NCBI RefSeq assembly: GCF_000325665.1
Contig: NC_019908.1
Location: 248,001 to 312,000, forward strand
Reading direction: 5' to 3'
Origin: Brachyspira pilosicoli P43/6/78
GTDB taxonomy: Bacteria > Spirochaetota > Brachyspiria > Brachyspirales > Brachyspiraceae
Length of the DNA: 64,000 nucleotides
Part shown: positions 1 to 64,000 of the stretch, piece by piece
How positions within the stretch are numbered: the first letter of the stretch is position 1
Layout: each line of letters starts with the position of its first letter
Notes under the pieces: generated by a model
The model's database searches: none
The model's input: the letters and a program-made list of their open reading frames with translations, nothing else
What the model was told of the DNA's origin: nothing
Made by a program: the position numbers and the translations under genes

Positions 1-932
1 CAATAGTAACATCTTTTAATAGAAACTTTGCAAAACGTGCTGATGGTAACCCTAATACTCATGCATTCGTTGCTTCTCCTGAAACTGTAATGGCTTTAAG
101 CATAGCAGGAGATTTAAGATTTAATCCTTTAAAAGATAGTTTAATTAATGAAGAAGGAAAAGAAGTTAAACTCGATGAACCTGTTGGAATAGCTTTGCCA
201 AAAAACGGACTTAGCACAGAAAATAAAAATAGACAAAATGCACCAGATAGCAGCATAGAAATTATAATAGATAAAGATTCCAAACGTTTACAATTATTAA
301 AGCCTTTTGATAAGTTTAATATAAAAGATTTTGAGAATATGCCTTTGCTTATAAAGGTTAAAGGTAAATGTACAACAGACCATATATCAATGGCTGGACC
401 TTGGTTAAAGTTCAGAGGGCATTTGGAAAATATTTCAGACAATATGCTAATGGGAGCTGTTAATTTCTTTAATGAAAAAACAAACTCTGTATTTAATCAG
501 TTAAGCAAGACTTATGAAGAAGTTTCAAAAACAGCAAAAGAATATAAGCAAAAAAATATTTCTTCTATAGTAGTGGCAGAAGAGAATTATGGAGAAGGCT
601 CAAGCAGAGAGCATGCTGCAATGGAGCCAAGATTTTTGAATGTTAAAGCAGTGCTTGCTAAAAGTTTTGCTAGAATACATGAAACTAATCTTAAAAAACA
701 AGGTATGCTTGCTATAACATTTAAAGATAAAGATGATTATAACAAGATAGAAGAAAAAGATAAAATAAGCATATTAGGTCTTGATGATTTTAGGCCTAAA
801 CAAAACTTAACTGTTAAAGTAATTCATCAAAATGGAAGTGAAGAGACTTTTGAAGCGGTTCACACATATAATGAAGCACAGATTGAATGGTTTAAAAACG
901 GAGGAGCATTGAATAGTTTAATGAAAAATTAA
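1..932 (+). CDS. Aconitate hydratase, C-terminal part (5' end outside the window)
   Basis: Interconverts citrate and isocitrate with a [4Fe-4S] cluster. The reading frame is open from base 3, so the gene begins upstream; the first internal methionine (base 90) is not the start. Seen: a [13 protein letters not shown] stretch at the left edge, a [12 protein letters not shown] segment and the swivel-domain [14 protein letters not shown] motif, all typical of aconitases. The protein ends at a TAA at 930-932. It is followed in the same direction by isocitrate dehydrogenase and citrate synthase, so the three form a citrate-to-2-oxoglutarate set that probably supplies glutamate precursors. The cluster cysteines must lie in the missing part. 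Confidence 0.95.
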
Positions 933-983
933 TTTATATAAATTTAAATGTTTGATATTCTTTATAGTATCATAAATAAAATA

Positions 984-1068
984 CAGTTCTTTTGGTTCTT
1001 TTATACCAATACCGAAGGCACTTCCTACGGTCGTAAAAGAACTGGAGGTGCGGGGGCTAGTCCCCGTA
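984..1068 (+). repeat. Mosaic intergenic repeat, copy 1 (module A plus GC hairpin)
   Basis: Lies between aconitase and icd. Module A starts with a CAGTTCTTTTGG-like edge and contains GTTCTTTTA and TAAAAGAAC arms that can pair around a GC-richer core (ACCGAAGGCACTTCC). It is followed by a short hairpin, CGGGG with CCCCG, at 1051-1066. Close copies occur near 9.7, 23.8, 24.1 and 49.6 kb. The GC content stands out from the AT-rich surroundings. It carries no credible gene; the minus-strand ORF across it is a by-product. Confidence 0.8.
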
Positions 1069-1099
1069 AATAAAAAACAATCAATAATAGGATTTTAAT

Positions 1100-2359
1100 A
1101 TGAGTAAAATAGAAATGAAAAATGGTAAATTGATAGTACCAAATAAAGTTACAATTCCTTTTATAGAAGGGGACGGAGTAGGGGCTGAAATTACGCCTGC
1201 TTCTCAAATGGTTGTAAATGCGGCTGTAAAAAAAGCCTACAACGGCGAGAAGTCTATTGAATGGCTTGAAGTACTTGCAGGAGATAAAGCTCAAAAAGAA
1301 TTAGGAACACCTTTACCTGATGATACTATAAACACTTTTAAAGAATATCTTATAGGCATAAAAGGGCCTTTAACTACACCTGTTGGTGAAGGTATGCGTT
1401 CACTAAATGTTGCACTTCGTCAAACTTTAGACCTTTATGTTTGTTTAAGACCTGTAAGATGGTTTAAGGGGACTTCTTCACCTATAAAAGAGCCTAATAA
1501 AGTTAATATGGTTGTGTTTAGAGAGAACACCGAAGATATATATGCTGGTATAGAATGGAAAACAGGCACTGAAGAAGCAAAAAAATTCTATAACTTCCTA
1601 AAAAATGAAATGGGTGTAACTAAAGTAAGATTTCCAGAAACATCATCTTTCGGAGTTAAGCCAGTATCTGAAGAAGGCTCTAAAAGACTCATACGCTCTG
1701 CAATAGAATATGCCTTATTAAATAAACTTCCTTCTGTTACTTTGGTTCATAAGGGTAATATAATGAAGTTCACTGAAGGCGGGTTCAAAAAATACGGATA
1801 TGAGCTAGCTAGAAAAGAGTTTGCTCATCAAACTTTTACTATGGAAGAATATGCAGAAATAAAAAAAGAGTTTGGAGAAGATAAAGCGAAAGAAAAATTA
1901 AAAGAAGCAAAAGCACAAGGTAAACTCATAATAAAAGATAATATTTGCGATGCCTTTTTACAAAACACATTATTAAAACCGGAAGACTATTCTGTAATAG
2001 CAACGTTAAACTTAAATGGTGATTATGTATCAGACCAATTAGCAGCTATGGTTGGGGGAATAGGAATAGCACCTGGAGGAAATATTAATTATAAAACAGG
2101 GCATGCTATTTTTGAAGCGACCCATGGCACAGCACCAGATATAGCAGGAAAAAATAAGGCTAATCCTTGTTCATTAATACTTTCTTCTGTGATGGCATTA
2201 GAATATTTGAATATGAATGAGGCTGCTAGTTTAATAATAAATGCATTAGAGAAATCTTTTGAAAGCGGATATGCTACAGAAGATTTGGCTAGCTTTATGG
2301 ATAATGGAACTAAACTTGGCACAAAAGAGTTTGCAGAAAAAATTGTTTCTATAATGTAA
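1100..2359 (+). CDS. icd: Isocitrate dehydrogenase, probably NAD-dependent
   Basis: Oxidatively decarboxylates isocitrate to 2-oxoglutarate. It is 419 residues long, like the E. coli-type homodimeric enzyme. Seen: the substrate loop RSLNVALRQ (residues 100-108, containing the serine that is phosphorylated in E. coli), [10 protein letters not shown], and [11 protein letters not shown]. At the cofactor site the sequence reads [15 protein letters not shown] (342-356). The Asp347, Ile348 and Ala354 replace the Lys, Tyr and Val that bind the NADP phosphate in the E. coli enzyme, and Ser398 aligns with the E. coli Arg395. This is the NAD-type signature, so NAD preference is inferred. Citrate synthase follows 25 bases downstream, so the two are probably co-transcribed. 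Confidence 0.95.
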
Positions 2360-2384
2360 TAAAAAATAATATAGGGGTATATTT

Positions 2385-3728
2385 ATGAAAAAAGAATATT
2401 TATTGTACAAACTTTATGACCATTCAAGCAAAAGAATAAAAATAGATAGTGAACTTTTTCAGAAATATAATGTAAAAAAAGGTTTAAGAAATGAAGATGG
2501 AACAGGGGTGCTTGTTGGGCTTACAAATATTGGAGATGTTGTAGGTTATGAAAGAGATAAAAACGGAAAAGTATGCCCTATAGACGGTAAGCTTTATTAT
2601 AGAGGGTATGATTTAAATGATATTGCTAATGATATATTAACTAATAAACGTTTTGGTTATGAGGAGGTTTGTTATCTTCTTCTTTCTGGTAAGCTTCCAG
2701 ATATGGAGAGATTGCAGTCTTTTAAAGAGTTAATATCTGATAATATGTATTTAGATAAAAAAACTATAATGAATATAATAGATTTGGAAGGGCAAAATAT
2801 TATGAACATACTTTCAAGAAGTGTGCTTGAGATGTATATTCATGACCCTAATCCTGAAGATTTGTCATTAGAAAACTTAATGCTTCAATCTATACAATTA
2901 ATAGCAAGATTTCCTGCTGTTATTGCTTATGCTTATAATATGTTTCAATATAGTGTTAATCAAAAATATTTAAATATTACATTGCCAAAACCAAAATATT
3001 CTATAGCAGAGAATTTTTTATATATGCTTAAGCAGGAGTTTAGCGAATTAGAGGCTAGAATGCTTGATTTGCTTTTGATACTTCATGCAGAACACGGCGG
3101 CGGTAACAACTCTACATTTACAGTACGTGTTACAAGCTCTACAAGAACAGATACTTATTCAAGCATTTCTGCTGGTATTGGTTCTTTAAAAGGGGATTTG
3201 CATGGAGGAGCTAATGCTAAAGTAATGGATATGTTAATTCATTTGAAAGAGGCTATAGATAATTGGGAGAGCAAAAAAGAGATAGATGAATATTTAATGA
3301 AAATGCTTAACAAAGAAGCTTATGACAAGAGCGGACTTATATATGGAATGGGGCATGCTGTTTATACTTTATCAGACCCTCGTGCTGTTATATTAAAAGA
3401 TTTGGCTCGTCAGCTTGCTAAAGAAAAGAAAAAAGAAAAAGAGCTTGCATTTATGGAATTAATAGAAGAGAGAGCTATAGAGTGTTTTATAAAAGTAAAA
3501 GGAGAGAAAAAAAGAGTTTGTGCTAATGTTGACCTTTATTCTGGATTTATATATGAAATGCTTGGCATATCTAAAGAGCTTTATACTCCGCTTTTTGCTA
3601 TGTCAAGAATTGTAGGCTGGTGTGCTCATAGAATAGAGGAACTTAATTTTGATGACAGAAGAATTATAAGACCTGCGTATAAAAATGTTTCTGACCCTCA
3701 AGAGTTTATTTCTATGGATAAGAGATAA
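2385..3728 (+). CDS. gltA: Citrate synthase
   Basis: Condenses oxaloacetate and acetyl-CoA to citrate. It has 447 residues. Seen: HAEHGGGNNSTF with the first active-site histidine, SLKGDLHGGAN, GMGHAVYTLSDPRA with the second histidine, and NVDLYSGFIYEMLGI with the catalytic aspartate. The N-terminal 50 or so residues resemble the extended Gram-positive and spirochaetal forms rather than the short archaeal type. The start ATG has a GGGG-type ribosome site just upstream (ATAGGGGTATATTT). It is the last gene of the aconitase-icd-citrate synthase run. No enzyme after 2-oxoglutarate is encoded in the window, which fits a biosynthetic half-cycle, but that cannot be settled here. Confidence 0.95.
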   Translation: MKKEYLLYKLYDHSSKRIKIDSELFQKYNVKKGLRNEDGTGVLVGLTNIGDVVGYERDKNGKVCPIDGKLYYRGYDLNDIANDILTNKRFGYEEVCYLLLSGKLPDMERLQSFKELISDNMYLDKKTIMNIIDLEGQNIMNILSRSVLEMYIHDPNPEDLSLENLMLQSIQLIARFPAVIAYAYNMFQYSVNQKYLNITLPKPKYSIAENFLYMLKQEFSELEARMLDLLLILHAEHGGGNNSTFTVRVTSSTRTDTYSSISAGIGSLKGDLHGGANAKVMDMLIHLKEAIDNWESKKEIDEYLMKMLNKEAYDKSGLIYGMGHAVYTLSDPRAVILKDLARQLAKEKKKEKELAFMELIEERAIECFIKVKGEKKRVCANVDLYSGFIYEMLGISKELYTPLFAMSRIVGWCAHRIEELNFDDRRIIRPAYKNVSDPQEFISMDKR

Positions 3729-3892
3729 TTAAATATAATTTCTAATAATGAATTTTTTTAAAAGGAGTTTTATTTTGTATAAAGCTTCTTTTTATTATTA
3801 GACTTATTTCAATACATTAATAAATATTTATATTGTTTTTAGTTTAATAATTTATATTATATATAAAATAATATTATTTTATTAATTTGCAC

Positions 3893-4271
3893 TTTGGCTA
3901 AACGTAAGAGAAAAACTTAAATATTGGCACTTTCGCGAAGCGTGCCTAAATGGTAAAAACTTTGACGAAGTCTGCAAAGTGAAGGAGGGAAAAATTTGAA
4001 TAAAACAAATATATAGATTAATATAAAAAATTATTTGTTTAAATTAATATTTGCAGGGCTTTGCCCCACACCCCCACTTCTTTTGTTGCCACAAAGAAGC
4101 AAAAAGGCTGCAATATCATAATATTTGACATCTACTCCAAAAAATATTGGCTATAGTATTTGCGTTTTTTCCGACTTTGATGGAGTCCGCAAAGTAACCG
4201 AAGGAAGTGTCTGCAACCATATGAAGTACCTTTAGGTATAGGTGCGAAGGCTGTAAAAAGCTGAATAAAAT
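3893..4271. repeat. Cluster of mosaic intergenic repeats, copy 2
   Basis: The 605-base gap 3729-4333 has no convincing gene. It holds at least two repeat modules. A module A/B copy lies at 4052-4112 in minus orientation (reverse complement begins TGCAGCCTTTTTGCTTC and ends in GGGGCAAAGCCC). A module C copy lies at 4151-4271 in plus orientation, opening CTATAGTATTTGC and closing AAAAAGCTGAATAAAAT. A looser, related GC-richer patch occupies 3893-3990. The same module edges recur at 9.9 and 24.0 kb. Confidence 0.7.
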
Positions 4272-4333
4272 AAAAATTTATATAATAAAATATACTTGGT
4301 TTAGATATTTTATTAAAACTTTTGAAAATATAT

Positions 4334-4954
4334 TTAAACTTTATCTAATATAAGTGTTAAATCTTTTTTCTCTATTACAATATTTGCTTCTTTTTTTAAA
4401 ACTTCTTTAGCACAAAAGGCAGCCTTTTTTTTAGCATATTTAAACATACTTAAATCATTAGCCCCATCACCAACAGCTAAAGTATCATCATAGGAAACAT
4501 TAAGAAGCTTTTGCAATCTTACAAGCATATCCCCCTTGCTGTTTGAAAACATCATCTCGCCTCCAACTTTTCCTGTAAGTATGTTATTTTTTGTGTGAAA
4601 GATATTTGCAAACTCTCCGTCTAAATTAAGCTTATCTGCAAATAGGACAGTTGCATTTTTAAATCCTCCAGAAAAGCATACACATTTATATCCTTTTTTG
4701 TGAAGCTCTTGAATAGTTTCTTTTGCACCATTCATTATAGGAAGATTATTACAAATTTCATTAACAGTTTCTAATTTTACTCCTTTAAGTAAGGCAACTC
4801 TCATCTCTAAACTTTCAAAAAAATCAATCTCTCCTCTCATTCCTTTTGCAGTAATTTCAGCAATCTCTTTTGCAAAATTAGTTTCTCTTGCAATAATGTC
4901 TAGAGTCTCACCGTCCATCAAAGTGGAGTCAAAATCAAAAACTGCTAATTTCAT
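4334..4954 (-). CDS. serB: Phosphoserine phosphatase (HAD superfamily)
   Basis: Removes phosphate from O-phosphoserine, the last step of serine synthesis. It has 206 residues. Seen: the HAD motif I FDFDSTLM near residue 7 with the two catalytic aspartates, a FSGGF motif II region, and GDGANDLSMF as motifs III/IV. The length and the four-helix cap (GEIDFFESLEMRVALLKG) fit SerB rather than generic HAD proteins. It starts 12 bases after the serA stop on the same strand, so the two are co-transcribed. Together with the aminotransferase upstream they give a complete pathway from 3-phosphoglycerate to serine. Confidence 0.9.
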   Translation of the reverse strand: MKLAVFDFDSTLMDGETLDIIARETNFAKEIAEITAKGMRGEIDFFESLEMRVALLKGVKLETVNEICNNLPIMNGAKETIQELHKKGYKCVCFSGGFKNATVLFADKLNLDGEFANIFHTKNNILTGKVGGEMMFSNSKGDMLVRLQKLLNVSYDDTLAVGDGANDLSMFKYAKKKAAFCAKEVLKKEANIVIEKKDLTLILDKV

Positions 4955-4966
4955 TTATATTTGTCC

Positions 4967-6571
4967 TTATAGTGTATATCCTGAAGTAAGTTTAATATAC
5001 TTTGGTTGATGAACTCCATCTATTTGTGATATTTTATCTATCATGTCGCTTTCTATTATTCTGTCAACGTTTATAGCCATTATAGACATATTACTTCCTT
5101 TTATATTTTCTGATACATTCATAGAACCAATATTTATTCCGTCGCTTGATAATGTAGTTGCTACTTTTGCTATCATAGCAGGTTGGTTTATATGCGGTAC
5201 TATTAATATATGAGGCTGAGGTTTTATTATAACATCATAATCATTTAGCTTAACTATTCTTGCGATATTTTTAGCTATTAAAGATACAGATACATTATTA
5301 ACCTCTTTGTCTGTAGTTAGTTTTACTTTTAATATGCCTGTAAATGTAGAAGGAGTTTCAGATTTTATTGTTTTTACTTCTATTCCTCTTTGCTTTGCAA
5401 GATAAGGAGCATTAACATAGTTTACATCTTGAAGCATTGAAGATAATGCACCTTTTAATACTGCTACTTCAAGAGGCTGAATATCTAAATTTATTAATTC
5501 TCCCTGTGCTGTTATTTCAAAAGATTTAATTTTGCCTGTTGATATTTGCATTATCATTTCCCCTGCATTTTCTGCGATATTCATATAGTCTTTTACAGGT
5601 TCTAATTTTTCAGGATTAAGTGAAGGTATATTAACAGCTGATTCAGTATATCCTCCAGATAATACTTGTTTTATTTGTTTAGCAACATCTAAAGCAACAT
5701 TAATTTGAGCTTCTTTTGTACTAGCACCAAGATGAGGAGTAAGTATTAAATTATCATTTTTGTATTCAACTAATGGGCAAGTTTCTATCTTTGGTTCATT
5801 AACAAAAACATCAACTGCAGCAGCTGCTATAGTGCCGTTTTCTAATGCCTGTTTTAAATCCTCTTCATTAACAAGTCCGCCCCTTGAACAATTTATAATG
5901 ATAGCATTTTTTTTCATCTTACATAAATTATCTTTGTTTATAATATTATTTGTTTCAGGCGTTTTTGGTATATGAAGAGATAAATAATCAAGTTTAGGTA
6001 AAAACTCATCTAAAGAAGTTTCGTATACAGCTCCTACTTTTTGTACAATTTCTTCTGTGGCAAATGGGTCGTATACTATAACTTTCATTCCAATAGAAAG
6101 AGCAATATGCACAACCTTTCTTCCAATTCTTCCAAAGCCCATAACTCCTAAAGTCTTTCCAAAAAGTTCATTTCCTGTAAACTTATCTCTGTTCCATTTA
6201 GCTTCTTTTGTAGAAACTACAGCAGGAACTATATTTCTTGATATGGCAAGCATTAAAGCAATAGTATGCTCTGATGCTGCAATAGTGTTTCCATCTGGAG
6301 AGTTTACTACTATTATTCCTTTCTCTGTAGCAGCTTCAACATCTATATTGTCAACACCAACTCCAGCACGTCCTATAATTTTTAAGTTTTTTCCAGCTTC
6401 TATGATTTTTCTTGTTACTTTTGTTTGGCTTCTTACCATTAGAGCATCATATTCGCCTATAATGTTAGTAAGTTCATCTTCGCTCATTGTTGGAAGAAAT
6501 ACAACTTCAGAAACATCTGCTATGATATCTTTAACGCATTCATTTATTTTGTCAGTTATCAAAACTTTCAT
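4967..6571 (-). CDS. serA: D-3-phosphoglycerate dehydrogenase
   Basis: Oxidises 3-phosphoglycerate to 3-phosphohydroxypyruvate with NAD, the committed step of serine synthesis. It is 534 residues, the long form. In order: an N-terminal substrate domain, a Rossmann NAD domain with GFGRIG (about residue 146), the catalytic region with NCSRGGLVNE and LTPHLGAST, an intervening domain, and a C-terminal ACT domain (PHINQPAMIAKVATTL onward) expected to bind an amino acid, probably serine, as feedback inhibitor. It lies between the aminotransferase (131-base gap) and serB (12-base gap), all on the minus strand. Confidence 0.95.
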   Translation of the reverse strand: MKVLITDKINECVKDIIADVSEVVFLPTMSEDELTNIIGEYDALMVRSQTKVTRKIIEAGKNLKIIGRAGVGVDNIDVEAATEKGIIVVNSPDGNTIAASEHTIALMLAISRNIVPAVVSTKEAKWNRDKFTGNELFGKTLGVMGFGRIGRKVVHIALSIGMKVIVYDPFATEEIVQKVGAVYETSLDEFLPKLDYLSLHIPKTPETNNIINKDNLCKMKKNAIIINCSRGGLVNEEDLKQALENGTIAAAAVDVFVNEPKIETCPLVEYKNDNLILTPHLGASTKEAQINVALDVAKQIKQVLSGGYTESAVNIPSLNPEKLEPVKDYMNIAENAGEMIMQISTGKIKSFEITAQGELINLDIQPLEVAVLKGALSSMLQDVNYVNAPYLAKQRGIEVKTIKSETPSTFTGILKVKLTTDKEVNNVSVSLIAKNIARIVKLNDYDVIIKPQPHILIVPHINQPAMIAKVATTLSSDGINIGSMNVSENIKGSNMSIMAINVDRIIESDMIDKISQIDGVHQPKYIKLTSGYTL

Positions 6572-6680
6572 TGTATAATCTCCATTTAATTTAGTTTGTT
6601 ATAATTTTTAGTATGTATTTTAAAAACAATAAAATATTAATTTCTTGTTTTTTATATTTATTTTATTAGCATACTATAGT

Positions 6681-6704
6681 AAAATTTTTTATATAAAAAA
6701 TTTT
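6681..6704 (-). terminator. AT-only palindrome at the end of the aminotransferase gene
   Basis: AAAATTTTTT and AAAAAATTTT arms around an ATAT centre overlap the stop codon of the minus-strand aminotransferase gene. It could act as a weak terminator or processing hairpin. It contains no G or C, so stability is low and the call is tentative. Confidence 0.3.
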
Positions 6705-7827
6705 ATTTGTTTAACTCTTCTATTAATTTTTTAACTCCGCTTCCAACTTCAAATTTATATCCTAGTTTAATTAAGCTTGCTTCCAAAGCACCAACAGCCA
6801 TTATTAAATCTCTCTCGCATACAAATCCTAAAGTACCTATTCTGAATATTTTATTTTCTAAACTTCCCTGTCCATTAGCTACGATAATATCATAATCATC
6901 TTTCAAAGTTTTTCTTATATCTGGAACAGTTATTCCTTCTGGAGGAAGTATTGAAGTGATGGCATAGCTTGCATTATTATCATCTTCTACAAAAAGTTTT
7001 AAGCCTATAGTTTTTATAGCAGCTCTTAAAGCAAGAGAAAGTTTTTTATGTCTTTTATTAACATTTTCAATTCCCTCTTCTTTAATCATCTTCAAAGATG
7101 TATGAAGTGAGCTTATAAGACTTACTGCAGGTGTAAAAGGTGTAGTATCTTTAGCTAAAGATTTTTTATGCTCTTTCCAATTAAAATAAAAACTAGGATA
7201 TTTACATTGTTCATGCATTTTAAAAGCTTCTTCGCTTGCAGTTAAAAATGAAAGCCCTGGAGCTATCATAAATCCTTTTTGAGAGCCTGATAATGCAACA
7301 TCGATATTCCATTCATCAGTTTTAAACTCCATAGCACATAAACTTGTTATACCATCAACTACAGATAATGCACCATGTTTTTTTATTATAGAACATAGTG
7401 TTTTTACATCATTAGCAGCACCTGTAGAAGTTTCACTATGAGTGAGTGTTACTATTTTTATGTCTTTGTTTTTATTTAAAGCTTCTTCAAGCATTTGAGG
7501 TTTAATTACTTCACCAAGAGGTACTTCTAGTTTTATTACTTCTGCGCCTCTGCTTTCTGCAATTTTTGCCCATCTTGCTCCAAAGTTTCCAATCACTAAG
7601 CATAGTACTTTGTCTCCCTCATTAACTATATTTTCTAATGCAGCACACATTGCCCCAGTGCCGCTTGCTGTAAACAAAAATATATCATTTTTAGTTTGAA
7701 ACACATATTTTAAATCTTCGTAAACTTCTTTTAATATGTTTGAAAATTCTTTGCTTCTATGTGCCATAGGGTGTTTGGCCATTTCTATTAAAGCAGATTC
7801 TGGTACTGGTGTAGGTCCTGGTATCAA
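6703..7827 (-). CDS. Class V aminotransferase, probable phosphoserine aminotransferase (5' end frameshifted)
   Basis: A PLP-dependent small aminotransferase of the serine-pyruvate/alanine-glyoxylate branch: IPGPTPVPES at the N-terminus, FTASGTGAM as the phosphate-binding turn, VVDGITSLCAME with the PLP aspartate, and SGSQKGFM with the Schiff-base lysine. It lies directly upstream of serA and serB and no classical serC is present, so it probably converts phosphohydroxypyruvate to phosphoserine, as related enzymes do in some archaea; that role is inference. The start is odd. The TTG at 7827 has no ribosome site, while an ATG at 7849-7847 has a good AGGAG seven bases away and encodes MRDKTFL, but is one base out of frame. 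Removing one A at 7828-7829 gives MRDKTFLLIPGPTPVP, the expected N-terminus. Confidence 0.85.
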   Translation of the reverse strand: MIPGPTPVPESALIEMAKHPMAHRSKEFSNILKEVYEDLKYVFQTKNDIFLFTASGTGAMCAALENIVNEGDKVLCLVIGNFGARWAKIAESRGAEVIKLEVPLGEVIKPQMLEEALNKNKDIKIVTLTHSETSTGAANDVKTLCSIIKKHGALSVVDGITSLCAMEFKTDEWNIDVALSGSQKGFMIAPGLSFLTASEEAFKMHEQCKYPSFYFNWKEHKKSLAKDTTPFTPAVSLISSLHTSLKMIKEEGIENVNKRHKKLSLALRAAIKTIGLKLFVEDDNNASYAITSILPPEGITVPDIRKTLKDDYDIIVANGQGSLENKIFRIGTLGFVCERDLIMAVGALEASLIKLGYKFEVGSGVKKLIEELNK

Positions 7828-7984
7828 TTAAAAAAGTTTTGTCTCTCATAGTATAATCTCCTAAAAATACTCTGTTGTGGTATATTTAGATATTATATTA
7901 CTTTATACATATTTTACAATACTGTATTTAGTAATATTTTAAATAATTTTTATATATTTATTTTTCACTTATGAAATAAATATT

Positions 7985-8443
7985 TTAATTTAAATCCGAT
8001 GTGCAATTTGGACATTTTATAGCTTTAATATTTATATTAGAATAACAGTAGGGGCATACTTTAATTTCTTTTTTATCTTCTTTCTTTTCTTTTGGCATTT
8101 TTTCTTGTATTTTATTTACAGCTTTTATTATTATAAATATTGAAATAGCTGTTATTATAAAACTTATTATAGCATTAAAAAACATTCCAACACTTATAAC
8201 AACAGCACCAGCATTTTTGGCCATCTCTAATGAAGTGTATGGACCTTGATTTTCTATTCCTTTTTTTATAACTATAAATATATTAGAAAAATCTATACCG
8301 CTAAGCATTAAGCCTATTGGAGGCATTAAAATATCTTCTACGAATGAGTTTACTATTTTACTAAAAGCAGAACCTATTATAATACCAATAGACATATCTA
8401 TTACACTTCCACGCATTATAAAATTTTTAAACTCTTTGAGCAT
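7985..8443 (-). CDS. mscL: Large-conductance mechanosensitive channel with C-terminal zinc ribbon
   Basis: A pentameric inner-membrane channel that opens under membrane tension to release solutes in osmotic downshock. It has 152 residues. The first transmembrane helix carries the family signature ([20 protein letters not shown]), followed by [16 protein letters not shown], and a second helix spans about 80-108. The cytoplasmic tail is unusual: after a KKEDKKE linker it ends in [19 protein letters not shown], two CxxC pairs that look like a zinc ribbon, where most MscL proteins end in a short amphipathic helix. It appears to be a single-gene unit between the serine genes and the hsp20 pair. 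Confidence 0.95.
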
Positions 8444-8669
8444 AAATTATACTCCTTAATTTTACTGTTATGTAATTATATAATATATTTAAAATTATTG
8501 TATTAGTTATGATACATTTATTTTTAGTAGTGTTATTTATAGTATTAAAAGTCTACAAAGCTCTATTTTTTGTGTATATAAATAATACATATATTAAAAT
8601 AACAATTTAGTATATTTATGAAAAGATATTCTAAATGTATAAAAAATATACAATATGCTAAATAATGTC

Positions 8670-8685
8670 TGGCATGATTCTTGCA
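8670..8685 (+). promoter_or_regulatory. Sigma-54 (RpoN) promoter of the hsp20 pair
   Basis: TGGCATGATTCTTGCA fits the sigma-54 consensus TGGCACGNNNNTTGCW at 11 of the 12 specified positions, with exact GG-to-GC spacing. Transcription would begin about 8697, leaving a leader of some 57 bases before the first hsp20 ATG at 8754. The 310-base gap 8444-8753 has no other gene. I did not recognise an activator binding site upstream. Confidence 0.75.
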
Positions 8686-8753
8686 TAATATATAGTGTAG
8701 CAAAAATAAAAAATGCTGCTTACTATTATTGATTGAAAAAAGGAGATTTGGTT

Positions 8754-9155
8754 ATGTCAAGAATATTTTTACCTGCTTTACATTCTATATTAGATGATTT
8801 TGATAATTTTTCTAATTTTTATAATGAAGAAAATAGCGTTTCTAAATATAGCGATTACAAGATAGAGGAGAATGATAATAGCTATACTATAGAAATGGAT
8901 ATGCCTGGTGTAAGAAAAGAGGATTTGGATATTGGTATAAAAGAGAATATGCTTTCAATATATGCTGAGAGAAAGAGAATGTCAAAAACTGATGAGAAAG
9001 AAGAAGTTGTTTCAAAATATGAACAAAGCTTTAATATTAGCGTGAAAGGAATAGATATTGAAAACATTTCTGCTAATTTTGAGAATGGTGTTTTAACTCT
9101 TACTCTTCCAAAAAAAGAAGAAGTTAAGTATGAGAAAAAAATAGAAATAGCTTAA
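8754..9155 (+). CDS. Small heat-shock protein, Hsp20 family (first of pair)
   Basis: An ATP-independent holdase that binds unfolding proteins. It has 133 residues from the chosen ATG at 8754, which has AAGGAG about eight bases upstream; a TTG at 8733 would add seven residues but lies before that ribosome site. The alpha-crystallin domain runs from about residue 33 (SYTIEMDMPGVRKEDLDIG) to FENGVLTLTLPKKEE near the end. A paralogue follows after 33 bases and the two share most of this domain. Expression is probably from the sigma-54 promoter at 8670-8685. No CIRCE-type inverted repeat was found. Confidence 0.92.
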   Translation: MSRIFLPALHSILDDFDNFSNFYNEENSVSKYSDYKIEENDNSYTIEMDMPGVRKEDLDIGIKENMLSIYAERKRMSKTDEKEEVVSKYEQSFNISVKGIDIENISANFENGVLTLTLPKKEEVKYEKKIEIA

Positions 9156-9188
9156 AAAATAATATAAAAAATAAAGGAGATTAGTATT

Positions 9189-9581
9189 ATGTCAAGAATG
9201 TTTTTTCCAATGTTTAATAATAGATGTCATAGAGGGGAGGGTTGTATGAGAGATTATTCTTTGTATCAAAGAAATTATAAAATATATGAAGATGATAATG
9301 GCTATACAATAGAGATGGATATGCCTGGAGTAAAAAAATCAGATTTAGAGATTGGAGTAAAAGAGAACATACTTTCAATATATGCTGAGAGAAAGAAAGT
9401 TATAAAAAGTGAAGAGGGTGATAAAGAAGAAGTTGTTTCAAAATATGAGCAGAGCTTTAACATAAGCGATAAATCAATAGATGTTGATAATATAGCTGCT
9501 AATTTTGAAAATGGCGTATTAATTCTTACTCTTCCAAAGAAAGAAGAAGTCAAGTATGAGAAAAGAATAGAAATAGCTTAA
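9189..9581 (+). CDS. Small heat-shock protein, Hsp20 family (second of pair)
   Basis: Tandem paralogue of the preceding gene, 130 residues, with the same start MSR, ribosome site (AAAGGAG) and alpha-crystallin domain (GYTIEMDMPGVKKSDLEIG; FENGVLILTLPKKEE). The N-terminal arm differs (RCHRGEGCMRDYSLYQR), containing two cysteines and extra charge where the first copy is acidic. That arm usually sets oligomer size and client choice, so the pair may form mixed or distinct oligomers. A strong hairpin follows the stop and probably ends the operon. Confidence 0.92.
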   Translation: MSRMFFPMFNNRCHRGEGCMRDYSLYQRNYKIYEDDNGYTIEMDMPGVKKSDLEIGVKENILSIYAERKKVIKSEEGDKEEVVSKYEQSFNISDKSIDVDNIAANFENGVLILTLPKKEEVKYEKRIEIA

Positions 9582-9600
9582 AAAATATATTGCCTTATGG

Positions 9601-9630
9601 ATGCATGCATTATAAATGCATGCATTTTTT
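9601..9630 (+). terminator. Rho-independent terminator of the hsp20 operon
   Basis: A perfect 10-base stem, ATGCATGCAT on both sides of a TATAA loop, followed directly by TTTTT, 19 bases after the second hsp20 stop codon. Confidence 0.85.
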
Positions 9631-9659
9631 ATTTTAAAATAATTTAACTTTTAAAATAT

Positions 9660-9786
9660 TGCGTGGCTTTGTTCTTAACAAAATACACACCGTGCATCAC
9701 CCCGATTCTTTTGCAGATAGGCACCTACTCGGTACGACCGTAGGAAGAGCCTTCGGTATTGGTATAAAAGAACCAAAAGAACTGCA
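9660..9786 (-). repeat. Mosaic intergenic repeat, copy 3 (module A plus degenerate B)
   Basis: The reverse complement begins TGCAGTTCTTTTGGTTC and matches the 0.98 kb copy almost base for base through ACCGAAGGC and CTTCCTACGGTCG. It then continues into GAGTAGGTGCCTATC, which is shared with the 23.8 kb copy, so it joins stretches found separately elsewhere. The gap 9582-10069 has no credible gene; the plus-strand ORF here is built from repeats. Confidence 0.8.
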
Positions 9787-9825
9787 TTTAACAAAATATA
9801 TCTTTAGGTATATATTAAATTTTAG

Positions 9826-9870
9826 ATATTATATTATATTATATTATATTATATTATATTATATTATATT
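9826..9870. repeat. Pentanucleotide tandem repeat, ATATT x 9
   Basis: Nine uninterrupted ATATT units between two mosaic repeat modules. It is not inside a credible gene. Such a tract is prone to length change by slippage. It sits far from any start codon, so no promoter role is evident. Confidence 0.9.
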
Positions 9871-9895
9871 GAAGATATATTGTAAAATGTAAAGT

Positions 9896-9989
9896 TATAG
9901 TATTTGTCTTTTTGCAACTTTGATGAAGCCCGCACCGCGACCGAAGGAAGTGCCTGTGCTGCGAAGGCGGGAAAAAGTTAAATAAAATA
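9896..9989 (+). repeat. Mosaic intergenic repeat, module C
   Basis: Opens TATAGTATTTGTC and closes GGGAAAAAGTTAAATAAAAT, the same edges as the copies at 4151-4271 and (inverted) 23993-24048. The middle differs between copies, here GCACCGCGACCGAAGGAAG. The ends are partly complementary (TTTTTGCAACTTT against GGGAAAAAGTT). Confidence 0.7.
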
Positions 9990-10069
9990 TATAATTGATA
10001 ATTGTTTGAGTATATATTTTTTATAATTTAAATATAAAGTTAGTAAGTAGTTTTGAAATATTATATTAA

Positions 10070-11924
10070 TTAAATAATATAATCGTTAGCGATGCTTCTT
10101 AATCTTTTAGCTCCAAGTACATGGAAATGTCTTAGTTTTCTTAATGTTTCACTAGAGAATGTATTTAATGGTACATAAACTATCTCTACTTTTGTTGTCA
10201 TTTTAGCAAACTCTTTTAATATGTTTGAAGGCGGAGTAGGAGCAACATAACCTAAATATTTATCCACAGAATAAACTATAGCAGTATACAATAACAAATC
10301 AGCATAATTTCTCACTATACCGTCTTTTTTAAGTCTAGCATATTCTCTCCATACATCATACGGAGCTTGCGGAGGCATTAATGAAGCGTACCCTCCAAAA
10401 AAGCATTTTGATATACCAGGGCCAACTAAAGTGTTACCTGGCTCTGTTGAATAAAGTATTAAATCGCTGTCATCATGTGCTTCGCTATACCAAACTATAT
10501 TCCAATCATAATTTTCATCATGTTCCTCATCAAATATTACAACCATATGCCCAATATTACCTTTTATTTTGGGAATCTCTTTAACATATATCTCTTTTTT
10601 ATAATAATTTCTTATAGTCTCACGCATATCAATACCGTCTTTAATGCTCACCTTAAAAGGCTCTATTTTTGCTTTATCTTCTGTAAGCATGTTTCTAATT
10701 TTGTTTCTAAGTATGTTCATATGCTTTTCCATAAGTACATCTTCAGGTATATGCGAAAGTAAATTAGTTCTCTTATTCCAAGTGTCAGCCCATTCACCGT
10801 CATATTTTTCTTTTGGTCTGGTTGTAACATGAACTTTCTTAAAAGAAGTTTTCCATATATTGTCATATTGATGAAGCTTTATTTTTTTGTCTTTTAATAA
10901 ACCTTCCATTCCATTAGTAGCAGGGTCGCGGTTTAATTTTATTGTAGGATAATCTTCATCTTCATCTGTGTAGTAAGGATAATATTCCATACCTTCCATT
11001 ACTTCCAAAGCATAATCATTATTAATCATGCACTTTGAAGCTGTAAGCATATCTATATAATCTGGAAGAATATAATTGTCTAATATGCATAAGTTTCTTA
11101 AATACTTCATCATATTCTTTTGCTGCAGCATAGATATAGGAAGCTTGTATCTTAATTTAGCCTCTCTAAAAAATACTTTCTATAATTTCTATTTTATCAA
11201 ACTTCTCTAATTCATTGTTTCTGTATTTCTCATACATATAAGAAGTAAATGGAAACTCTCCAAGTACTTTATTTATAGAGTTTTTATGTATATTAAATAT
11301 TTTATTGTTATCTTCACTATATTCAATTTTTTCATTATCAATTTCGTTTTTATCTTTTTTAAGTAAATTTAAAATATTATCCCAATGCGACATTCCGCAA
11401 ACAAATAATATTCTTTCATGCTTTTGAGAGATATTAGCTAATTCTCTAGCCATAAATAATTCTCTCTCTTCATCTGTTTTAGTTTTTACAAATGAATAAT
11501 TGTTTTTAACTTCATTATAAAAACTTTCAAGTCCAATTTTATTTAATAAATAATCATCAGGCATAAGATAATGAGAGTTAGTATTTATTGATGTAATATC
11601 TTTATCTATTGTATATAACGGAAGCTCTTCATCTATTGAAAGCCTTATAGCTTCTATAATAGAATCGCAAGGGTCAATAGGTATATAAACAGCTTCATTT
11701 TCTATTTCTCTTATAATCAAGCTAATAAATGGAAGTCTAGCAACAGCATTCTTTAGAGATTTATAAAAGTTCAAAGGTTGCTCTACAACTATAGCATCAG
11801 GCTTAAAATTGTAAAAAGCTTCCCTCACAGCTAAAGCAAAATATACTCTTGAATGTATAGAGGGAATAGCTAAAATATTATTATATCTTAAAACATTAGA
11901 ATCAATATTAACTATATTACTCAT
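10070..11924 (-). pseudogene. TraB-like protein of unknown function, split by a +1 frameshift
   Basis: Two reading frames that look like one gene of about 617 residues. The upstream piece (11924-11166, 252 residues) resembles TraB/EreA-type proteins: PDAIVVEQPLNFYKSL near the N-terminus and MARELANISQKHERILFVCG with a following SHWD. It stops at F-TAG in a run of six T (A6 on the plus strand, 11168-11173). The downstream piece (to 10070) has its first ATG at 11131 with no ribosome site, but its frame is open and protein-like before that. Deleting one T joins the two as ESIFREAKLRYKLPIS. The second half is acidic and aromatic with no family I recognise. The total length is three times 618 plus one. 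The function is unknown, and each half might still be made. Confidence 0.65.
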
Positions 11925-11930
11925 AAAAAA

Positions 11931-14348
11931 TTAATCAAAAAAAGAATCAATTATACTGTCAAGATTGCTAGTGTCTTCTAAATAAGTATCACAAACATCG
12001 CAAGTCTCTTGAGGTATTTTATCTTTTATAAATAAGTCAGTAGTAAGAGCAGGACAAGAAGAACTAGGTAATTTACCGCTTCTTGCACACACTTCTAATC
12101 TCACAACATTTTCAGGCTGAGAATACCAAGTAGGTTTTATATCTTTTAATGCAGCCACCATATATTTACCCCAAATAGGAGCAGCAACTCTTCCTCCAAC
12201 TTGATGGTTACCAAGAGAATATTTGAAAGAGTCAAAACCAATCCATATACCAGTAGTAAGTTCAGGAGTGTATCCTACAAACCAAGCATCTTTCCAGTCA
12301 TTTGAAGTACCAGTTTTACCAGCACCTCTTCTAGTAAATCCTGCCTCATACATAGCACTAGTAGCAGTACCTCCTCTAAGTACACCAGCTAATATATCAC
12401 TAATCATGTAAGCTACTTCTTCGCTCATTACCTGCTTAGCTCCGCCTTTAAGAGTAATTTCTCTTTTTAATTCCTCTTCAAAATTATCCATCATAACGCC
12501 GTATCTGTCTGTAACATATCTTATAAGTATAGGCTCAACTTCTTTTCCCTTGTTTGCTATAGTAGCAAAACCTGTAGTAAGTTCTAATGGAGTAAATAAA
12601 CCTGTACCAAGACCCAATGTTAAATCTGGGTTAAACATTCTTTTAGACTTAGCATCATCAGGCTGTGCTTTAAATATAGGCTCTACATATCTTATAGTAT
12701 TTGTAATACCAACATAATTTACAACATTTACAGTAGCAATATTAAGCGAAACAGCTAAAGCATATCTTAAGCTAACATCTCCTTTGAAGTTTCCAGAATA
12801 GTTTTTTGGTATCCATACCTTTCCTTCTTCGCCTTCTTCAGGAACAAATCCAATAGGAGCATCGCTTACTATAGTTGCAGGGTTATAGTTAGTAATGTCC
12901 ATAGAAGCAGCATATACAAAAGGTTTGAATGCACTTCCTGCCTGTCTTCTTGCTTGTGTTGCTCTGTTAAATTGGTTTCTTGGAGTGAATCCTGAACCGC
13001 CAACCATTGAAACTATATATCCGTTTCTTGGGTCTATTGCAACTAATGCTCCTTCTATTTGACGTGATAATTCTGCCTCATCTGCTTTCATTACTTCCAT
13101 CATAATATCATTAACTTCTTCCATACCAAACATATCTGAGATAAGTGCTAATGAACTTGATGTGTCTTGGTTTAGAAGCGAGCGTACTGATATAGAGAAT
13201 TTATTTCTTGCCATATTTTCTGGAAGCTCAAAGAGTAAAGAAAGCATTTCTACTTTATCTATAAGCTCTCTGTCATAAATAGTGCTTATATCCATAGAGC
13301 CGCCTTCGTATTTATCATTATATTCTTTTAATGCTTCTGTTAATAATTTTTGTGCAGCTTCCTGTTTTTCTATATCTATAGTAGTATATATTTTTAATCC
13401 GTCTTCTTTTAATGCTTTTTCTCCATATTTATCAATCAATTCTCTTCTAACATATTCTGTAATATATGGAGCTCTGTCTATTGAAGCACTGTAAGCAGTA
13501 GAACCTCTTCTTCCTATTTTTCCGCTATAAGAAGCCCAGAATTCTTTGTAGGCATTATCTGCTTCATCTTTGCTTATAAACTTCAAATCTGTCATTCTTT
13601 TTAAAACAACTTTATGTCTGCTCATAGATATATTTGGATTATTGATAGGGGAGTATGTGTTTGGAGAAGGCGGAAGTGTTGCAAGCATAGCACATTCTGC
13701 TAAATCCAAATCCTCTACATTCTTATTAAAATAAAATCTGCTTGCTGCCTGTACGCCATAAACAGAATGACCAAAAAATATTTGATTGAAATATAATGTT
13801 ACTATTTCTTCTTTAGTTAATCTTTTTTCTATTTGAAATGTTACCCATATCTCTTTTAATTTTCTTATGATAGTTCTTTCTCTAGATTTTAATACTATCC
13901 CTCTTGCTACCTGCTGAGTTAAAGTACTTGCTCCTCTTGGTCTTTTACCAACTATCATGTTTCCAAGAGTGCCTCTAAATATACCTATTATATCTATACC
14001 ATTATGTTTCATAAAATTATTATCTTCCATAGATATAATTGCTTCTATAAGATGAGGGGGTAAATCTTTATATTCTACTAATGCTCTTTGTTCTGAGAAA
14101 AACTCTGATATAACTTCGCCTTTTATATCATATATTTTTGTTGGTATTGTTGGTTTATATAATTCTACCGCTTGAACGTCTGGCTGTCTTATAATATCTG
14201 CTATTAAAAAAGCAAATACTAAAGTGCCTATAGAAAATATGACAACTAATACTGCTATATATATTTTTATAAATTTATTAAGGTTTACTGTATGATATTT
14301 ATTTTTTAAATTAGATAGTTTTGTTTTAAAAAAATCTTTTGCTTTCAA
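11931..14348 (-). CDS. Class A penicillin-binding protein (PBP1a-like)
   Basis: Bifunctional peptidoglycan synthase in the inner membrane. It has 805 residues. In order: a basic cytoplasmic tail, one transmembrane helix (about 27-52), a GT51 glycosyltransferase domain with EDNNFMKHNGID and RGASTLTQQVARG, a linker, and a transpeptidase domain with SAFK (catalytic serine), SLN and KTGTSNDWKDAW. The C-terminus has four cysteines (CARSGKLPSSSC and CDVCD), which could form disulphides in the periplasm. It starts with TTG preceded by AGGAT; no upstream ATG is in frame. The TraB-like gene follows six bases downstream on the same strand. Confidence 0.93.
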   Translation of the reverse strand: MKAKDFFKTKLSNLKNKYHTVNLNKFIKIYIAVLVVIFSIGTLVFAFLIADIIRQPDVQAVELYKPTIPTKIYDIKGEVISEFFSEQRALVEYKDLPPHLIEAIISMEDNNFMKHNGIDIIGIFRGTLGNMIVGKRPRGASTLTQQVARGIVLKSRERTIIRKLKEIWVTFQIEKRLTKEEIVTLYFNQIFFGHSVYGVQAASRFYFNKNVEDLDLAECAMLATLPPSPNTYSPINNPNISMSRHKVVLKRMTDLKFISKDEADNAYKEFWASYSGKIGRRGSTAYSASIDRAPYITEYVRRELIDKYGEKALKEDGLKIYTTIDIEKQEAAQKLLTEALKEYNDKYEGGSMDISTIYDRELIDKVEMLSLLFELPENMARNKFSISVRSLLNQDTSSSLALISDMFGMEEVNDIMMEVMKADEAELSRQIEGALVAIDPRNGYIVSMVGGSGFTPRNQFNRATQARRQAGSAFKPFVYAASMDITNYNPATIVSDAPIGFVPEEGEEGKVWIPKNYSGNFKGDVSLRYALAVSLNIATVNVVNYVGITNTIRYVEPIFKAQPDDAKSKRMFNPDLTLGLGTGLFTPLELTTGFATIANKGKEVEPILIRYVTDRYGVMMDNFEEELKREITLKGGAKQVMSEEVAYMISDILAGVLRGGTATSAMYEAGFTRRGAGKTGTSNDWKDAWFVGYTPELTTGIWIGFDSFKYSLGNHQVGGRVAAPIWGKYMVAALKDIKPTWYSQPENVVRLEVCARSGKLPSSSCPALTTDLFIKDKIPQETCDVCDTYLEDTSNLDSIIDSFFD

Positions 14349-14441
14349 TTTTTTATCCTAAATGTTTTAAAATTATTCTATATATTATAAAACAATTATT
14401 CAATTAATCAAGCATATAAATTTTAATTGATTTTTAAAAAA

Positions 14442-16214
14442 TTATAAAATTTTGGTTATTAATAGAGTAATATCATCAAATTGGGCAATCTCATCTCTAA
14501 ATGTAACAGTTTCTTCTACTATATCATCTAATAATTCTTTAGGTTTATCATAGTCATTTTTAAGCAATTCTTTTAACCTATCTTCTCCATAAACTTCATC
14601 AAACCTATTGAAAGTATCAGTTACTCCGTCTGTGAATAATACTATTGTATCATCTGAAGAATATGATATTTTATTATTTATATAAGTTTCATTTTTTACA
14701 AATCCTAATGGTTTGCCTTTTGTATGCATTTCTTCTATTATTTTTGTATTTGAAGAATCATCTTTTCTAACTAAATATTGAGGCAAATGTCCGGCATTAG
14801 AGTAGGTTAAAGTTTTATTTTTTGTATCTATTACAAGTAAAAAACAAGTAACAAACATTCCGTTTTTAGAATCTTCATAAATATGTTTGTTAGTATATTT
14901 TAATATGCTTGCAGGGTCATCTATTTGAGAGAAATAAACTCTTAATATAGACCTTGTCATAGTCATAAAGAAACCAGCACCTAAACCTTTACCTGATACA
15001 TCAGCTATTATAAGAGCATATTTACTGCTGCTTATTTTTATATAATCATAAAAGTCGCCTCCAACGTTTTTACTCGGTATGCTTATTGCAGCAATATCAA
15101 ATAAATTATCATTTGGAAAATGTGTTGGAAGTACACTTTTTTGTAATTGCTCTGTATAGTTAATCTCTTCTGTGAGGGATTCTTTTATTTTAGATTCTTC
15201 AGATAAAAGCACATGCATATAATTTTCACCTAATTGCTGAGCCAACATTTCTAATAACATCAAATTACTTAAATTATATGCTTTATTAATGTTTCTTTCT
15301 GTAGCACATAAAAAGCCTATTATTTCATCTTTTATAATTATTGGTGCTGCTATAAAACTTTCTCTTTTATATCTTAATGATTTGTTTGGCTTGAATCTAT
15401 GGTCTTTAGAAACATTAACCGAATAAACAGCTTTTTTCGTTTTTAATATTTCTGCAAGCACATTGTCTTCTACAGTAACTGCACCATATTGTAAAACATC
15501 TTCATCAATACCTATTGCAGCTTTAAATTTAAATACACCATTTTCTTTTAATATTACTGAAACTCTATGTGCCTCAAAAGCTTCGCATACTATGCTAATA
15601 TTATTGTTTAATATTTCATCAACTGTCTCGCATCTATTAATAGATATAGACATTTCATATAAAGCAGCTACTTCATATGCTCTCGATTGTGCTTTCTCAT
15701 AATTAATTTTATTTACTAAAGATAAAGATACTAAATGAGCAAAAGACTTCATTAATATAGTATCTTTTTCTACAAAATTACCATTTTTTTTATTTAATAA
15801 AAATATTGCCGCTATATTTCTCTTTCTAATTTTTACAGGTACAAATAATATATTTTTTAATTCATCTCCTATCATATCTTTTATAGGGACGAAATTTGAA
15901 TCTTCTTTGGGGTCATTAGAATATAATGAAGCTGATGTAGTATAAGCTCTTACTGCTATTGGTTTATCATTATCTATAATAGAGCCAAAAAAATTATTGC
16001 CAAGAGGACCTATAGACATTTCGAAGTTTAGGTTATTTAATTCTTGGTCTACTAGATATAAAAGTATTGTATTTGAATTCATAACGGCTTTTATTTCAGA
16101 TATAAGAGTTATTAAACTTTCTTCATAATCTGTTGAAGAATTCATTTTTTTTATGATATTAGAAAACACCTCAATTTGTTTTTCAGGGTTATCCATTATT
16201 TCATTTATATTCAC
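14442..16214 (-). CDS. GAF-domain PP2C/SpoIIE-type serine phosphatase
   Basis: A signalling phosphatase of the RsbU/SpoIIE type, 590 residues. Two GAF-like sensory domains occupy about 20-165 and 180-330, then a short helical linker (SLTEEINYTEQLQKSVLP) and a PPM phosphatase domain from about 370. Metal-binding residues are seen in KNVGGDFYDYI, ADVSGKGLGAGFF, NAGHLPQYL and LFTDGVTD. Such enzymes usually dephosphorylate a STAS-domain antagonist; a lone STAS protein is encoded at 53.2-53.5 kb but a link is only a guess. The start is GTG with AGAGG upstream. No transmembrane segment is seen. Confidence 0.9.
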   Translation of the reverse strand: MNINEIMDNPEKQIEVFSNIIKKMNSSTDYEESLITLISEIKAVMNSNTILLYLVDQELNNLNFEMSIGPLGNNFFGSIIDNDKPIAVRAYTTSASLYSNDPKEDSNFVPIKDMIGDELKNILFVPVKIRKRNIAAIFLLNKKNGNFVEKDTILMKSFAHLVSLSLVNKINYEKAQSRAYEVAALYEMSISINRCETVDEILNNNISIVCEAFEAHRVSVILKENGVFKFKAAIGIDEDVLQYGAVTVEDNVLAEILKTKKAVYSVNVSKDHRFKPNKSLRYKRESFIAAPIIIKDEIIGFLCATERNINKAYNLSNLMLLEMLAQQLGENYMHVLLSEESKIKESLTEEINYTEQLQKSVLPTHFPNDNLFDIAAISIPSKNVGGDFYDYIKISSSKYALIIADVSGKGLGAGFFMTMTRSILRVYFSQIDDPASILKYTNKHIYEDSKNGMFVTCFLLVIDTKNKTLTYSNAGHLPQYLVRKDDSSNTKIIEEMHTKGKPLGFVKNETYINNKISYSSDDTIVLFTDGVTDTFNRFDEVYGEDRLKELLKNDYDKPKELLDDIVEETVTFRDEIAQFDDITLLITKIL

Positions 16215-16308
16215 TAAAACCTCTACATATTAGCCGTTTGAGATAGATTATATCATAGTGTGTTTTATAGTCAATAATATAATATATTTTTATAAAATAA
16301 TAATTTTG

Positions 16309-16337
16309 TAAAATTGACAAATATTTTTATGTTTAGT
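16309..16337 (+). promoter_or_regulatory. Orphan copy of a 29-base promoter segment
   Basis: Exactly the same 29 bases as at 17819-17847 in front of rsgA, including TTGACA (16314-16319) and the 17-base spacer. Here the -10 position reads TGTTAA, weaker than the TATTAT at rsgA. It points rightward into a 340-base gap (16215-16554) between two minus-strand genes where I see no gene, so it is either a relic or drives an antisense or small RNA toward the MFS gene. Confidence 0.45.
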
Positions 16338-16554
16338 GTTAATTTAATTATTGATAAGATATGTTATGTATTTTTCATTATGATAGAAAATTTTTTAGTA
16401 AATATTATATAAAGAATTATTTATGACTTTGAAGTGAAAAGCAATGTAAAAAGTTATTAAAACTTGAAATATAAAAGTTAGTAAATTATAGATTCATACA
16501 TTAATTATTGATAATTATATTTTATATAGATGTATGATTTATATATATGTATTT

Positions 16555-17727
16555 TTATTTGTTTTCTATAGTCTTTTTTATCATCAATTTGTGCATAATA
16601 AACATTAATGCTAAAATTAATATTAAATAAAAAGGAAGCAAAGATATTGATATATGATTTGCAATGTAACCGAATAATGGAGGCATTGCAAGAGTACCTA
16701 TATAAGCACTAGCCATTTGTACTCCTATTATAGCCTGAGAATTTTCTGCACCAAAATTATAAGGAGTTGAATGTATAATAGAAGGATATATTGGTGCACA
16801 GCCTAAACCTGTAATTATAAAACCTATCAAAGATACAGTATTTACAGTAGGAATAATCATTAATATTATGCCTATAAGAATTAGAGATTCTCCTAATACT
16901 ATCATTTGATTATCATTTAACTTCATTGTGATAAATCCTGATATAGCTCTTCCAATAGTGATACCTATATAAAATAAACTTCCAAATGAAGCTGCTGTTT
17001 TTATATCTACTCCTTTATATATATTTAGATAACTGCTTGCCCATAATCCTGTTGTAGCTTCAAGGGCACAATAGCAAAAAAAACATATCATAATTTCTTT
17101 TGCCCCTTTTATTTTTATTATTTCTATTAGGCTTAAGGTTTTTGTGTTTATTTTTTCTTTATTTTCTTTATCATTTTTATTCCATAAAGGAAGGCTAAAA
17201 AATAAAATGGCTGTAAGCACAATCTGCATTATTGATATATATCTGTATCCTGCATTCCAATTATTATTAGTGATAGCATAACCCATTATATAAGGTCCTA
17301 TTGTTGCTCCTATTCCCCACATACAATGAAGCCAGCTCATATGTTTGCTTTCATAATGAAGGGCTACATAATTATTTAAAGAAGCATCTACACTTCCTGC
17401 ACCTAATCCATAAGGTATAGCCCAAACACAAAGAAATAAATATGAATGAGTAATAGAAAATCCAAAAAGTGCAGCAGCTGTCATTGCTACACTAAATGCT
17501 GTTATTTTTCCTGCTCCGAATTTTTTGGTTAATCTATCGCTTTGCAAACTAGAAATTATAGTTCCTACGGATATAATCATTGATATTATACCAGCATAAG
17601 AAATTGCTACATTGAATTCTTTATACATACTAGGCCAAGCAGAACCAAGCAAAGCATCTGGAAGTCCTAAACTAATAAAAGATAAATATATAATAGAAAG
17701 AAGTAAATTAACCATATTAATATCCAT
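16555..17727 (-). CDS. MFS transporter
   Basis: A 390-residue inner-membrane permease with about 12 predicted helices in two halves, broken by a short charged loop (NKNDKENKEKINTK) near the middle. The MFS motif A-like stretch SDRLTKKFGAGKIT follows helix 2. The opening SLGLPDALLGSAWPSMYKEF resembles the fucose/FucP-like or YfkF-type sugar and drug permeases. The substrate cannot be read from the sequence. It is transcribed away from rsgA; the 157-base gap between them holds the rsgA promoter. Confidence 0.85.
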   Translation of the reverse strand: MDINMVNLLLSIIYLSFISLGLPDALLGSAWPSMYKEFNVAISYAGIISMIISVGTIISSLQSDRLTKKFGAGKITAFSVAMTAAALFGFSITHSYLFLCVWAIPYGLGAGSVDASLNNYVALHYESKHMSWLHCMWGIGATIGPYIMGYAITNNNWNAGYRYISIMQIVLTAILFFSLPLWNKNDKENKEKINTKTLSLIEIIKIKGAKEIMICFFCYCALEATTGLWASSYLNIYKGVDIKTAASFGSLFYIGITIGRAISGFITMKLNDNQMIVLGESLILIGIILMIIPTVNTVSLIGFIITGLGCAPIYPSIIHSTPYNFGAENSQAIIGVQMASAYIGTLAMPPLFGYIANHISISLLPFYLILILALMFIMHKLMIKKTIENK

Positions 17728-17823
17728 AATTTTATTTTGATATTATAAGGCAAATAATTTTTTATTAAATACCTATTGTATTAAATAGTTAATAAATTTA
17801 TTATTTATGTAATAATAATAAAA

Positions 17824-17852
17824 TTGACAAATATTTTTATGTTTAGTATTAT
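17824..17852 (+). promoter_or_regulatory. Sigma-70 promoter of rsgA
   Basis: TTGACA, a 17-base spacer and TATTAT, about 32 bases before the TTG start of rsgA. The segment is repeated exactly at 16309-16337. Confidence 0.7.
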
Positions 17853-17884
17853 ATAATTAATAATAAATATTAAGGATAAATATA

Positions 17885-18931
17885 TTGAAGATAAAAGATA
17901 TTGGTTTTGACGAATATTTTGAAAAGTTAGCATTAGAAAGTTTGAAAATTAATTCTTTAAAAGAAATCAATAACGAAGAACTTGTGCCTGCAAGAGTGAT
18001 AAGAATTAATAAAAGATATTATACTTTGTTCTCTGATGAAGGTGAGTTTTTAGCAAGAATTAAAGGAAAGATTAGATATAACTCCGAAGTACAAAGTGAG
18101 CTTCCTGTTGTTGGTGATTGGGTATTAATGAAAAAGTCGGATAATAATGCTTTTATTGATACTATTCTCACTAGAAAAAATATTTTATATAGAAAAGCCA
18201 ATGTCAAGAAAAATGATATTCAAGCTATTGTAAGCAATATTGATTATGCTTTTATTATAGTAGGAATTGATAATGAAATGCCTATGTCTGCTATTGCTAG
18301 ATATTTATCTGTAGTTCACACTTCTGGTATTAAACCAATAATTGCAATAAGTAAAATAGATTTGTATGAAGATGCTGAATATAAAGAATTATTAGCTACT
18401 ATAAAAGAAACTTATCCTAATGAAACCGCATTTGCTTACAGTTCAAAAACAGGAAAAAACGCTGATACATTTTTAAAATATATTAAGAAAGATACTTCAT
18501 CAGTTTTTATAGGGGCCTCTGGTGCTGGAAAATCTACTATTATTAATTATCTTTTGAAAGATGAGAAAATGAAAACTCAAGAGGTGAGAGAGTACGATTT
18601 TAAAGGAATGCATACTACAACACATAGAGAGCTTTTAGTTTTAGAGAGCGGAGGCGTTGTAATAGATACTCCGGGTTTAAGAAATTTAGGTTTATGGGAA
18701 GATGATAAAGGTATAAAGAAAACTTTTGAAGATTTGGAAGAGTATGCTAAAAAATGTAAGTTTAAAGACTGTACGCATCAGCATGAACCAGATTGTTATA
18801 TATTGGAGCTTCTTGAAAACGATGAGATACCTTATGAGAGATATGATGCTTATATAACGCTTCTCAATGAAAATAGAGAATTACAAAAAAGTTCTATAGA
18901 GATAAAGAAAGACAGAAAAATGGCTACTTAA
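17885..18931 (+). CDS. rsgA: Ribosome small-subunit GTPase RsgA
   Basis: A circularly permuted GTPase that helps 30S subunit maturation. It has 348 residues. An OB-fold is at the N-terminus (ARVIRINKRYYTLF), then the permuted G domain with ISKID (G4) before GASGAGKST (G1) and DTPG (G3), and a C-terminal zinc site CKFKDCTHQHEPDC. The start is TTG with AAGGAT upstream; no better ATG lies in frame nearby. The family's usual length and order of motifs are intact. It is transcribed alone. Confidence 0.93.
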   Translation: MKIKDIGFDEYFEKLALESLKINSLKEINNEELVPARVIRINKRYYTLFSDEGEFLARIKGKIRYNSEVQSELPVVGDWVLMKKSDNNAFIDTILTRKNILYRKANVKKNDIQAIVSNIDYAFIIVGIDNEMPMSAIARYLSVVHTSGIKPIIAISKIDLYEDAEYKELLATIKETYPNETAFAYSSKTGKNADTFLKYIKKDTSSVFIGASGAGKSTIINYLLKDEKMKTQEVREYDFKGMHTTTHRELLVLESGGVVIDTPGLRNLGLWEDDKGIKKTFEDLEEYAKKCKFKDCTHQHEPDCYILELLENDEIPYERYDAYITLLNENRELQKSSIEIKKDRKMAT

Positions 18932-18951
18932 AAAAATCACTAAACATAGAA

Positions 18952-19008
18952 ATAATTATAAAAAGATGAATGCAAAAAATAAGAAATAATGCAGATTTTT
19001 ATAATTAT
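18952..19008 (+). other. Long AT hairpin after rsgA
   Basis: Two perfectly complementary 13-base arms (ATAATTATAAAAA at 18952-18964 and TTTTTATAATTAT at 18996-19008), with an inner TGC/GCA pairing, about 20 bases after the rsgA stop. There is no clean T-tail, so it may be a weak terminator or an mRNA-end stabiliser. Confidence 0.4.
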
Positions 19009-19117
19009 ATTTAATCAAAAAAAATATAATGAAATTCTTTCAATGTAAATTAATTTTATTTGTCTCTCTATATATAAGCCAAAACGTAAATTTACTACAA
19101 ATTTTATTTACAAAAAA

Positions 19118-19146
19118 TTGACAAACTCTGTTGCATTTATTATACT
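19118..19146 (+). promoter_or_regulatory. Consensus sigma-70 promoter of the ankyrin gene
   Basis: TTGACA, exactly 17 bases, then TATACT. This is among the best sigma-70 matches in the window. Transcription should start about 19153, leaving a leader of roughly 35 bases. Confidence 0.85.
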
Positions 19147-19187
19147 ATTTTTATAATGTGTGTTTTATAAATTAAACGGAGTTTTTT

Positions 19188-19622
19188 ATGAAAAAAATTA
19201 TTATTTTGATAATGCTTTTTAGTTTATCTTTATTTGCTCAAAGAAAGATGACTCCATTGATGGAAGCTTTAGAGAAAAAAGATAGCAAAAGAGCAATAGA
19301 ACTTATAAACTCAGGGGCGGATATTAACACAAAAGACAGAATGGGAGAGACGCCATTAATAGAGGCAGCTGAAGAAGGACTTACAGAAGTTGTTAGCCTT
19401 TTAATAGAAAAGAAAGCAGATTTAAATGCTGTAAATGTTAGAAAGAGAACTGCTTTAAATAGAGCTTCATATAAAGGTTATACTGAAATAGTGCGTATGT
19501 TGGTGAATGCTGGTGCTGATATTAATATCAAAGATAAATACGGAAAAACAGCATTAAGCTATGCAAGCGAAAGAGGACATCAGAATATAGTTGAAATTTT
19601 AAAAGCAGCTGGTGCAAAATAA
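19188..19622 (+). CDS. Exported ankyrin-repeat protein
   Basis: A 144-residue protein with an N-terminal signal peptide (MKKIIILIMLFSLSLFAQ, cleavage likely after LFA) and then three to four ankyrin repeats covering the rest. Repeat cores are visible as GETPLIEAAEEG, RTALNRASYKG and KTALSYASERG, each followed by a VVxLL-like helix. Ankyrin stacks bind partner proteins; this one would act in the periplasm. A strong promoter lies just upstream and the gene stands alone. Its partner is unknown. Small secreted ankyrin proteins are common in this genus, as far as I recall. Confidence 0.85.
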   Translation: MKKIIILIMLFSLSLFAQRKMTPLMEALEKKDSKRAIELINSGADINTKDRMGETPLIEAAEEGLTEVVSLLIEKKADLNAVNVRKRTALNRASYKGYTEIVRMLVNAGADINIKDKYGKTALSYASERGHQNIVEILKAAGAK

Positions 19623-19800
19623 TTTAATAAAATAATATTTTTAAAATAGTATTTACTAAATAATTTTTTATTAAATACTATTTTTATTGCCAAAATATTA
19701 AAAAAATATATTAAATTCTATTAAAATTATAATATTTATATTGATAATAAATTTAATTATAATATAATTCTCTTTACAAAATTTAATAGAGAGGATAAAA

Positions 19801-20259
19801 ATGAAAAAAATATTAATTTTAGTTCTTGCTGTTATAGGAGCAATATTCGCAGTATCTTGCGGACAATCTTCAAATACAACAACTGAAACAGCAAATGCTG
19901 CTATGATTACAGTTGATGATTTATTAGGTAAAGAGTTTGCTCTTACTAATATGTATGAAGGAAAAACAGTAACTATTGCTTTTTCTGCTACTAATATGTT
20001 AGGCGGTAAAGCTGTTATCAACAATTATTTTGGCGGTTTTACTTTGGAAGGCGACAAAATTAAATTAAGCCCTATGGGTTCTACTAAAATGGCTGGTCCT
20101 GAAGAAGATATGAATGCAGAAATGGAATATTTACAAATATTAAATGGTGCTGATACTATTGCTTTAGACGGCGATGTATTAACTATTACTACTACTTCTG
20201 GTACTAACTTAATTTATACTTTTACTCAAAACGTAGAAATAGTAACTAATAATCAGTAA
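19801..20259 (+). CDS. META-domain lipoprotein (HslJ-like)
   Basis: A 152-residue predicted lipoprotein. The signal peptide ends in a lipobox with VSC (Cys20). The body fits the META/HslJ fold: GKEFALTNMYEG at the start, an AVINNYFGGFTLEGDKIKL strand pair, SPMGSTKMAGPEEDM, and DGDVLTITTTSG at the end, although the usual cysteine in GCNxYFG is replaced. META proteins are linked to envelope stress and novobiocin tolerance in E. coli, but no specific role can be assigned. A terminator hairpin follows. Confidence 0.8.
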   Translation: MKKILILVLAVIGAIFAVSCGQSSNTTTETANAAMITVDDLLGKEFALTNMYEGKTVTIAFSATNMLGGKAVINNYFGGFTLEGDKIKLSPMGSTKMAGPEEDMNAEMEYLQILNGADTIALDGDVLTITTTSGTNLIYTFTQNVEIVTNNQ

Positions 20260-20296
20260 GAAATATTTAAGAAATATTTTTTATAACTAAATAATA

Positions 20297-20329
20297 GAGT
20301 GTTGGATATTATTCCGGCACTCTTTTTTT
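20297..20329 (+). terminator. Rho-independent terminator
   Basis: GAGTGTTGG pairs with CCGGCACTC (with G-T wobbles) around a short AT loop, followed by TTTTTTT, about 38 bases after the META lipoprotein stop. Confidence 0.75.
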
Positions 20330-20481
20330 ATTTATATGTATTAAAATATATATAACACTTAAAGAATTTTATGGTTATTATTATAGTTGAGATTTTACAT
20401 TTTTTATATTATAATTCTTTCTTATTAGTTTAGATTATAAGTTATTATTTAATAAATGTTTTTTAAGGATATATACAAAAT

Positions 20482-21417
20482 ATGATTTCAGTTAAGAATT
20501 TAACTAAATATTATGATGATTTTCAAGCTTTAAAAGGCATTAGCTTTGAAATAAAATCTGGAGAGATTGTCGGTATATTAGGACCTAATGGTGCTGGTAA
20601 ATCAACCACTTTAAGAATATTAACATCATATCTTTCTCCTACAAGTGGAGATGCTATTATAGATGGAAAAAGTATTTTAGATAAAGATATAGAGATAAAA
20701 AAAATAGTAGGATACCTTCCAGAATCTGCTCCTTTATATAATGATATGTGTGTTTTTGATTATTTGGTTTATATGGCAGACATACAGGAGCTAGATAGAA
20801 ATAAATTATCAGAGAGACTTAATTATGTTGTTGAGGCTTGTTCTCTTAAAGATGTAATATCAAAGCCTATAGGAGAGCTTTCTAAAGGTTATAAGCAAAG
20901 AGTAGGGCTTGCTGGAGCCATTATACATGACCCTAAAATACTTATATTAGATGAGCCTACAAACGGTCTTGACCCTAATCAGATTGTTGAAATTAGAGAG
21001 CTTATCAAAGAACTTGGAAAAGAGAAAACAGTTTTAATATCTACACATATATTAAGCGAAGTTGAGGCTACTTGTTCTAGAGCTATTATTATAAACAAAG
21101 GAACTATTATTGCTGATAATGACCCTAAACATTTAACTGTTGATAATAAAATATCATCTATTAAACTTTCTCTAAAGACTAATGATAGCTTTGAAACTAT
21201 AAAGACAAAGTTAAATAGTTTAGATAATATTCAAGATATAACTCTAGTTGAAGAAGATAATAATATAAAAACAATTATTGTAAAAACAACAGACAAAGAG
21301 CCTATTGAAAAGGTTTACAAATTTATAAAAAATACAGATTGGATAATATATGAGTTTGTAAAAGAGAAAGAGAACCTAGAGACAGTATTCCATACTTTAA
21401 CTAAAGGAGAAAATTGA
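20482..21417 (+). CDS. ABC transporter ATP-binding protein (GldA-like)
   Basis: A 311-residue ATPase. Walker A GPNGAGKST, a Q-loop region, the signature LSKGYKQRVG, Walker B ILILDEPTNGLDP and the H-loop STHILSE are all present. A C-terminal domain of about 90 residues follows, as in the ABC-2-type GldA/NatA/CcmA group. Its stop codon overlaps the start of the permease. Together with the DUF4340 gene this matches the gliding-type (Gld) ABC cassettes found widely in non-gliding bacteria, where the cargo is unknown. Confidence 0.9.
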   Translation: MISVKNLTKYYDDFQALKGISFEIKSGEIVGILGPNGAGKSTTLRILTSYLSPTSGDAIIDGKSILDKDIEIKKIVGYLPESAPLYNDMCVFDYLVYMADIQELDRNKLSERLNYVVEACSLKDVISKPIGELSKGYKQRVGLAGAIIHDPKILILDEPTNGLDPNQIVEIRELIKELGKEKTVLISTHILSEVEATCSRAIIINKGTIIADNDPKHLTVDNKISSIKLSLKTNDSFETIKTKLNSLDNIQDITLVEEDNNIKTIIVKTTDKEPIEKVYKFIKNTDWIIYEFVKEKENLETVFHTLTKGEN

Positions 21418-22139
21418 TGACTAATATTTTTTCTTTTAATAAAACTAAAATAATATTAAAAAAAGAATTAAGACATATCTTTTTATCTCCAATAGCTTAT
21501 ATATTTTCTGCAATATTTTTAATAGCTTCAGGAATATATTTTTTCTCAAGATTTTTTATATTATCGCAAAATGATATGCAAGATTATTTTTCAATTTTGC
21601 CTTTTATACTTTCTCTTATAATACCTCCAATTACAATGGGTTTATTATCAAGTGAGTTTTCAAGCGGTTCTTATGAGTTAATAAGCACTCAATCTGTAAC
21701 TACATTAGATATTATAATAGGTAAGTTTTTATCTGCTGTAGTATTTATGCTTTTTGCTTTATTGCCTACAATACTCTATCCTATTACTTTGCTTTTTTTA
21801 GGCAGATTAGATATTGGACCTGTGATAGGCGGTTATGTTGGAAGTGTATTTTTAATATCAGCTTTATGTGCTATAGGTATATTTGCTTCATCTGTTACAA
21901 AAAATCAAATAATAGCCTTGATTGTTGCTTTGGCTATAATGGTATCTTTAAATATATTATTAAAGTTTTTGGGGCTTCTTTTTCCAAATACTTCTAATTT
22001 TATATTATTTATTAGCGGGGATTATCATTTTGCTAATATTGCAAGAGGCGTAATAGATTTAAGAGATATTGTTTATTTTCTTTCTGTAACAACTATATTT
22101 TTGTATTTAGCAAATATCATTCTTCAAAATAGAAAATAA
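21417..22139 (+). CDS. ABC-2 type permease (GldF-like)
   Basis: A 240-residue membrane protein with six predicted helices; FLSPIAYIFSAIFLIASG is helix 1. It lies immediately after the ATPase, sharing its stop (TGATGA), with AAGGAG placed for the ATG at 21417. An in-frame TTG at 21414 is less likely as the start. The sequence and neighbours match the GldF permease type. The usual third gene gldG (large extracellular domain) is not found; a DUF4340 gene follows 24 bases downstream. Confidence 0.85.
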   Translation: MTNIFSFNKTKIILKKELRHIFLSPIAYIFSAIFLIASGIYFFSRFFILSQNDMQDYFSILPFILSLIIPPITMGLLSSEFSSGSYELISTQSVTTLDIIIGKFLSAVVFMLFALLPTILYPITLLFLGRLDIGPVIGGYVGSVFLISALCAIGIFASSVTKNQIIALIVALAIMVSLNILLKFLGLLFPNTSNFILFISGDYHFANIARGVIDLRDIVYFLSVTTIFLYLANIILQNRK

Positions 22140-22163
22140 TATATAATAATTTAGGATAAACAT

Positions 22164-23162
22164 ATGAATAAAAATTTAAAAAAAATAATAATTCTTTTAG
22201 TTGTGTTAATTATCATTAGCTTTGGTGCTTTTTTTACAACTAAATATAAAAAACAGCAATTAATAGCAAATAAACCAAGAACTCAGATTTTTGAGCTTAA
22301 TGAAACTAATGTAAACAAGTATCATCTTATATATGACAATCAGGATATAACAGTAGAAAAAAAGAATGATGTTTGGACTATAACTTCTCCAGAGAATAAT
22401 TATAAAGTTGACCAAATGGAAGCTTTTGCTAATGTTAAGAACTTTAATACTCTTAATATAGATTTGATAATAACCAATTTAAGCGAGGTTGATTCTTTTG
22501 GTTTGGATAATCCAACTAATGAGTTTACAGTTTGGGACGGAAAAAAAGAACATAAAATATATGTTGGAAATAAAACTCCTGATGGCGAAAGATATTATGT
22601 AAAATATAATGATGAGTATTTTAGTGTTGAGTATGTTTATATAGAAGCTCTTAAAAAAACAATAGATATGTTGAGAGATAAAGAGATATTTGAAAGCCCT
22701 ATAATTTTAGATTCTGTAACAACAGTAGAAATTGCTACTAAAGATTATACTAATACAATAAAAAAATTAAATAGAACTAATTGGGTTGTAGATGATTTGG
22801 CTGAGCAGACTGATTTGGATAAAGCATATAGAGATTATGAAACTTTATCTTTAGTTAAGGCATCTGCTTTTGTATATGACCAAGATTTAATGAAACAGTT
22901 ATTTAAAATTCCAGATGCTGTTATTACAATATATATGCAGGATAATACTAAAGAAGTTTATGAGTTGGTATATACTGTAGATGATAAGATATATGTAATG
23001 CCTAAAAGCGGTATAGTTTATGAGGTGGATTATTCTATATATGATGCAGCTATGAGAAGCAAAGATTATTATGAAAAAAGTGATAGTGTAGAAGACAGTG
23101 AAGAAGTATTAGATTCTACAGATGAAGAAAGTCTTAAATTATACGAAGGTTTAGAAAAATAA
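22164..23162 (+). CDS. DUF4340-domain membrane-anchored protein
   Basis: A 332-residue protein with one N-terminal transmembrane helix (KKIIILLVVLIIISFGAFFT). The rest is predicted extracytoplasmic, with the DUF4340 features VWTITSPENNYKVDQ, FGLDNPTNEFTV and the KIYVGNKTPDGERYYVKY strand. It ends in an acidic tail (DSVEDSEEVLDSTDEE). DUF4340 genes usually close gld-type ABC operons, as here. The function is not established. Co-transcription with the ABC genes and pgsA is likely, as gaps are under 30 bases. Confidence 0.85.
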   Translation: MNKNLKKIIILLVVLIIISFGAFFTTKYKKQQLIANKPRTQIFELNETNVNKYHLIYDNQDITVEKKNDVWTITSPENNYKVDQMEAFANVKNFNTLNIDLIITNLSEVDSFGLDNPTNEFTVWDGKKEHKIYVGNKTPDGERYYVKYNDEYFSVEYVYIEALKKTIDMLRDKEIFESPIILDSVTTVEIATKDYTNTIKKLNRTNWVVDDLAEQTDLDKAYRDYETLSLVKASAFVYDQDLMKQLFKIPDAVITIYMQDNTKEVYELVYTVDDKIYVMPKSGIVYEVDYSIYDAAMRSKDYYEKSDSVEDSEEVLDSTDEESLKLYEGLEK

Positions 23163-23191
23163 TTTTATAAAAATAATTTAAGGATAAAATT

Positions 23192-23749
23192 ATGAAAAAA
23201 CATATTCCTAATTTACTTAGCTTCAGCAGAATTATTTTGTCGCCGTTAGTGATATTTTTATATTTTTATAATTCTATCATTACGGCAATACTTGCTTTAA
23301 TATTTTTGATTATATTAGAGATAACTGATGCTTTAGATGGTATGCTCGCAAGAAAGTTTAATATAGTGAGTGATTTGGGCAAAGTATTAGACCCTTTTGC
23401 TGATACTGTTTTTCATATTACTATGTTTACAATATTCTTGTATGAAGGCTCTATGCCTATGTGGATGTATATTATTTCACTTTATAGGGATATGTTTTCT
23501 ATGTTTGTAAGAATACTTGGAGGGCTTAGAGGATTTGCTGTTGCTGCCAAGTTTAGCGGTAAATTAAAAACTGCTTCAAGGGCTATTGCTGTTGTGATAA
23601 TATTTTTAATAAAGATACTTAAATATACTTCTATAGTTTTACCTTATGACAAGATAATATATTATAGTTTACTTGTTGTAACAATTATTACTATATATTC
23701 ATTTTTTGATTATATGCCGCTTCTTAAAGGAAAGACAGATAAGAAATAA
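23192..23749 (+). CDS. pgsA: CDP-alcohol phosphatidyltransferase (phosphatidylglycerophosphate synthase type)
   Basis: Transfers a phosphatidyl group from CDP-diacylglycerol to an alcohol, probably glycerol 3-phosphate, in phospholipid synthesis. It has 185 residues and about five membrane helices. The CDP-OH-P motif is complete, running from DALDG through AR to GKVLDPFAD, at about residues 50-75. The short length and position of the motif favour PgsA over phosphatidylserine synthase. It follows the DUF4340 gene by 29 bases on the same strand. Confidence 0.85.
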   Translation: MKKHIPNLLSFSRIILSPLVIFLYFYNSIITAILALIFLIILEITDALDGMLARKFNIVSDLGKVLDPFADTVFHITMFTIFLYEGSMPMWMYIISLYRDMFSMFVRILGGLRGFAVAAKFSGKLKTASRAIAVVIIFLIKILKYTSIVLPYDKIIYYSLLVVTIITIYSFFDYMPLLKGKTDKK

Positions 23750-23821
23750 ATATTTGTATTATTTTTACTCTATAATTGGAGTTAGTTACATTAAATAATA
23801 AAAAGTATTTTTAGTTGAAAA

Positions 23822-23940
23822 TGTAGTTCTTTTGCTTCTTTTATATCAATACCGAGTAGGTGCCTATCGGCAAAAGAAGTGGGGGTTCTACCCTACGGGT
23901 ACGCTTCGCAGGGGGGGCTAGCCCCCGAGAATAAAAAAAC
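23822..23940 (+). repeat. Mosaic intergenic repeat, copy 4 (modules A and B)
   Basis: Module A (GTAGTTCTTTTGCTTC with ACCGAGTAGGTGCC and a CAAAAGAAG closing arm) runs into module B, a GC-rich block with ACCCTACGGGTACGCTTCGC, then GGGGGGGCTAGCCCCC, an excellent hairpin. The gap 23750-24223 holds this, a module C at 23993-24048 and a further A/B copy, and no credible gene. Confidence 0.8.
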
Positions 23941-23992
23941 ATAAAAATATTTTTGAGAGACTTAAAAATTTTTAGTCTATATTAAAATAATT

Positions 23993-24048
23993 ATTTTCTA
24001 TCAACTTTTTCCCGTAGCAAAAAGTTGCAAAAAGTACAAATACTATAG
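23993..24048 (-). repeat. Mosaic intergenic repeat, module C (short form)
   Basis: The reverse complement opens CTATAGTATTTGTAC and closes GGGAAAAAGTTGATAGAAAA, the edges shared with 4151-4271 and 9896-9989. The middle is almost wholly deleted. Short and long forms with the same ends suggest a small mobile or once-mobile unit. Confidence 0.65.
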
Positions 24049-24109
24049 CGTTATATATTTTGGAATATGTATAAAGTATAAGATAATGCATATATTTTAA
24101 GTTAAAAAA

Positions 24110-24200
24110 ATGCAGCCTTTTTTGCTTCTTTTCGGCAGAAAAAGAAGTGGGGGTGTGCACCCTACGGGTACGCTTCGCAGGGGGCAAAGCCTCCACAAAT
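24110..24200 (+). repeat. Mosaic intergenic repeat, copy 5 (modules A and B)
   Basis: TGCAGCCTTTTTTGCTTC, then AAAAGAAGTGGGGGTG and the module B block with CCCTACGGGTACGCTTCGCAG and GGGGCAAAGCC. It is near-identical in module B to the copies at 23.88 and 49.62 kb. Confidence 0.8.
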
Positions 24201-24223
24201 AAAAAACTTCAAAATTTTTACTA

Positions 24224-25570
24224 TTAGCTTGAAAATGATAGCTCTTTTATCAATGCACTTGGCGTGTATATAGATGAATGATGATAGTCGGTATCATTGG
24301 CAAGCATTTCTATATTGTTTAGAAAATCTAATATGTTTCCTGAAACTATAAACGGATTTGCTGTGTGTGATAATTTACCGTTTTCTATTTTTATTCCTTC
24401 TGCTTGAAGAGAGAAATCTCCGCTTATAGAGTTTACACCTGCATGAGTACCTGTAAGTGAGTTTACTAATATGCCGTCTTTTATTTGTGATATCAGTTCT
24501 TCTTGAGTATTTTTATCATTTTCTAAAATTAAGTTATGGCATGATATTCCTATAGAAGTTTTAAATCCTCTTGATGCATGAGAGGTTGTTTTTCTGTTTT
24601 CTTTTCTTGCTGTGTAATTATTGTATAGATAGCTATTTAATACACCATTTGTGATGATATTTAAATCTTTTGTAGCAGAGCCTTCTCCGTCAAAATTAGT
24701 GTTGGCTAGTCCATTATCAAACATTGGAATATCTTTTATGTTTATAATCTCGCTTGCTATTTTTTGGTTTAATTTTCCTTGAAGTAGGGATAACTGTTTT
24801 TGAACAGCTTCAGAAGAAAATAATGATAAATAAGCTCCAAGCATTGTTCTCATAGCTTTGCTTGTAAAAACAGTTTTATATTTTCCGCTTTTTATCTCTT
24901 TAGCTTCCAATTTGCTTACAACATTATCAACTATATTTTTGCAAAAACTATCAACATCAAACTTAGTGTCTTTTGAAGAATAAACATCAAAAAAAGTTTT
25001 TACAGCATTAGAATCTTTTGCTATTACTTCAGCATAATATGATATACTGTTTTTTTTCTCTTCCTTGCATATTCCATTGCTGTTTATAATATGTTTAGAG
25101 AAATCATATCTTGCCAAACCGCATGAAGGCACATTTACAATTCTTTTATCTAATGAATATAGTTTATCTTCTATTGAAAGTGATATTTTTTTTAGTTCAT
25201 CATTTGTTAAATTAGTTATGTCTTTATTAATTAAATTATATGCTTTCTCTTCGCTTTCTTCTATAAGAGTATTAAACTCTGGTTCTGATGCGGCATATTT
25301 AAGAGAGTTTTTAGCATTGTTAATTAAATTGTTTATGTTTTCATCATTAAAGTCAATTTTTTCAGTAAAGCTTACACCCACTTGACCATTTTTTATTAAT
25401 CTTAAACCAATGCCTCCAGACTCAGCAAAAGTGTATTTATCTAAATCTCTCTCTCTAACAGTAAACTCTTCTTCACCGCTATTAGACATATAAATTTCTA
25501 TTTTATAATCATTATCCAATTTATTTTTGACAATGTTAAATATTTCTTTTATTTTTTCGCTTCTTTCCAT
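24224..25570 (-). CDS. pmbA: TldD/PmbA-family metalloprotease-like subunit (PmbA/TldE)
   Basis: Partner subunit of the TldD/TldE protease, which degrades unfolded peptides and processes microcin-type peptides in E. coli. It has 448 residues. The two-domain TldD/PmbA layout is recognisable, with FAESGGIGLRLIKNGQVG near the N-terminus and FDGEGSATKDLNIITNGVL and TGTHAGVNSISGDFS in the C-terminal half. It lacks a HExxxH motif, as expected of PmbA. It starts three bases after the tldD stop, so the two are translated together. Confidence 0.9.
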   Translation of the reverse strand: MERSEKIKEIFNIVKNKLDNDYKIEIYMSNSGEEEFTVRERDLDKYTFAESGGIGLRLIKNGQVGVSFTEKIDFNDENINNLINNAKNSLKYAASEPEFNTLIEESEEKAYNLINKDITNLTNDELKKISLSIEDKLYSLDKRIVNVPSCGLARYDFSKHIINSNGICKEEKKNSISYYAEVIAKDSNAVKTFFDVYSSKDTKFDVDSFCKNIVDNVVSKLEAKEIKSGKYKTVFTSKAMRTMLGAYLSLFSSEAVQKQLSLLQGKLNQKIASEIINIKDIPMFDNGLANTNFDGEGSATKDLNIITNGVLNSYLYNNYTARKENRKTTSHASRGFKTSIGISCHNLILENDKNTQEELISQIKDGILVNSLTGTHAGVNSISGDFSLQAEGIKIENGKLSHTANPFIVSGNILDFLNNIEMLANDTDYHHSSIYTPSALIKELSFSS

Positions 25571-25573
25571 TTT

Positions 25574-26962
25574 TTATCTTCCTCCAACTGTAAGCTCTTT
25601 TACTCTAATAGCAGGCTGTCCAACTGTAGTAGGCACACTTCCAGAAATACTTCCGCATATTCCGTCAGCTAATTCTAAATTTGATGATACTGCTTCTATA
25701 TTCATAAGAGTTTCATCACCGCGTCCTATAAGCGTAGCACCTCTTACAGGTTTGGTAATTTTACCATTTTCTATTAAATAGCCTTCAGATACAGCAAAGT
25801 TATAATCTGTAGTAGCAGGGTCCACAGAGCCTCCTCCCATCTTTTTAGCATAAAGTCCATACTCTATGCCAGATATGAGCTCTTCAAAAGTGGAGTTGCC
25901 TTTATCAATAAATGTGTTTCTCATTCTTGAAGTAGGGGCATATTTATAGCTTTCTCTTCTTGCACTTCCTGTAACTTTTTGATTCATCTTTATAGAACCA
26001 AGCTCATCAACCAAATAGCTTTTAAGTATTCCGTTTTCTATTAAAACAGTTCTCTGTGCATCATTTCCTTCATCATCAATATTATAACTTCCCCAAGCAT
26101 TTTTTATAGTGCCATCATCTATAGCAGTAACAACATCGGAAGCTATTTTCTCTCCTAATTTATTACAAAAAACACTAGCATTATCAGCAACAGAAGTAGC
26201 CTCTAAAGCATGTCCGCAAGCCTCGTGAAATATTACACCGCCAAAAGCATTGTCTATTACAACAGGGTATTTACCAGATTTTGGATATTCTGAATCAAGC
26301 ATTTTTATTGCAGAATTAGCAGTTTCTATAGCCATATTTTCCAAGTTAATATCTCTTATCACCTGAAAACCGTCTAATGCTCCTTTTGTTCTGCTTGAAG
26401 TTTGTGTGTTAGTGCCGTCTGAAGCCATAGACATCATTACTAATCTTATATAAGTTTGAGAGTCTTCTTTTAATATACCGTTGCTTGTACATACTAAAAT
26501 ATTTCTCTCTTTTTCCATATATCTTGCACTTACTTGTTTTATTTTATCTGATACTTTTCTTGCCGTTTTATCCAAATAGGCAAGAGTTTCTATTTTCTCA
26601 TCAAAATTAACATCAAAAGGATTAATATGAACAGGGTGATTATCTTTTTCTTTAGACTTTATAAAATCTTTTACTATATGTTTTTTATTCTTTACAATAG
26701 AAGAGACACTTCTTGCTAAATTAATTAAACTATCATTAGTAGTGTCATTAGAATATAAATATATTGTTTTTTTATCAACTATTACTCTAAGTCCAACACC
26801 ATAATTATTGCCAAGACTCATATCATCAACTTTTTTATCTAAATAACTTATATTATTAATCTTAGTATCTTCAAAAAATAAATCAGCATACTCGCCTCCA
26901 TTTTTTAAAGCCTCTTCTAAAACACTATGCAAAAAATTGCTGTCAAACTGAAAGTATTTCAT
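25574..26962 (-). CDS. tldD: TldD-family zinc metalloprotease
   Basis: Catalytic subunit of the TldD/TldE (PmbA) protease. It has 462 residues. The zinc motif HEACGHALEA (HExxxH) is present at about residue 248, with further conserved stretches NNYGVGLRVIVDKK, YNIDDEGNDAQRT and RGATLIGRGDETL. It is flanked by pmbA (3-base gap) downstream and a gene of unknown function (2-base gap) upstream, all on the minus strand, so an operon of three. Confidence 0.92.
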   Translation of the reverse strand: MKYFQFDSNFLHSVLEEALKNGGEYADLFFEDTKINNISYLDKKVDDMSLGNNYGVGLRVIVDKKTIYLYSNDTTNDSLINLARSVSSIVKNKKHIVKDFIKSKEKDNHPVHINPFDVNFDEKIETLAYLDKTARKVSDKIKQVSARYMEKERNILVCTSNGILKEDSQTYIRLVMMSMASDGTNTQTSSRTKGALDGFQVIRDINLENMAIETANSAIKMLDSEYPKSGKYPVVIDNAFGGVIFHEACGHALEATSVADNASVFCNKLGEKIASDVVTAIDDGTIKNAWGSYNIDDEGNDAQRTVLIENGILKSYLVDELGSIKMNQKVTGSARRESYKYAPTSRMRNTFIDKGNSTFEELISGIEYGLYAKKMGGGSVDPATTDYNFAVSEGYLIENGKITKPVRGATLIGRGDETLMNIEAVSSNLELADGICGSISGSVPTTVGQPAIRVKELTVGGR

Positions 26963-26964
26963 TT

Positions 26965-27936
26965 TTAGCTCTCCTTAATTTTTTTTGTTGCTGTTTTCTT
27001 AGATAAAAAGTCATCAGGTTTATTATGTTTACCCTTAGCAAATAAGTCTATAAGATATTTATTTATATAGAGTTTTTCTTTTTTTATTTTTAATTCAAAA
27101 AATAATCCTTCATTTTTTAGTCTCAATAATAACCTTGCTGCTTTATCTCTTTTCCATTTGAATAATTCCATTAAATCTACTATTTTAATATATGGCGTCA
27201 TGAAGATTATGAAAAATGATTTCGTTTTTAAAATGCTTTTAAATTTTTTATCTTTGTCTAATTTGCTTTTTAATATATTTAAATTATCATATACGAAGTT
27301 AATAGTCTCCATACCATATAAACAAATATCTCTTAAAAATTTTAAATATATTATCACCGATTCATGATTAAAATGGTCAACCATATTAATTTGAAAAAAA
27401 GCATCTGGATATAATATTGGATTATCTAATAATTTTATTCTTTTAGAGTATAGGTTAAATATTATTTTAAATATATTTATGCAATTTTTATAATTTTTTA
27501 AATAATCATATGATATTCTTTGAAATACAAGTAGTTTTAATATAGGGTCTAAATCCAAATTATCTAAATATTCAATATCTTTATTATAATCTTCTGTTAT
27601 ATATACTTCTTTGCCTTCGATAGAGCTTACTATTTCTGATAAAACTTTATTATTATAATCTTTATTTATATATTTATTTATAAGATAAAAGTCTGCATGT
27701 TTTGAATTGTATTCGTTTATCATGTTGTTTGATAAAGCTTCTACATTTTTATAGCTGTAATTTTTATTTACTATAGAAGATAGTATGCTAAGTAAATATT
27801 CAGAGTTTTTTAGAGATACGCAGCATATTCTAAAATGTAGAAATACATTCCAAGTTTTAGCAAGTTCTTTTAAGATATTTATATTATCAAAAATTTCTAT
27901 ATTAAAGTTTCTATTCATAGCAATACATTTTAACAT
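26965..27936 (-). CDS. Protein of unknown function with C-terminal winged-helix-like segment
   Basis: A 323-residue soluble, strongly helical protein I do not recognise. The N-terminal 240 residues are rich in Asn, Lys and Tyr with no motif. From about 250 the sequence (KIVDLMELFKWKRDKAARLL, then RLKNEGLFFELKIKKEKLYI) reads like a winged helix with a recognition helix and beta wing, as at the C-terminus of Fic-type and some regulator proteins; no Fic motif is present. It heads the tldD-pmbA operon with a two-base gap. The tail is lysine-rich. The start is uncertain: an ATG seven codons later (MNRNFN) is also possible. Confidence 0.65.
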   Translation of the reverse strand: MLKCIAMNRNFNIEIFDNINILKELAKTWNVFLHFRICCVSLKNSEYLLSILSSIVNKNYSYKNVEALSNNMINEYNSKHADFYLINKYINKDYNNKVLSEIVSSIEGKEVYITEDYNKDIEYLDNLDLDPILKLLVFQRISYDYLKNYKNCINIFKIIFNLYSKRIKLLDNPILYPDAFFQINMVDHFNHESVIIYLKFLRDICLYGMETINFVYDNLNILKSKLDKDKKFKSILKTKSFFIIFMTPYIKIVDLMELFKWKRDKAARLLLRLKNEGLFFELKIKKEKLYINKYLIDLFAKGKHNKPDDFLSKKTATKKIKES

Positions 27937-28052
27937 AAAAATTTATTAAATCAATTTTTTATATACTATTTTAGTACTATAATTCTATATTTTTTATTGA
28001 AGTTTTTTATTAATTGTTTATAATTCTCTAATTTGAAATAAGGTTTTAGTTT

Positions 28053-28982
28053 ATGAATAGAAAAATAACAATAGCAAACGTTGAGATTCCTTCAAGATTT
28101 TTTTTAGCACCTATGGCAGGTTATACTGATTATGTATTTAGAAGACTTTCCAGAAGGTTTGGTGCGGGGCTTCTTGTAACAGAATTAGTGAGTGCTGCTG
28201 CTTTGGCTAGAATGATAAAAAAGACTTATAGATATATGGAGCATAAGGAAGATGAATATCCTATATCTTTGCAAATATTTGGAAATAAAGAAGATGATTT
28301 TAAGAAGGCAATAGAGCTTACAGATTTATCTGGTTTTTCATTTATAGATATTAATATGGGCTGCCCTACAAAAAAGGTGGTGAGAAACAATGGAGGAGCT
28401 GGACTTTTATCGGATACAGACAAAATGGTTTCTATACTAAATACTGTAAAAAGCGTTTCTCCTTTGCCTGTTAGTGTTAAGATAAGATTAGGCTTTCAGA
28501 GAGGCGAGGGCGGTGAGATAGAAAGGGCTTTAGCTTTAAAAGAGAATGGAGCAGTATTTCTTACTCTTCACGGCAGATATGCAAGCGACTTATATAGAGG
28601 AGTTGCAGATTGGGAAGCTATTGCTAAGGTAAAAGAGGCTTTAGGAGATGATTATATATTAATTGGAAATGGGGACATAAAAACAAAGGAAGATGCTAAA
28701 AGAGCTTTTGAAATATCAAAGGTTGACGGCATTATGGTTGGAAGGGCTGCTATTGGTAATCCTTGGGTGTTTAGAGAGTTAAATACTATATTTGATGATA
28801 ATGCTGAGTATAATGATGATGATACTAGAAATTTAAAATCTGTTTTAATAGAGCATATAAACGGCTGCTGTGAACTTTATGGCGAAGTAAGCGGTATACA
28901 TTTTATGCGTAAATTTATTATGAAATATCTTACTGGTTTTAGAATGGATAAAAAAATTGAGTTTATGAAATGCGAAAAATAA
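28053..28982 (+). CDS. tRNA-dihydrouridine synthase (C-terminus frameshifted)
   Basis: Reduces uridines in tRNA using FMN and NADPH; DusB-like. It has 309 residues as read. Seen: FFLAPMAGYTDYVFRRL at the FMN-binding start, INMGCPTKKVVRNNGGAGLL with the catalytic cysteine, SVKIRLGF, and GNGDI with GIMVGRAAIGNPW. The end is odd. The frame stops at KCEK, but removing the G at 28974 gives KCKNKNDLFKLIDEVVKD, a typical Dus C-terminal helix, ending at 29025 and overlapping the stop of the opposing MFS gene by four bases. The core enzyme is intact, so activity may survive. Confidence 0.9.
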   Translation: MNRKITIANVEIPSRFFLAPMAGYTDYVFRRLSRRFGAGLLVTELVSAAALARMIKKTYRYMEHKEDEYPISLQIFGNKEDDFKKAIELTDLSGFSFIDINMGCPTKKVVRNNGGAGLLSDTDKMVSILNTVKSVSPLPVSVKIRLGFQRGEGGEIERALALKENGAVFLTLHGRYASDLYRGVADWEAIAKVKEALGDDYILIGNGDIKTKEDAKRAFEISKVDGIMVGRAAIGNPWVFRELNTIFDDNAEYNDDDTRNLKSVLIEHINGCCELYGEVSGIHFMRKFIMKYLTGFRMDKKIEFMKCEK

Positions 28983-29021
28983 AAATGATTTGTTTAAGTT
29001 AATAGATGAAGTTGTAAAAGA

Positions 29022-30260
29022 TTAATTTTCTTTTCTTCTAAAAAATATTAAAGTTATAAACATAATTATAGGAAATATTACAGCAAAAAATATACCTGCC
29101 TTTAAACCTATTTGCATTATATCATTGTTTGAAATGATGTTATTAAATATATTGATTATTTTTTTATTATTAGAGACAAGTCCTACAATTCCAGGCCCAA
29201 TAGCACAGCCAATATCTCCAGCCAAAGCAAGCAAAGCAAACATAGCAGTGCCGCCTTTACTATAAGTTTTTGATGCCAAGCTAAATACAGAAGGCCACAT
29301 TATAGCAACAGAAAGACCAACTAAAGCAGAGCCTATTAATGATATTAAAGCATAAGGGCTAAAGACTATTATAATATAGCCAATAAAACAAAATATTGAA
29401 GATATAGTAAGAGCCTTTTTTATATCTATCTTTTCAGATTTAAATCCGTAAATAAGCCTAACTATTCCCATACAAAAAGCAAACATGCTTGTACCAAATA
29501 TATCCCCAAAACTTTTATTTACATTAAGACCAAGTTCAGCAAATAATGATACCCACTGTGCAATAGTTTGTTCACTAGAGCCCGCACATATCATAAGCAA
29601 AACAAAAACTAACACTATTTTTACAGATAATAATTTTCTTATAGAGACTGTATTATCAGCATTTTTATTTTCTTCATGAGTAACTAATACATTTATAGGT
29701 ACATTGGCAAACAAAAATATATTTACTAAAGGCACTATTGCCCAGATGATAGATAAGTATTTCCAATTTTCTATGCCAAATAAATTAAAATATATTGTAG
29801 AAAATATTACAACTGACATAGAACCCCAACAGTAAAAAGAATGAAGTATATTCATAGCTTTAGTTTTTTGGTTTTCTGGAAGTGCTTCAACTATTGGACT
29901 TATTAAAACCTCTATTAATCCTCCTCCTATAGCATTGATAAAAAAACATATTAATATAGCAATATATGGATTAATAAAAAATGGAAGTATACCAAGCAGT
30001 ATTAAACCTAAAGCAGAAAATATATGTGCTAAAATTATTGGTATTCTATAGCCTATTTTATCTATAAACTTAATGGCTAAAAAATCAATTATCATTTGCA
30101 TTGCAAAATTAAAAGAAGATAATAAACCTATTTGTGTGAGTGATATATTAAAATCTTTTTGAAATACTATAAAAATAAGAGGAGGAAAAATATTTATTAT
30201 AGCTTGAGTTATATATCCATTATAACTTGCATATAATGTGTGGGTGTAATTTAATTTCAT
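29022..30260 (-). CDS. MFS transporter
   Basis: A 412-residue permease with about 12 helices. The MFS-like motif after helix 2 reads IKFIDKIGYRIPI. FINAIGGGLIEVLISPIVEALP and the SALVGLSVAIMWPSVFSLAS stretch resemble the FucP/sugar-permease-like group of MFS proteins. The charged loop HEENKNADN separates the halves. The substrate is unknown. It shares no close sequence stretch with the other MFS gene at 16.5 kb. It converges on the dihydrouridine synthase gene. Confidence 0.85.
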   Translation of the reverse strand: MKLNYTHTLYASYNGYITQAIINIFPPLIFIVFQKDFNISLTQIGLLSSFNFAMQMIIDFLAIKFIDKIGYRIPIILAHIFSALGLILLGILPFFINPYIAILICFFINAIGGGLIEVLISPIVEALPENQKTKAMNILHSFYCWGSMSVVIFSTIYFNLFGIENWKYLSIIWAIVPLVNIFLFANVPINVLVTHEENKNADNTVSIRKLLSVKIVLVFVLLMICAGSSEQTIAQWVSLFAELGLNVNKSFGDIFGTSMFAFCMGIVRLIYGFKSEKIDIKKALTISSIFCFIGYIIIVFSPYALISLIGSALVGLSVAIMWPSVFSLASKTYSKGGTAMFALLALAGDIGCAIGPGIVGLVSNNKKIINIFNNIISNNDIMQIGLKAGIFFAVIFPIIMFITLIFFRRKEN

Positions 30261-30374
30261 TATTAAACCTATATGAATATTGCATGCTATTATACTATTT
30301 ACAATATAAAATTCAATTAAGTTATATATTATTTTTGTATTGACTATTTTTTGTTTTTATTTATAGTAATTATT

Positions 30375-32387
30375 ATGAATAAAATAATAAATTCAAATCT
30401 TCTGTCAAAATATTTTTATATAAAGCAAAAAGAAATATTTATATCATTTTTAAAAAGGGTAGCAGACTTTACCCCAAGTGTTTTGGTAGGGCTTTTTATT
30501 CTTGTTATAACAGCAAAACTTTATGGAAGAGAAAACTCTACTATTGGTGTTGTTAGTATATTTATATGCGGATTAATGCGTCAAAGTTTTACAGCATCAA
30601 ATTATCCTCTTGTAGCTTTTAGAATACTTTTACTTGGGTTTCTAGCTACCATTGCTGAACAAAATATTTTTTTAATAATAATACTTAATTTTGTAGTGCC
30701 TTTTTTGATAGTGTTTTTATTATCTGATGATTTTGTGCCTAGGGGATACTTTATATATGGTTTTGCTTATGTGATATTTCAAGCTTATAATATTCCGATA
30801 GAAAATATATCTCTTAGAATGGAATCTATTGGTTTTGCTTTGATAATTATATTTATATTTTTATCATTAAACAAAATAATCACTAAAAATAATAATAATG
30901 CTTTGGCTTCAAAATGTATTGGAATTATAAACAAAAAATTATTATTACTATGCAGCAAAAAATGTGATTTAAAAAAGATAGATGATTTGTTTTCTAGTAT
31001 AAAACTATATACATCTTCTATATATACAGATTCATTAAAAAGAAACTCTATTATGAGCAATAAGAATATTAATGATTTTGAGTTTGTATTATTTTTGGAA
31101 GAGATTAATCAGTTAATAGAAAAAGAGTATAAAAATATTAATAATTTAATAGATAGTGATTTTGATTATTTTTCTAATTTATATAAGCTTTTAGAGAATA
31201 TTAGAGAGTTTTTAAAAAATGATATTACTAAAAAAGAAGAAGAGTTTAATTCTATAACAAAACAAATAAAAACTTTTAATGATAATTATACTCTTAGCGA
31301 TGAGAATAAAAATTATGAATGGCTTTATGTATTAAGAAAGCTTGATAATATACTGCATAATATGTTTGAGAATAGGGCTGATGATTTAGAGATAGAAAAG
31401 GAGTTTTATTTAAAATTTAGAATAATAAAAAAAGAGTTTAATATTAATAAATGTCATTTTAGATTTGCTTTAAAGATGGGCATTATAATGTGTATAACTT
31501 TTACAATTAGATATTTTTTGCCTGAGAAAATAGCTATACGTGGATATTGGCTTCCTATACTTTCTTATATAATGATGTATCCTTTTTATGAAGATGTTAA
31601 GGCTAATTTAAAAATTAATCTTATAGGAAATATTATAGGAGTTTTAATATTTGGTGCTGTATTTAGATATATGCCTTATTATATGATTATACCTTTTATA
31701 GGGTTATGCTTTGTATTATCTTTAGCTTCTATTAATACTTTATTTAAAAAAATATACGGAACAATGTCTGCATTAATATCTTCTTTTCCATATATGACGA
31801 AATTGCTTTCTACTTCATCGAGAGTAGGATTTATTATGATTGCTTTGTTTATAGTATGGTTGTTTGACAATTTTATAATGAAAACTGAAAGCCATAAGGG
31901 TATGGTTGATAAAATTAGCGAGCTTATAGAAATAGATACTATGATAATTAATCAAATGAAAAGAGTTATTAATAGTGAAGATACTTCAAGCTATTTGTAT
32001 GAAATATTATTAAAAGCTTATATGATAAAAAACAATATTATAATACATGAAAAAAATCAAACTAAATATAAAGGCACTCCAATTACAGATTCACTTATAG
32101 AGGCAAATAGAAAGTTTATAGTAGAAGCTGAGCAATTAATATATTTGTTAAAGAAATACAACAGAAAAGAAGATAAAAATAATATGCTTATGTTTATTGA
32201 AAATATATCATTTATTTTAGAGAATATAGCAAAACTATTTAAAAATGAAATTGATGATTTTAACAGCAAAGATTTAAAAGAACCAATAAAAACTGATTCT
32301 TATATATTTTATAGACTTCAAAATTGTTTTGATTCTATTAACTCTGTAAATGCATCTATAAAAGATAATATGAATAATATATTTTAA
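30375..32387 (+). CDS. FUSC/aromatic-acid-exporter-like membrane protein
   Basis: A 670-residue membrane protein with two hydrophobic blocks: about six helices at 25-160 and about six at 365-510, separated and followed by long helical, charged cytoplasmic regions. This repeated layout, and the second block with GYWLPILSYIMMYPFYEDV, match the YccS/FUSC type of exporters. The substrate is unknown. ATG at 30375 was preferred to the TTG at 30351, which would only add a short hydrophobic stub. A possible promoter (TTGACT, 16 bases, TATAGT) ends almost at the ATG, so the leader would be extremely short. Confidence 0.75.
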   Translation: MNKIINSNLLSKYFYIKQKEIFISFLKRVADFTPSVLVGLFILVITAKLYGRENSTIGVVSIFICGLMRQSFTASNYPLVAFRILLLGFLATIAEQNIFLIIILNFVVPFLIVFLLSDDFVPRGYFIYGFAYVIFQAYNIPIENISLRMESIGFALIIIFIFLSLNKIITKNNNNALASKCIGIINKKLLLLCSKKCDLKKIDDLFSSIKLYTSSIYTDSLKRNSIMSNKNINDFEFVLFLEEINQLIEKEYKNINNLIDSDFDYFSNLYKLLENIREFLKNDITKKEEEFNSITKQIKTFNDNYTLSDENKNYEWLYVLRKLDNILHNMFENRADDLEIEKEFYLKFRIIKKEFNINKCHFRFALKMGIIMCITFTIRYFLPEKIAIRGYWLPILSYIMMYPFYEDVKANLKINLIGNIIGVLIFGAVFRYMPYYMIIPFIGLCFVLSLASINTLFKKIYGTMSALISSFPYMTKLLSTSSRVGFIMIALFIVWLFDNFIMKTESHKGMVDKISELIEIDTMIINQMKRVINSEDTSSYLYEILLKAYMIKNNIIIHEKNQTKYKGTPITDSLIEANRKFIVEAEQLIYLLKKYNRKEDKNNMLMFIENISFILENIAKLFKNEIDDFNSKDLKEPIKTDSYIFYRLQNCFDSINSVNASIKDNMNNIF

Positions 32388-33541
32388 ATATACTGATAAT
32401 CTTCTGTAAAATTAAATGTTGTTGAAACTATTATGTCTTTAGTTTTAATATTGTTTTGCATAGCTTCGTATATAATGTTGTATGAATTGCTTATATGTAT
32501 TAAATTATTAAATGTTTCTTCTTTAAATATTTTATTAGAAAAACCGTCTATTAATGCATCTTCTATATATTTGTAGCTTGTAAATTGGCTTTTTAATATT
32601 GTATAATTGTTAGAGCCTATATTAACTTTTACTCTCTCATCAAACCTAATATCTTTAAAAGCATTTTCTGTGCATATTTCTGGCACAAAGTTAATAATCT
32701 CTTCTCTTATGTTTTTATCTGTTATTATATTTTTTATATTGTTTATAAACATTTCATAATTTTTATGACTCTTTTCAAATTCCAATACATATTCTATTAC
32801 AAAATATTCAATTTCTTCTCTCGTGTATGGATATTTTTTATAACTATAATCATATTGAAGAATAAAAAAGAATTGCTTTATAGAGAAAAACTCTTCTTTG
32901 TTGTCCCATTTATCAATATATTCAATTATAGCATTTTCAATACTTTCGCTATGATTATTATTTATATAGCATTCTGTAACAATTTCACCATCAGGCATTT
33001 TAGCACCATACACTTTAATAATATTTACTCTAGTGTTTGCAAGCATAAAAGGAATTTCTCTGCTTATAGCATACCACAAAAAAGAAGAATAATTATTACT
33101 ATCATCATTTTTTATATATTCATTATAAAATTTTTCTTTTTCAATACTGCTTCCAAGACCTATTATAGGGCTTTCACATACACTAAATCTTTTCTTATTT
33201 CCAAGTATATAAGTATCTATCTCATGATGAGAAACACCATTCAAAAAATCAATCATTCCATTAAAAGCACAGTAAACAAAATCATCAGCGACCAATTCTA
33301 TAGCCTTATATTTATCATTAGCTATAACAGAACAGTATTCATAAAAATCTTCTCCTATTATTGGAGCTTTTATGTAAAAATAAACCGAACATAATACGCT
33401 GCTTTTCTCTTCAAGCTCTACAATTTTAGGCTCTATTGTTACATCATAAGTTAAAAGCCTTATAGTTTCATTTTCTATTTTATTTTTATCTTGTATGTTT
33501 TTATGAAGTCTATTTAAAAGTAGTTGTTTGTATATATTCAT
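32384..33541 (-). CDS. Protein of unknown function
   Basis: A 385-residue soluble protein, acidic and rich in Asn, Ile and Tyr. I do not recognise a family with confidence; the layout (a beta-rich N-terminal half with GIDFLN-like and SPIIGLGSSIE stretches, a helical C-terminal half) recalls uncharacterised DUF6348-type proteins, but this is weak. No signal peptide or membrane segment. Its stop overlaps the stop of the FUSC-like gene on the other strand. It lies 16 bases downstream of the phosphoesterase gene and is probably co-transcribed with it and ugd. Confidence 0.6.
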   Translation of the reverse strand: MNIYKQLLLNRLHKNIQDKNKIENETIRLLTYDVTIEPKIVELEEKSSVLCSVYFYIKAPIIGEDFYEYCSVIANDKYKAIELVADDFVYCAFNGMIDFLNGVSHHEIDTYILGNKKRFSVCESPIIGLGSSIEKEKFYNEYIKNDDSNNYSSFLWYAISREIPFMLANTRVNIIKVYGAKMPDGEIVTECYINNNHSESIENAIIEYIDKWDNKEEFFSIKQFFFILQYDYSYKKYPYTREEIEYFVIEYVLEFEKSHKNYEMFINNIKNIITDKNIREEIINFVPEICTENAFKDIRFDERVKVNIGSNNYTILKSQFTSYKYIEDALIDGFSNKIFKEETFNNLIHISNSYNIIYEAMQNNIKTKDIIVSTTFNFTEDYQYI

Positions 33542-33557
33542 AATTATATAATAACAT

Positions 33558-34058
33558 TTAATTTATATTATTCAATATTTGTTTTATGGATACTGGTGTA
33601 AAGTTATGAATATCTGAAGCTACGTTAAATGCTCTGGTATTGTATTTTTTGTCTTGATGCCAATGACCATGAATTAAAATTGAGTTTTGATGATAGCCTT
33701 CCCATTCTAGTATAGGGTAGTGGAACAATATTATTTTTTTATTTTCAAAATTAAGTACATGATAATCTTTAACAAAATTAAAAAGAGAATAATCGAATTT
33801 TTTATTTTCTAAAAATTTATCATTACTGCCTTTTATTAGATATTTGTTTCCATTTAAGTTTTTTAGAAGCTCTGTAGTTTTTATATATCCTTTTTCATTA
33901 GAGAAATCGCCAATTATATATATGTCATCATTATTATTTACAACAGAGTTCCAATTATCAAATATAGTTTTATGCATGTCAGCATATTCATTAAATAATA
34001 GCTTTCTTTTAGCATGCATACTGCCGAAAAAATGAGTATCTGAAGTAAAATATATCAT
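33558..34058 (-). CDS. Calcineurin-like metallophosphoesterase
   Basis: A 166-residue two-metal phosphoesterase. The motifs are SDTHFFG (DxH), IIGDFSN (GD), KGSND (a GNHD variant with Ser for His-adjacent Asn position), FHYP and HGHWHQD (GHxH). The small size and motif order fit the family of stand-alone phosphoesterases often found in phage and bacterial genomes. The substrate is unknown. It begins six bases after the ugd stop on the same strand. Confidence 0.85.
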   Translation of the reverse strand: MIYFTSDTHFFGSMHAKRKLLFNEYADMHKTIFDNWNSVVNNNDDIYIIGDFSNEKGYIKTTELLKNLNGNKYLIKGSNDKFLENKKFDYSLFNFVKDYHVLNFENKKIILFHYPILEWEGYHQNSILIHGHWHQDKKYNTRAFNVASDIHNFTPVSIKQILNNIN

Positions 34059-34064
34059 TATTCT

Positions 34065-35366
34065 TTAAGCATTTCCTAAAGATATATATTTTATTCCTCT
34101 TTCAGTCATTCTTTGTTTATCGTATTGATTTCTGCCGTCAAATATAACAGGTTCTTTTAATAATTCTTTTATTTTATCAAAACTAGGTCTTCTAAACTCA
34201 TTCCACTCTGTAACAAGTATTAAAGCATCAGCATTCTCTAAAGCATCATAAGAGTTTTCAGCATAATATATCTTATCTCCAAATATAGCCTTAGCACTAT
34301 CAAAAGCTTTGGGGTCATAAGCTCTTATTTTAGCACCCCTTTCAAGAAGCATATTAATGATTGTGATAGCAGGAGCTTCTCTCATATCATTAGTTCTAGG
34401 TTTGAATGCTAATCCCCATAAAGCAAAAGTTTTTCCATTAATGTCGTTGTTATAATGTTTTAATATCTTTTCAACAAAAATTTTTCTTTGATTAATATTT
34501 ACTTGATGAGTAGCCTTAAGTAAATCAGAATTAATTCCATAGTCTGAAGCAGTTTTTATTAAAGCCTGCACATCTTTAGGGAAACAGCTTCCGCCATATC
34601 CAAGCCCATGAAATAAAAATTGATTTCCTATTCTTCTGTCGCTAGACATACCGATTCTAACTAAATCAGCATTAGCACCTACTTTTTCACATATATTAGC
34701 AATTTCATTAGCAAAAGAAATCTTTGTAGCAAGAAAAGCATTAGCGGCATATTTAGTCATCTCAGCAGAACGCACGTCCATAATAATAATAGGATTGCCA
34801 GTCCTTGTAAATGGATTATAAATATCTCTCATAATATCTATTGCTTTTTCAGAATTAGAACCAATAACAACTCTGTCAGGCTTTAGAAAATCATCAACAG
34901 CAGCACCTTGTTTTAAAAACTCAGGATTAGAAACCACATCAAACTCACCATTATAATGTTTTTTAATAGCATCTTCTACTAATTTATGAGTTCCTACAGG
35001 CACAGTAGATTTATCAACAATTACCTTATATCCATTCATAGCCTTGCCTATATCATTAGCCACAGAAAGTACAAAGCTTAAATCACAGCTTCCATCATCT
35101 CCAGAAGGAGTGCCTACCGCTATAAAACAAGCAATAGATTTTTTTACAGCATAGTCTAAATCATCTGTAAACTCTAATCTGCCTTCAGATACATTTGATA
35201 CTATAAGCTCTTCTAGTCCAGGCTCATATAATGGAGTAATTCCATTTTTTAATTTTTTTAATTTTTCTTTATCATTATCCACACATGTAACATAATTACC
35301 CATTTCAGCTAAACAAGCACCTGTTATAAGTCCGACATAACCTGTACCTATTATACATAATTCCAT
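34065..35366 (-). CDS. ugd: UDP-glucose 6-dehydrogenase
   Basis: Oxidises UDP-glucose to UDP-glucuronate with two NAD, supplying a sugar for surface polysaccharide. It has 433 residues. Seen: the NAD-binding IIGTGYVGLITGACLAEMG at the N-terminus, SNPEFLKQGAAVDDFLKPDR, the catalytic-cysteine motif GYGGSCFPKDVQAL, and the C-terminal ALWGLAFKPRTNDMREAP. No polysaccharide cluster surrounds it. The downstream phosphoesterase and the unknown gene follow closely. Confidence 0.95.
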   Translation of the reverse strand: MELCIIGTGYVGLITGACLAEMGNYVTCVDNDKEKLKKLKNGITPLYEPGLEELIVSNVSEGRLEFTDDLDYAVKKSIACFIAVGTPSGDDGSCDLSFVLSVANDIGKAMNGYKVIVDKSTVPVGTHKLVEDAIKKHYNGEFDVVSNPEFLKQGAAVDDFLKPDRVVIGSNSEKAIDIMRDIYNPFTRTGNPIIIMDVRSAEMTKYAANAFLATKISFANEIANICEKVGANADLVRIGMSSDRRIGNQFLFHGLGYGGSCFPKDVQALIKTASDYGINSDLLKATHQVNINQRKIFVEKILKHYNNDINGKTFALWGLAFKPRTNDMREAPAITIINMLLERGAKIRAYDPKAFDSAKAIFGDKIYYAENSYDALENADALILVTEWNEFRRPSFDKIKELLKEPVIFDGRNQYDKQRMTERGIKYISLGNA

Positions 35367-35515
35367 AATTGTGCCTCTCTTTATGATATAGACTTTTAAT
35401 TTATTTTATCATATAATAAAGAAGTATATTGTCAAGTAAAATTTATAGATATAATTAATATTATCCGATAATAAATAATGGGTAATAATATTTTTTTAGA
35501 ATATGAGGATTTTAA

Positions 35516-37877
35516 ATGGATGATTATATAAAAAGTTTGCTTAAAGATTTCTTTGAAGAAGCTTTTGAAATGTTGGATAGATTAGAAGAGAATATTCTTA
35601 TTCTTGATAAAGATAGAGATAATGTTGATGCTGTGCAGGAAATATTTAGAGCAGTGCATACTTTAAAAGGAAGTGCTGGGGCAGTGGAGCTTTTTGATAC
35701 GCAGAAATATGCCCATAGATTTGAAGATTTACTCGATTTAATAAGAGATAATAAAATTAATGTTGATGATGCTACTATAGATATTTTATTAAAAGGAATA
35801 GATATTTTAAAAGAGCTTATTAACTGTGCTAGTAATGAGTCAGTATGCTCTATAAATATAGAAAGCGAAATAAAAAAACTAGATGATTTTAAAAATTCAA
35901 AATTAGGCTCAGAAACACAGACTAGTCTAGAAGAGTTAGATACTAGTAAGGTAGCAGATAATAAAACAACAGATGATAAAATTTCAAATATATATGATAA
36001 TTTGAATTTAGATAATAGTATTATAAGTGCTATAAGAGAACATAAAGATGACGGCTTAAAAATAAAATTAGTACATGTTAAATTTAATGCTGAAAGCCCA
36101 ATGAGAACAGTTGGAGGGGTTCAGGTATTCGTTGCTCTTAAAGATAAAGGGGATATTGTTACAAGTGTGCCTCCATTACAAAATTTGGAGGGAGATGAGT
36201 TTTATCAAGATGTAATATATTTATTAGCCACTCCTGAAGAAGATGATGATATAATTAATGATATAACTTTCCCAGAAACAACAGAGGAAATAAAAATAGA
36301 AGAGTTTATATTAGAAGATTATGAGAAAATAGCTGCTAGTAAAAAATCAAAAGAAGCTTCTTCATCAGCAAAAGATGGAAAAAATGTTAATAATAAAGAT
36401 AAAAAAGTTGATAGACAAAGTTCTTATTTGAGAGTAGAAAGCGATAGAATAGATGCCATGATGAATCAGGTTGGAGAGCTTGTTACAAATAAAAGTTCTT
36501 ATGTTCAATATGATGATGATTTGTCTTCTTATGGTAAGTTAATTTCAAATTCAATAAATGATATAAAAAAATATTATAGAGATACTATAGTGCAAATTCT
36601 TAGAAAGTTTGAAGATTATGCACAAAAAAAAGAAATTAAAGACTTGAGAGCTAACTATATTAATAGTTTTAATAGTAAGTTAAACGAAATATCAAAAATA
36701 GAAGATGATTTCAAATATACTTTAGATAGATATAGAAGTTCTTATCAGCTTCTTACAAGAGTAACAAATGAATTGCAAGAAACTGTAATGAAAATAAGAA
36801 TGGTTCCTATAGCACAAACGTTCAATAGATTTCCTCGTTTAATAAGAGATTTATCTAGAGATTTAGGTAAAGAAATCAAGTTAGAAATGTATGGAGAAGA
36901 TACTGAGCTTGATAAATCTGTAATAGAGACTTTGGTTGATCCATTGGTGCATATTATAAGAAATGCTGTAGACCATGGTATAGAAATGCCTGAAGAGAGG
37001 GTAAATGCAGGAAAGCCTAGAGTAGGCAGTGTAATTTTGCAGGCATCTCATGAAGGTAACCTCATTATTATTAAAATATCAGATGACGGTAAAGGAATGC
37101 AGCCTCATAAGATATTTGAAAGTGCTGTTAAAAAAGGACTTGTATCTGCTGATGCTAAATTAACAGAACAGCAAATGCTTGAATATATATTTGCTCCTGG
37201 TTTTTCTACCGCTTCCAAAATTACAAATGTTTCTGGAAGAGGGGTAGGAATGGATGTTAGTTAAAAAAAGTTTAGAGAAAATTAATGGTACTGTAGGTAT
37301 TGATACAGAATATGGTAAGGGTTCTACTTTCTCTTTAAGAATACCTTTAACTGTAGCTATTATTCAGGCTTTGATAGTGGATGCAGAAAAAGAATATTAT
37401 GCCGTTCCTATTAATAGTATATTAGAAACTATAAAAATAGAGCCTAGTGAAATACATGAATTGGAAGGCACTGAAGTTATTAAAGTAAGAGATGAGGTAG
37501 TTAATATACTTAGCATAAAAGAATTATTTAGACTTCCTTCAAGATATACTGATATTAAATCATATTATGCTGTTATTATATCTTCTGAAGATAAAAAAGT
37601 AGCTTTGCTTGTTAATAACTTAATAGGTGAGCAAGATATTGTTATAAAGACTCTTAAAGATACTGTAACAAAATCTGAAGGTATAGCAGGGGCTACTATC
37701 TTGGGTGATGGTACAGTTAGTTTTATACTTGATATTCAAACCATAGTAGGATTAGGTACTAAGAGAATTATAGAGAGAGGAAAAGTAAATACTGCAAATA
37801 CATCTAAAAATGAACTTAGAAGTTTCATTAATAAATTGAAAAATAATGAAATACCAGAAGCTAATGGAATTGAATAA
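35516..37877 (+). pseudogene. cheA: Chemotaxis histidine kinase CheA, interrupted by a +1 frameshift
   Basis: A sensor kinase that phosphorylates CheY and CheB. Domains in order: HPt with HTLKGSAG (His48), a P2-like segment (about 170-265), a lysine-rich linker, a dimerisation domain with a long helical insertion, and HATPase with HIIRNAVDHG, SDDGKGM and FAPGFSTAS. The first frame ends at 37264, just after GRGVGMDV in the last ATP-site motif. The CheW-like regulatory domain continues in a second frame (37254-37877; VKKSLEKINGTVGI onward). Removing one T at 37257-37258 restores GMDVVKKSLEK and a protein of 786 residues. As read, the kinase would lack its receptor-coupling domain. A single base in a TT pair is also a plausible assembly error. 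Confidence 0.88.
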
Positions 37878-37912
37878 TTAGAAATTGAATAATTAATTAA
37901 ATAATTTTTTAA

Positions 37913-38914
37913 TTAATAAAAACCTTCACTTTTAGCATCTTTGCTCATTAGTTCTTTTAGGGTTTCTTGTATATTGGCATTATTAAATAATATATTGTAA
38001 ATAGCCTCTGTGATTGGCATATATATATTATTTTTTTGAGCGTACTCATATGCTGCTGTTGTAGCGTATACTCCTTCAGCTACTTGACCATGGGAGTTTG
38101 CTATAACATCTTGATATTTTTTTCCTTTAGCAAGCTCTCTTCCAAGTCTATTGTTTCTGCTTAATCCGCTAGAGCATGTTACTATTAAATCGCCTATTCC
38201 TGAAAGACCATACATAGTATCTATTCTTGCTCCTTTACTTAAAGCAAATCTTACTATTTCATGAAGACCTCTTGTTATAAGTGCAGCTTTAGTATTATCT
38301 CCTAAATTAAGTCCATCAACTATTCCGCCTGCTATTGCTATAATGTTTTTTAAAGCTCCTCCAATTTCTACGCCTTTTTGGTCTGTTGAATTATATATTC
38401 TAAATTTTGGAGGAACTGTTAAAGTATCTCTCACATATTCTGAAACACCTTTCTCTCCGCCTATTACTACTGCAGTAGGTACTCCCTTGGCAACTTCTTC
38501 AGCATGAGAAGGACCAGAGAGTGTAAGAATATTTACTTCTCCAGATATTATACTTCTAGCAACTTCGCTCATTGTTTTGCCGGTATTTCTATCTAGGCCT
38601 TTTGTTGCTGATATTATTATTTGCTCATTGCTTATATATGGTTCTATGTTTTCACAAGTATTATAGAATGCAAAAGAGGGGGTTACAATAATTACTATTT
38701 TAGCATCATTGATAACCTCATCAAGCTCCATACTAAATTCTATTTTCTCATTTAATTGTATATTTTGTAAATAATTGTCGTTTCTATGGAATTTTTTAAG
38801 ATTGTTATAGCTATCTTCACTATGCACCCATACTTTAATATGATGTTTTTCAGAAAAAATATTAGCTAAAGCAAGTCCCCAACCGCCGGCACCTATAATT
38901 GCAACATTTTCCAT
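37913..38914 (-). CDS. gpsA: Glycerol-3-phosphate dehydrogenase [NAD(P)+]
   Basis: Reduces dihydroxyacetone phosphate to glycerol 3-phosphate for phospholipid synthesis. It has 333 residues. N-terminal GAGGWGLALANIF binds the cofactor; SATKGLDRNTGKTMSEV, GPSHAEEVAKGVPTAVV, LKNIIAIAGGIVDGL with the catalytic lysine, and YGLSGIGDLIVTCSS are all typical. It is intact and of usual length. It converges on cheA, with 35 bases between the two stops. Confidence 0.95.
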   Translation of the reverse strand: MENVAIIGAGGWGLALANIFSEKHHIKVWVHSEDSYNNLKKFHRNDNYLQNIQLNEKIEFSMELDEVINDAKIVIIVTPSFAFYNTCENIEPYISNEQIIISATKGLDRNTGKTMSEVARSIISGEVNILTLSGPSHAEEVAKGVPTAVVIGGEKGVSEYVRDTLTVPPKFRIYNSTDQKGVEIGGALKNIIAIAGGIVDGLNLGDNTKAALITRGLHEIVRFALSKGARIDTMYGLSGIGDLIVTCSSGLSRNNRLGRELAKGKKYQDVIANSHGQVAEGVYATTAAYEYAQKNNIYMPITEAIYNILFNNANIQETLKELMSKDAKSEGFY

Positions 38915-38959
38915 TGAGTATTAACCTTTATTTAAATTTGCGGAAATATTATATAATTT

Positions 38960-39403
38960 TTATTGTGCAGTACATACTACATCATTGATTTTTAAATATG
39001 GTGATATATTTCTAGAAAAGCTTACTTTAACTTGAGTTTCACTTAATATTTCTACTACACCTGTTACAGTACCGCTTTGAAATGCATAAGAGTTAGCATT
39101 TTCATTAGCTGTTGGAGATATATGTTCTATATTACCATTAAACTTAACTTCTTCACCTTTATTTTGTGGTGCTGTAGTACCGTTATCCCCAAATTGTAAA
39201 TTTATAGTTGAAGTAGTAGAACCATCTGTATCTAAAGTTACCCAAAGATATGTTGTAGCTAATACAGGGCTTGAACTTTTTAATCCTTTTCCAACTATAC
39301 CAGCAGTTTTTTCTGATTGTTCAATAGGACCTGTATTTGCTTTACAAGATATAAAAAATATTATTGATAAAAAAATAGTTACAAAACTTATTATTCTCTT
39401 CAT
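38960..39403 (-). CDS. Small lipoprotein, tandem paralogue 1
   Basis: A 147-residue predicted lipoprotein of unknown function. The signal peptide ends in FISC (Cys20). The mature part is beta-rich and has the family signature near the end: NSYAFQSGTVTG, a VEIL strand, then VSFSRNISPYLKINDVVC. The last cysteine is conserved in all four members. It is the last of four similar genes on the same strand, each separated by 17 to 71 bases. The family appears to be genus-specific; I know no named domain for it. Confidence 0.75.
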   Translation of the reverse strand: MKRIISFVTIFLSIIFFISCKANTGPIEQSEKTAGIVGKGLKSSSPVLATTYLWVTLDTDGSTTSTINLQFGDNGTTAPQNKGEEVKFNGNIEHISPTANENANSYAFQSGTVTGVVEILSETQVKVSFSRNISPYLKINDVVCTAQ

Positions 39404-39474
39404 GATAATAACATCTCCAATTATATATCATAAGTATAATAAATTTATTTAATTTAGTCAATAATGATTTTTGT

Positions 39475-39891
39475 TTAATTCATTTTTTCACATACAGCTT
39501 CCATTATTTTTGCGTATGGAGTTACATTTTGAGTAAAATATACTTTTATTCTAGTTGCATCTAATACTTCTAAACTTCCTGTAAGAGTTCCTGTTTGAAA
39601 TGCATATGTATTAGTATTGTTTTTATCAGTTGATAGCATTGTATTAGTAATTCCTGTTGCAGCATCATAAATAATTTCACCTGTTTCTGTTGGAGCAGTA
39701 TCAGCACCAAATTTTAAAGATATTTGATCAGTGGTTGTTATTACCCAAAGATAAGTTTTTCCAAGTATTGGAAAGCTACTCTTATAATTATTAGCAGTTG
39801 TTAAATATTCATTTTCTGGGGCTGTAGTATTTGCTTTACATGATATTAAAAATATTATAAATATAGTTATTAAGATAATAGTTTTTTTCAT
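39475..39891 (-). CDS. Small lipoprotein, tandem paralogue 2
   Basis: A 138-residue predicted lipoprotein from the ATG at 39891, chosen because GGAG lies just upstream and the signal peptide then begins MKKTIILIT; a longer frame would add 13 hydrophobic residues. The lipobox is LISC (Cys18). It shares with its neighbours PILGKTYLWV, NTYAFQTGTLTGSLEVLD, and VYFTQNVTPYAKIMEAVC. The mature N-terminus differs from the other copies. Confidence 0.75.
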   Translation of the reverse strand: MKKTIILITIFIIFLISCKANTTAPENEYLTTANNYKSSFPILGKTYLWVITTTDQISLKFGADTAPTETGEIIYDAATGITNTMLSTDKNNTNTYAFQTGTLTGSLEVLDATRIKVYFTQNVTPYAKIMEAVCEKMN

Positions 39892-39962
39892 AAAAAACTC
39901 CAAACTTATATATATTAATATTATCGACATATATATTTTAATTTTTAATAGAAGTAAATATT

Positions 39963-40412
39963 TTATTGAATTTTATTACATGTTATATTTTGAATATTTA
40001 GATATGGTTGGTAAAGTGTAGCAAAAGTTATAGTTATTACATTTTGGTTAACTATAGTGAATTTTCCAACTACTTTTTCATTATTAAAAGCATAATGCGG
40101 AAATTCTCCGTCAATATCAGAAGTTTCTATATCGAATCTTTGATTATTAATTGAAGGCAAAGATGTACTTCCTATCCAAATATAAATACCTATACCATTA
40201 TCATTTGTTAAGAAAACATTTAGATTTTCATTTGCATTATTACCTACATTTTTTTTGCTAACATATTGTCCATAATATTCTGATTGTTCAGCTAGATCAT
40301 TTTGAGCATTATATTCAGTTTGAAATAGAGGGCTTTGGCAACTTATTAAAAAAATAACTAGTAGTGAAATAGAAAAAATAAATATTATTTTAATAAACCT
40401 CAAAGCCTCCAT
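39963..40412 (-). CDS. Small lipoprotein, tandem paralogue 3
   Basis: A 149-residue predicted lipoprotein, the most divergent of the four. The lipobox is LISC at Cys25. It keeps HYAFNNEKVVGKFTIVN and TFATLYQPYLNIQNITC at the C-terminus. The loop after the lipobox (QSPLFQTEYNAQNDLAEQSE) is longer than in the others. Confidence 0.7.
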   Translation of the reverse strand: MEALRFIKIIFIFSISLLVIFLISCQSPLFQTEYNAQNDLAEQSEYYGQYVSKKNVGNNANENLNVFLTNDNGIGIYIWIGSTSLPSINNQRFDIETSDIDGEFPHYAFNNEKVVGKFTIVNQNVITITFATLYQPYLNIQNITCNKIQ

Positions 40413-40429
40413 TATTTAATTCCTTTTAA

Positions 40430-40843
40430 TTAAGGATTATTAGCAGTACAAATTACATCTCTTACACTAAGATATGGAGGAGTATTTCTTACAAAACTAA
40501 TTTTTATTTGGTCGCCTGATAATACACTGAAATTGCCAGACATTACACCATTTTGAAAACTATAATTACTGCTTCCTGTTTCCTGATATATCTTATCTAT
40601 AGTTTCTTCTCCACCTATAGGAGCTGTTGTATTATTAGCAAGCACTATAGCTATAGAAATAGAAGTTGCTGTTGTTGTAACACTTAATTTATAATCTTGA
40701 CCTAAAATAGGGTCTATACTTATATATGGATTAGCACTGGTACCTTGAATATTTGTTGCTGTTGTATCAAATTTTTTACAGCTTATAAACATTATAGATA
40801 AAAGTAAAACGGTAAATAAAAGTAGAAATATTTTTTTAGTCAT
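40430..40843 (-). CDS. Small lipoprotein, tandem paralogue 4 (first in the array)
   Basis: A 137-residue predicted lipoprotein and the first gene of the four as transcribed. The lipobox is FISC (Cys22), followed by two lysines. The mature part has DPILGQDYKLSVTTTATS, NYSFQNGVMSGNFSVLS and ISFVRNTPPYLSVRDVIC, the family signature. It has a clear ribosome site (GGAGTTTTACTTATG reading leftward). The 111 bases before it are AT-rich and probably hold the array's promoter. Confidence 0.75.
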   Translation of the reverse strand: MTKKIFLLLFTVLLLSIMFISCKKFDTTATNIQGTSANPYISIDPILGQDYKLSVTTTATSISIAIVLANNTTAPIGGEETIDKIYQETGSSNYSFQNGVMSGNFSVLSGDQIKISFVRNTPPYLSVRDVICTANNP

Positions 40844-40954
40844 AAGTAAAACTCCATTAAACTTATATTATATATTATAATAATATTTATAAATTAAGTC
40901 AAATTATTACTTACTTTATCGGATAAATAATTATAAAAATAAGTATATATTCGA

Positions 40955-41740
40955 TTATATTATATTAAAATGTTTTAAAGCGTTATATATTCCATTGTTA
41001 TCAACATCATCAGTAATATAATCAGCAATTTCTTTTACTTCTTTATTAGCATTGCCCATAGCAACACCAATATGAGCATGCTTTATCATACTAATATCAT
41101 TTCCGCCATCACCAAAAGCAATAGTCTCTTCTAATTTAATTCCATAATGTTCTATGATTTTATCTATACCAATATGCTTTCCTCCTCCTTTAGTATTAAC
41201 ATCAGCAAACGCTTTATGCCATCTGCTTGCTTCACAATTTTTAAATATTTTATTCATTAATTCTTTTTCTTTATTTTCATCTACAAATAAATTAATCTGT
41301 AATATATTATCAATATTTTCTTCTAAAAAATCATAATAATTATCAATAGCTGGTATTGGTAAATTAATAGATTTAGATACATTAGTTACATCATCAGTTA
41401 TGTAATTAATATATATTCCGCTATTCATCATAATAGAACATGGAAATAATTCTTTGTTTTTTAAATAATCCATTAAAGAATATATTTCTTCTTTTGCTAT
41501 AGTGTGTTTATATATAGATTTATCTCCTATGTAGCAATCAAAACCATTAGCTGTAATATAACCATCAAAAACTAAATCATCTATGTTGTTTATATGTTTT
41601 TTTATTCTTCCTGTAGCTATAAAAACTTTTATTCCTTTTTCTTTTAATAGCCTTATAGCTTCTTTTGAAGAATCAGAAACCTTATGTGTCTTGAAACTTA
41701 CTAAAGTTCCGTCTATATCAAAAAATACAGCTTTTATCAT
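40955..41740 (-). CDS. HAD-superfamily phosphatase, Cof type, tandem copy 1
   Basis: A 261-residue Cof/YbiV-type sugar-phosphate or cofactor phosphatase. Motif I FFDIDGTLV, motif II FIATGR, motif III lysine region (KGGGKHIGIDKI) and motif IV GDGGNDISMIKHA are present. A C2-type cap (about 80-180) separates them. It is one of three adjacent copies. The core after the cap is nearly the same DNA in all three while the caps differ, which suggests different substrates with a homogenised core. Confidence 0.85.
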   Translation of the reverse strand: MIKAVFFDIDGTLVSFKTHKVSDSSKEAIRLLKEKGIKVFIATGRIKKHINNIDDLVFDGYITANGFDCYIGDKSIYKHTIAKEEIYSLMDYLKNKELFPCSIMMNSGIYINYITDDVTNVSKSINLPIPAIDNYYDFLEENIDNILQINLFVDENKEKELMNKIFKNCEASRWHKAFADVNTKGGGKHIGIDKIIEHYGIKLEETIAFGDGGNDISMIKHAHIGVAMGNANKEVKEIADYITDDVDNNGIYNALKHFNII

Positions 41741-41765
41741 AATAAAAATCCTTATTTATATATTG

Positions 41766-42563
41766 TTAATCTATTAAGTTAAAATGTTTTAATGCCTTAT
41801 AAACTCCGTCATTATCCACATCATCAGTAATATAATCAGCAATTTCTTTTACTTCTTTATTGGCATTTCCCATAGCAACACCAATATGAGCATGCTTTAT
41901 CATATTAATGTCATTCCCTCCATCACCAAAGGCAATGGTCTCTTCTAATTTAATTCCATAATATTCTATAATTTTATCTATGCCTACTTCTTTACCTCCA
42001 TATTTAGAGTTAACATCTGCAAAAGATTTATTCCATCTGCTAGATTGAGAATTCTTCAAAACATTATCAATTAAATACTTTTCTTTATTTTCATCTACAA
42101 AAATATTTAACTGCAAAATATCTCCATAATTGTTACTAATATAATCTCTAAAATCTACAACTTTAGGTACTTTTATTTTAGATAAAGCATAAATCATATT
42201 AATAACACTGTTTGTATAATTAATAAATATATCATTTTTAGTAATAATTCTGCAGTGAAATCTATTATTTTTAATATAATCAATTAAAGCAAATAAATCA
42301 TTTTTATCTAAAGAAACTCTATATATCTCTTTAAGTTTATCATTTTCATTAACAAAACAATTACATCCGTTTACAGTTATATATCCATCAAATTTTAAAT
42401 CATGTAAATCGTTTATTTGAAATAAAGCTCTTCCTGTAGCTATAAAAACTTTTATTTCTTTTTCTTTTAATAACCTTATAGCTTCTTTAGAGGAATCAGA
42501 AATTTTATGCGTATTAAAACTTACTAATGTTCCATCTATATCAAAAAATGCTGCTTTTATCAT
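41766..42563 (-). CDS. HAD-superfamily phosphatase, Cof type, tandem copy 2
   Basis: 265 residues, the middle copy. FFDIDGTLVSFNTHKISD, FIATGRALFQ and GDGGNDINMIKHAHIGVAMG match its neighbours, while the cap (VSLDKNDLFALIDYIKNNRF, DFRDYISNNYG) differs from copy 1. The gap to copy 1 is 25 bases and to copy 3 only six, so all three should be co-transcribed. No substrate can be assigned. Confidence 0.85.
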   Translation of the reverse strand: MIKAAFFDIDGTLVSFNTHKISDSSKEAIRLLKEKEIKVFIATGRALFQINDLHDLKFDGYITVNGCNCFVNENDKLKEIYRVSLDKNDLFALIDYIKNNRFHCRIITKNDIFINYTNSVINMIYALSKIKVPKVVDFRDYISNNYGDILQLNIFVDENKEKYLIDNVLKNSQSSRWNKSFADVNSKYGGKEVGIDKIIEYYGIKLEETIAFGDGGNDINMIKHAHIGVAMGNANKEVKEIADYITDDVDNDGVYKALKHFNLID

Positions 42564-42569
42564 AATATA

Positions 42570-43353
42570 TTAACTTATTAATCCATAATGCTTCAAAGCT
42601 TTATATACTCCGTCATTATCCACATCATCAGTAATATAATCAGCAATTTCTTTTACTTCTTTATTAGCATTCCCCATAGCAACACCAATATGAGCATGTT
42701 TTATCATACTAATATCATTTTCTCCATCACCAAAAGCAATAGTCTCTTCTAATTTTATTCCATAATGCTCTATGATTTTATCTATACCAATATGCTTTCC
42801 TATATTTTTTATATTAACATCGAAAAAAAATTGGATGCCATCTGCTTGAACTAGAGTTTATTAATACATTATTCATTATTTCTTTTTCTGTATTTCTATC
42901 TGAAAATATATTAATCTGAAATATATCATTTATATTATTATCTATATATTCTATAAAATTATCTATAACATTTGCTTTAACATTTACCATATTATAAAAC
43001 ATTTCTATAGTTTCATGAGTGTTTGTATAAATATCCTTACTTGTCATAATAGAGCAGGGCAGACTATGGTTTTCTAAATAATTGCATAAACTTTTTAAAT
43101 CATTTTTGTTTAATGTAATTTTATATATTTCTTTTTTTTCTATATAACATTCTGAACCATTAAAAGTAATGTATCCATCAAACTCTATATTATCCAAATT
43201 ATCTATTTGATATAAAGCTCTTCCTGTTGCTACAAATACTTTTATATTTTTTTGTTTGAGAGTGAGTATTGCTTTTTTTGATAATTCAGATATTTTATGT
43301 GTTTTAAAACTCACCAAAGTTCCATCTACATCAAAAAATGCTGCTTTTATCAT
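42570..43353 (-). pseudogene. HAD-superfamily phosphatase, tandem copy 3, frameshifted in a T8 run
   Basis: First copy as transcribed; it should encode about 260 residues. The intact part (43353-42814) has FFDVDGTLV and FVATGRALYQ and a full cap. It then reads SSRWHPIFFRC and stops at a run of eight T (A8 on the plus strand, 42823-42830). Removing one T restores FDVNIKNIGKHIGIDK and continues to a stop at 42570-42572. The second part also reads GDGEND where the other copies have GDGGND. Without it the magnesium-binding motif IV is lost, so the short product should be inactive. Confidence 0.85.
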
Positions 43354-43414
43354 ATAATTAATAACCTATTTTATAAAAATTTAACTGCTATATTATATAT
43401 CAAATCATATAAAA

Positions 43415-43448
43415 AAGCGAGTGAAAAGTTTTTGCTTTCAACTCGCTT
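43415..43448 (-). terminator. Terminator of the 45.0 kb lipoprotein gene
   Basis: AAGCGAGT with ACTCGCTT and inner GAAAAG/CTTTC pairing, about 34 bases beyond the stop of the minus-strand lipoprotein. Runs of T on the minus strand follow (AAAAAA on plus). Confidence 0.7.
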
Positions 43449-43481
43449 AATAATATTCAAAGTATCTTAAAATATATACTT

Positions 43482-45009
43482 TTATTTTATAGATTTAAAA
43501 TTCAATGTGTAAGTTATTTCAAATTCTTCACCATTTGGATCATTACCTTTTAGATATTTGTATTTTATTGTAAAGTCTTTGCTCTCTCCTAATTTAATAG
43601 TAAAGTTATTATCGAAAGAGATTTTAGTATTTTCTGTTTCTTCATAACTGTCAATGATAAAACTTGCTCTATCAGGATTATATTTTAATTTTACTTTAGG
43701 AGTACTAGAAGTAGCAACAATACCGCTTCCGTTTTCTTCTAAATTATCAGTATCTATATAATTTAATAAGCTATTATATTTATAAATACTAGATGCCAAT
43801 ATTATATAAGTATCATTTTCTTTTATGTTTTTAACAGTATATGATTTTGTACCTGTAAATGTTTTTTGAGCATCTAAATTTATCTGCAAATCTTCTTTGC
43901 TTACTATTAGAGTATTGGCACCAACACCTCCAGAATAATAATCTTCTAAATATTCTACTTGAGAATTAGCATCGCTTGAAATTTTAGCTCCTATGCCGTA
44001 AGTAAAATATCCATGATTTTGTATTGTATATGTAAATGGAGGGAATATAGTTCCCCATTTTCCTTTTCCATCAGAACTTTTTACGCTAATATTTTTCAAG
44101 CTTTTAGCAGATACAGTTATCTCATCTAAAGTAGTAGACTCTAAATCTTTTTTTGGTAAGTAAGGAGAATAACCTTGTCCTTTTGCATCATGCTTAGCCA
44201 TATTAGTAAACTCAAGATGTATTTTAGGCTCATATGTAGTAGGGGAAGCAACAAACTCGTTTATATAATGCTCAAATAACACAACGCTTCCATCATCTTT
44301 TACATAACCAATAGGGTCATATTCAAAGAAAGGACGTTTTTCAGCATACTTTTCTATAGCCTCAAAACCCATAGGTACTTTTTCCCCGCCAAATACCGTA
44401 TCAACTTTTGTAATAGCACCATAAGCAAATATAAACTTAGAATAAGTATCAACTGCTATTAAATATTGCTTAAGCGTTACAATGGCAGCTTTACCGTTTA
44501 TAGAATAAAAATTAAATCTATCAATTCTTCCTGGTAAATATCCGCTGCTACTGTAAAGAGGATTTTCACTCTCATATTTATATACAGTTAAATCTGTTAT
44601 ATCTGCTTTCATTAAACTGCTGTCAGCATAATTTTCGCCGTCTATTCCTTTGTAATATTGTGCTGGTTTATTATTCCAATCAGAACCATTCGCTTCCCAA
44701 ATTCTGCCGTTATTATCATACAAAGAAAGTATATATAGGAAGTTTATCCTTTTGGAAGCTAGCTTTAAACAACCAAGTTTTAAATTTGCTTGCATCATAT
44801 CCGCCGTAATTTGGTCTATTCCAATCTCCATTTAAAAATGGGTCTTCGTTAGGGTCTACAGCTTCAGGAGGAGTTTCTGGGGTTGTATCTATATTTTCTC
44901 CTTTTGATGAATCAACTTTTTTATTATAATAATATCTTGAGTCAAAAGGTCTTGCACAAGCTATAAGCATGAGCATAATTGCTACTAATAATATATGTAA
45001 TTTTTTCAT
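43482..45009 (-). pseudogene. Large lipoprotein, paralogue A, interrupted by a +1 frameshift
   Basis: Should encode about 508 residues. The start at 45009 has GAGG upstream; the signal peptide ends LIAC (Cys18). The first frame ends at 44716 in KLPIYTFFV. The rest continues in another frame as YDNNGRIWEANGSDW; removing the base at 44721 joins them and matches the intact paralogue at 45.3-47.1 kb (KLPIYVFFDD, then SALDWRNK-like). The first 230 residues are shared with that paralogue (YGGYDAS, WLFK, YLPGR-DRF-FYSI, QYLIAVDTYSKF); the C-terminal half is different and beta-rich. The role is unknown, probably a surface protein. Confidence 0.85.
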
Positions 45010-45298
45010 TTTATAACCTCTCATTGCATCAATAAAAAACACTATCCCTATTTAAATATAATAAAAAATAGTAAAAATCAAGAGCTTTTTATCATTTTTT
45101 ACTATTAAAGCTAAAAGAATTTTTCATTCTTTCTCTTAATTATTTACATATACATCTCTTAAAATAAAAATATTAAACTGATATTTTATATTCTAATAAT
45201 ATGTAAATACATTCATGATAACTAAAGAATAAAATCCTTATTATCTTCTTTAATAAAAAACTCTCTTTATTAATTTGTTGTATAATTTCTAATAAAAT

Positions 45299-45331
45299 AA
45301 AAAGCGAGTAATAAAAATTTTACCCGCTTTT
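45299..45331 (-). terminator. Terminator of the 47.1 kb lipoprotein gene
   Basis: AAAGCGAGTA pairs with TACCCGCTTT (one mismatch) around an AT loop, 16 bases beyond the gene's stop on the minus strand. The remaining gap 45043-45298 is AT-rich with no visible gene. Confidence 0.7.
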
Positions 45332-45346
45332 ATATTTTTATTTTAA

Positions 45347-47110
45347 TTATTTATTTTCTCTATATGCATCATACAATAATCCAGCATCTGACTTAGGGTC
45401 TTCCCAGAAATCTATAGAATGTAGTGTCATACTAGAGCGTATCATAGTGTCTTTTTCTGCACCATTTATAATAGCACTTCCATCTTTTCTTAATACAACT
45501 CTAGAATATTTTCCTAATGTTCCGCTCAAATTAGTACATTCATATTTAGCTGCCCAAGTATTAGGAGCATCAGAGTCAAAACGTGCTAATTTGAAATAAT
45601 ATTTTTTAGTTACTTGATTTCCAGATAAATCACCCCAACTATCATCTGCTATACCATCTAATATTAGAGTAAACTCTGTACCATCTTCATTAAACTCATA
45701 TCTAGTTCCATTTACTGTTTCTCCCATACTATGAGTAAATGTTCCTCCAGGAGGAATTGAAGTATTTCCTCTCTTGTCAAATACAGCATTTTTTACTCTG
45801 TCTACAAATATAGGTCCATAATCTTGGAAATTCTCATCTAATACTGTACCGCTTACAGATATAGTATTATTTCCGCTATCATTTTTCACTATAGTTATAG
45901 ATATACTCTCTGAGCTATCAACAGTATTTGTATAAGTAGCCTTATATTCTGTATTAACTAAGCTCATATTGTAAGTTCTTGTTTTCTTCTCACCGCTATT
46001 ATAATCCTCTTCGGTAATTGTTAATGTACTTGCATTATTTTCTAATTTGTATGTATATAATATTAAGCTCTTACCAGCATATCCGGCATTTTTCCATTCT
46101 TCTAAATTAATTTGGTCTTTGTCTCCAGTAGGTGATTTTTGATAACCTATATAATCTCTCCATTTAAAAGTTTTGCCTACGAATTCTTTTATTGATGATT
46201 CAAATTGTTCTTTTTGTTCAGGAGTAGCTTCAGTATTATTATTTAAAGGTACATATGGAGATTTACCAGGTTTGAATTTATTATGTTCAGCATAATTATC
46301 ATATCCATGTTGTTTTGGAACATAGCTTGTAGGTACTTTAACAAATTCTTCCTCATAATGCTGATACAAAACTACGCTTCCGGATTTATCAACATATCCT
46401 ATAGGGTCGTACTCATAAAAATGTTTTTTGTCAGCATGATATTCTATAGCTTCAAACTCAATAGGTACATCATCACCTGCTACATTTTTTGTTCCTGTAA
46501 TAGCTCCAAAAGCAAATACAAATTTAGAATAAGTATCAACAGCTATTAAATATTGTTTTAAAGGAGAAACAGAAGCTTCACCATCTATAGAATAAAAACG
46601 GAATCTATCCATTCTTCCAGGTAAATAACCTACGCTATCATAAAGAGGATTTTCTTTATTGTATTTATATATCTTAAGAGAAGTAATACTTACATCTCCT
46701 ACTACAGTGCCATAAACTTTATTTTCTCCGTCATTTGCTTTATAAAAGTCAGCTGATTTATTTCTCCAATCTAATGCGCCAGATGACCAAGCTCTGCTGC
46801 TGTCGTCAAAAAATACGTAGATTGGAAGCTTATCTCCTCTAAAACTAACTTTAAATAACCATTTGTCAAATTGACTTGCATCATATCCGCCATAATCTGG
46901 TTTATTGTAGTCGTTATCTACTTTGAATGGGTCTTCATCTTCTGGAATTTCTTCTGGAGGAGTTGGTGGAGGATTATTAGATGAATCTCCTCCGCTTAAA
47001 GACTCACTTCTCTTATTATAATAATACATAGGGTTGAAGCCTCTTGCACAAGAGCTTATAAATAAAACACTTAGCATTAATAATAAAAATAATATAAAAT
47101 TTCTTTTCAT
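45347..47110 (-). CDS. Large lipoprotein, paralogue B
   Basis: A 587-residue predicted lipoprotein. The signal peptide ends SSC (Cys21). A proline- and acid-rich tether (NPPPTPPEEIPEDEDPF) is followed by a conserved block shared with paralogue A, then a C-terminal region with two repeated beta segments, each built around a TKTFKW- or GTRYEF-like start and a LxLDG/TITEED turn. This resembles calycin-like or lipocalin-like beta domains seen in spirochaete lipoproteins, but I cannot name a family. It lies next to an outer-membrane-type protein gene on the same strand. Confidence 0.8.
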   Translation of the reverse strand: MKRNFILFLLLMLSVLFISSCARGFNPMYYYNKRSESLSGGDSSNNPPPTPPEEIPEDEDPFKVDNDYNKPDYGGYDASQFDKWLFKVSFRGDKLPIYVFFDDSSRAWSSGALDWRNKSADFYKANDGENKVYGTVVGDVSITSLKIYKYNKENPLYDSVGYLPGRMDRFRFYSIDGEASVSPLKQYLIAVDTYSKFVFAFGAITGTKNVAGDDVPIEFEAIEYHADKKHFYEYDPIGYVDKSGSVVLYQHYEEEFVKVPTSYVPKQHGYDNYAEHNKFKPGKSPYVPLNNNTEATPEQKEQFESSIKEFVGKTFKWRDYIGYQKSPTGDKDQINLEEWKNAGYAGKSLILYTYKLENNASTLTITEEDYNSGEKKTRTYNMSLVNTEYKATYTNTVDSSESISITIVKNDSGNNTISVSGTVLDENFQDYGPIFVDRVKNAVFDKRGNTSIPPGGTFTHSMGETVNGTRYEFNEDGTEFTLILDGIADDSWGDLSGNQVTKKYYFKLARFDSDAPNTWAAKYECTNLSGTLGKYSRVVLRKDGSAIINGAEKDTMIRSSMTLHSIDFWEDPKSDAGLLYDAYRENK

Positions 47111-47149
47111 AAAAATAACTCCGAAAAAATAGTATTAACTAACTATTGA

Positions 47150-47962
47150 TTATCCTTTGAATGCTAAACCTAAAGTTAAACCAAAGTCTAATGAATTAAT
47201 ATAATATGATGGTAATTTAGTATCTGTTGTAAAATTAGGTCTTACTGTATTCATTAATTTTAATAAAGAATCCGGCATTGTTATGTATTGAGGACTGTAT
47301 ACATTAAATCTTGTATATACTCCTAAAATAACTTCAACTCTATCATTAACCGGCTGATTGTATTCTAAAGAAAATTTTATGCTAAGCATTAGAGGATTCA
47401 TGTTTTTTATCATAAAATCTGTAACTATTATTTCACCAACTTCAGGAGTTAAAATTGATGCATCATCAGCATAAGCCAAATATGATGGTGATAAATCTGC
47501 TATTAATTTTCCTCCAACCTGAAGACCTAAAGCTAATTTGCTATTCAAAAAATAAGCCTTAGTTCCTACTCCAAAACTAACTACAGGAGCATAGTTCACG
47601 TTAATATACATATTAACAGTTACGCCACCTATTGTATTTCCAGCAACCTGTCCGGCAAATCCGTTACCAACACCAATAGAACCATATAAACTCATACCGC
47701 TGAATTTTGCAGGGTCTAATCCGCCAAACCATTTTTGTGATCCAAATAAATATCCAAGCTCTGCCTCTCCGTCCATAGTATATCCTACAGAACCTTTCAT
47801 GTATGCAGCACCTATCTTGTCTAAGTCTGATGCACTAATAGATGGCAATGTTGCAGTGCCGTTAAAATTAGCCCTTAATCCCCATACAAATCCTTCGTCG
47901 AAAGAATAAAGGTTTAATGCTATCACAAAAAATATTATAATAAAATTTAGTTTCTTTCTCAT
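47150..47962 (-). CDS. Outer-membrane beta-barrel-like protein
   Basis: A 270-residue exported protein from the ATG at 47962, which has GGAG nine bases upstream; the longer frame would add 24 residues before the signal peptide. The signal peptide MRKKLNFIIIFFVIALNLYS is followed by alternating hydrophobic/polar strands, many aromatic girdles (FVWGLRANFNG, GYTMDGEAELGYLFG) and a C-terminal FGLTLGLAFKG, typical of outer membrane barrels of 8-12 strands. It has no cysteine, so it is not a lipoprotein. The ligand is unknown. Confidence 0.75.
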   Translation of the reverse strand: MRKKLNFIIIFFVIALNLYSFDEGFVWGLRANFNGTATLPSISASDLDKIGAAYMKGSVGYTMDGEAELGYLFGSQKWFGGLDPAKFSGMSLYGSIGVGNGFAGQVAGNTIGGVTVNMYINVNYAPVVSFGVGTKAYFLNSKLALGLQVGGKLIADLSPSYLAYADDASILTPEVGEIIVTDFMIKNMNPLMLSIKFSLEYNQPVNDRVEVILGVYTRFNVYSPQYITMPDSLLKLMNTVRPNFTTDTKLPSYYINSLDFGLTLGLAFKG

Positions 47963-48327
47963 AATATAAACTCCATTTGTTGGCTTGTCTCTAATAAAAA
48001 GCATATAGTATATTTTATATAAGTAAATATACATAATGCATTTTTTGTCGAAAAAATATTTTATTATATAAGTTTTTTAACAAAAAATAAAACATTTTAT
48101 ACATATTTTGCTACATTATTTTATTTTTGTATATTATTTTTTGTACACTTTTTAATAAATGTCTATTAAAGATTATCGTAATTTATTTGAATCTGCTTTT
48201 GTAAAATTATTAAATATATATCATAAAAATATTTTTTATTTAATATAAAACATAATATAATAATATTGATTAATTGTAAAAAACAATATATTATAAAAAT
48301 AATGCTATGTTTAGGAGTTTTTTATAT

Positions 48328-48741
48328 ATGGGCGATAATTCTATAAAATATAGTTCACCTGGCAATTTAATTTCATTTGAGATTAACAAAAATTATAGTA
48401 TATCAAATTTCAATGTAGATGAAAGTCTTTTAGATAAAAACCAAAAAGAGCTTTTGGAAGAGATGATTGTATCTAGCATGAATGATGCTATTTCAAAAGT
48501 AAAAGATTTAAATGTTTCTGATGATAATAAAAATGATAATTATAAAAATCCTTTCAATGCTTTTAATATGAAGGATATGGATAAAGCATTTGCTGATATA
48601 ACAAAGATGACTACAATAAAATATGATGAAAATGGAAAACCAATTATAAATATATCTTTAGATGCTATAAATCCAGATATTATATCTAGAGTAAATGATA
48701 TGATTAACAACAATAATAATGATGATAAGGATAAAAATTGA
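48328..48741 (+). CDS. YbaB/EbfC-family nucleoid-associated protein (divergent)
   Basis: 137 residues from the ATG at 48328, chosen because AGGAG lies 11 bases before it; an earlier ATG at 48307 lacks one. The YbaB-like core is recognisable (ISFEINKNYSISNFNVD, LLEEMIVSSMNDAISKVKDL), and the position directly before recR is the standard context. The C-terminal tail is longer than usual and ends in a run of Asn and Asp. It overlaps recR by four bases. YbaB proteins bind DNA as dimers; the exact role is unsettled in the family. Confidence 0.75.
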   Translation: MGDNSIKYSSPGNLISFEINKNYSISNFNVDESLLDKNQKELLEEMIVSSMNDAISKVKDLNVSDDNKNDNYKNPFNAFNMKDMDKAFADITKMTTIKYDENGKPIINISLDAINPDIISRVNDMINNNNNDDKDKN

Positions 48742-49346
48742 GCGGTATTGATTCTTTAGATAAGCTTACACAGATGATATCTAGACTTCCTGGAATAGGG
48801 GGAAGGAGTGCTATGCGTATTGCTTTGTATTTGTTTGACAGTGATGATGAATATTTAAGCGAGTTATCTAATTCTATTTTGTCGCTGCATAAAAATATAA
48901 AGCTTTGCAGAGAATGTTATTCTTTGAGTGAGAATGACATTTGCAATATATGTGCAAGTGATAAAAGAGACAGAACAAAGCTATGCATAGTTGAATCTTA
49001 TACAGATATGATTGCCATAGAAAAAACAGAAGAATACAATGGTATTTATCATGTTTTAGGAGGATTAATAGAGCCTCTTAAAGGAATAGGTATTTCAGAT
49101 ATAAGAATAAAAGAATTAATAGATAGAGTTAAAGATAATAGCTCAATAGAAGAAATTATTATAGCATTTGGTGCTTCATTAGAGGCAGATACTACAGCAT
49201 CGTATATAAATAAAACTTTGAGAAACAATAATTTCGATAAAAAAATAAGCCGCATTACGTATGGTATATCATTAGCAAGCGATATTGAAAATGCTGATTC
49301 ACGTTCATTAGCAAGAAGCATTGCAGACAGAGTAGTTATGCAGTAG
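48738..49346 (+). CDS. recR: Recombination mediator RecR
   Basis: Works with RecO/RecF to load RecA at gaps. It has 202 residues. Helix-hairpin-helix LPGIGGRSAMRIALYLF at the N-terminus, a zinc finger CRECYSLSENDICNIC, then the Toprim domain (CIVESYTDMIAIEKTEEYNG with YHVLGG) and a C-terminal LASDIENADSRSLARSI region. The start is TTG overlapping the ybaB stop (TTGA), which implies translational coupling. Confidence 0.93.
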   Translation: MSGIDSLDKLTQMISRLPGIGGRSAMRIALYLFDSDDEYLSELSNSILSLHKNIKLCRECYSLSENDICNICASDKRDRTKLCIVESYTDMIAIEKTEEYNGIYHVLGGLIEPLKGIGISDIRIKELIDRVKDNSSIEEIIIAFGASLEADTTASYINKTLRNNNFDKKISRITYGISLASDIENADSRSLARSIADRVVMQ

Positions 49347-49389
49347 GGTAGTGTATACTGAAACAAATATATTCTCTCAAGCTCTGCAC

Positions 49390-49490
49390 ATTATAGAGAA
49401 GTTATCAACTTTTTTGTCGCTCTCGCGGTGCGGACTTCGTCAAAAAGTTTTTGTCCTTCGTACACGCTTTGCGAAAATGCACATAATATA
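49390..49490. repeat. Mosaic intergenic repeat, module C-like
   Basis: Contains TATCAACTTTTTTGTCGC and GTCAAAAAGTTTTTGTCC with a GC-rich centre (CTCTCGCGGTGCGGACTTCG). It resembles the inverted module C at 23993-24048 by its TATCAACTTTTT edge. The match is looser than between other copies. The gap 49347-49716 has no credible gene. Confidence 0.55.
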
Positions 49491-49550
49491 GCTAATTATT
49501 TATGAATATGTATTAAATAATAGGATAAAACATAAATTTTAGTTTAAAAA

Positions 49551-49665
49551 TGCAGTTTTTTTGGTTCTTTTATACCAATACCGAAGGCACTTCCTATGGT
49601 CGTAAAAGAACTGGGGCTACTACCCTACGGGCACGCTTCGCAGGGGGCAAAGCCCAACAAATATT
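49551..49665 (+). repeat. Mosaic intergenic repeat, copy 6 (modules A and B)
   Basis: Module A is almost identical to the copy at 984 (one C-to-T change, CCTATGG for CCTACGG, and one extra T). It runs into module B (CCCTACGGGCACGCTTCGC, GGGGCAAAGCCC), near-identical to the 24.1 kb copy. This combination of A from one place and B from another shows the mosaic nature. Confidence 0.85.
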
Positions 49666-49716
49666 TAAAATTAAAAAATATAAATTTTTACAAACTTAAA
49701 AATTTTAGTGAACTAA

Positions 49717-51522
49717 TCAAAGCACTATTCTGTCATTGCCTTGCCTTTTTACCAACTTTTCTCTCTCTAAAGCATTTAGTATTGGTATAGTGTATTTTCT
49801 AGATAACCCTGTTCTCTCTTTAACTAATGCTATAGTGATAACATCATTTTTCTTGGTGTTCTTCATTATTAGGCTTTTTACTCTGTTATAAACTTCTGTA
49901 TGATAATATAAGCCTTCATCAAGATATGTTGCATATTTTAATGCTGTTAGTGTTTTTATATCTTTTATTCCGTTATTGATAGTTTTTATAATTTTTTCAT
50001 CTAATCCATTTAAGTCTTCTTTTTTTAATTTGTCAATAAGCATTTTTTGTGAATTGGTAAGCTGTACTGTATCTACATATTTTTTATATATATTATTGTC
50101 TAATGACATGATAATTTTATTTTCTAGTAAATAATCAATAAAAGGCTTTGTAAATGAAGTTTCTATATTAAGATAATTTTTTATATCTTCAAAAGAGAAT
50201 CCGTCTTTTTTTACTTCTATTAGTTTTTTTATTCTTTCAGTTGATTCTTTTAAATAATCTTTTTTTACAAAATAGTTAGCAAGTTTTACAGCATATTCAG
50301 GCATATTTCCGCTAGCTAAACTATATCCATTAACACTCATTACTAAGTCAGTATATTTTTTTCTCTCAATTTTGCCCAAGAAATCTGAAGCTCTATCCAT
50401 AATATTTTTTCTAATAAATGGATTAGTTTTCTCTCCCCAAAATACATCGCCCGTACCAATTATAGCACTTCCTCCATGGCTAATAAGTATTCCTCTCTCT
50501 TTCCAAAATACCGCTATAGGCTCATCAAATTTTAATCTTATAAATCTTCTGTCTATTTCTTTGCTGTCATCTTTATTGTTGTTATCTTGTTTTTTGTATA
50601 AAGGTATAATCTGAGCTACTAAACATTCTGTACCAATTGCAAACTCTGCATTTTTTATCTTTTTCAAATAATCAACATCGCTATTTCCAAGTAATTCTAA
50701 TATTATTTCATCTGTTAGAAAAACATTCTCCTCTTTAGAGCATAATAAATGCCCTCTTCTTATCTCTTCTTTTTTTATGTTTTTTAAATTCAAAGCAACC
50801 CTCGAAGTAGAATGCACAATCTCTCTGTCTTGATGGTATGACTGAATATTTCTTATAGATACTTCTCTTTTAGTAGGGTAGTGTATAAGAGTGTCATCTC
50901 TTTTTATATCTCCTCCTTTAATACTTCCTGTAATTGTAAGTCCAGCTCCCTTTATAGAAAATACCCTGTCTACATAAATATGAGTTTTTATCTCTTCTTT
51001 TGTTTTATCATTTAATAATATATCTGTAACTCTTTCTTTTAATAAATCTATATTAGTGCCATTTAAAGCAGATACTTTTATTGTTTCTATATCTCTTTGA
51101 AATATTCTGTATAAGTTTTTTTTAATACTCTCTTCAGATTCTTTTAATTTATTATCATCAACAAGGTCTATTTTATTTATTACACATACAATGTTTTTTA
51201 TACCCAATGCCAAAGCTACTTTAGCATGCTCTTCTGTCATATTCATCCAGCCTTCATTGGCACATACAACAAGCATCACCAAATCCAAACTCCACATTCC
51301 CGCAACCATATTTCTAATAAATCTTTCATGCCCAGGAACATCTATTACCCCAATAGTAATGTCATCATTAGGCTTAAAAAATCCAAAACCCAAATCAATA
51401 GTCATCTCTCTTTTCTTCTCTTCAGGTAAACGCATCATAGCAATACCTGTTAAAGCTTTTATTAATTCTGATTTACCATGATCAACATGCCCAGCAGTTC
51501 CTATAATTTTGTTCATTGACAT
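49717..51522 (-). CDS. selB: Selenocysteine-specific elongation factor SelB
   Basis: Delivers Sec-tRNA(Sec) to UGA codons flanked by a SECIS hairpin. It has 601 residues. GTPase motifs: GHVDHGKSELIKALTG (G1), DVPGHERFIRNM (G3), NKIDLVDD (G4). An EF-Tu-like pair of barrels follows, and the C-terminus holds the winged helices that bind the mRNA hairpin (GFSFEDIKNYLNIE; VALVKERTGLSRKYTIPILN). It is 59 bases downstream of selA on the same strand, with tRNA-Sec before selA. Confidence 0.95.
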   Translation of the reverse strand: MSMNKIIGTAGHVDHGKSELIKALTGIAMMRLPEEKKREMTIDLGFGFFKPNDDITIGVIDVPGHERFIRNMVAGMWSLDLVMLVVCANEGWMNMTEEHAKVALALGIKNIVCVINKIDLVDDNKLKESEESIKKNLYRIFQRDIETIKVSALNGTNIDLLKERVTDILLNDKTKEEIKTHIYVDRVFSIKGAGLTITGSIKGGDIKRDDTLIHYPTKREVSIRNIQSYHQDREIVHSTSRVALNLKNIKKEEIRRGHLLCSKEENVFLTDEIILELLGNSDVDYLKKIKNAEFAIGTECLVAQIIPLYKKQDNNNKDDSKEIDRRFIRLKFDEPIAVFWKERGILISHGGSAIIGTGDVFWGEKTNPFIRKNIMDRASDFLGKIERKKYTDLVMSVNGYSLASGNMPEYAVKLANYFVKKDYLKESTERIKKLIEVKKDGFSFEDIKNYLNIETSFTKPFIDYLLENKIIMSLDNNIYKKYVDTVQLTNSQKMLIDKLKKEDLNGLDEKIIKTINNGIKDIKTLTALKYATYLDEGLYYHTEVYNRVKSLIMKNTKKNDVITIALVKERTGLSRKYTIPILNALEREKLVKRQGNDRIVL

Positions 51523-51581
51523 TTCCTTAAATTAAAAATTACTAGCCCTAATTAAATTAATATTTTATTAATTAATATCTT

Positions 51582-52928
51582 TTATAAATATTCTTTTTCT
51601 ATATGCTTTAAGACATTATATACATACTCAATATCTCTCTCTTCTATTGTTAAAACATATAATAACACATAGTCTTTCTTTATCTTTGATATAATAGGAG
51701 TATCTAAATTATGTAAATATTTTATAGTCTCTTTAATGTTTTTAGGCTTAAAGCTTATAGCATAAGAAGAGTAGAAAGTATCAGCCATAGCACCGCCTCC
51801 AGTCTCTACATATTCCTCAACTACATCAAAACCCTTCAAATCATTAATAATTCTAAATGCTTTTTGTTTTACAGCTTCCTCTCTAATAGACAATAATCTT
51901 TCACAATAACCCTTAAATTGTCCTTCTGTATTTAATCTTTTAATAACATTTTTCTCTAATATAGAAAGTACAGTTTTACCGCATCTAAAAGCTCTCATAA
52001 GAGGGTGTTTGTATATTTTAGCTATATATTCTTTTTTTCCAACTATAATGCCCGCCTGCACACTTGAAAACATCTTATCCCCAGAAAAACATACCAAATC
52101 AACACCAGCTTTTAATGCAGATTTTATATGCTCTTCTTCAGACATGCTCTCATCAAATATGCCAGCCCCCTCATCATAAACTAATGGTATATTGCTTGGT
52201 ATGGCATCTTTAATTTTTTTAAATGATGGACTTTTTACAAAACCCCTAATTTTAAAATTGGAAGCATGTACTTTTAATATCATTGCTGTGTTTTCAGTTA
52301 TAGCTTCTTTATAATCATTTATTGTTACTATATTTGTAGTACCTATTTCAACAAGCTTAGCACCAGCTTCTCTTAAAATATCCGGTATTCTAAAACCGCC
52401 TCCTATTTGTACCTGTTCTCCTCTAGATACTATAACTTCTTTTTCTTTAGCGAATGTTTTTAATATTAAAAATACAGCAGCAGCATTATTGTTTACAACT
52501 AAAGCATCTTCAGCACCTGTGAGTTTAGCTAATAATGTGTATAAAAACTCTCCTCTTAAACCTCTTCCTTCTTTGTTTATATTGTATTCGAGGTTATTGC
52601 TGTATATATTTAAATCTTTTACTTCCTGCCATATATCTTCATCAATAGGAGAACGTCCCAAATTGGTATGCATGATAGTGCCTGTAGCATTTATAACTCT
52701 TTTTATAGGGAGATTAGATTTTTCTTTTAATCTCATTTCACATAATTTAATGATATCTTCTTTGCTGTAATGAGCATTTGGATTATTTTTTAATTCTGCT
52801 CTTAATTTCTCTAATATTTCTCTGATAATATCAGTAACTATAGGACGAGATAAAATTTTATGATATGGTTTAATAGAATTATCTTCCAATACGACATTGG
52901 TTTGAACTAAGTTAAAATTGTTATTCAT
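51582..52928 (-). CDS. selA: L-seryl-tRNA(Sec) selenium transferase
   Basis: A PLP enzyme that converts seryl-tRNA(Sec) to selenocysteinyl-tRNA(Sec). It has 448 residues. GTIMHTNLGRSPI at the N-terminal domain, ALVVNNNAAAVFLIL, and the Schiff-base lysine in FSGDKMFSSVQAGIIVG are typical. HPLMRAFRCGK follows as in E. coli SelA. It lies between selB and tRNA-Sec, completing the decoding core; selenophosphate synthetase (selD) is not in the window. Confidence 0.95.
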   Translation of the reverse strand: MNNNFNLVQTNVVLEDNSIKPYHKILSRPIVTDIIREILEKLRAELKNNPNAHYSKEDIIKLCEMRLKEKSNLPIKRVINATGTIMHTNLGRSPIDEDIWQEVKDLNIYSNNLEYNINKEGRGLRGEFLYTLLAKLTGAEDALVVNNNAAAVFLILKTFAKEKEVIVSRGEQVQIGGGFRIPDILREAGAKLVEIGTTNIVTINDYKEAITENTAMILKVHASNFKIRGFVKSPSFKKIKDAIPSNIPLVYDEGAGIFDESMSEEEHIKSALKAGVDLVCFSGDKMFSSVQAGIIVGKKEYIAKIYKHPLMRAFRCGKTVLSILEKNVIKRLNTEGQFKGYCERLLSIREEAVKQKAFRIINDLKGFDVVEEYVETGGGAMADTFYSSYAISFKPKNIKETIKYLHNLDTPIISKIKKDYVLLYVLTIEERDIEYVYNVLKHIEKEYL

Positions 52929-53039
52929 TTTTTAGCCTCCTTTTCTCAATAAAAATATAATATTCCTCAAGAATAAGAGACTATTTTCAATGGTTTATTA
53001 GTAATTTAATCATACTATTTTTAATAATCGCTTATTTAT

Positions 53040-53128
53040 CGGAAGAGGCAGGAGTTGAACCTGCCAACGTTGCTATAACGTCCAACGCTTTTGAAGAGCG
53101 CGGAGCCCACCGGGACTCATCTACCTCC
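53040..53128 (-). tRNA. selC: tRNA-Sec (anticodon TCA)
   Basis: Read on the minus strand from 53128: an acceptor strand starting GGAGGTAG, a six-base D stem (GAGTCC with GGGCTC around CGGT), an anticodon loop CTTCAAA with TCA, a long variable arm (ACGTT/AACGT), and T stem-loop GCAGG-TTCAACT-CCTGC. The six-base D stem and long extra arm are specific to tRNA-Sec. No CCA is encoded. As I pair it, the acceptor stem has two mismatches (U-U and A-C). It lies upstream of selA and selB. Confidence 0.9.
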
Positions 53129-53190
53129 AAGCTTTTTTAATGATATATTACTTTTTATTTTATGTCAACGATTTATATTTTTTAGTTTAA

Positions 53191-53514
53191 TTAAAGGTCT
53201 AAATCTTTTACACTTTCTATTTTTGTGATTAAATATGTGAGAAGCAAATTTTTCAATATAGGCTCTACATCTGCATTAAGATTCATCATATATAATTTTA
53301 TTTTTAGAGCTTGTAAGTTTTTATAAAGTTTTAATATTTTTGCTATTCCAGCACTATTAATTTCTTTAGTGTTTTTTAAGTCAAGTATAACAATAGGCAT
53401 TCTAATAGAAGCAGCTTCTTCAGATTCATTAGCGAATCTATATATTTCTTCAGAACTACAAAGATTAGCTTCAGGAACTATAGATATATATGCATCATTA
53501 AACTCTATAGCCAT
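53191..53514 (-). CDS. STAS-domain protein (anti-sigma factor antagonist type)
   Basis: A 107-residue single STAS domain. The central strand and phospho-site region IVILDLKNTKEINSAGIAKI (41-60) place a serine at 54 where SpoIIAA-like proteins are phosphorylated by their partner kinase. It could take part in a partner-switching pathway with the PP2C phosphatase at 14.4-16.2 kb, or work in motility signalling; neither can be shown here. It lies between the two tRNA genes, 34 bases from tRNA-Tyr. Confidence 0.8.
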   Translation of the reverse strand: MAIEFNDAYISIVPEANLCSSEEIYRFANESEEAASIRMPIVILDLKNTKEINSAGIAKILKLYKNLQALKIKLYMMNLNADVEPILKNLLLTYLITKIESVKDLDL

Positions 53515-53548
53515 TTAATAGTCCTTCTGTTAGAGATAAAAAAGAATG

Positions 53549-53631
53549 TGGGCAGGGAGGGATTCGCACCCCCGTAGACTCACGTCGACAGATTTACAGT
53601 CTGCTGCCATTGACTGCTCGGCCACCTACCC
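53549..53631 (-). tRNA. tRNA-Tyr (anticodon GTA)
   Basis: On the minus strand: acceptor GGGTAGG pairs with CCTGCCC, the D arm is GGCCGAGC-type, the anticodon arm is CAGACTGTAAATCTG with GTA, a long class II variable arm (CGACGTGAGTCTACG) follows, and the T arm has GGTGCGAATCC. The discriminator is A; no CCA is encoded. Confidence 0.95.
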
Positions 53632-53760
53632 ATATCAACTTGAAAATTGATGTTTGACATACTAACATAAAATAAAAAAAAGTCAAGCCCCTATATTGTT
53701 ATTTATTAATTTATTTTTTATTGTTTTGTGTTTTTTTTATAAAAAAATTAAAAAAAATAC

Positions 53761-53789
53761 TTGACAAAAATAATGTTATGAATTAATCT
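53761..53789 (+). promoter_or_regulatory. Sigma-70 promoter upstream of the symporter operon
   Basis: TTGACA, 17 bases, TAATCT. It would give a transcript from about 53796 with a 200-base leader before the 41-residue gene, containing a possible 35-codon leader ORF. Confidence 0.7.
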
Positions 53790-53821
53790 AAATACATATA
53801 ATTTTTGGAGAGTATATTTTT

Positions 53822-53929
53822 ATGCTTTACGCATCATTCAATAAAATCAAGCATTCCCAAATGCTTTCTTTCACTTCTCCAAGTCATAAATCTATCAAAA
53901 CAAAAAAATCTATAAAATTCAGGCGTTAA
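53822..53929 (+). CDS. Possible 35-residue leader peptide
   Basis: ATG preceded by TTTGGAGAG at nine bases, in the leader of the symporter operon just after a good promoter. The product is basic and serine-rich (MLYASFNKIKHSQML at the start; 7 Ser and 7 Lys in 35). Two small hairpins overlap its start (ATGC/GCAT at 53822-53834; AAGCAT/ATGCTT at 53849-53866). It could be an attenuation peptide, a small protein or chance. I recognise no family. Confidence 0.35.
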   Translation: MLYASFNKIKHSQMLSFTSPSHKSIKTKKSIKFRR

Positions 53930-53997
53930 TAGTCCTATATATCCGCAATTTTATTAATCTAACATTAGTATTTTAAATTTTTTTTAAGGAGTATACT

Positions 53998-54123
53998 ATG
54001 ACAGGTTCATGGGTGATAGACTATTTTTTGTATGGCTGTGTAATTTTAATTGCAGTACCTTTAGCAGCTTTTTTATATAAAACAGTAACTGATAAAAATA
54101 ATAGTAAAGGAGATAAAAAATGA
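53998..54123 (+). CDS. 41-residue symporter-associated membrane protein
   Basis: MTGSWVIDYFLYGCVILIAV opens a one-helix protein with a charged tail (TDKNNSKGDKK). It has a strong ribosome site (TTAAGGAG) seven bases before the ATG and its stop overlaps the symporter start (ATGA), so translation is coupled. Small partners of this kind occur with some sodium symporters, and the position argues for an accessory subunit. The family resemblance is inferred from layout rather than a motif. Confidence 0.75.
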   Translation: MTGSWVIDYFLYGCVILIAVPLAAFLYKTVTDKNNSKGDKK

Positions 54124-55616
54124 TACTTGGAAATTGGATTATATTAATATTATCATCTTTAATTTTAATTGGAATTGGTTTTTGGACTCAATTAAAAATA
54201 AAAAAAGGAAGCTCTGAAGGTTTCTTACTCGGAGCAAAATCAATAGGGGCTTTTGTTGGTGCTGGTACATTGATGGCTACTGGCTACAGCGGTTGGGGTT
54301 TTATTGGTTCGCCTGGCACTACTTATGCTTATGGTGCTATAGAGATATTTGCTAACTTTTTCTTTGCTCCTGCTATTACTTTTGGTACATTGTTTTTTGC
54401 CGGATTTATGAAGAAAAAAGCTGAAGAAGCTGGCGGTTTTACTGTACCTGAATATATTGCTAAAACTCATAATGGAAATAAAACTCAAAAAAGAATAGTT
54501 CATGGTCTTGGCGGAATTGCTACTTTTGTATTTTTATCTGTATATATAATAGGACAAATAAGAGCTATAGGGTTAGTTGCTTCACAGTGGCTTGGAGTAT
54601 CTGAACATTTAGCTTCTATAATACTTATGATTGTAATTATAATATTTACTGTTCAGGGAGGATTGCTTGCTGTTGCTATTACTGATACTATAATGTGTAT
54701 TGGTATGTTAGTAGCTTCTATAATAGTTTATCTTACAATAATAAAAGATGTTTCTATGACAGAGCTTATTAATAGTGTAGGAGCTATTAAGCCAGAGTTT
54801 ATTAATCCTACAACATCTAATCCTTATGGGGAAGGAAAATATAAAGTATTTTTAGTATTTATATATGCGTTTTTATTTACTACAACATTGCCTTATATGT
54901 CTGTAAGATTTTTATCATTTAAAGATAAGATTAATATTCCTGTTATGGCTTTGATAATGGCACCTATGGGTATAATACTAAGTTTAGTTCCAATAGTTGG
55001 ACTTTATATGTTTTATAAAAATCCTAATCTTCCTAATCCTGATAGTGCTATGCCTGTATTTTTAACTTCATATCTTCCGCCTGCTATTGGAGGAATGATT
55101 ATATTATTTATATTGTTTGCAATGCTTTCTACAATAAGTTCTGTATTACAAGCATTAGCTTCTTCTCTTTCTCATGATTTATTTGTGGCATTCACTGATA
55201 AAGCAGAAAAAAGCAGCACTGTAATAAACAGAATAGGGGTAGTATTTACTGGAGTTTGGGGACTAGTATTAACTTATATAGCTCCTCAGGGAATGCTTAA
55301 TCAAATAGCTTATATTGGAACAGGCGGACTTATTGCTATGTTTGTTGGACCTATTATGATGAAGCCGTTTATACAAGCTAATATTACTGCTTGCTTACTT
55401 TCTATGATTACAGGTTTAGTAACAAGCACTTTATTTATATTAAAATTAAATGTTGGCTGGGTAGAGGCTCCTATATATGCTGGTTTATGTGCTTGTTTTG
55501 TATATGTAGTTTCTGCTTTGCTCATAAAAGAAAAAACAGAAGAGAAAGAATCTGATGAAGAGAAAACAAATATTGAAAATTGTATAAACTCTGTTGCTGC
55601 CGAAGATGTTGATTAA
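54120..55616 (+). CDS. Sodium:solute symporter (SSF family)
   Basis: A 498-residue permease with about 13 helices. The first helices contain GFLLGAKSIGAFVGAGTLMATGYSGW-type residues (split here: FLLGAKSIGAFVGAG, MATGYSGWGFIGSPG) and the sodium-site region AMLSTISSVLQALASSLSHD is the SSF signature near helix 8. The acidic C-terminal tail (KEKTEEKESDEEKTN) is cytoplasmic. The substrate is unknown; the family includes proline, pantothenate and acetate carriers. It overlaps the 41-residue gene before it. Confidence 0.9.
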   Translation: MILGNWIILILSSLILIGIGFWTQLKIKKGSSEGFLLGAKSIGAFVGAGTLMATGYSGWGFIGSPGTTYAYGAIEIFANFFFAPAITFGTLFFAGFMKKKAEEAGGFTVPEYIAKTHNGNKTQKRIVHGLGGIATFVFLSVYIIGQIRAIGLVASQWLGVSEHLASIILMIVIIIFTVQGGLLAVAITDTIMCIGMLVASIIVYLTIIKDVSMTELINSVGAIKPEFINPTTSNPYGEGKYKVFLVFIYAFLFTTTLPYMSVRFLSFKDKINIPVMALIMAPMGIILSLVPIVGLYMFYKNPNLPNPDSAMPVFLTSYLPPAIGGMIILFILFAMLSTISSVLQALASSLSHDLFVAFTDKAEKSSTVINRIGVVFTGVWGLVLTYIAPQGMLNQIAYIGTGGLIAMFVGPIMMKPFIQANITACLLSMITGLVTSTLFILKLNVGWVEAPIYAGLCACFVYVVSALLIKEKTEEKESDEEKTNIENCINSVAAEDVD

Positions 55617-55635
55617 AAAATAATTAATGGGAAAA

Positions 55636-56190
55636 TCATATATCATCATTTAATATGGTCATATGTATATGGTCTTCCCATTTATTATTAATTTTTAAAT
55701 ATTTCTTTGCAAGTCCTTCGTATTCAAAACCTAGTCTTCTTGCCAAATCTAATGAAGGTTTATTATGCGGCATAATATTTGCCTCTATTCTATGAAGTTT
55801 CAATTCTTTAAATACTATGTCTATTGCATATTTTAATGCTTCTGTCATATAGCCTTTTTTTGTCTCATCTTTATCTAATTTATATCCAACAGTGCAAGAT
55901 AAAAAAGAGCCTTTTACTATATTAGCAAAACTAATCATTCCTATTATTTTTTTTCTATCTTCTATTTTAAATAGATAAAATTTAAGCATTCTTGAGTTTT
56001 TAGTATCTTCCATTTCTTTTTTTATAATATTTTTATGTGTATTAAGTTTATAAAATATATCAGGTCTGTATGGGTCAAACTCTTTAAAGAAATCTTTGTT
56101 TCTATAATAAAAATCAAAAATAGAATTAGCCATTTCAAGATTAGGCTGCACTAAAAGTAATCTGTTTGTATTATAACTTTTTTTAATCAT
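55636..56190 (-). CDS. GNAT-family N-acetyltransferase (RimJ/RimL-like)
   Basis: A 184-residue acetyltransferase. NRLLLVQPNLEMANSIFDFY at the N-terminus, a LSCTVGYKLDKDETKKGYMT acetyl-CoA binding region and LHRIEANIMPHNKPSLDLAR with RRLGFEYEGLAKKYL are the standard RimJ/RimL-type pattern. The substrate may be a protein N-terminus or a small amine. It follows ogt by eight bases on the same strand and ends the four-gene operon. Confidence 0.88.
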   Translation of the reverse strand: MIKKSYNTNRLLLVQPNLEMANSIFDFYYRNKDFFKEFDPYRPDIFYKLNTHKNIIKKEMEDTKNSRMLKFYLFKIEDRKKIIGMISFANIVKGSFLSCTVGYKLDKDETKKGYMTEALKYAIDIVFKELKLHRIEANIMPHNKPSLDLARRLGFEYEGLAKKYLKINNKWEDHIHMTILNDDI

Positions 56191-56198
56191 TTTTATTA

Positions 56199-56720
56199 CT
56201 ATCTTATTATTTTTAATTTATCTATATTAAAACCTTCAAGTTTCAGTAAATATTCCTTTTTTTCTATTCCTCCGGCATATCCTGTTAATTTCAAATCTTT
56301 AGAAACTACTCTGTGGCATGGTATTATAATTGGTATTTTATTTTTACCTTCAGCGCTTCCAACTGCTCTAAAAATACTGCCAAAACTGTTAGATATTTTT
56401 TTTGCTATATTGGAATATGTTTCTATTTCTCCAAAAGGAATCTTATAAGTTTCAATCCACACTTTATATTGAAAATCGCTTCCATATACTGCTATTGGTA
56501 TATCAAATATCTTTCTTTTTAAATTAAAATATTCATCTAACTCTTTTTTAGCTTCTTTTATAATTTCTGGTTCTTTATCAGTGCTTATACTATAATTGCT
56601 TTGAAAAGAAATAGAAGTGATATAATCTTTATAATGAGTTAAATATAAGTTTCCAATAGGGCTTTTATACAAAAACACTTTATCATCTATCTGACTATTT
56701 TCAAGTCTTATAATATTCAC
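56199..56720 (-). CDS. ogt: Methylated-DNA-protein cysteine methyltransferase
   Basis: Repairs O6-methylguanine by transferring the methyl to its own cysteine. It has 173 residues. The active site IPCHRVV with the acceptor cysteine follows the helix-turn-helix region (SNSFGSIFRAVGSAEGKN), and the end GYAGGIEKKEYLLKLE is typical. The start is GTG overlapping the stop of the isochorismatase gene (GTGA), so translation is coupled. No Ada-type regulator domain is attached. Confidence 0.92.
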   Translation of the reverse strand: MNIIRLENSQIDDKVFLYKSPIGNLYLTHYKDYITSISFQSNYSISTDKEPEIIKEAKKELDEYFNLKRKIFDIPIAVYGSDFQYKVWIETYKIPFGEIETYSNIAKKISNSFGSIFRAVGSAEGKNKIPIIIPCHRVVSKDLKLTGYAGGIEKKEYLLKLEGFNIDKLKIIR

Positions 56721-57358
56721 AGATGAACCTTTTTAAGATTAATGTTTTTTGTATTGGAATATAATTCATACACTTTATCTGGATTCATTGCAGCAGTTGC
56801 ATATTCTAAAACATTTACGCTAACTAAATATTCAGCATTAATAGAAGTTACATATTGAGCTGTATCTCTTGCCGTATAATAAACAGCATAATCCAAAGCA
56901 ACACCGACAAAATCTAATATCAATACTTCTTTATTTTCTCTAGCAGCATCTATAAAATCCTTATGCATATAAGAAAATCCAGATACTCCCTCATCATCAG
57001 CATCAACACCCTTTTGAACATAAATATAATCTTTTTTCTTTTTTAATTCATCAACAATAGCAGAGCCGAAAGTTCTAGCAACACAATGACGAGGCCAAAG
57101 TGTTAAAATATCTTCATCGCCAGTTTCTTGGTCCATTACTCTAATTTTAGAAAAAGGTTCTTTATTATGAGTAGAAGCAAAAGATATATGATTTGATGGA
57201 TGCCAATCTTGAGTAGCTATTATAGCATCATATTCTCCATTTTTTATAAGGTCATTAATTACAGGTATAAGTCCAATTGCTCCATTAACAGCCATAGGAC
57301 CGCCTTCCATATAATCATTTTGCATATCTACTATTGTTAGTATCTTAACCTTACTCAT
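56717..57358 (-). CDS. Isochorismatase/nicotinamidase-family protein lacking the catalytic cysteine
   Basis: A 213-residue protein of the cysteine hydrolase family, closest in layout to PncA nicotinamidases. VDMQNDYMEGGPMAV holds the catalytic aspartate (11); ATQDWHPSNHISF holds metal ligands Asp51 and His53; WPRHCV supplies His91; VQKG supplies Lys116. The nucleophile position, however, reads FVGVALDYAVYYTA, with Ala158 where PncA has GIALDYCV. The codon is GCT, so it is not a single-base error from TGT or TGC. Hydrolysis by the usual mechanism should be impossible, so it may be a binding protein or use another residue. It sits between an HD gene and ogt in one operon. Confidence 0.85.
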   Translation of the reverse strand: MSKVKILTIVDMQNDYMEGGPMAVNGAIGLIPVINDLIKNGEYDAIIATQDWHPSNHISFASTHNKEPFSKIRVMDQETGDEDILTLWPRHCVARTFGSAIVDELKKKKDYIYVQKGVDADDEGVSGFSYMHKDFIDAARENKEVLILDFVGVALDYAVYYTARDTAQYVTSINAEYLVSVNVLEYATAAMNPDKVYELYSNTKNINLKKVHL

Positions 57359-57380
57359 AATGGAAACCTAAAAATTATTT

Positions 57381-57953
57381 TTAAGATATTTTTTGTAATC
57401 CTATACTCTCTTGTATAGGTTTTAAAGCTTCTATAGTTTCTTTTATTAATTCATCTAATGATATATTAAGTCTTTCAGCACCGTTATTTATAATACTTCT
57501 ATCAACTTTAGCAGCAAAAGCTTTATCTTTTAATTTCTTCTTAACTGATTTTACTTCCATATCATCTAAGCTCTTTGAAGGTCTCACCAAAGCACAAGCC
57601 AAAATAAAACCTGCAAGTTCATCTACAGCATATAAAGTTTTTTCCATATTAGTATTAGGTTCTATATCTGTACATATTCCAAAACCATGACTTTGTATAG
57701 CTCTAATAAAACTTTCAGGCAAGCCTTCTTTTTCTAATATCTCTTTTACTTTTATGCAATGTTCATTAGGAAACATTTCATAATCCATATCATGCAAAAA
57801 GCCAACCATTGCCCATTCTTCAGCATCTTCGTTATATTTATTAGCAAAATATCTCATTACAGCTTCAACTGATAGGGCATGTTTAAATAGAGATGGTTCT
57901 TTGTTGTATTTTTTAAATAACTCTATAGCTTTTTCTCTTTCTATGCTTGCCAT
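57381..57953 (-). CDS. HD-domain phosphohydrolase-like protein
   Basis: 190 residues from the ATG at 57953, which has GGAG six bases upstream; the longer frame is unlikely. HD-domain features: HALSVEAVMRYFA (first His), GFLHDMDYE (HD pair), HSFG-like QSHGFG, and VDELAGFILACALVRPSKSL with the last Asp. Such proteins hydrolyse nucleotides or phosphate esters. A similar protein family, sometimes annotated hydrolase with no known substrate, is widespread in anaerobes. It is the first gene of the HD-isochorismatase-ogt-GNAT operon. Confidence 0.82.
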   Translation of the reverse strand: MASIEREKAIELFKKYNKEPSLFKHALSVEAVMRYFANKYNEDAEEWAMVGFLHDMDYEMFPNEHCIKVKEILEKEGLPESFIRAIQSHGFGICTDIEPNTNMEKTLYAVDELAGFILACALVRPSKSLDDMEVKSVKKKLKDKAFAAKVDRSIINNGAERLNISLDELIKETIEALKPIQESIGLQKIS

Positions 57954-58144
57954 TGATAACTCCAAATATGAAAACAATTATATAATATATTATTCTATTT
58001 TTCAATATAAAATTTTTATATAATAGTAGTTATTTTTATCTATTTTTATGTATATTATTAAGAATAAATTTATAATATTATTAATTGATATTTATTTTTT
58101 TTATTGTATAATAAGTTAAGTTAATAATTTAAGGATATTTTTTT

Positions 58145-59590
58145 ATGTCAGATATTAGAGTTCGTTTTGCTCCATCTCCAACTGGTTTTTTACATATAGG
58201 AAATGCAAGAACAGCGTTATTTAATTGGCTTTATGCTAAATCTATAAAAGGAAAATTAATTTTAAGAATAGAAGATACAGATCAAGAGAGAAGCACAAAA
58301 GAAGCTGTTGATATGGCTATAAAATCATTAAAATGGCTTGGAATTGATTGGGACGAGGGTCCGGAAGTTGGCGGAAATTATGGTCCATATTTTCAATCTG
58401 AAAGACTTGATATATATAAAAAATACACTGAAAAACTTATGGAAGAGGGTAAGGCATATTATTGTTTTTGTACTTCTGAAGAGTTAGAAAAAAAGTCTAA
58501 TATGCAGAAAACTCTAAATCAGCCCATTATTTATGACGGCAAATGTAAGGATATACCATTAGAAGAGGCTAAAAGAAGAGTTGCTAATGGAGAGCCTGCT
58601 AAAATAAGATTTAGAGTGCCTAAAAATCAGCAGATAGTATTTGAAGATTTTGTTAGGGGCGTTGTTAAAACTAATAGTGATGAAATTGGCGACATTATCA
58701 TTGTTAGAGAAAATGGTTTTCCTACTTATAATTATGCTGTAGTTATAGATGATATGCTTATGAAAATTTCTCATGTTATAAGAGGAGAGGACCATATATC
58801 TAATACTCCAAAACAAATACTTATTTATGAAGCATTGGGAGCAGAAGTTCCTAGATTTGCTCATACTTCTTCAATACTTGGTAATGATAGAAAGAAATTA
58901 TCAAAAAGACATGGTGCTGCTACTTTAATGGAATATAAAGATGAAGGATTCTTGCCTCAAGCTATGAGAAACTTCCTTGCTTTACTTGGTTGGACTCACC
59001 CTGAAGCTATGGAAAATATGAATGATGAAGATATGATTAAAGCATTCACTTTAGATAGATTTTCTAAGAGTCCTGCTATATTTGATACCGCTAAATTAAG
59101 ACATTTAAATGCTTGGCATATTAAAAATCTTGATTTGGACGAGGCTACTGAATTATTTTTACCTTATCTTATACAAGGCGGATTCTTAAAAGAAAATTAT
59201 ACAGAAGAAGAACATGCTTGGGCTAAAAAACTTATATCTGTAATAAGACATAATTGTGTTGTTTTATCTGATATTGTTAAATATGTTCCTGTATTTTTTG
59301 AAAATGATTTTGAACTTACAGATGAAATGAAAGAGATTGTAAATAAAGAAGAAAGTAAAAAGCTTCTTCAGTTTATTAAAACTAATATAGAAAATGCTAA
59401 TGAAATAACTGACCAATATATGAAAGATTTAATAAAACAAGCTCAAAAAGAAACTGGTCTTAAAGGCCCTAATTTGTATCACCCTATAAGATATGTAATA
59501 ACAGGAAGCAGTGCTGGTACTGAGTTATCACATATATGCGAGCTTTTGGGTAAAGAAAATATTTTATACAGATTATCTAAATATATATAA
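58145..59590 (+). CDS. gltX: Glutamyl-tRNA synthetase
   Basis: Charges tRNA-Glu (and possibly tRNA-Gln in organisms with an amidotransferase). It has 481 residues. The HIGH motif is HIGNARTALFNWL near residue 18, and KLSKRHGA is the KMSKS-type motif. The C-terminal anticodon-binding domain is complete. A response regulator gene follows after 14 bases. The gap before it (57978-58144) is AT-rich and should hold the promoter. Confidence 0.95.
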   Translation: MSDIRVRFAPSPTGFLHIGNARTALFNWLYAKSIKGKLILRIEDTDQERSTKEAVDMAIKSLKWLGIDWDEGPEVGGNYGPYFQSERLDIYKKYTEKLMEEGKAYYCFCTSEELEKKSNMQKTLNQPIIYDGKCKDIPLEEAKRRVANGEPAKIRFRVPKNQQIVFEDFVRGVVKTNSDEIGDIIIVRENGFPTYNYAVVIDDMLMKISHVIRGEDHISNTPKQILIYEALGAEVPRFAHTSSILGNDRKKLSKRHGAATLMEYKDEGFLPQAMRNFLALLGWTHPEAMENMNDEDMIKAFTLDRFSKSPAIFDTAKLRHLNAWHIKNLDLDEATELFLPYLIQGGFLKENYTEEEHAWAKKLISVIRHNCVVLSDIVKYVPVFFENDFELTDEMKEIVNKEESKKLLQFIKTNIENANEITDQYMKDLIKQAQKETGLKGPNLYHPIRYVITGSSAGTELSHICELLGKENILYRLSKYI

Positions 59591-59604
59591 TAGGGGTATA
59601 ATGT

Positions 59605-59994
59605 ATGCTTAATGGTAAACCCTTAATACTTGCAGTAGATGATGAAGAGAATATACGTAATCTTATAACCTATACTCTTGAAGCACATGACTTAGAAGTA
59701 TTAACTGCTGAAAATGGAAAAGTTGCTATAACAATATTAGAACATAATCCTGTTGATGTTATTATTACAGACTTACTTATGCCTTCTATGACAGGGCTTG
59801 CTCTTATTAGAGAAATGAAAAAGAGAAAAAACTCTATACCTATAATAATTATAACAGCTTATGGAAATACTGATATGGTAAAAGAGATAATAGCTGAAGG
59901 TGTATTTAGACTTATAGAAAAACCTCTTGATTTTGAGACATTAGTTCCTATAGTAAATGATGCTATAGAATATAAGAAAAATAATAAAAAATAA
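59605..59994 (+). CDS. Response regulator receiver (CheY-like, single domain)
   Basis: A 129-residue receiver domain with no output domain. The acidic pocket is VDDEEN, the phospho-acceptor is in ITDLLMP (about Asp56), the switch Thr is in IITAYG, and the lysine is in IEKPLD. It could serve CheA or another kinase. It follows gltX by 14 bases and a terminator follows. The start ATG at 59605 was preferred over the out-of-frame ATG four bases earlier. Confidence 0.9.
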   Translation: MLNGKPLILAVDDEENIRNLITYTLEAHDLEVLTAENGKVAITILEHNPVDVIITDLLMPSMTGLALIREMKKRKNSIPIIIITAYGNTDMVKEIIAEGVFRLIEKPLDFETLVPIVNDAIEYKKNNKK

Positions 59995-60018
59995 ATAATA
60001 TATATTTATAAAAACAAT

Positions 60019-60055
60019 AAAGGCTTGAGTTTAACTAAAAACTTAAGCCTTTTTT
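60019..60055 (+). terminator. Rho-independent terminator of gltX-response regulator operon
   Basis: AAAGGCTTGAGTTT pairs with AAACTTAAGCCTTT around an AACTAA loop, followed by a T-run. It is roughly symmetrical and lies between convergent genes, so it may work in both directions. Confidence 0.85.
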
Positions 60056-60080
60056 ATATAAAAATAATTATAATAATTTT

Positions 60081-60728
60081 TTAAAAGTTTCTTAATTGTT
60101 TGATAGTTTCTTTTTTGTTTTTGCTATCTATTATAGCACTTCCTGCAACTAGTAAATTAGCTCCTGCTTTTATAACATCGCTGCAAGTGTTTAAATTAAT
60201 TCCTCCATCAACGGATATTATAATCTCTCTTTGTCCTATTAGTCTTTTTGTATCTTCAATTTTTTTTATTGAATTTGTTATAAACTTCTGCCCACCAAAA
60301 CCAGGATTAACTGACATTATAAGAACATTGTCAATATCATCTATAAGAGGCTCTATAACATCAACTCTTGTATGAGGATTAAGAACTATTCCAGCCTTTA
60401 CATTATGTGATTTTATTTGCATTATCAATTTATGTAAATGAATATTTCCTTCATAATGTACGCTAATGATATCAGCACCAGCCTTAGCAAAATCATCAAT
60501 ATGTTTTTCCGGACTTACTATCATTAAATGAACATCAAGAGGCAAAGATGTAATTTTTTTTATGTCGGATACAATTTTAGAGCCGAATGTTATTTGAGGC
60601 ACAAAGCTTCCGTCCATTATATCTAAATGCAAATAATCAGCCCCTGCTTCTTCAAGTTCTTTTATAGTAGATTCCAAATTAGCAAAAGATGCTGTTAGTA
60701 TAGATGGTGCTATTATTATTTTATTCAT
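60081..60728 (-). CDS. rpe: Ribulose-phosphate 3-epimerase
   Basis: Interconverts ribulose 5-phosphate and xylulose 5-phosphate. It has 215 residues of TIM-barrel. IIAPSILTASFANLE, LHLDIMDGSFVPQITFG with metal ligands, DVHLMI, VMSVNPGFGGQKF (as IMSVNPGFGGQKF) and ISVDGGINLNT are all present. It follows rnc by 25 bases on the same strand. Confidence 0.95.
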   Translation of the reverse strand: MNKIIIAPSILTASFANLESTIKELEEAGADYLHLDIMDGSFVPQITFGSKIVSDIKKITSLPLDVHLMIVSPEKHIDDFAKAGADIISVHYEGNIHLHKLIMQIKSHNVKAGIVLNPHTRVDVIEPLIDDIDNVLIMSVNPGFGGQKFITNSIKKIEDTKRLIGQREIIISVDGGINLNTCSDVIKAGANLLVAGSAIIDSKNKKETIKQLRNF

Positions 60729-60753
60729 TTTTATTATCCTTGTTATTAATATT

Positions 60754-61443
60754 TTATATATTTTCTATTTCTTCTAATGCTTTTTTAGCAGCATTTATCT
60801 CTGCTTCCTTTTTGCTTTTTCCAATTCCAGAAGCATATTTTTTAGTCTTTACATAAACTTCTACTTTAAACATTATATTATCATTTTCATTATATTCATA
60901 TGATTTGTATGTTGGTGTAATTTTATATTTTTTTTGTACAATTTCTTGAAGTATAGTTTTATAATCTTTATCAAAATTATTAATGTCTAATTTATTTAAT
61001 ATATCTTTATAAACTCTCATAACGAAGTTTTTTGTATTTTCTAAATTTGAATCTAAATATATTGCTCCAATTATAGCTTCAAATAAATCTTCAAGCATAT
61101 TGTCTCTTTCTCTTCCGCCTGAAGCTTCTTCACCTTTGCCAAGCAAAAGAAAATCTCCAAGCTTTAACTTTCTTGATATACTAGCTAATGTATTTTGAGA
61201 AACTAAATAAGCTTTTATTTTTGATAGTTTACCTTCTTTTACATTATTATATTCTTTATAAATATGTTCTGATATTATAAGAGAAAGCACAGAATCACCC
61301 AAAAACTCAAGACGCTGATTATATTTCATGTTTCCATTTTCATTTGCAAAAGTTCTGTGTGTTATTGCTTCTAAGAGATAATTTTTATTTTTGAAACTAT
61401 ATTGTAAAACTTTTTCGCAATCTAATAATATTTTATTTATCAT
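60754..61443 (-). CDS. rnc: Ribonuclease III
   Basis: Cleaves double-stranded RNA in rRNA and mRNA processing. It has 229 residues from the ATG at 61443; a TTG at 61461 would add six residues and neither has a strong ribosome site. The catalytic signature NQRLEFLGDSVLSLII is followed by EDLFEAIIGAIYLDS and a C-terminal double-stranded RNA-binding domain (YKTILQEIVQKKYKITPTY; SGIGKSKKEAEINAAKKALE). It is upstream of rpe on the same strand. Confidence 0.95.
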   Translation of the reverse strand: MINKILLDCEKVLQYSFKNKNYLLEAITHRTFANENGNMKYNQRLEFLGDSVLSLIISEHIYKEYNNVKEGKLSKIKAYLVSQNTLASISRKLKLGDFLLLGKGEEASGGRERDNMLEDLFEAIIGAIYLDSNLENTKNFVMRVYKDILNKLDINNFDKDYKTILQEIVQKKYKITPTYKSYEYNENDNIMFKVEVYVKTKKYASGIGKSKKEAEINAAKKALEEIENI

Positions 61444-61587
61444 AGTAGGTTTATGATACAATGAATAAAAAAGTAGTCAACAATAAAATATATATTTTTT
61501 ATTATAGGATTGCTAAAAAGGCATTTTATAATATAATAATTCATAATTTTTTAAAAATAGTATATATATATATTAGGTAAGGATAAA

Positions 61588-63630
61588 ATGGAACAATTTA
61601 TAGATGTAGTAAATTTTGAAATAGAAGCAGGACATGGCGGAGCTGGGGGTGTGAGTTTCAGACGAGAAGCACATGTACCTATGGGCGGTCCAGACGGTGG
61701 AAACGGCGGAGAAGGCGGCGATGTAATAGTAAGAGTTGATGCGAGGATAAATAGTTTTGGAAAGATAAAAAGCAGAAAAAGATTTAGAGCAAGGGACGGA
61801 GAGCCTGGGAGAGCAAGGCTAAGCGACGGAAAAAAAGGCGATGATGTTGTTATAAGAGTTCCTATAGGCACAGTTGTTTATGATGATGATACAAATAATA
61901 TATTAGCCGATTTACTTGAAGACGGACAAAGCTTTACTGTTGCAAGAGGCGGTAAAGGAGGCAAAGGCAATAAGTTTTATGCCACTGCCACCAATCAAGC
62001 ACCAGACTATGCTCAGCATGGTTTAGACGGCGAAAAACTTAATATAAGATTAGAAGTAAAACTTATAGCCGATATTGGTCTTGTAGGCATGCCCAATGCT
62101 GGTAAATCAAGCTTACTTGCAAGACTTACAAGAGCAAATCCAAAAATAGCATCATATCCGTTTACTACACTTACTCCAAATTTGGGTGTTTGTTATTTAG
62201 ACTATGAAAGAAGTTTTGTTATTGCAGATATTCCTGGTATTATAGAAGGAGCTAGTGAAGGTGCTGGGCTTGGGCTTACTTTTTTAAGACATATTGAAAG
62301 AACGGGAGCATTATGCTTTGTTATAGATTTAACTGATGAAGATGTTGTTGATACTTATAAAAAACTTAGAAACGAATTAAAACAATATAGCAAAGAATTG
62401 ATAAAGAAAAAGTCTATAATAGTATTAAATAAAACTGATATGCTTGAAGAAGATGAAATAAAAGAAAAAGTAAAAGCTATAGAAAAGATTATAAAAAAAG
62501 AATATAAAAACAATAAAGAAACTCATTATGAAGAGCCTGAAATATTTGCTTTATCAGTATTTAGTTTAGACGGGGAGCTTCTTGATAATGTTACAAATGC
62601 ATTCTATAAGGCAAATGAAGATAGATACGACAACGCTAAAAAAGAAACTAAAGAGCCTTTGCTTCTTAATCAAAATAAAACTAAATCAAAATTAAAAACA
62701 AAAAGAGTATTTGGACCAGTAGTATCAAAAAGGCTTGGCAATTCTTTGGGAATAGATGTTATACCTCATAAAACCTGCTCTTATAATTGTATATATTGTC
62801 AGTTGGGTTCTGAAGAAAATACTAAAACTAGTCTTGCTAATTATTACTCTGTTGATGAGATAATATACGAATTAAAAGAGGCTTTGCTTAATAATAAAAA
62901 CATTGACTATATAACATTTGCTGGTTCTGGAGAGCCTACTTTATATAAAGATTTAAAAAAGTTAATTTATGAAATCAAACAAATAACAGATATTCCTGTG
63001 TGCATTATAACAAATGGTTCTTTGCTTTATAAACAAGAGATGCGTTCTAATTTGCTTATGGCTGATTTAATTATACCTTCTCTTGATGCCGGCAATATGG
63101 ATACTTTTAAGCTAATAGACCAGCCAAATAAAGAAATTGATTTTGATAAAATGGTTAATGGACTTATAGAGTTTAGAAGAGTTTTTGAGGGGGAGTATTG
63201 GCTTGAGGTATTTTTACTTAAAGGAATTAATGACAGCGAAGAAGAGCTTGATGATATAATAAAAATAGTAAATAAAATAAAACCTGATAAAGTTCAGCTT
63301 GTTACGGCAACTAGAAGAACGGCTAATGAAAAGGCTAAGGCATTAAGTGATGAAGAGATGGAAAAAGTAAAAAAATATTTTAATGCTCATTCTAGTATTG
63401 AAATAGATATACCAAGTGTATCAGATAAAGCAAAAGGAAACACTAAAAAAATTACTGAAGAAGATATAGTAAACTTTTTAATGAGGCAGCCTGATACTGT
63501 TCATATGATAGCTATTAGTTTTAATGAAGATGAAAAAAGGGTAGGCGAGTTATTAAAAAAATTAGTTGAAAGCGGAAAGGTGAGAGAGGAGATAGTTAAT
63601 GGAGTACTTTCTTACGCTGTAAATATTTAA
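61588..63630 (+). CDS. obgE: Obg-type GTPase fused to a radical SAM domain
   Basis: A 680-residue fusion. Residues 1-158 are the glycine-rich Obg fold (GAGGVSFRREAHVPMGGPDG). Residues 159-345 are the G domain: GMPNAGKSS (G1), DIPG (214-217), NKTD (281-284), LSVFS (322-326). After a lysine-rich linker (about 346-373), residues 374-600 form a radical SAM domain: FGPVVSKRLGNSLGIDVIP, then CSYNCIYC with Cys397, 401 and 404 for the 4Fe-4S cluster, FAGSGEPTL, and VCIITNGSLL. This is the COG0731 type, related to wyosine synthases. A winged helix closes the chain (TEEDIVNFLMRQPDTVHMIA). There is no stop, start or ribosome site between the halves except a doubtful TTG at about 62659, so it is read as one chain. 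Confidence 0.88.
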   Translation: MEQFIDVVNFEIEAGHGGAGGVSFRREAHVPMGGPDGGNGGEGGDVIVRVDARINSFGKIKSRKRFRARDGEPGRARLSDGKKGDDVVIRVPIGTVVYDDDTNNILADLLEDGQSFTVARGGKGGKGNKFYATATNQAPDYAQHGLDGEKLNIRLEVKLIADIGLVGMPNAGKSSLLARLTRANPKIASYPFTTLTPNLGVCYLDYERSFVIADIPGIIEGASEGAGLGLTFLRHIERTGALCFVIDLTDEDVVDTYKKLRNELKQYSKELIKKKSIIVLNKTDMLEEDEIKEKVKAIEKIIKKEYKNNKETHYEEPEIFALSVFSLDGELLDNVTNAFYKANEDRYDNAKKETKEPLLLNQNKTKSKLKTKRVFGPVVSKRLGNSLGIDVIPHKTCSYNCIYCQLGSEENTKTSLANYYSVDEIIYELKEALLNNKNIDYITFAGSGEPTLYKDLKKLIYEIKQITDIPVCIITNGSLLYKQEMRSNLLMADLIIPSLDAGNMDTFKLIDQPNKEIDFDKMVNGLIEFRRVFEGEYWLEVFLLKGINDSEEELDDIIKIVNKIKPDKVQLVTATRRTANEKAKALSDEEMEKVKKYFNAHSSIEIDIPSVSDKAKGNTKKITEEDIVNFLMRQPDTVHMIAISFNEDEKRVGELLKKLVESGKVREEIVNGVLSYAVNI

Positions 63631-63641
63631 TTTAAAAAAAC

Positions 63642-63677
63642 AAAGGGCTACTAAAATAATAGTAACCCTTTATTTTT
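63642..63677. terminator. Bidirectional terminator between obgE fusion and yjfB-like gene
   Basis: AAAGGG-CTACT pairs with AGTAA-CCCTTT around an AAAATAAT loop. A-rich on the left and T-rich on the right, so it suits both convergent genes. Confidence 0.75.
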
Positions 63678-63687
63678 GCTTTTTTAT

Positions 63688-63879
63688 TTAAGCATATACA
63701 TTCAATCTTTCGCCCACACCAGGTCTCATAGGCTCTGATATAGCTTGAGGCTGAATTGCACTAGACATAATTTTGTCTATAGCTTGAGCTTGCATATCTG
63801 TAGATTTTCTTATCATGCTTAAAGAAACATCTTGTTTTAATGCAGCTGTAGAATAAGAATTGTAAGCAGAAACGTCCAT
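63688..63879 (-). CDS. YjfB-like putative motility protein
   Basis: A 63-residue protein beginning MDVSAYNSYSTAALKQDVSL, with a central helix SMIRKSTDMQAQAIDKIM and a proline-rich C-terminal IQPQAISEPMRPGVGERLNV. This is the pattern of the small YjfB family, linked to motility by co-occurrence. A strong GGAGGTGAT ribosome site lies just upstream. It has its own promoter region, possibly sigma-28 type. Partners are not visible in the window. Confidence 0.75.
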   Translation of the reverse strand: MDVSAYNSYSTAALKQDVSLSMIRKSTDMQAQAIDKIMSSAIQPQAISEPMRPGVGERLNVYA

Positions 63880-63955
63880 GAAATCACCTCCATTTTTTTA
63901 TATTATATATAAGTAAAACCTATATATAGTAATAATTGTAAATAAAGAATTATTT

Positions 63956-63982
63956 TTATCAATATGATTTTTATGAAATTAA
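63956..63982 (-). promoter_or_regulatory. Possible sigma-28 (flagellar) promoter of the yjfB-like gene
   Basis: On the minus strand TTAATTTC, 11 bases, ATTGATAA matches the TAAAGTTT-N11-GCCGATAA consensus at 10 of 16 positions with exact spacing. Weak but fits a motility gene. Confidence 0.3.
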
Positions 63983-64000
63983 GAAAAATAAAACATTATG

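Follow-up and report, generated by a model that had tools for sequence, protein, structure and literature searches.

A clade-wide alanine replaces the catalytic cysteine of a constrained PncA-type nicotinamidase homologue in Brachyspira pilosicoli

The open reading frame at 56717-57358 on the reverse strand of the window, by which we mean the whole 64,000-nucleotide stretch of the genome of the gut spirochaete Brachyspira pilosicoli P43/6/78 that was analysed, encodes a PncA-type nicotinamidase homologue with alanine in place of the nucleophilic cysteine. The frame is unbroken, starts at an ATG and specifies 213 residues. Sequence and alignment agree that codon 158 (56885-56887, reverse strand), which occupies the catalytic cysteine position, is GCT and thus Ala, as the initial annotation had read it. 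Ala158 characterises a single clade, in which it is fixed, and the nucleophile-less gene is not decaying but is under strong purifying selection. The B. pilosicoli protein is probably no longer a nicotinamidase, an enzyme of vitamin B3 recycling, but a binding or regulatory protein.

Several lines of evidence define the family of this protein. It matches PF00857 with 32.3 bits (Pfam cut-off 27), and its best match by sequence in the PDB is yeast Pnc1 (2h0r). An AlphaFold2 model (pLDDT 88, pTM 0.86) finds nicotinamidases as its best fold matches in the PDB, with TM scores of about 0.7-0.78. Domain match and fold therefore place the protein in the isochorismatase-like hydrolase superfamily. Its score against NCBIfam PRK11609 (NF008623), 93.6 bits, lies under the equivalog cut-off of 174. 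Since the Cys-bearing orthologue of B. innocens also falls under this cut-off, with 96.9 bits, the equivalog threshold does not discriminate Ala from Cys proteins. Besides the likeness in fold, the protein has in common with PncA/Pnc1 enzymes (EC 3.5.1.19; yeast Pnc1 2h0r/3v8e, Acinetobacter baumannii 2wt9, Pyrococcus horikoshii 1ilw, Mycobacterium tuberculosis 3pl1) the Asp and Lys of the triad, the four metal ligands and the WPxHC and GxAxD motifs. It differs from them in the Ala for Cys, the sub-threshold equivalog score and a diverged C-terminal half. In the model, Ala158 is the first residue of a helix spanning residues 158-172; a helix of M. tuberculosis PncA likewise carries Cys138 at its N-terminal end (PMC3025910).

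Apart from the nucleophile, the active site is complete. The alignment matches Asp11 (57326-57328, all codons here on the reverse strand), the general base of the triad, which is invariant among the aligned homologues, and the triad lysine, Lys116 (57011-57013), with their known counterparts. The same holds for the Asp/His/His/His set of metal ligands, which is invariant: Asp51 (57206-57208), His53 (57200-57202), His57 (57188-57190), at the ligand position of M. tuberculosis His57 (PMC3025910), and His91 (57086-57088). The residues that the initial annotation had listed as kept (Asp11, Asp51, His53, His91 and Lys116) are thus all in place, and the Asp-Lys-Cys triad of functional PncA is incomplete only at Ala158. 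Altogether, 17 catalytic, metal and pocket positions other than 158 were checked, these six included, and none has changed. At the protein-wide rate, these 17 codons should have accumulated only about one change, so retention of the pocket is not significant by itself, and constraint is demonstrated for the protein rather than for the pocket specifically. The sole remaining cysteine, Cys92 (57083-57085), had been named as a possible alternative active-site residue. As a relocated nucleophile it can be ruled out, since it is invariant in 58/58 aligned homologues and occurs together with the catalytic Cys in the other homologues.

What the substitution should mean for catalysis can be gauged from characterised enzymes. 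D8, K96 and C138 play key parts in catalysis by M. tuberculosis PncA, and the nicotinamidase cysteine forms an acyl-enzyme by a thioester route (PMC3025910). Since characterised nicotinamidases act via this Cys acyl-enzyme, such a route should be closed to the Ala protein. Binding is a different matter, because the C136S mutant of SpNic (3O94), also a nicotinamidase with its nucleophile replaced, was crystallised with nicotinamide bound (PMC6271260). Loss of the nucleophile therefore need not abolish binding, which may persist in B. pilosicoli. The SpNic mutant carries an engineered Ser in a Firmicutes-type subfamily, whereas the B. pilosicoli protein carries a natural Ala that is fixed across species.

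The genus-wide alignment that the initial annotation called for shows how far this Ala extends. The B. pilosicoli group comprises seven rows, five distinct sequences and five species-level genomes, and Ala158 is present in 5/5 of these genomes. Four encode it as GCT (the window, L002/L082, L003/L084 and L083) and one as GCC (L085). All remaining Brachyspira sequences (35 rows, including duplicates under two ids) have Cys, encoded by TGT or TGC, as do 78/78 homologues from outside the Brachyspiraceae (61 in one alignment and 17 further ones read). On the gene tree, the Ala sequences form one clade, separated by a branch with a support of 100. The loss of the nucleophile would date to the ancestor shared by the B. 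pilosicoli group. The protein of this group is set apart from every other Brachyspira sequence at 16 sites; V125 and F97 are the only group-specific changes near the pocket motifs in sequence. A sequencing or assembly error at codon 158 is practically excluded by the independent assemblies, by the two base changes that separate TGT from GCT, a point already made in the initial annotation, and by the synonymous GCT/GCC difference. Strain noise can be ruled out too, since Ala is found in every sequence of the group.

Could the gene nevertheless be dead and on its way out, with decay still to come? The loss of an essential residue and the 16 sites unlike all other Brachyspira would fit such a scenario, but the codon data make it highly improbable. 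Pairwise dN/dS within the Ala clade is 0.02-0.06 at dS 0.11-0.45. In a purpose-written codon branch model (GY-type, F3x4), omega is 0.022 for the Ala crown, with a profile-likelihood interval of about 0.012-0.038, versus 0.0164 for the other (Cys) branches, a difference that is not significant (2dlnL 0.87). Neutrality is rejected, since setting omega to 1 for the Ala crown costs a 2dlnL of 262. On the stem, omega is 0.012 and hence not raised, although synonymous sites are saturated there and the value is weak. The frame is open in all five clusters, and together these data refute decay at the divergence sampled. Mean omega within the group is 0.038 for PncA, 0.051 for HD, 0.034 for GNAT and 0.126 for MGMT, the three other genes being those of the cluster described below; constraint on PncA is therefore similar to that on HD and GNAT and stronger than that on MGMT. 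The gene thus has the hallmark of a pseudoenzyme under selection, a homologue that lacks an essential catalytic residue and is still constrained.

The genomic neighborhood offers a candidate partner. The upstream gene of the cluster (57381-57953, reverse strand), 22 bp before the PncA gene, encodes an HD/HDIG-domain protein (PF01966, TIGR00277) with intact HD motifs. Its start is the ATG at 57953 and not the TTG at 57977, since homologues align from the ATG residue. By sequence, it has no match in the PDB. Downstream, on the same strand, lie an MGMT (Ogt)-type DNA methyltransferase gene (56199-56720), whose GTG start overlaps the PncA stop by 4 nt, and a gene for a RimJ-like GNAT acetyltransferase (55636-56190), both assigned from their reading frames, Pfam and NCBIfam and from their place in a genus-wide cluster. 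A sigma-70-like promoter (TTGAAA-17-TATAAT, 11/12) lies before the HD gene at 57977-58005, reverse strand; shuffled sequences yield as many such sites as the region does, so that only position and score favor this one. The HD-PncA-MGMT-GNAT cluster is old and common across Brachyspira. HD adjoins PncA in all Brachyspira loci checked except L017, always in B. pilosicoli, and also in 2/2 genomes of the sister genus (G026 and G027). Co-expression of the four genes, as put forward in the initial annotation, is made plausible by the conserved cluster, the 4-nt overlap and the promoter-like site, but MGMT is an inconstant member. It is gone from the cluster in B. catarrhinii (L005, L147), where HD, PncA and GNAT remain, and is also missing from that of G027, which leaves HD-PncA as the only near-constant pair. 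This linkage was found in 0/64 loci outside the Brachyspiraceae, the one bacterial family in which it was seen, and it proves no protein contact.

A nucleophile has been lost in the sister genus as well. The PncA orthologue of G027 (L128), likewise a member of an HD-PncA pair, has Ser (TCT) at the nucleophile position, in the motif GVTTDYSIF, and Asn instead of P89 beside the metal motif, whereas its sister G026 keeps Cys. This change to Ser, a single base in one draft genome, appears to be a loss independent of the B. pilosicoli Ala. Unlike G026, and unlike B. pilosicoli, G027 carries a second nicotinamidase homologue, an extra isochorismatase-family protein (L133:539-1084) with B. subtilis PncA (5zn8) as its best PDB match (E 2e-61) and GVCTDICV as its nucleophile motif. 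It is of the B. subtilis/S. pneumoniae type. To the extent that one draft genome can tell, G027 fits a case in which the HD-linked PncA was kept and nicotinamide hydrolysis was taken over by another enzyme.

We then considered NAD metabolism. NadA was found in 0/26 Brachyspira genomes, PncB in 26/26, CinA/PncC in 25/26 and PnuC in 20/26. In the P43/6/78 genome, the gene after PnuC encodes a NadR-like protein, identified as such by reading its sequence and not by a family search. Since NadA is missing and PncB is everywhere, Brachyspira is predicted to need a source of niacin and to depend on salvage. Gene content suggests that B. pilosicoli can dispense with a nicotinamidase and make its NAD from nicotinate or from nicotinamide riboside. 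No replacement nicotinamidase, SpNic-type or other, was found in B. pilosicoli among the PF00857 proteins of the genomes; if the step has been lost, nicotinamide would go unrecycled. The sole other PF00857 protein of the genome (G000 2480561-2481001) was rejected as a candidate because the DWH metal motif is missing from it and its resemblance is to YcaC (58 bits, against a cut-off of 310). The extra PF00857 protein of G012, a T010-like genome, was also rejected, as it resembles biuret amidohydrolase (285 bits, cut-off 370). It sits between two permease-like genes (L121:854-4636), and G012 is the only one of the 26 Brachyspira genomes with a third PF00857 protein. The distribution of PncB, NadA, CinA and PnuC over the 26 genomes does not follow the split between Ala and Cys and so does not explain why the loss is tolerated, and the open PMC literature yielded nothing useful on Brachyspira NAD metabolism.

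The explanation that we favor, with moderate confidence, is that the protein has lost amide hydrolysis and was kept for a second role, a metal-dependent binding of a pyridine that is connected with the HD protein. It draws on the fixation of Ala158, the retained pocket residues, the purifying selection, the HD-PncA pair and the independent Cys-to-Ser loss. Loss of the nucleophile would have removed amide hydrolysis by the acyl-enzyme route. The protein would have been kept because the HD-linked PncA of the Brachyspiraceae has a second job that predates this loss. Most likely, a pyridine such as nicotinamide, nicotinate or a relative would still be bound by the pocket and the metal site (D51, H53, H57, H91), and the protein, whether ligand-bound or free, may act upon, or together with, the HD phosphohydrolase encoded beside it, its presumed partner. 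A more specific possibility, which we put forward tentatively, is that HD-linked PncA is a metal-dependent sensor of pyridines (NAD precursors) that controls the HD phosphohydrolase, at first as an enzyme-sensor and then as a pure sensor in B. pilosicoli and, separately, in the sister genus. The initial annotation had proposed a pseudoenzyme or a changed chemistry. As far as sequence goes, the fixed Ala, the purifying selection and the Ser of the sister genus support this, while binding, regulation and inactivity are what we infer from them.

Changed chemistry is the main rival and seems unlikely. Asp11 and Lys116 would then perform acid-base catalysis, perhaps with a metal-bound water, on another substrate, like Cys-less isochorismatase-type members such as PhzD and YecD, and both residues are indeed kept along with all metal ligands. 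However, PhzD and YecD are not known to have the DxH...H metal motif of PncA, which counts against this reading. Both likewise combine Asp and Lys and have no Cys nucleophile, PhzD with D38-K122-G155 being an active isochorismatase and YecD being D-K-G (PMC5353710). Yet PhzD acts on a vinyl ether, and the Cys-less YecD showed no gamma-lactam hydrolysis (PMC5353710). Moreover, no substrate or pathway genes lie nearby, and V125 and F97 do not amount to a clear altered-pocket signature. While PhzD and YecD form a separate subgroup with Gly, the B. pilosicoli protein, with its Ala and complete metal motif, falls outside this D-K-G subgroup (Gly, no DxH...H) and is specifically related to nicotinamidases.

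A purely structural role, as a scaffold or folding partner (of the HD protein, for example) for which the pocket is irrelevant, would be consistent with the invariable position beside HD in B. pilosicoli and with constraint that is protein-wide, including a C-terminal half that is unlike ordinary nicotinamidases yet conserved in Brachyspiraceae. We consider this role quite improbable since the metal and triad residues, which one would expect to drift in the long run, all persist, although the sample is too shallow to tell. Very unlikely, finally, is residual nicotinamidase activity, by which water activated by the metal or Asp11 would hydrolyse nicotinamide slowly but fast enough for the cell. 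Salvage dependence through the missing NadA, the lack of another recognisable nicotinamidase in B. pilosicoli and the retention of every residue but the Cys speak for it. Against it stand the known mechanism via a Cys thioester (PMC3025910) and the possibility of making NAD without this step through PncB, PnuC beside the NadR-like protein, and PncC/CinA.

Text searches of the open PMC literature returned no description of a natural nucleophile-less nicotinamidase, and such a homologue is apparently undescribed there. Another spirochaete nicotinamidase homologue, Borrelia burgdorferi PncA (BBE22), differs from the B. pilosicoli protein in its canonical architecture and is described as active and as essential in hosts (PMC13398362). 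If the B. pilosicoli protein is a pseudoenzyme, it offers a clean natural experiment, since a single genus holds closely related orthologues that differ in having or lacking the Cys. The prediction is that B. pilosicoli is unable to use nicotinamide as a niacin source, unlike other Brachyspira.

Two further observations were made. In the Cys-bearing sequences L005/L089 (B. catarrhinii) and L105 (G001), Trp88 of the WPxHC motif, otherwise almost universal among the homologues, is replaced by Leu, and position 157 holds His or Asn, which looks like a further loosening of the nicotinamidase site within Brachyspira. Elsewhere in the window, a single frame at 61588-63630 on the forward strand encodes, in 680 residues, an Obg-type GTPase (PF01018, PF01926) fused to a radical SAM domain (residues 392-554, PF04055), an apparently unusual combination.
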